Assembly (NCBI GenBank): GCA_022562855.1
Contig: JADFON010000131.1
Span: 1-5,918 of the forward strand
From: Candidatus Zhuqueibacterota bacterium
GTDB taxonomy: Bacteria > SM23-31
DNA: 5,918 bases
Reading direction: 5' to 3'
Shown here: piece by piece, positions 1 to 5,918 of the stretch
How the letters are laid out: the number at the start of each line of letters is the position of its first letter
Numbering within the stretch: position 1 is the stretch's first letter
Made by a program: the position numbers and the translations under genes
The notes under the pieces: generated by a model
The model's input: the letters and a program-made list of their open reading frames with translations, nothing else
The model's database searches: none
Told to the model about the DNA's origin: nothing

Positions 1-1568
1 GTTGTATTAGCGCTACCCATGTAAGTAACGTTCTTATCTTCAATAGCCAATCTTATTAATACATAATATTTGATCTCGTGATCCTTGATTTCAAATACTT
101 CCGGCGGTAATAAATATTTTTTCCGAATTTGTCTGTGCATAGTTTTATATATCCATCCTGAAGCTGAACCAAAAGGTATATCGTTCTCTAATTTTCCTTC
201 GATTGCCGGACTGACGATCCCCACTAACTTACCTTTAAAACCTTCAAGTCTGGTATTATATTGAACATACGAAAATATTCTTTGACTTTTTCTCAATCCA
301 TTGATGGTTTCTCTCAGATAAGGAATAAACTTTGGATTTCCGGTCGTACCACTTGTTAAATTATAAATGACCGGTTTTTCATAGTTGATTACAAAATCGC
401 CCGTTTTCATTTGTTTTTCAAAGTATGGTCGGAGGTCTTCAAAATCGTGAACAGGGACTAATTCCTTAAAATCATCATATGTTTTGATCTTTTCAAACGA
501 ATGTTCTTTCCCAAATTCTGTATTTTTATTTTTCGCAATGATCTTTCTTAAAACCTCATCCTGGATTGTTTTCGGATCTTTTGTTTTATTTAAAAACGAT
601 TTATAACTTGTATTTTTAATATATTTCATTCTCAAACTGATAAATAAATTTCTCAAAATGTCAGATAAATTCAAGTTAGGCAGACTCTTCTTATCTATCG
701 CCCCTATAAATGGTGTTTTCATTTGAGAATTAAAATCCAATGGGTAATCTTTATTAACTAATCCGAGTTGTTCTACCAATCTATTATTTGGAAAAAAAAA
801 TGTCCCAAACAATATATCCCATATTATGATGTTATTCCCATAATTTGAGTTTGATTCGCTGGATGCACGAGAGTGATGCCACCTATGCACCTCGGCGCTG
901 CTTATGATATAGTTCAGGAATCCGAACTTCAGTTCTATGTTACAATGTTGAAAAAACCCGTTAACGGCATAAAACACAAAGTAAAGAGCTAATACCTCCG
1001 GTTTGATTCCAATAATTATGAATGGAAGCGCATCAAACAAGAATTGAAGTCCCTTGTCAAAAGGATGAAATCTTCCAACATTCAACCAATACAACTTTTT
1101 AGGTGAATGGTGAACTGCATGAAGTTTCCAAAGTGGTTTTGTTTCGTGCAAAACCCTGTGAAGCCAATATCTGAAAAAATCTGCTATGAGGATCATTAAA
1201 ATTGCTTGAACACCGATATTTATATCATGTGGCCAATAATTTTGAAATTTTAATCCCGAACTGGCGGCAAAATTAATTAAAAGAATTGAAAAGAAAAATG
1301 TTAATGCTCGTGGAATTACCATTTGAACGAAAAGCATAAACAGCAGATCATTTTTTACATCGTTTTTGTTAGCGGTCCATTTTTCTTCGTGAGGATGGAA
1401 TAATTCAAGAAAGGTTACGAAACCGGCGCCTATTAATACGGGAATATAGGTATAAATAAAAACGGAAATCCCGGAGTTTTTCAAAACAAGAAACAACGCT
1501 ATACAAGATGCCATTACTACGGGATATGCTGACCATGACAAGGAATTTCTTAATACCGTAGAATTCAT
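1..1568 (-). CDS. Fatty acid hydroxylase/sterol desaturase - GH3 acyl-adenylase fusion (3' end beyond window)
   Basis: I translated the minus strand from ATG 1568; the frame is open for 522 codons to the left edge. Residues ~1-115 carry hydrophobic membrane segments. Residues ~120-287 are a membrane di-iron oxygenase domain of the sterol desaturase/fatty acid hydroxylase superfamily with all histidine boxes: HRVLH (H137, H141), HAVHH (H150, H153, H154) and HRWHH (H228, H231, H232), then the typical closing motif WDILFGTFFFP (250-260). From ~315 it continues as a GH3 domain: FGKEHSF near 355, VPVHDFEDLRPY, the ATP-binding TSGTTGNPKFIP (from T405), and PFGSASGWIYK. GH3 enzymes adenylate carboxylates and pass them to amines; the desaturase part oxidises C-H bonds of membrane lipids. 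Bacterial GH3 proteins are usually stand-alone, about 500 residues, so roughly 300 residues probably lie off the edge. The start directly follows the upstream stop codon. Substrate unknown; domain calls are firm, joint function is inference. Confidence 0.9.
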   Translation of the reverse strand, partial: MNSTVLRNSLSWSAYPVVMASCIALFLVLKNSGISVFIYTYIPVLIGAGFVTFLELFHPHEEKWTANKNDVKNDLLFMLFVQMVIPRALTFFFSILLINFAASSGLKFQNYWPHDINIGVQAILMILIADFFRYWLHRVLHETKPLWKLHAVHHSPKKLYWLNVGRFHPFDKGLQFLFDALPFIIIGIKPEVLALYFVFYAVNGFFQHCNIELKFGFLNYIISSAEVHRWHHSRASSESNSNYGNNIIIWDILFGTFFFPNNRLVEQLGLVNKDYPLDFNSQMKTPFIGAIDKKSLPNLNLSDILRNLFISLRMKYIKNTSYKSFLNKTKDPKTIQDEVLRKIIAKNKNTEFGKEHSFEKIKTYDDFKELVPVHDFEDLRPYFEKQMKTGDFVINYEKPVIYNLTSGTTGNPKFIPYLRETINGLRKSQRIFSYVQYNTRLEGFKGKLVGIVSPAIEGKLENDIPFGSASGWIYKTMHRQIRKKYLLPPEVFEIKDHEIKYYVLIRLAIEDKNVTYMGSANT

Positions 1569-1994
1569 TTATTGTTCGTTGTCTTTCACATATACAAAGC
1601 CACATAATATCAAATATGAGGCTAAAACAAAATGAAAACTTGTTGTAAGATAATTTACAAAGAATCTTGCTTCGCTAAGACCCATTAAACCAATTATTAA
1701 TCGCCCGATCATCATTATAAAGTAAATCGTACCAATAATAATAATAATTTTTCCCCTCTTGATATTTTGAAGTATATCATTTTTTCCAAATTTAATTGAA
1801 AATCTGAACATAGCAAGGATAATAATTAATTGCAATACTAATAGTAATTCATACGGCATTGAACCGCTGTGCCATGATTCAAAGGGCGGCAAAAATGAAA
1901 GCTCTTTAAATTTTGTGGTGATTTGTGCAAACACTCTAAAACAAAACAATGAAATTAAAATCCATTGAACTATTAAGATAGATTTTTTATTCAT
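1569..1994 (-). CDS. Small four-helix membrane protein of unknown function
   Basis: This is a 141-residue protein starting at ATG 1994 (MNKKSILIV). An in-frame TTG at 2003 would add three residues, but ATG is preferred because the TTG has no better upstream signal. Hydrophobic segments lie at about 6-23, 47-66, 82-104 and 115-135, so it is an inner-membrane protein with probably four helices. Between the first two is a loop with FLPPFESWHSGSMPYE, whose Trp, His and Pro residues look like a conserved family signature, though I cannot name the family. Its TAA stop is followed without a gap by the ATG of the desaturase-GH3 gene, so the two are almost certainly co-transcribed and translationally coupled. 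That suggests an accessory role (membrane partner, electron supply or lipid handling) for the oxygenase, which is inference. It is very AT-rich like its partner and unlike the genes to the right. Confidence 0.8.
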   Translation of the reverse strand: MNKKSILIVQWILISLFCFRVFAQITTKFKELSFLPPFESWHSGSMPYELLLVLQLIIILAMFRFSIKFGKNDILQNIKRGKIIIIIGTIYFIMMIGRLIIGLMGLSEARFFVNYLTTSFHFVLASYLILCGFVYVKDNEQ

Positions 1995-1999
1995 GATTT

Positions 2000-2013
2000 T
2001 CAATCCGTCAATC
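2000..2013 (-). repeat. Tandem 6-base direct repeat just upstream of the membrane protein start
   Basis: The minus strand reads GATTGACGGATTGA, two copies of GATTGA separated by CG, ending six bases before ATG 1994. It sits where ribosome binding would be expected, and the GGA inside it is the only Shine-Dalgarno-like stretch near this start. It could be a short regulatory site or chance in an AT-rich gap. Confidence 0.3.
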
Positions 2014-2044
2014 AGTGAACACCTTACCTATTTTTTGAATACTT

Positions 2045-2116
2045 TTATTTTTCTTCAGTAATTATAATTTTCTCAACGATCTCAGCCGCACATTCCCCAG
2101 GAATATACGATGGATT
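2045..2116 (-). pseudogene. Possible 23-codon coding remnant between the two gene blocks
   Basis: On the minus strand, codons 2116 to 2048 read NPSYIPGECAAEIVEKIIIT followed by EEK and then a TAA at 2047-2045. An in-frame TAA at 2119-2117 closes the frame upstream, and no plausible start codon is present. The stretch 2072-2101 is richer in GC than its surroundings and its translation looks like the amphipathic C-terminal end of an enzyme, so it may be the tail of a gene lost at a rearrangement. I cannot assign a family, and chance is a real alternative at this length. Confidence 0.2.
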
Positions 2117-2147
2117 TTAGAAAAAGATTTAACTTTCTTATTTACGA

Positions 2148-3917
2148 TCAGGCAGTTGATGCTTCTTTGGCTGGTTTGTTTTTTGGGGATTTGGTGAGTG
2201 TGGTCCAGTTCTTTTTCAGGTCCCTGATAAAATCTTTCTGGTCGTGGATTATCTGCGCGGTGGAGCCTTCTTTGAGGTTTAGGATGGTGTCGGTGATGGA
2301 GAAGAATTTTTCGAGTACCGGGTGGTCGGAGTTGAAAACGACATACGGCATACCGTAATTCGAGATATTCCTCAGCGCTTTTTCTTCCGGGATGTTGCCG
2401 AGATAGGTGAGGTCCATGGAAAAAGATTTGGACACGCGCCGGACAAGGTCTTCTGCTATAGCGCCGGCTTCTTCTTCATCGGCTTTATTGATGATCAAAC
2501 CGAACAGCGATGTTTTCAGCAGATCTTTAAGACTGCAGGCGTATGAATCGAATTGATGGATGGTTTTTTCTATGGTAGTATACGTGCGGTACATACTGCT
2601 ATTTCCGGATAACGACTTTTTACGATTTGACTGAGCTTCTTGCGGACTATTTTTCCCATTCCCGCTGAACAATAACTCGAAAACTCTTTGCTTGATAGCC
2701 GGTAATTCTTCTTTTATGTGCTCTATTGTCAGGTTTCCGTTTGCGGTTTCCGGTATATCAAGTTCATGCATAAAAGGAAGGACAGTCTCGCCGTAGAAAT
2801 CTTTGATCTTGTCAAATGTATTTTTCGATTTATCGATGTTTTTCAATTCTTCGAGCATGTTCTCAATCGTGTACCCCGTCCGGTGACAATTCCGGAATTT
2901 CTCAGCGGCGTCTAAGGCTTTGCCCGAAGATTTGAATCTCTTTTTCATCGGGAAATACAGCAGGCTGAGAATGAGGTTAAACACCGCCTCTACCGACGCC
3001 CTGTCGGGATTGATGACATATACTTTGCTCTTGATGCTGCTCAGAAAATCGAGAGTGTCTTTATCCGAACCCCCGCCAAAATCCGCAAGTTTCACGTGGG
3101 CGTCCGAATTATGCAGCATATACAATATCTCATTCTTCTTCCGGTAATACATCGAATTTGATTTCCGCACCGGGCTGGATGAAATGAAATTGAGACTTTC
3201 CAATGGCGTAATCTGCCGCAAGAGGTCCCATTTGAATGTATCAGGATCTTGATAGAAAATATCTTCAAGATAATGTTGAGGTTCGATTCCAAGCAAGAGC
3301 CGCTGGTCGGGTTTTCCGAAATCGAGATCGATGAGTTCGACAAGCTGGGGTTCGCTTTCCTGATGATTCCCAATATACCGGGTGATGAGCGAAACGATGA
3401 CGGCGATATTGTTTACCACAAGAGTTTTACCGGTTCCGCCTTTTGTCGAAGCAAACGCGATAAGATCGATTCCCCGGTTCGTGTTCATTCCATCAAGAAA
3501 TTCCTGGAAAATGGTATCCCTGGCTTTCACATTGGGACCGTTTTTCGTTGCAGGACTCTGACGGTCATATTTTTTTTTACTGAAATATTCGTTTCGTTCG
3601 CCTTCGGATTTTATTTCACTTCGAATCGTTAGAAACTGGATGGCTTTTTCCCGGTCTACGCTTTTGAGTTGCATTACAAGGTCGATAACATCGCCGCAAA
3701 CATCCGGGCAGACCCAGCATTTAAACGTATTACGCATTACATTGAACGTTAACGATGGAGCGCCGTTCTGCTCGACATGGTTTTCCAGCTTTATGCACGG
3801 AATGACGTTTTTGCTGACGATTAAACCGAATTCGCGCGCCACATCGATAATGCTGGTTGTCTTGAGGATTTTATCTACATCGAAGGCGCTGCCGGGATTG
3901 GGGATAATTTTACCCAT
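2148..3917 (-). CDS. CHC2 (DnaG-type) zinc finger fused to a MinD/ParA-like ATPase
   Basis: This is a 589-residue protein from ATG 3917 to TGA 2148; a longer frame from TTG 3986 is rejected because that TTG is the -35 box. Residues ~10-100 resemble the DnaG zinc-binding domain: a helix around SIIDVAREFGL, candidate ligands C41, H47, C67 and C70 (C-x5-H, then CWVC), APSL and GDVIDLVM after the second pair. Residues ~150-560 are a MinD/ParA-type NTPase: deviant Walker A STKGGTGKT (signature K159, P-loop K164), IDLD at 197-199, Walker B-like LADFGGG (D279), VINPDRASVEAV near 301, and GLIINKADEE (N477). Residues ~328-468 are a polar, helix-rich insertion. There is no signal peptide or membrane segment, so it is cytoplasmic. 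Such ATPases dimerise on ATP and position or regulate DNA, flagella or other complexes; the zinc finger suggests nucleic-acid or partner binding. It is probably monocistronic, with its own promoter. Exact role unknown. Confidence 0.9.
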   Translation of the reverse strand: MGKIIPNPGSAFDVDKILKTTSIIDVAREFGLIVSKNVIPCIKLENHVEQNGAPSLTFNVMRNTFKCWVCPDVCGDVIDLVMQLKSVDREKAIQFLTIRSEIKSEGERNEYFSKKKYDRQSPATKNGPNVKARDTIFQEFLDGMNTNRGIDLIAFASTKGGTGKTLVVNNIAVIVSLITRYIGNHQESEPQLVELIDLDFGKPDQRLLLGIEPQHYLEDIFYQDPDTFKWDLLRQITPLESLNFISSSPVRKSNSMYYRKKNEILYMLHNSDAHVKLADFGGGSDKDTLDFLSSIKSKVYVINPDRASVEAVFNLILSLLYFPMKKRFKSSGKALDAAEKFRNCHRTGYTIENMLEELKNIDKSKNTFDKIKDFYGETVLPFMHELDIPETANGNLTIEHIKEELPAIKQRVFELLFSGNGKNSPQEAQSNRKKSLSGNSSMYRTYTTIEKTIHQFDSYACSLKDLLKTSLFGLIINKADEEEAGAIAEDLVRRVSKSFSMDLTYLGNIPEEKALRNISNYGMPYVVFNSDHPVLEKFFSITDTILNLKEGSTAQIIHDQKDFIRDLKKNWTTLTKSPKNKPAKEASTA

Positions 3918-3957
3918 AAGAGAAGTACGTTTGTGAGGTGATTTGAAGCTATAGGAA

Positions 3958-3986
3958 AATATAAAAAAAAAGATAAGTCTTGTCAA
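3958..3986 (-). promoter_or_regulatory. Near-consensus sigma70-type promoter for the zinc finger-MinD gene
   Basis: The minus strand shows TTGACA (3986-3981), a 17-base spacer containing a run of T, and TATATT (3963-3958). That is a perfect -35, ideal spacing and five of six -10 bases. Transcription would begin near 3951, leaving a 5' leader of about 34 bases before ATG 3917, with no Shine-Dalgarno sequence in it. Confidence 0.65.
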
Positions 3987-4090
3987 GTGTTATTTATTGC
4001 AGAATAAGCATTTCGGGGGTTTTTCTCAACTGTTGTTTTAGGAGTTTCCATCTCCACGTGTGAAATTGTAACAAGTTATACAATACAATA

Positions 4091-4105
4091 TCCCGCTAAG
4101 CGGGA
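4091..4105 (-). terminator. Small GC-rich hairpin overlapping the hyuB stop codon
   Basis: TCCCGC (4091-4096) and GCGGGA (4100-4105) pair perfectly around a three-base loop, and the TAG stop of hyuB (4098-4096) lies in the loop and stem edge. On the minus strand it is followed by TATTGTATTG rather than a clean run of T, so it is at best a weak intrinsic terminator. It may instead protect the 3' end of the message. Confidence 0.35.
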
Positions 4106-5676
4106 CCGTATCCGCCTCCCCCCGGTGTTCTCAAGGTAAATACATCCCCCTTCTTAACGGATATATTGAATTTGGACGGGAGTTTGATCTTTTTCCCATT
4201 TTTTATAATGAAATTTTCACCGGTTTTACCGGAAGAACCTCCGTGAAGTCCGTATGGGGCATGCTTTCTGCGGTCGGAGAGAAGGCAGAGATTCGATTCG
4301 GTAAGGAATTCAAAACTTTTTTCGGTTCCGTCACCCCCTTTAAATTTACCTTTGCCTCCGGATCCTCTTCTGAAACCATATTTTTTCAGTCTTACCGGGA
4401 GTTGGTTTTCGAGCACTTCAACCGGCGAATTCATCGAATTTGTCATATGTGTATGAATCCCGTCAATCCCGTCTCTGTCGGGTCGGGCGCCCATCCCGCA
4501 TGCTACCGTTTCATAATAAGCGAACGGCTCCCCGGTGTCCGGGTGAATACCGCCAAATGTCATATTATTCATTGTGCCGCCCGAAGCCGCAGGGATCCTA
4601 TCCGGCATCGCTCCGGAAAGTGCGCCGTAAAGAACGTCAACTATTCTTTGAGAAGTTTCCACATTTCCGCCCGCTACCGCCGCCGGTCTCACGGCATTGA
4701 CGATCAATCCTTCAGGGGCGATAACCTTTAACGGAACCATACAGCCGTAATTGGATGGGATGGAATAATTGACCAGGGTTCTGAATACATAGAATACTGC
4801 TGACAGCGTAATTGCGTATACAGCATTAATCGGTCCCAGTGTTTGTGGGCCGCTTTCAGAAAAATCTATAACGGCATTTGTCCCATTTACCGTAATGGTA
4901 ACGGCTATCTTCACGGGATTATCTGAGAAACCGTCATCATCCATATAATCGGTAAACGAATAAGTCCCGTTTGGAATCCCCTTAATAAGAGCGCGGACCA
5001 TCCTCTCCGAATAATCCTGCAGCTCCTCCATATACCTGAAGACTTCAGCCTTGCCATTTTCTTTTACAATATCGAGAAGACGCATTTCGCCGACTCGTGC
5101 CGCCATATATTGCGCAAGCAGGTCGCCTTCGCGTTCATCGGGAGTACGGACATTCGCCAGCAGGACTTTCATAAATGATCGATCGATTTTGAAATTCTCT
5201 TCAAACTTGACCGGGGGAATTATAAAACCTTCCTGGTAGATTTCACGCGAAAGGGGCATCGAACCCGGAGTCATCCCGCCAATGTCCGAATGGTGAGCGC
5301 GGTTAGCCGTATAAAACGAAGGTGTGCGTTCTTTTGCCAGGAATACCGGACGGACAAGCGTTATATCCGGCAGATGCGTGCCGCCGTTAAACGGGTCGTT
5401 CAAAATCACCGTATCGCCCCTGTTCATCGTAACGTTCTTGATGGCGCTTTCCACAGACAAGGGCATAGAGCCGAGATGGACCGGCATATGTTCTCCCTGG
5501 GCAATCATCTTTCCGGCGCCGTCGAAGACCGCACATGAAAAATCAACACGCTCCTTTATATTCGGCGAAAACGAAGTTCTCTGAAGAGCGGCGCCCATCT
5601 CCTCCGCCACCGAAAAAAAACGGTTCTTGTAGATTTCCAGTTTTATCGGATCAAATTTTTTTGTCTGTTTTTTCAT
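4096..5676 (-). CDS. hyuB: Hydantoinase B/oxoprolinase family protein (HyuB-like)
   Basis: This is a complete 526-residue protein, the usual length for a stand-alone HyuB. The family supplies the beta subunit of ATP-dependent N-methylhydantoinases/5-oxoprolinases, which open cyclic imides and lactams; relatives are acetone and acetophenone carboxylase subunits. Family motifs run the whole length: NDPFNGGTHLPD (93-104), ANRAHHSDIGGMTPGSMP (124-141), EGFIIPP (149-155), DEREGDLLAQYMAARVGE (180-197), AGGNVETSQR (335-344), ASGGTMNNMTFGG (364-376), ETVACGMGARPDRDGIDGIH (389-408), LLSDRRKHAPYGLHGG (465-480) and the glycine-rich tail TPGGGGYGPA. The acid and histidine residues in the first two motifs are the likely metal/active-site region. 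It is cytoplasmic, with no signal peptide. The start is ATG 5676 (MKKQTKKFDP); no better upstream start or ribosome site is seen. HyuA, its normal ATP-binding partner, is not in the 242 bases upstream nor downstream, so the substrate cannot be inferred from context. Confidence 0.95.
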   Translation of the reverse strand: MKKQTKKFDPIKLEIYKNRFFSVAEEMGAALQRTSFSPNIKERVDFSCAVFDGAGKMIAQGEHMPVHLGSMPLSVESAIKNVTMNRGDTVILNDPFNGGTHLPDITLVRPVFLAKERTPSFYTANRAHHSDIGGMTPGSMPLSREIYQEGFIIPPVKFEENFKIDRSFMKVLLANVRTPDEREGDLLAQYMAARVGEMRLLDIVKENGKAEVFRYMEELQDYSERMVRALIKGIPNGTYSFTDYMDDDGFSDNPVKIAVTITVNGTNAVIDFSESGPQTLGPINAVYAITLSAVFYVFRTLVNYSIPSNYGCMVPLKVIAPEGLIVNAVRPAAVAGGNVETSQRIVDVLYGALSGAMPDRIPAASGGTMNNMTFGGIHPDTGEPFAYYETVACGMGARPDRDGIDGIHTHMTNSMNSPVEVLENQLPVRLKKYGFRRGSGGKGKFKGGDGTEKSFEFLTESNLCLLSDRRKHAPYGLHGGSSGKTGENFIIKNGKKIKLPSKFNISVKKGDVFTLRTPGGGGYGPA

Positions 5677-5733
5677 GATGATAAATCAACTCTTGTAAAT
5701 TTTGAAATAGATTTCGAAACCCCGGAATAAAGG

Positions 5734-5748
5734 CGCCACATAGTGGCG
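5734..5748 (-). repeat. Perfect hairpin in the hyuB leader
   Basis: CGCCAC (5734-5739) and GTGGCG (5743-5748) form a perfect six-base stem with a three-base loop, about 58 bases upstream of the hyuB start. The 10-base stretch at 5731-5740 (AGGCGCCACA) recurs with one mismatch at 5765-5774 (AGGCGCAACA). It could be an attenuator-like leader structure, the end of an upstream transcript, or a dispersed REP-like element; the sequence alone does not decide. Confidence 0.4.
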
Positions 5749-5783
5749 GGCAGGCTAAGTTTGTAGGCGCAACAAAATCTGAA

Positions 5784-5813
5784 ATTGTAATTTTTCTTTG
5801 CAAAGTTTGTAAA
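5784..5813 (-). promoter_or_regulatory. Possible promoter for hyuB
   Basis: The minus strand reads TTTACA (5813-5808), an 18-base spacer, and TACAAT (5789-5784), each box matching five of six sigma70 consensus bases. The spacer contains the perfect palindrome CTTTGCAAAG, a possible operator. The predicted leader of about 100 bases would include the hairpin at 5734-5748. In an AT-rich gap such matches arise by chance, so this is tentative. Confidence 0.35.
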
Positions 5814-5918
5814 CTCGTACCTATTCAGTTGGTAATTTGCAATTAAATTCCCGATGGTTTTTTTAGATTTATTCACTGTTATCGGGATATTTTAATATCA
5901 CAGAATCTTCACTAAAAT

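Follow-up and report, generated by a model that had tools for sequence, protein, structure and literature searches.

Genomic locus of a hydroxylase-GH3 fusion protein and its place in a multi-phylum gene module

The fused gene and its neighbors

The window analyzed here is an entire contig of 5918 bases (G000:C137) from a fragmented metagenome-type bin. Its minus strand carries an uninterrupted open reading frame (3..1568) that begins with an ATG at position 1568, encodes 522 aa and runs off the contig edge at base 3. The product is a fused hydroxylase-GH3 protein that is truncated by the contig end. An FA_hydroxylase domain (OlsE-like di-iron hydroxylase) occupies residues 123-256 (801..1202, minus strand) and is matched by Pfam PF04116 and by the NCBIfam OlsE model. 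The Pfam match reaches 110 bits against a cut-off of 31 and spans profile positions 2-132 of 132, hence the whole domain. Histidine boxes 1 and 2 (H137xxxH141 and H150xxHH154; 1107..1160, minus strand) are invariant in 54/54 rows of the alignment of relatives, box 3 (H228xxHH232; 873..887, minus strand) in 55/55 rows. The above-cut-off profile match and the histidine boxes place the protein in the FA_hydroxylase superfamily.

The remainder of the frame holds the N-terminal two thirds of a GH3 acyl-adenylase/amido synthetase domain (6..602, minus strand; residues 323-521). PF03321 matches with 144 bits, far above its curated cut-off, over profile positions 3-204 of 304. The nucleotide-binding motif I, TSGTTG, was read from the sequence at residues 405-410 (339..356, minus strand). 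T405, S406, G407 and K413 are invariant (55/55 rows), and the histidine boxes and TSGTTG are invariant or nearly so across 53-55 relatives. Because the contig ends there, the GH3 part is limited to the N region and motif I. An earlier note on this DNA had described a one-frame fusion of a complete hydroxylase domain, with three histidine boxes, to a GH3 domain with an intact TSGTTG. Its coordinates are correct, the motifs are as described, and the two Pfam families it had proposed searching both score far above their cut-offs.

Upstream of the fusion lies the gene for C2, a small membrane protein with four transmembrane (TM) segments (1569..2003, minus strand; 144 aa from a TTG, with an ATG at 1994). 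Its last base directly adjoins the start codon of the fusion, and it is homologous to L043:10685-11134. Two further genes are encoded on the same strand. The gene at 2148-3986 (minus strand, 612 aa) shows a DnaG-type CHC2 zinc-ribbon match at residues 74-128, just below the Pfam cut-off, followed by the P-loop of a MinD/ParA-type ATPase. The gene at 4096-5676 (minus strand), upstream of the module, encodes a complete hydantoinase B/oxoprolinase-type subunit (693 bits to PF02538).

Full-length relatives and authenticity of the fused frame

The source genome is a 2.5 Mb assembly of 491 contigs, about 80% complete, and a search of it found the missing GH3 end on no other contig. A search of 386 genomes spread over bacteria identified the same fusion at full length in Calditrichota (L043:8110-10680, G195:C7). 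This protein of 856 aa is 63% identical to the window protein over residues 4-521 and comprises FA_hydroxylase, GH3, GH3_M and GH3_C domains. It has the N, M and C regions and motifs I-III of the GH3 family, and the motifs are kept in 49-55 rows of the alignment. The earlier note had suggested extending the contig leftward to judge the completeness of GH3; the contig ends within that domain, and the full-length homologue has all three GH3 sub-domains. A second contig, labeled Caldithrix (L059), is 95% identical to the G195 contig. In this Caldithrix sp., C2 and the fusion are closely preceded by a second GH3 gene and a second hydroxylase gene (L059:5911-8498, plus strand).

A fused frame that stops at a contig edge in a bin of 491 fragments could be a sequencing or binning artifact. 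This explanation was rejected and is scarcely credible. The fused frame is present in 23 loci, including the window and one locus from a 98% complete genome, and because these loci are independent, a frameshift or chimera is excluded; a frameshift between the domains was among the grounds for refutation named in the earlier note. Moreover, the neighboring gene at 2148-3986 is inherited vertically. Of the five other genomes of the class, three have a full-length orthologue (44-51% identity) and a fourth has a partial one (50%); therefore, the contig is correctly placed in the class and is no stray. The hydroxylase-GH3 fusion itself was not found in these five genomes (63-90% complete), and it was probably either gained laterally by the source organism or lost in its kin.

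Distribution of fused and split gene pairs

To the window and the G195 locus, a scan of 84,980 species genomes with the hydroxylase peptides NGFFQHC and NNIIIWD added 58 loci, mostly from metagenome bins according to the record labels. Of the resulting 60 loci with a hydroxylase, 56 (window included) also hold GH3, 23 of them in one frame and 33 as adjacent genes. The split genes mostly abut or overlap. Where the neighborhood could be judged, GH3 is adjacent or fused to the hydroxylase in 56/59 loci; the three others, two from Methylotenera (L104, L105) and one from Polyangiaceae (L108), have intact flanks and keep a homologous hydroxylase without GH3. One fused frame is broken inside GH3 (L052:1729-4296, plus strand), where 483 aa are followed, after 9 bases, by 368 aa; this is an assembly error or a decaying copy.

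According to the record labels, carriers span about 14 phyla: Calditrichota, Bacteroidota, Gemmatimonadota, Latescibacterota, Verrucomicrobiota, Pseudomonadota, Acidobacteriota, Myxococcota, Bdellovibrionota, SAR324, Poribacteria, Nitrospinota, Nitrospirota and Planctomycetota. In the hydroxylase tree, the pair switches between the fused and the split state several times, far fewer than at random. Rather than the invention of a single organism, the fusion represents one arrangement of two genes that are kept adjacent over about 14 phyla. It is also not required, since 33 loci have split genes.

The module around the gene pair

The gene pair belongs to a module that consists of the 4-TM protein, the hydroxylase, GH3, an enolase-superfamily enzyme and sometimes a CocE/NonD hydrolase; hydroxylase, GH3 and enolase form its core. 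In all 50 loci whose contig continues (50/50), GH3 is directly followed by an enolase-superfamily gene (about 370 codons) that usually abuts or overlaps the GH3 end. The six GH3 loci without this gene, among them the window, end at GH3. As the scan used hydroxylase peptides only, the association with the enolase gene is not built into the sampling. The operon's enolase gene was not seen in the source genome (80% complete), where the only superfamily member is 23% identical and located on a different contig. Its absence from the assembly is expected if it lies beyond the contig end.

C2 sequences were found in 33 loci, about half of the total, often encoded beside the hydroxylase on its upstream side. 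C2 has no Pfam or NCBIfam match and no sequence relative in the PDB. Its AlphaFold model shows four helices (pLDDT 90). A Foldseek search with this fold returned nothing at E 0.001 or better, and a second structure aligner gave human VKOR as its best match (121 residues, Z 7.2); for a helical bundle such as C2, this may be due to chance. C2 is fused to the hydroxylase in three loci (L086, L106 and L063), the last of which is a triple fusion C2-hydroxylase-GH3 of 1030 aa (L063:7491-10583, plus strand). In six others, it forms the N-terminal part of a fusion with a CocE/NonD-type (Peptidase_S15) hydrolase (L051:790-2898, L056:5811-7010, L057:11696-13957, L060:3318-5501, L070:11694-13955 and L075:5186-7471; coordinates without strand). 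A CocE/NonD-type alpha/beta-hydrolase adjoins the module in nine loci. The fusions tie four protein families, including C2, to one pathway, and the divergences of hydroxylase, GH3, enolase and C2 correlate pairwise (Spearman rho 0.60-0.78). Accessory genes vary by lineage. Bacteroidota have a P450 together with a CAT-like acyltransferase; an LCM-type methyltransferase and a PhyH dioxygenase also occur. A search for phage families found none.

Comparison with known enzymes

The only NCBIfam family that matches the hydroxylase at length is OlsE, a head-group hydroxylase that acts on the ornithine moiety of ornithine lipids (PMC3972451). The match to its model (NF052566) is collinear from end to end and scores 188 bits for the window protein and 195-203 bits for split relatives, above other FA_hydroxylases (82-117 bits) and below the equivalog cut-off of 475. 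By sequence, no named hydroxylase family is nearer to the window protein than OlsE, although the window protein does not belong to it. OlsE itself is defined by hydroxylation of ornithine lipid at C4 of ornithine. The two proteins share the histidine boxes and the membrane di-iron hydroxylase superfamily. In contrast to OlsE, the module hydroxylase is encoded next to GH3 and enolase genes and is often fused to GH3 or C2.

The GH3 part of the relatives is complete, with motifs I-III conserved, and about 520 residues of it align by profile with plant acyl-acid amido synthetases. The full-length fusion was modeled with a pLDDT of 89, and the model superposes on AtGH3.15 (TM 0.83-0.85 on the target, rmsd about 3, about 550 columns). 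The whole GH3 architecture, motifs I-III included, is shared with plant enzymes such as GH3.12, GH3.15 and JAR1, but identity in the structural match is about 20%, and the plant enzymes are stand-alone and soluble. Small acids, among them jasmonate and benzoates, are GH3 substrates as well; a fatty acid as the substrate in the module is therefore an assumption.

A bacterial GH3-like enzyme, OlsH of planctomycetes, has been shown to make N-acyl-ornithine (PMC12493201). OlsH and the module GH3 have the GH3 fold, the ATP-binding motifs and presumably acyl-amide ligation in common. The OlsH model (NF052613, equivalog cut-off 620) yields 46.9 bits for the truncated window protein and 102.5 for the full-length fusion, far from membership. 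Unrelated bacterial GH3s used as controls reach 100-122 bits, compared to 86-103 bits for module GH3s. Since the controls score equally or better, kinship to OlsH was rejected as an argument for ornithine as the GH3 substrate, and ornithine has no better support than other amino acids. The gene neighborhoods differ as well: OlsH is encoded with the alpha/beta-hydrolase OlsI and with OlsG (PMC12493201), the module GH3 with an enolase-superfamily gene. The main text of the same paper (PMC12493201) mentions neither a fusion nor a hydroxylase, nor an operon like the one seen here. It describes OlsF, a bifunctional ornithine-lipid synthase, which likewise joins two steps of aminolipid synthesis in one chain but consists of two acyltransferase domains, neither of which is related to the hydroxylase or to GH3. 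Among the carrier genomes searched, which are incomplete bins, the operon GH3 is the sole GH3 gene in 12/14, and the OlsB/OlsF-type acyltransferase domain PF13444 is absent from 11/15 (present in G393, G391, G388 and G195). These counts fit, without proving it, a role in place of OlsB/OlsF enzymes.

The nearest solved relatives of the enolase partner are dipeptide epimerases and 2P88 (2P88, 3JVA, 1JPM). 2P88 is known as an N-succinyl-Arg racemase, and these relatives are enzymes of N-acylated amino acids. K163, K165, D193, E219 and D244 are invariant, with the KxK motif on strand 2 and the metal ligands kept in 42-45 of 42-45 sequences. Unlike in these relatives, Arg268 takes the place of the second catalytic lysine on strand 6 in 42/42 partners (the five best PDB matches all have Lys there), and the gene always adjoins the hydroxylase-GH3 pair in the loci examined. 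Racemization in known superfamily members relies on lysines at both faces of the substrate. The partner does not have Lys on both faces, as dipeptide epimerases and N-acyl amino acid racemases do, and reaches no NCBIfam equivalog cut-off. The replacement of the strand-6 Lys by Arg speaks for a one-base reaction or an unusual role of Arg. Judged from these residues, a one-base reaction, for example the loss of a beta-hydroxyl, would be as likely as simple racemization. A search of open-licence papers found none on this Lys position.

Proposed pathway and alternative explanations

On balance, the fusion is somewhat more probably than otherwise a bifunctional enzyme of an undescribed aminolipid-type module with a core of hydroxylase, GH3 and enolase, usually accompanied by C2. 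We infer the substrates, the order of steps, the enolase reaction and a membrane lipid as the product; the mechanism is proposed because OlsH and OlsE provide precedents for both halves in one known lipid pathway. The GH3 half would adenylate a (fatty) acid and join it to an amino acid, yielding an N-acyl amino acid. With O2, the di-iron half in the membrane would then hydroxylate this product, most likely, like OlsE, in its amino-acid head. The enolase partner could abstract the alpha-proton beside the free carboxylate of the N-acyl amino acid and, in a one-base reaction, remove the beta-hydroxyl placed by the hydroxylase. The CocE/NonD alpha/beta-hydrolase, where present, may acylate or cleave the product. 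Direct delivery of the product from one active site to the other is possible. The earlier note had suggested a two-step lipid tailoring or lipo-amino-acid pathway. This stands up as an idea, but the fusion on which it was based is part of a larger module in many phyla, which could not be seen from the window because the contig ends.

The same genes could instead make a soluble natural product or signaling conjugate, with GH3 coupling an amino acid to an acid of small or medium size, followed by tailoring by the hydroxylase and enolase. Plant GH3s use small acids, and the P450 with its CAT-like acyltransferase, the LCM-type methyltransferase and the PhyH dioxygenase of some lineages resemble specialized metabolism. 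However, about 14 phyla retain the core while these accessories change, the hydroxylase sits in the membrane and most resembles a lipid hydroxylase, and the 4-TM partner and its fusions put the pathway at the membrane; a soluble product is rather unlikely. The domains might also act on unrelated substrates (e.g. in sterol/hopanoid hydroxylation and in amide ligation elsewhere), being merely co-expressed and only incidentally fused. L104, L105 and L108 have the hydroxylase without GH3, but an incidental pairing is hard to reconcile with 56/59 adjacent or fused pairs and a third enzyme in 50/50 loci. Repeated changes between the fused and the split state and the correlated divergence point to one pathway, and unrelated substrates are improbable.

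That the product is a lipid class so far unknown has a fair probability. More specifically, and as a tentative proposal, the N-acyl amino acid might be hydroxylated and then dehydrated or otherwise altered at the alpha-carbon by the Lys-to-Arg enolase, giving a lipid class new to membranes in about 14 phyla, such as N-acyl dehydroamino-acid or D-amino-acid lipids.

All component families except C2 are known. No description appears to exist of their combination, of the fusions or of the Arg substitution. A search of open-licence papers for GH3 with dipeptide epimerase, sterol desaturase or fatty acid hydroxylase returned nothing relevant and no paper on the fusion or the operon, which is no proof of absence; the earlier note, too, had named no description of the fusion. 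The Lys-to-Arg change would be a new point in the chemistry of the enolase superfamily. Carriers include nitrite and ammonia oxidizers (Nitrospinota, Nitrospirota, Nitrosomonas) and marine lineages, and so conserved a module points to a lipid or conjugate of wide occurrence, as yet unassigned by lipidomics.

A different GH3 fusion was observed at L044:7004-9562 (minus strand; G083:C159), where a RimK-type ATP-grasp ligase and a complete GH3 share one frame of 852 aa. This gene adjoins one with a histidine-kinase-like ATPase domain.
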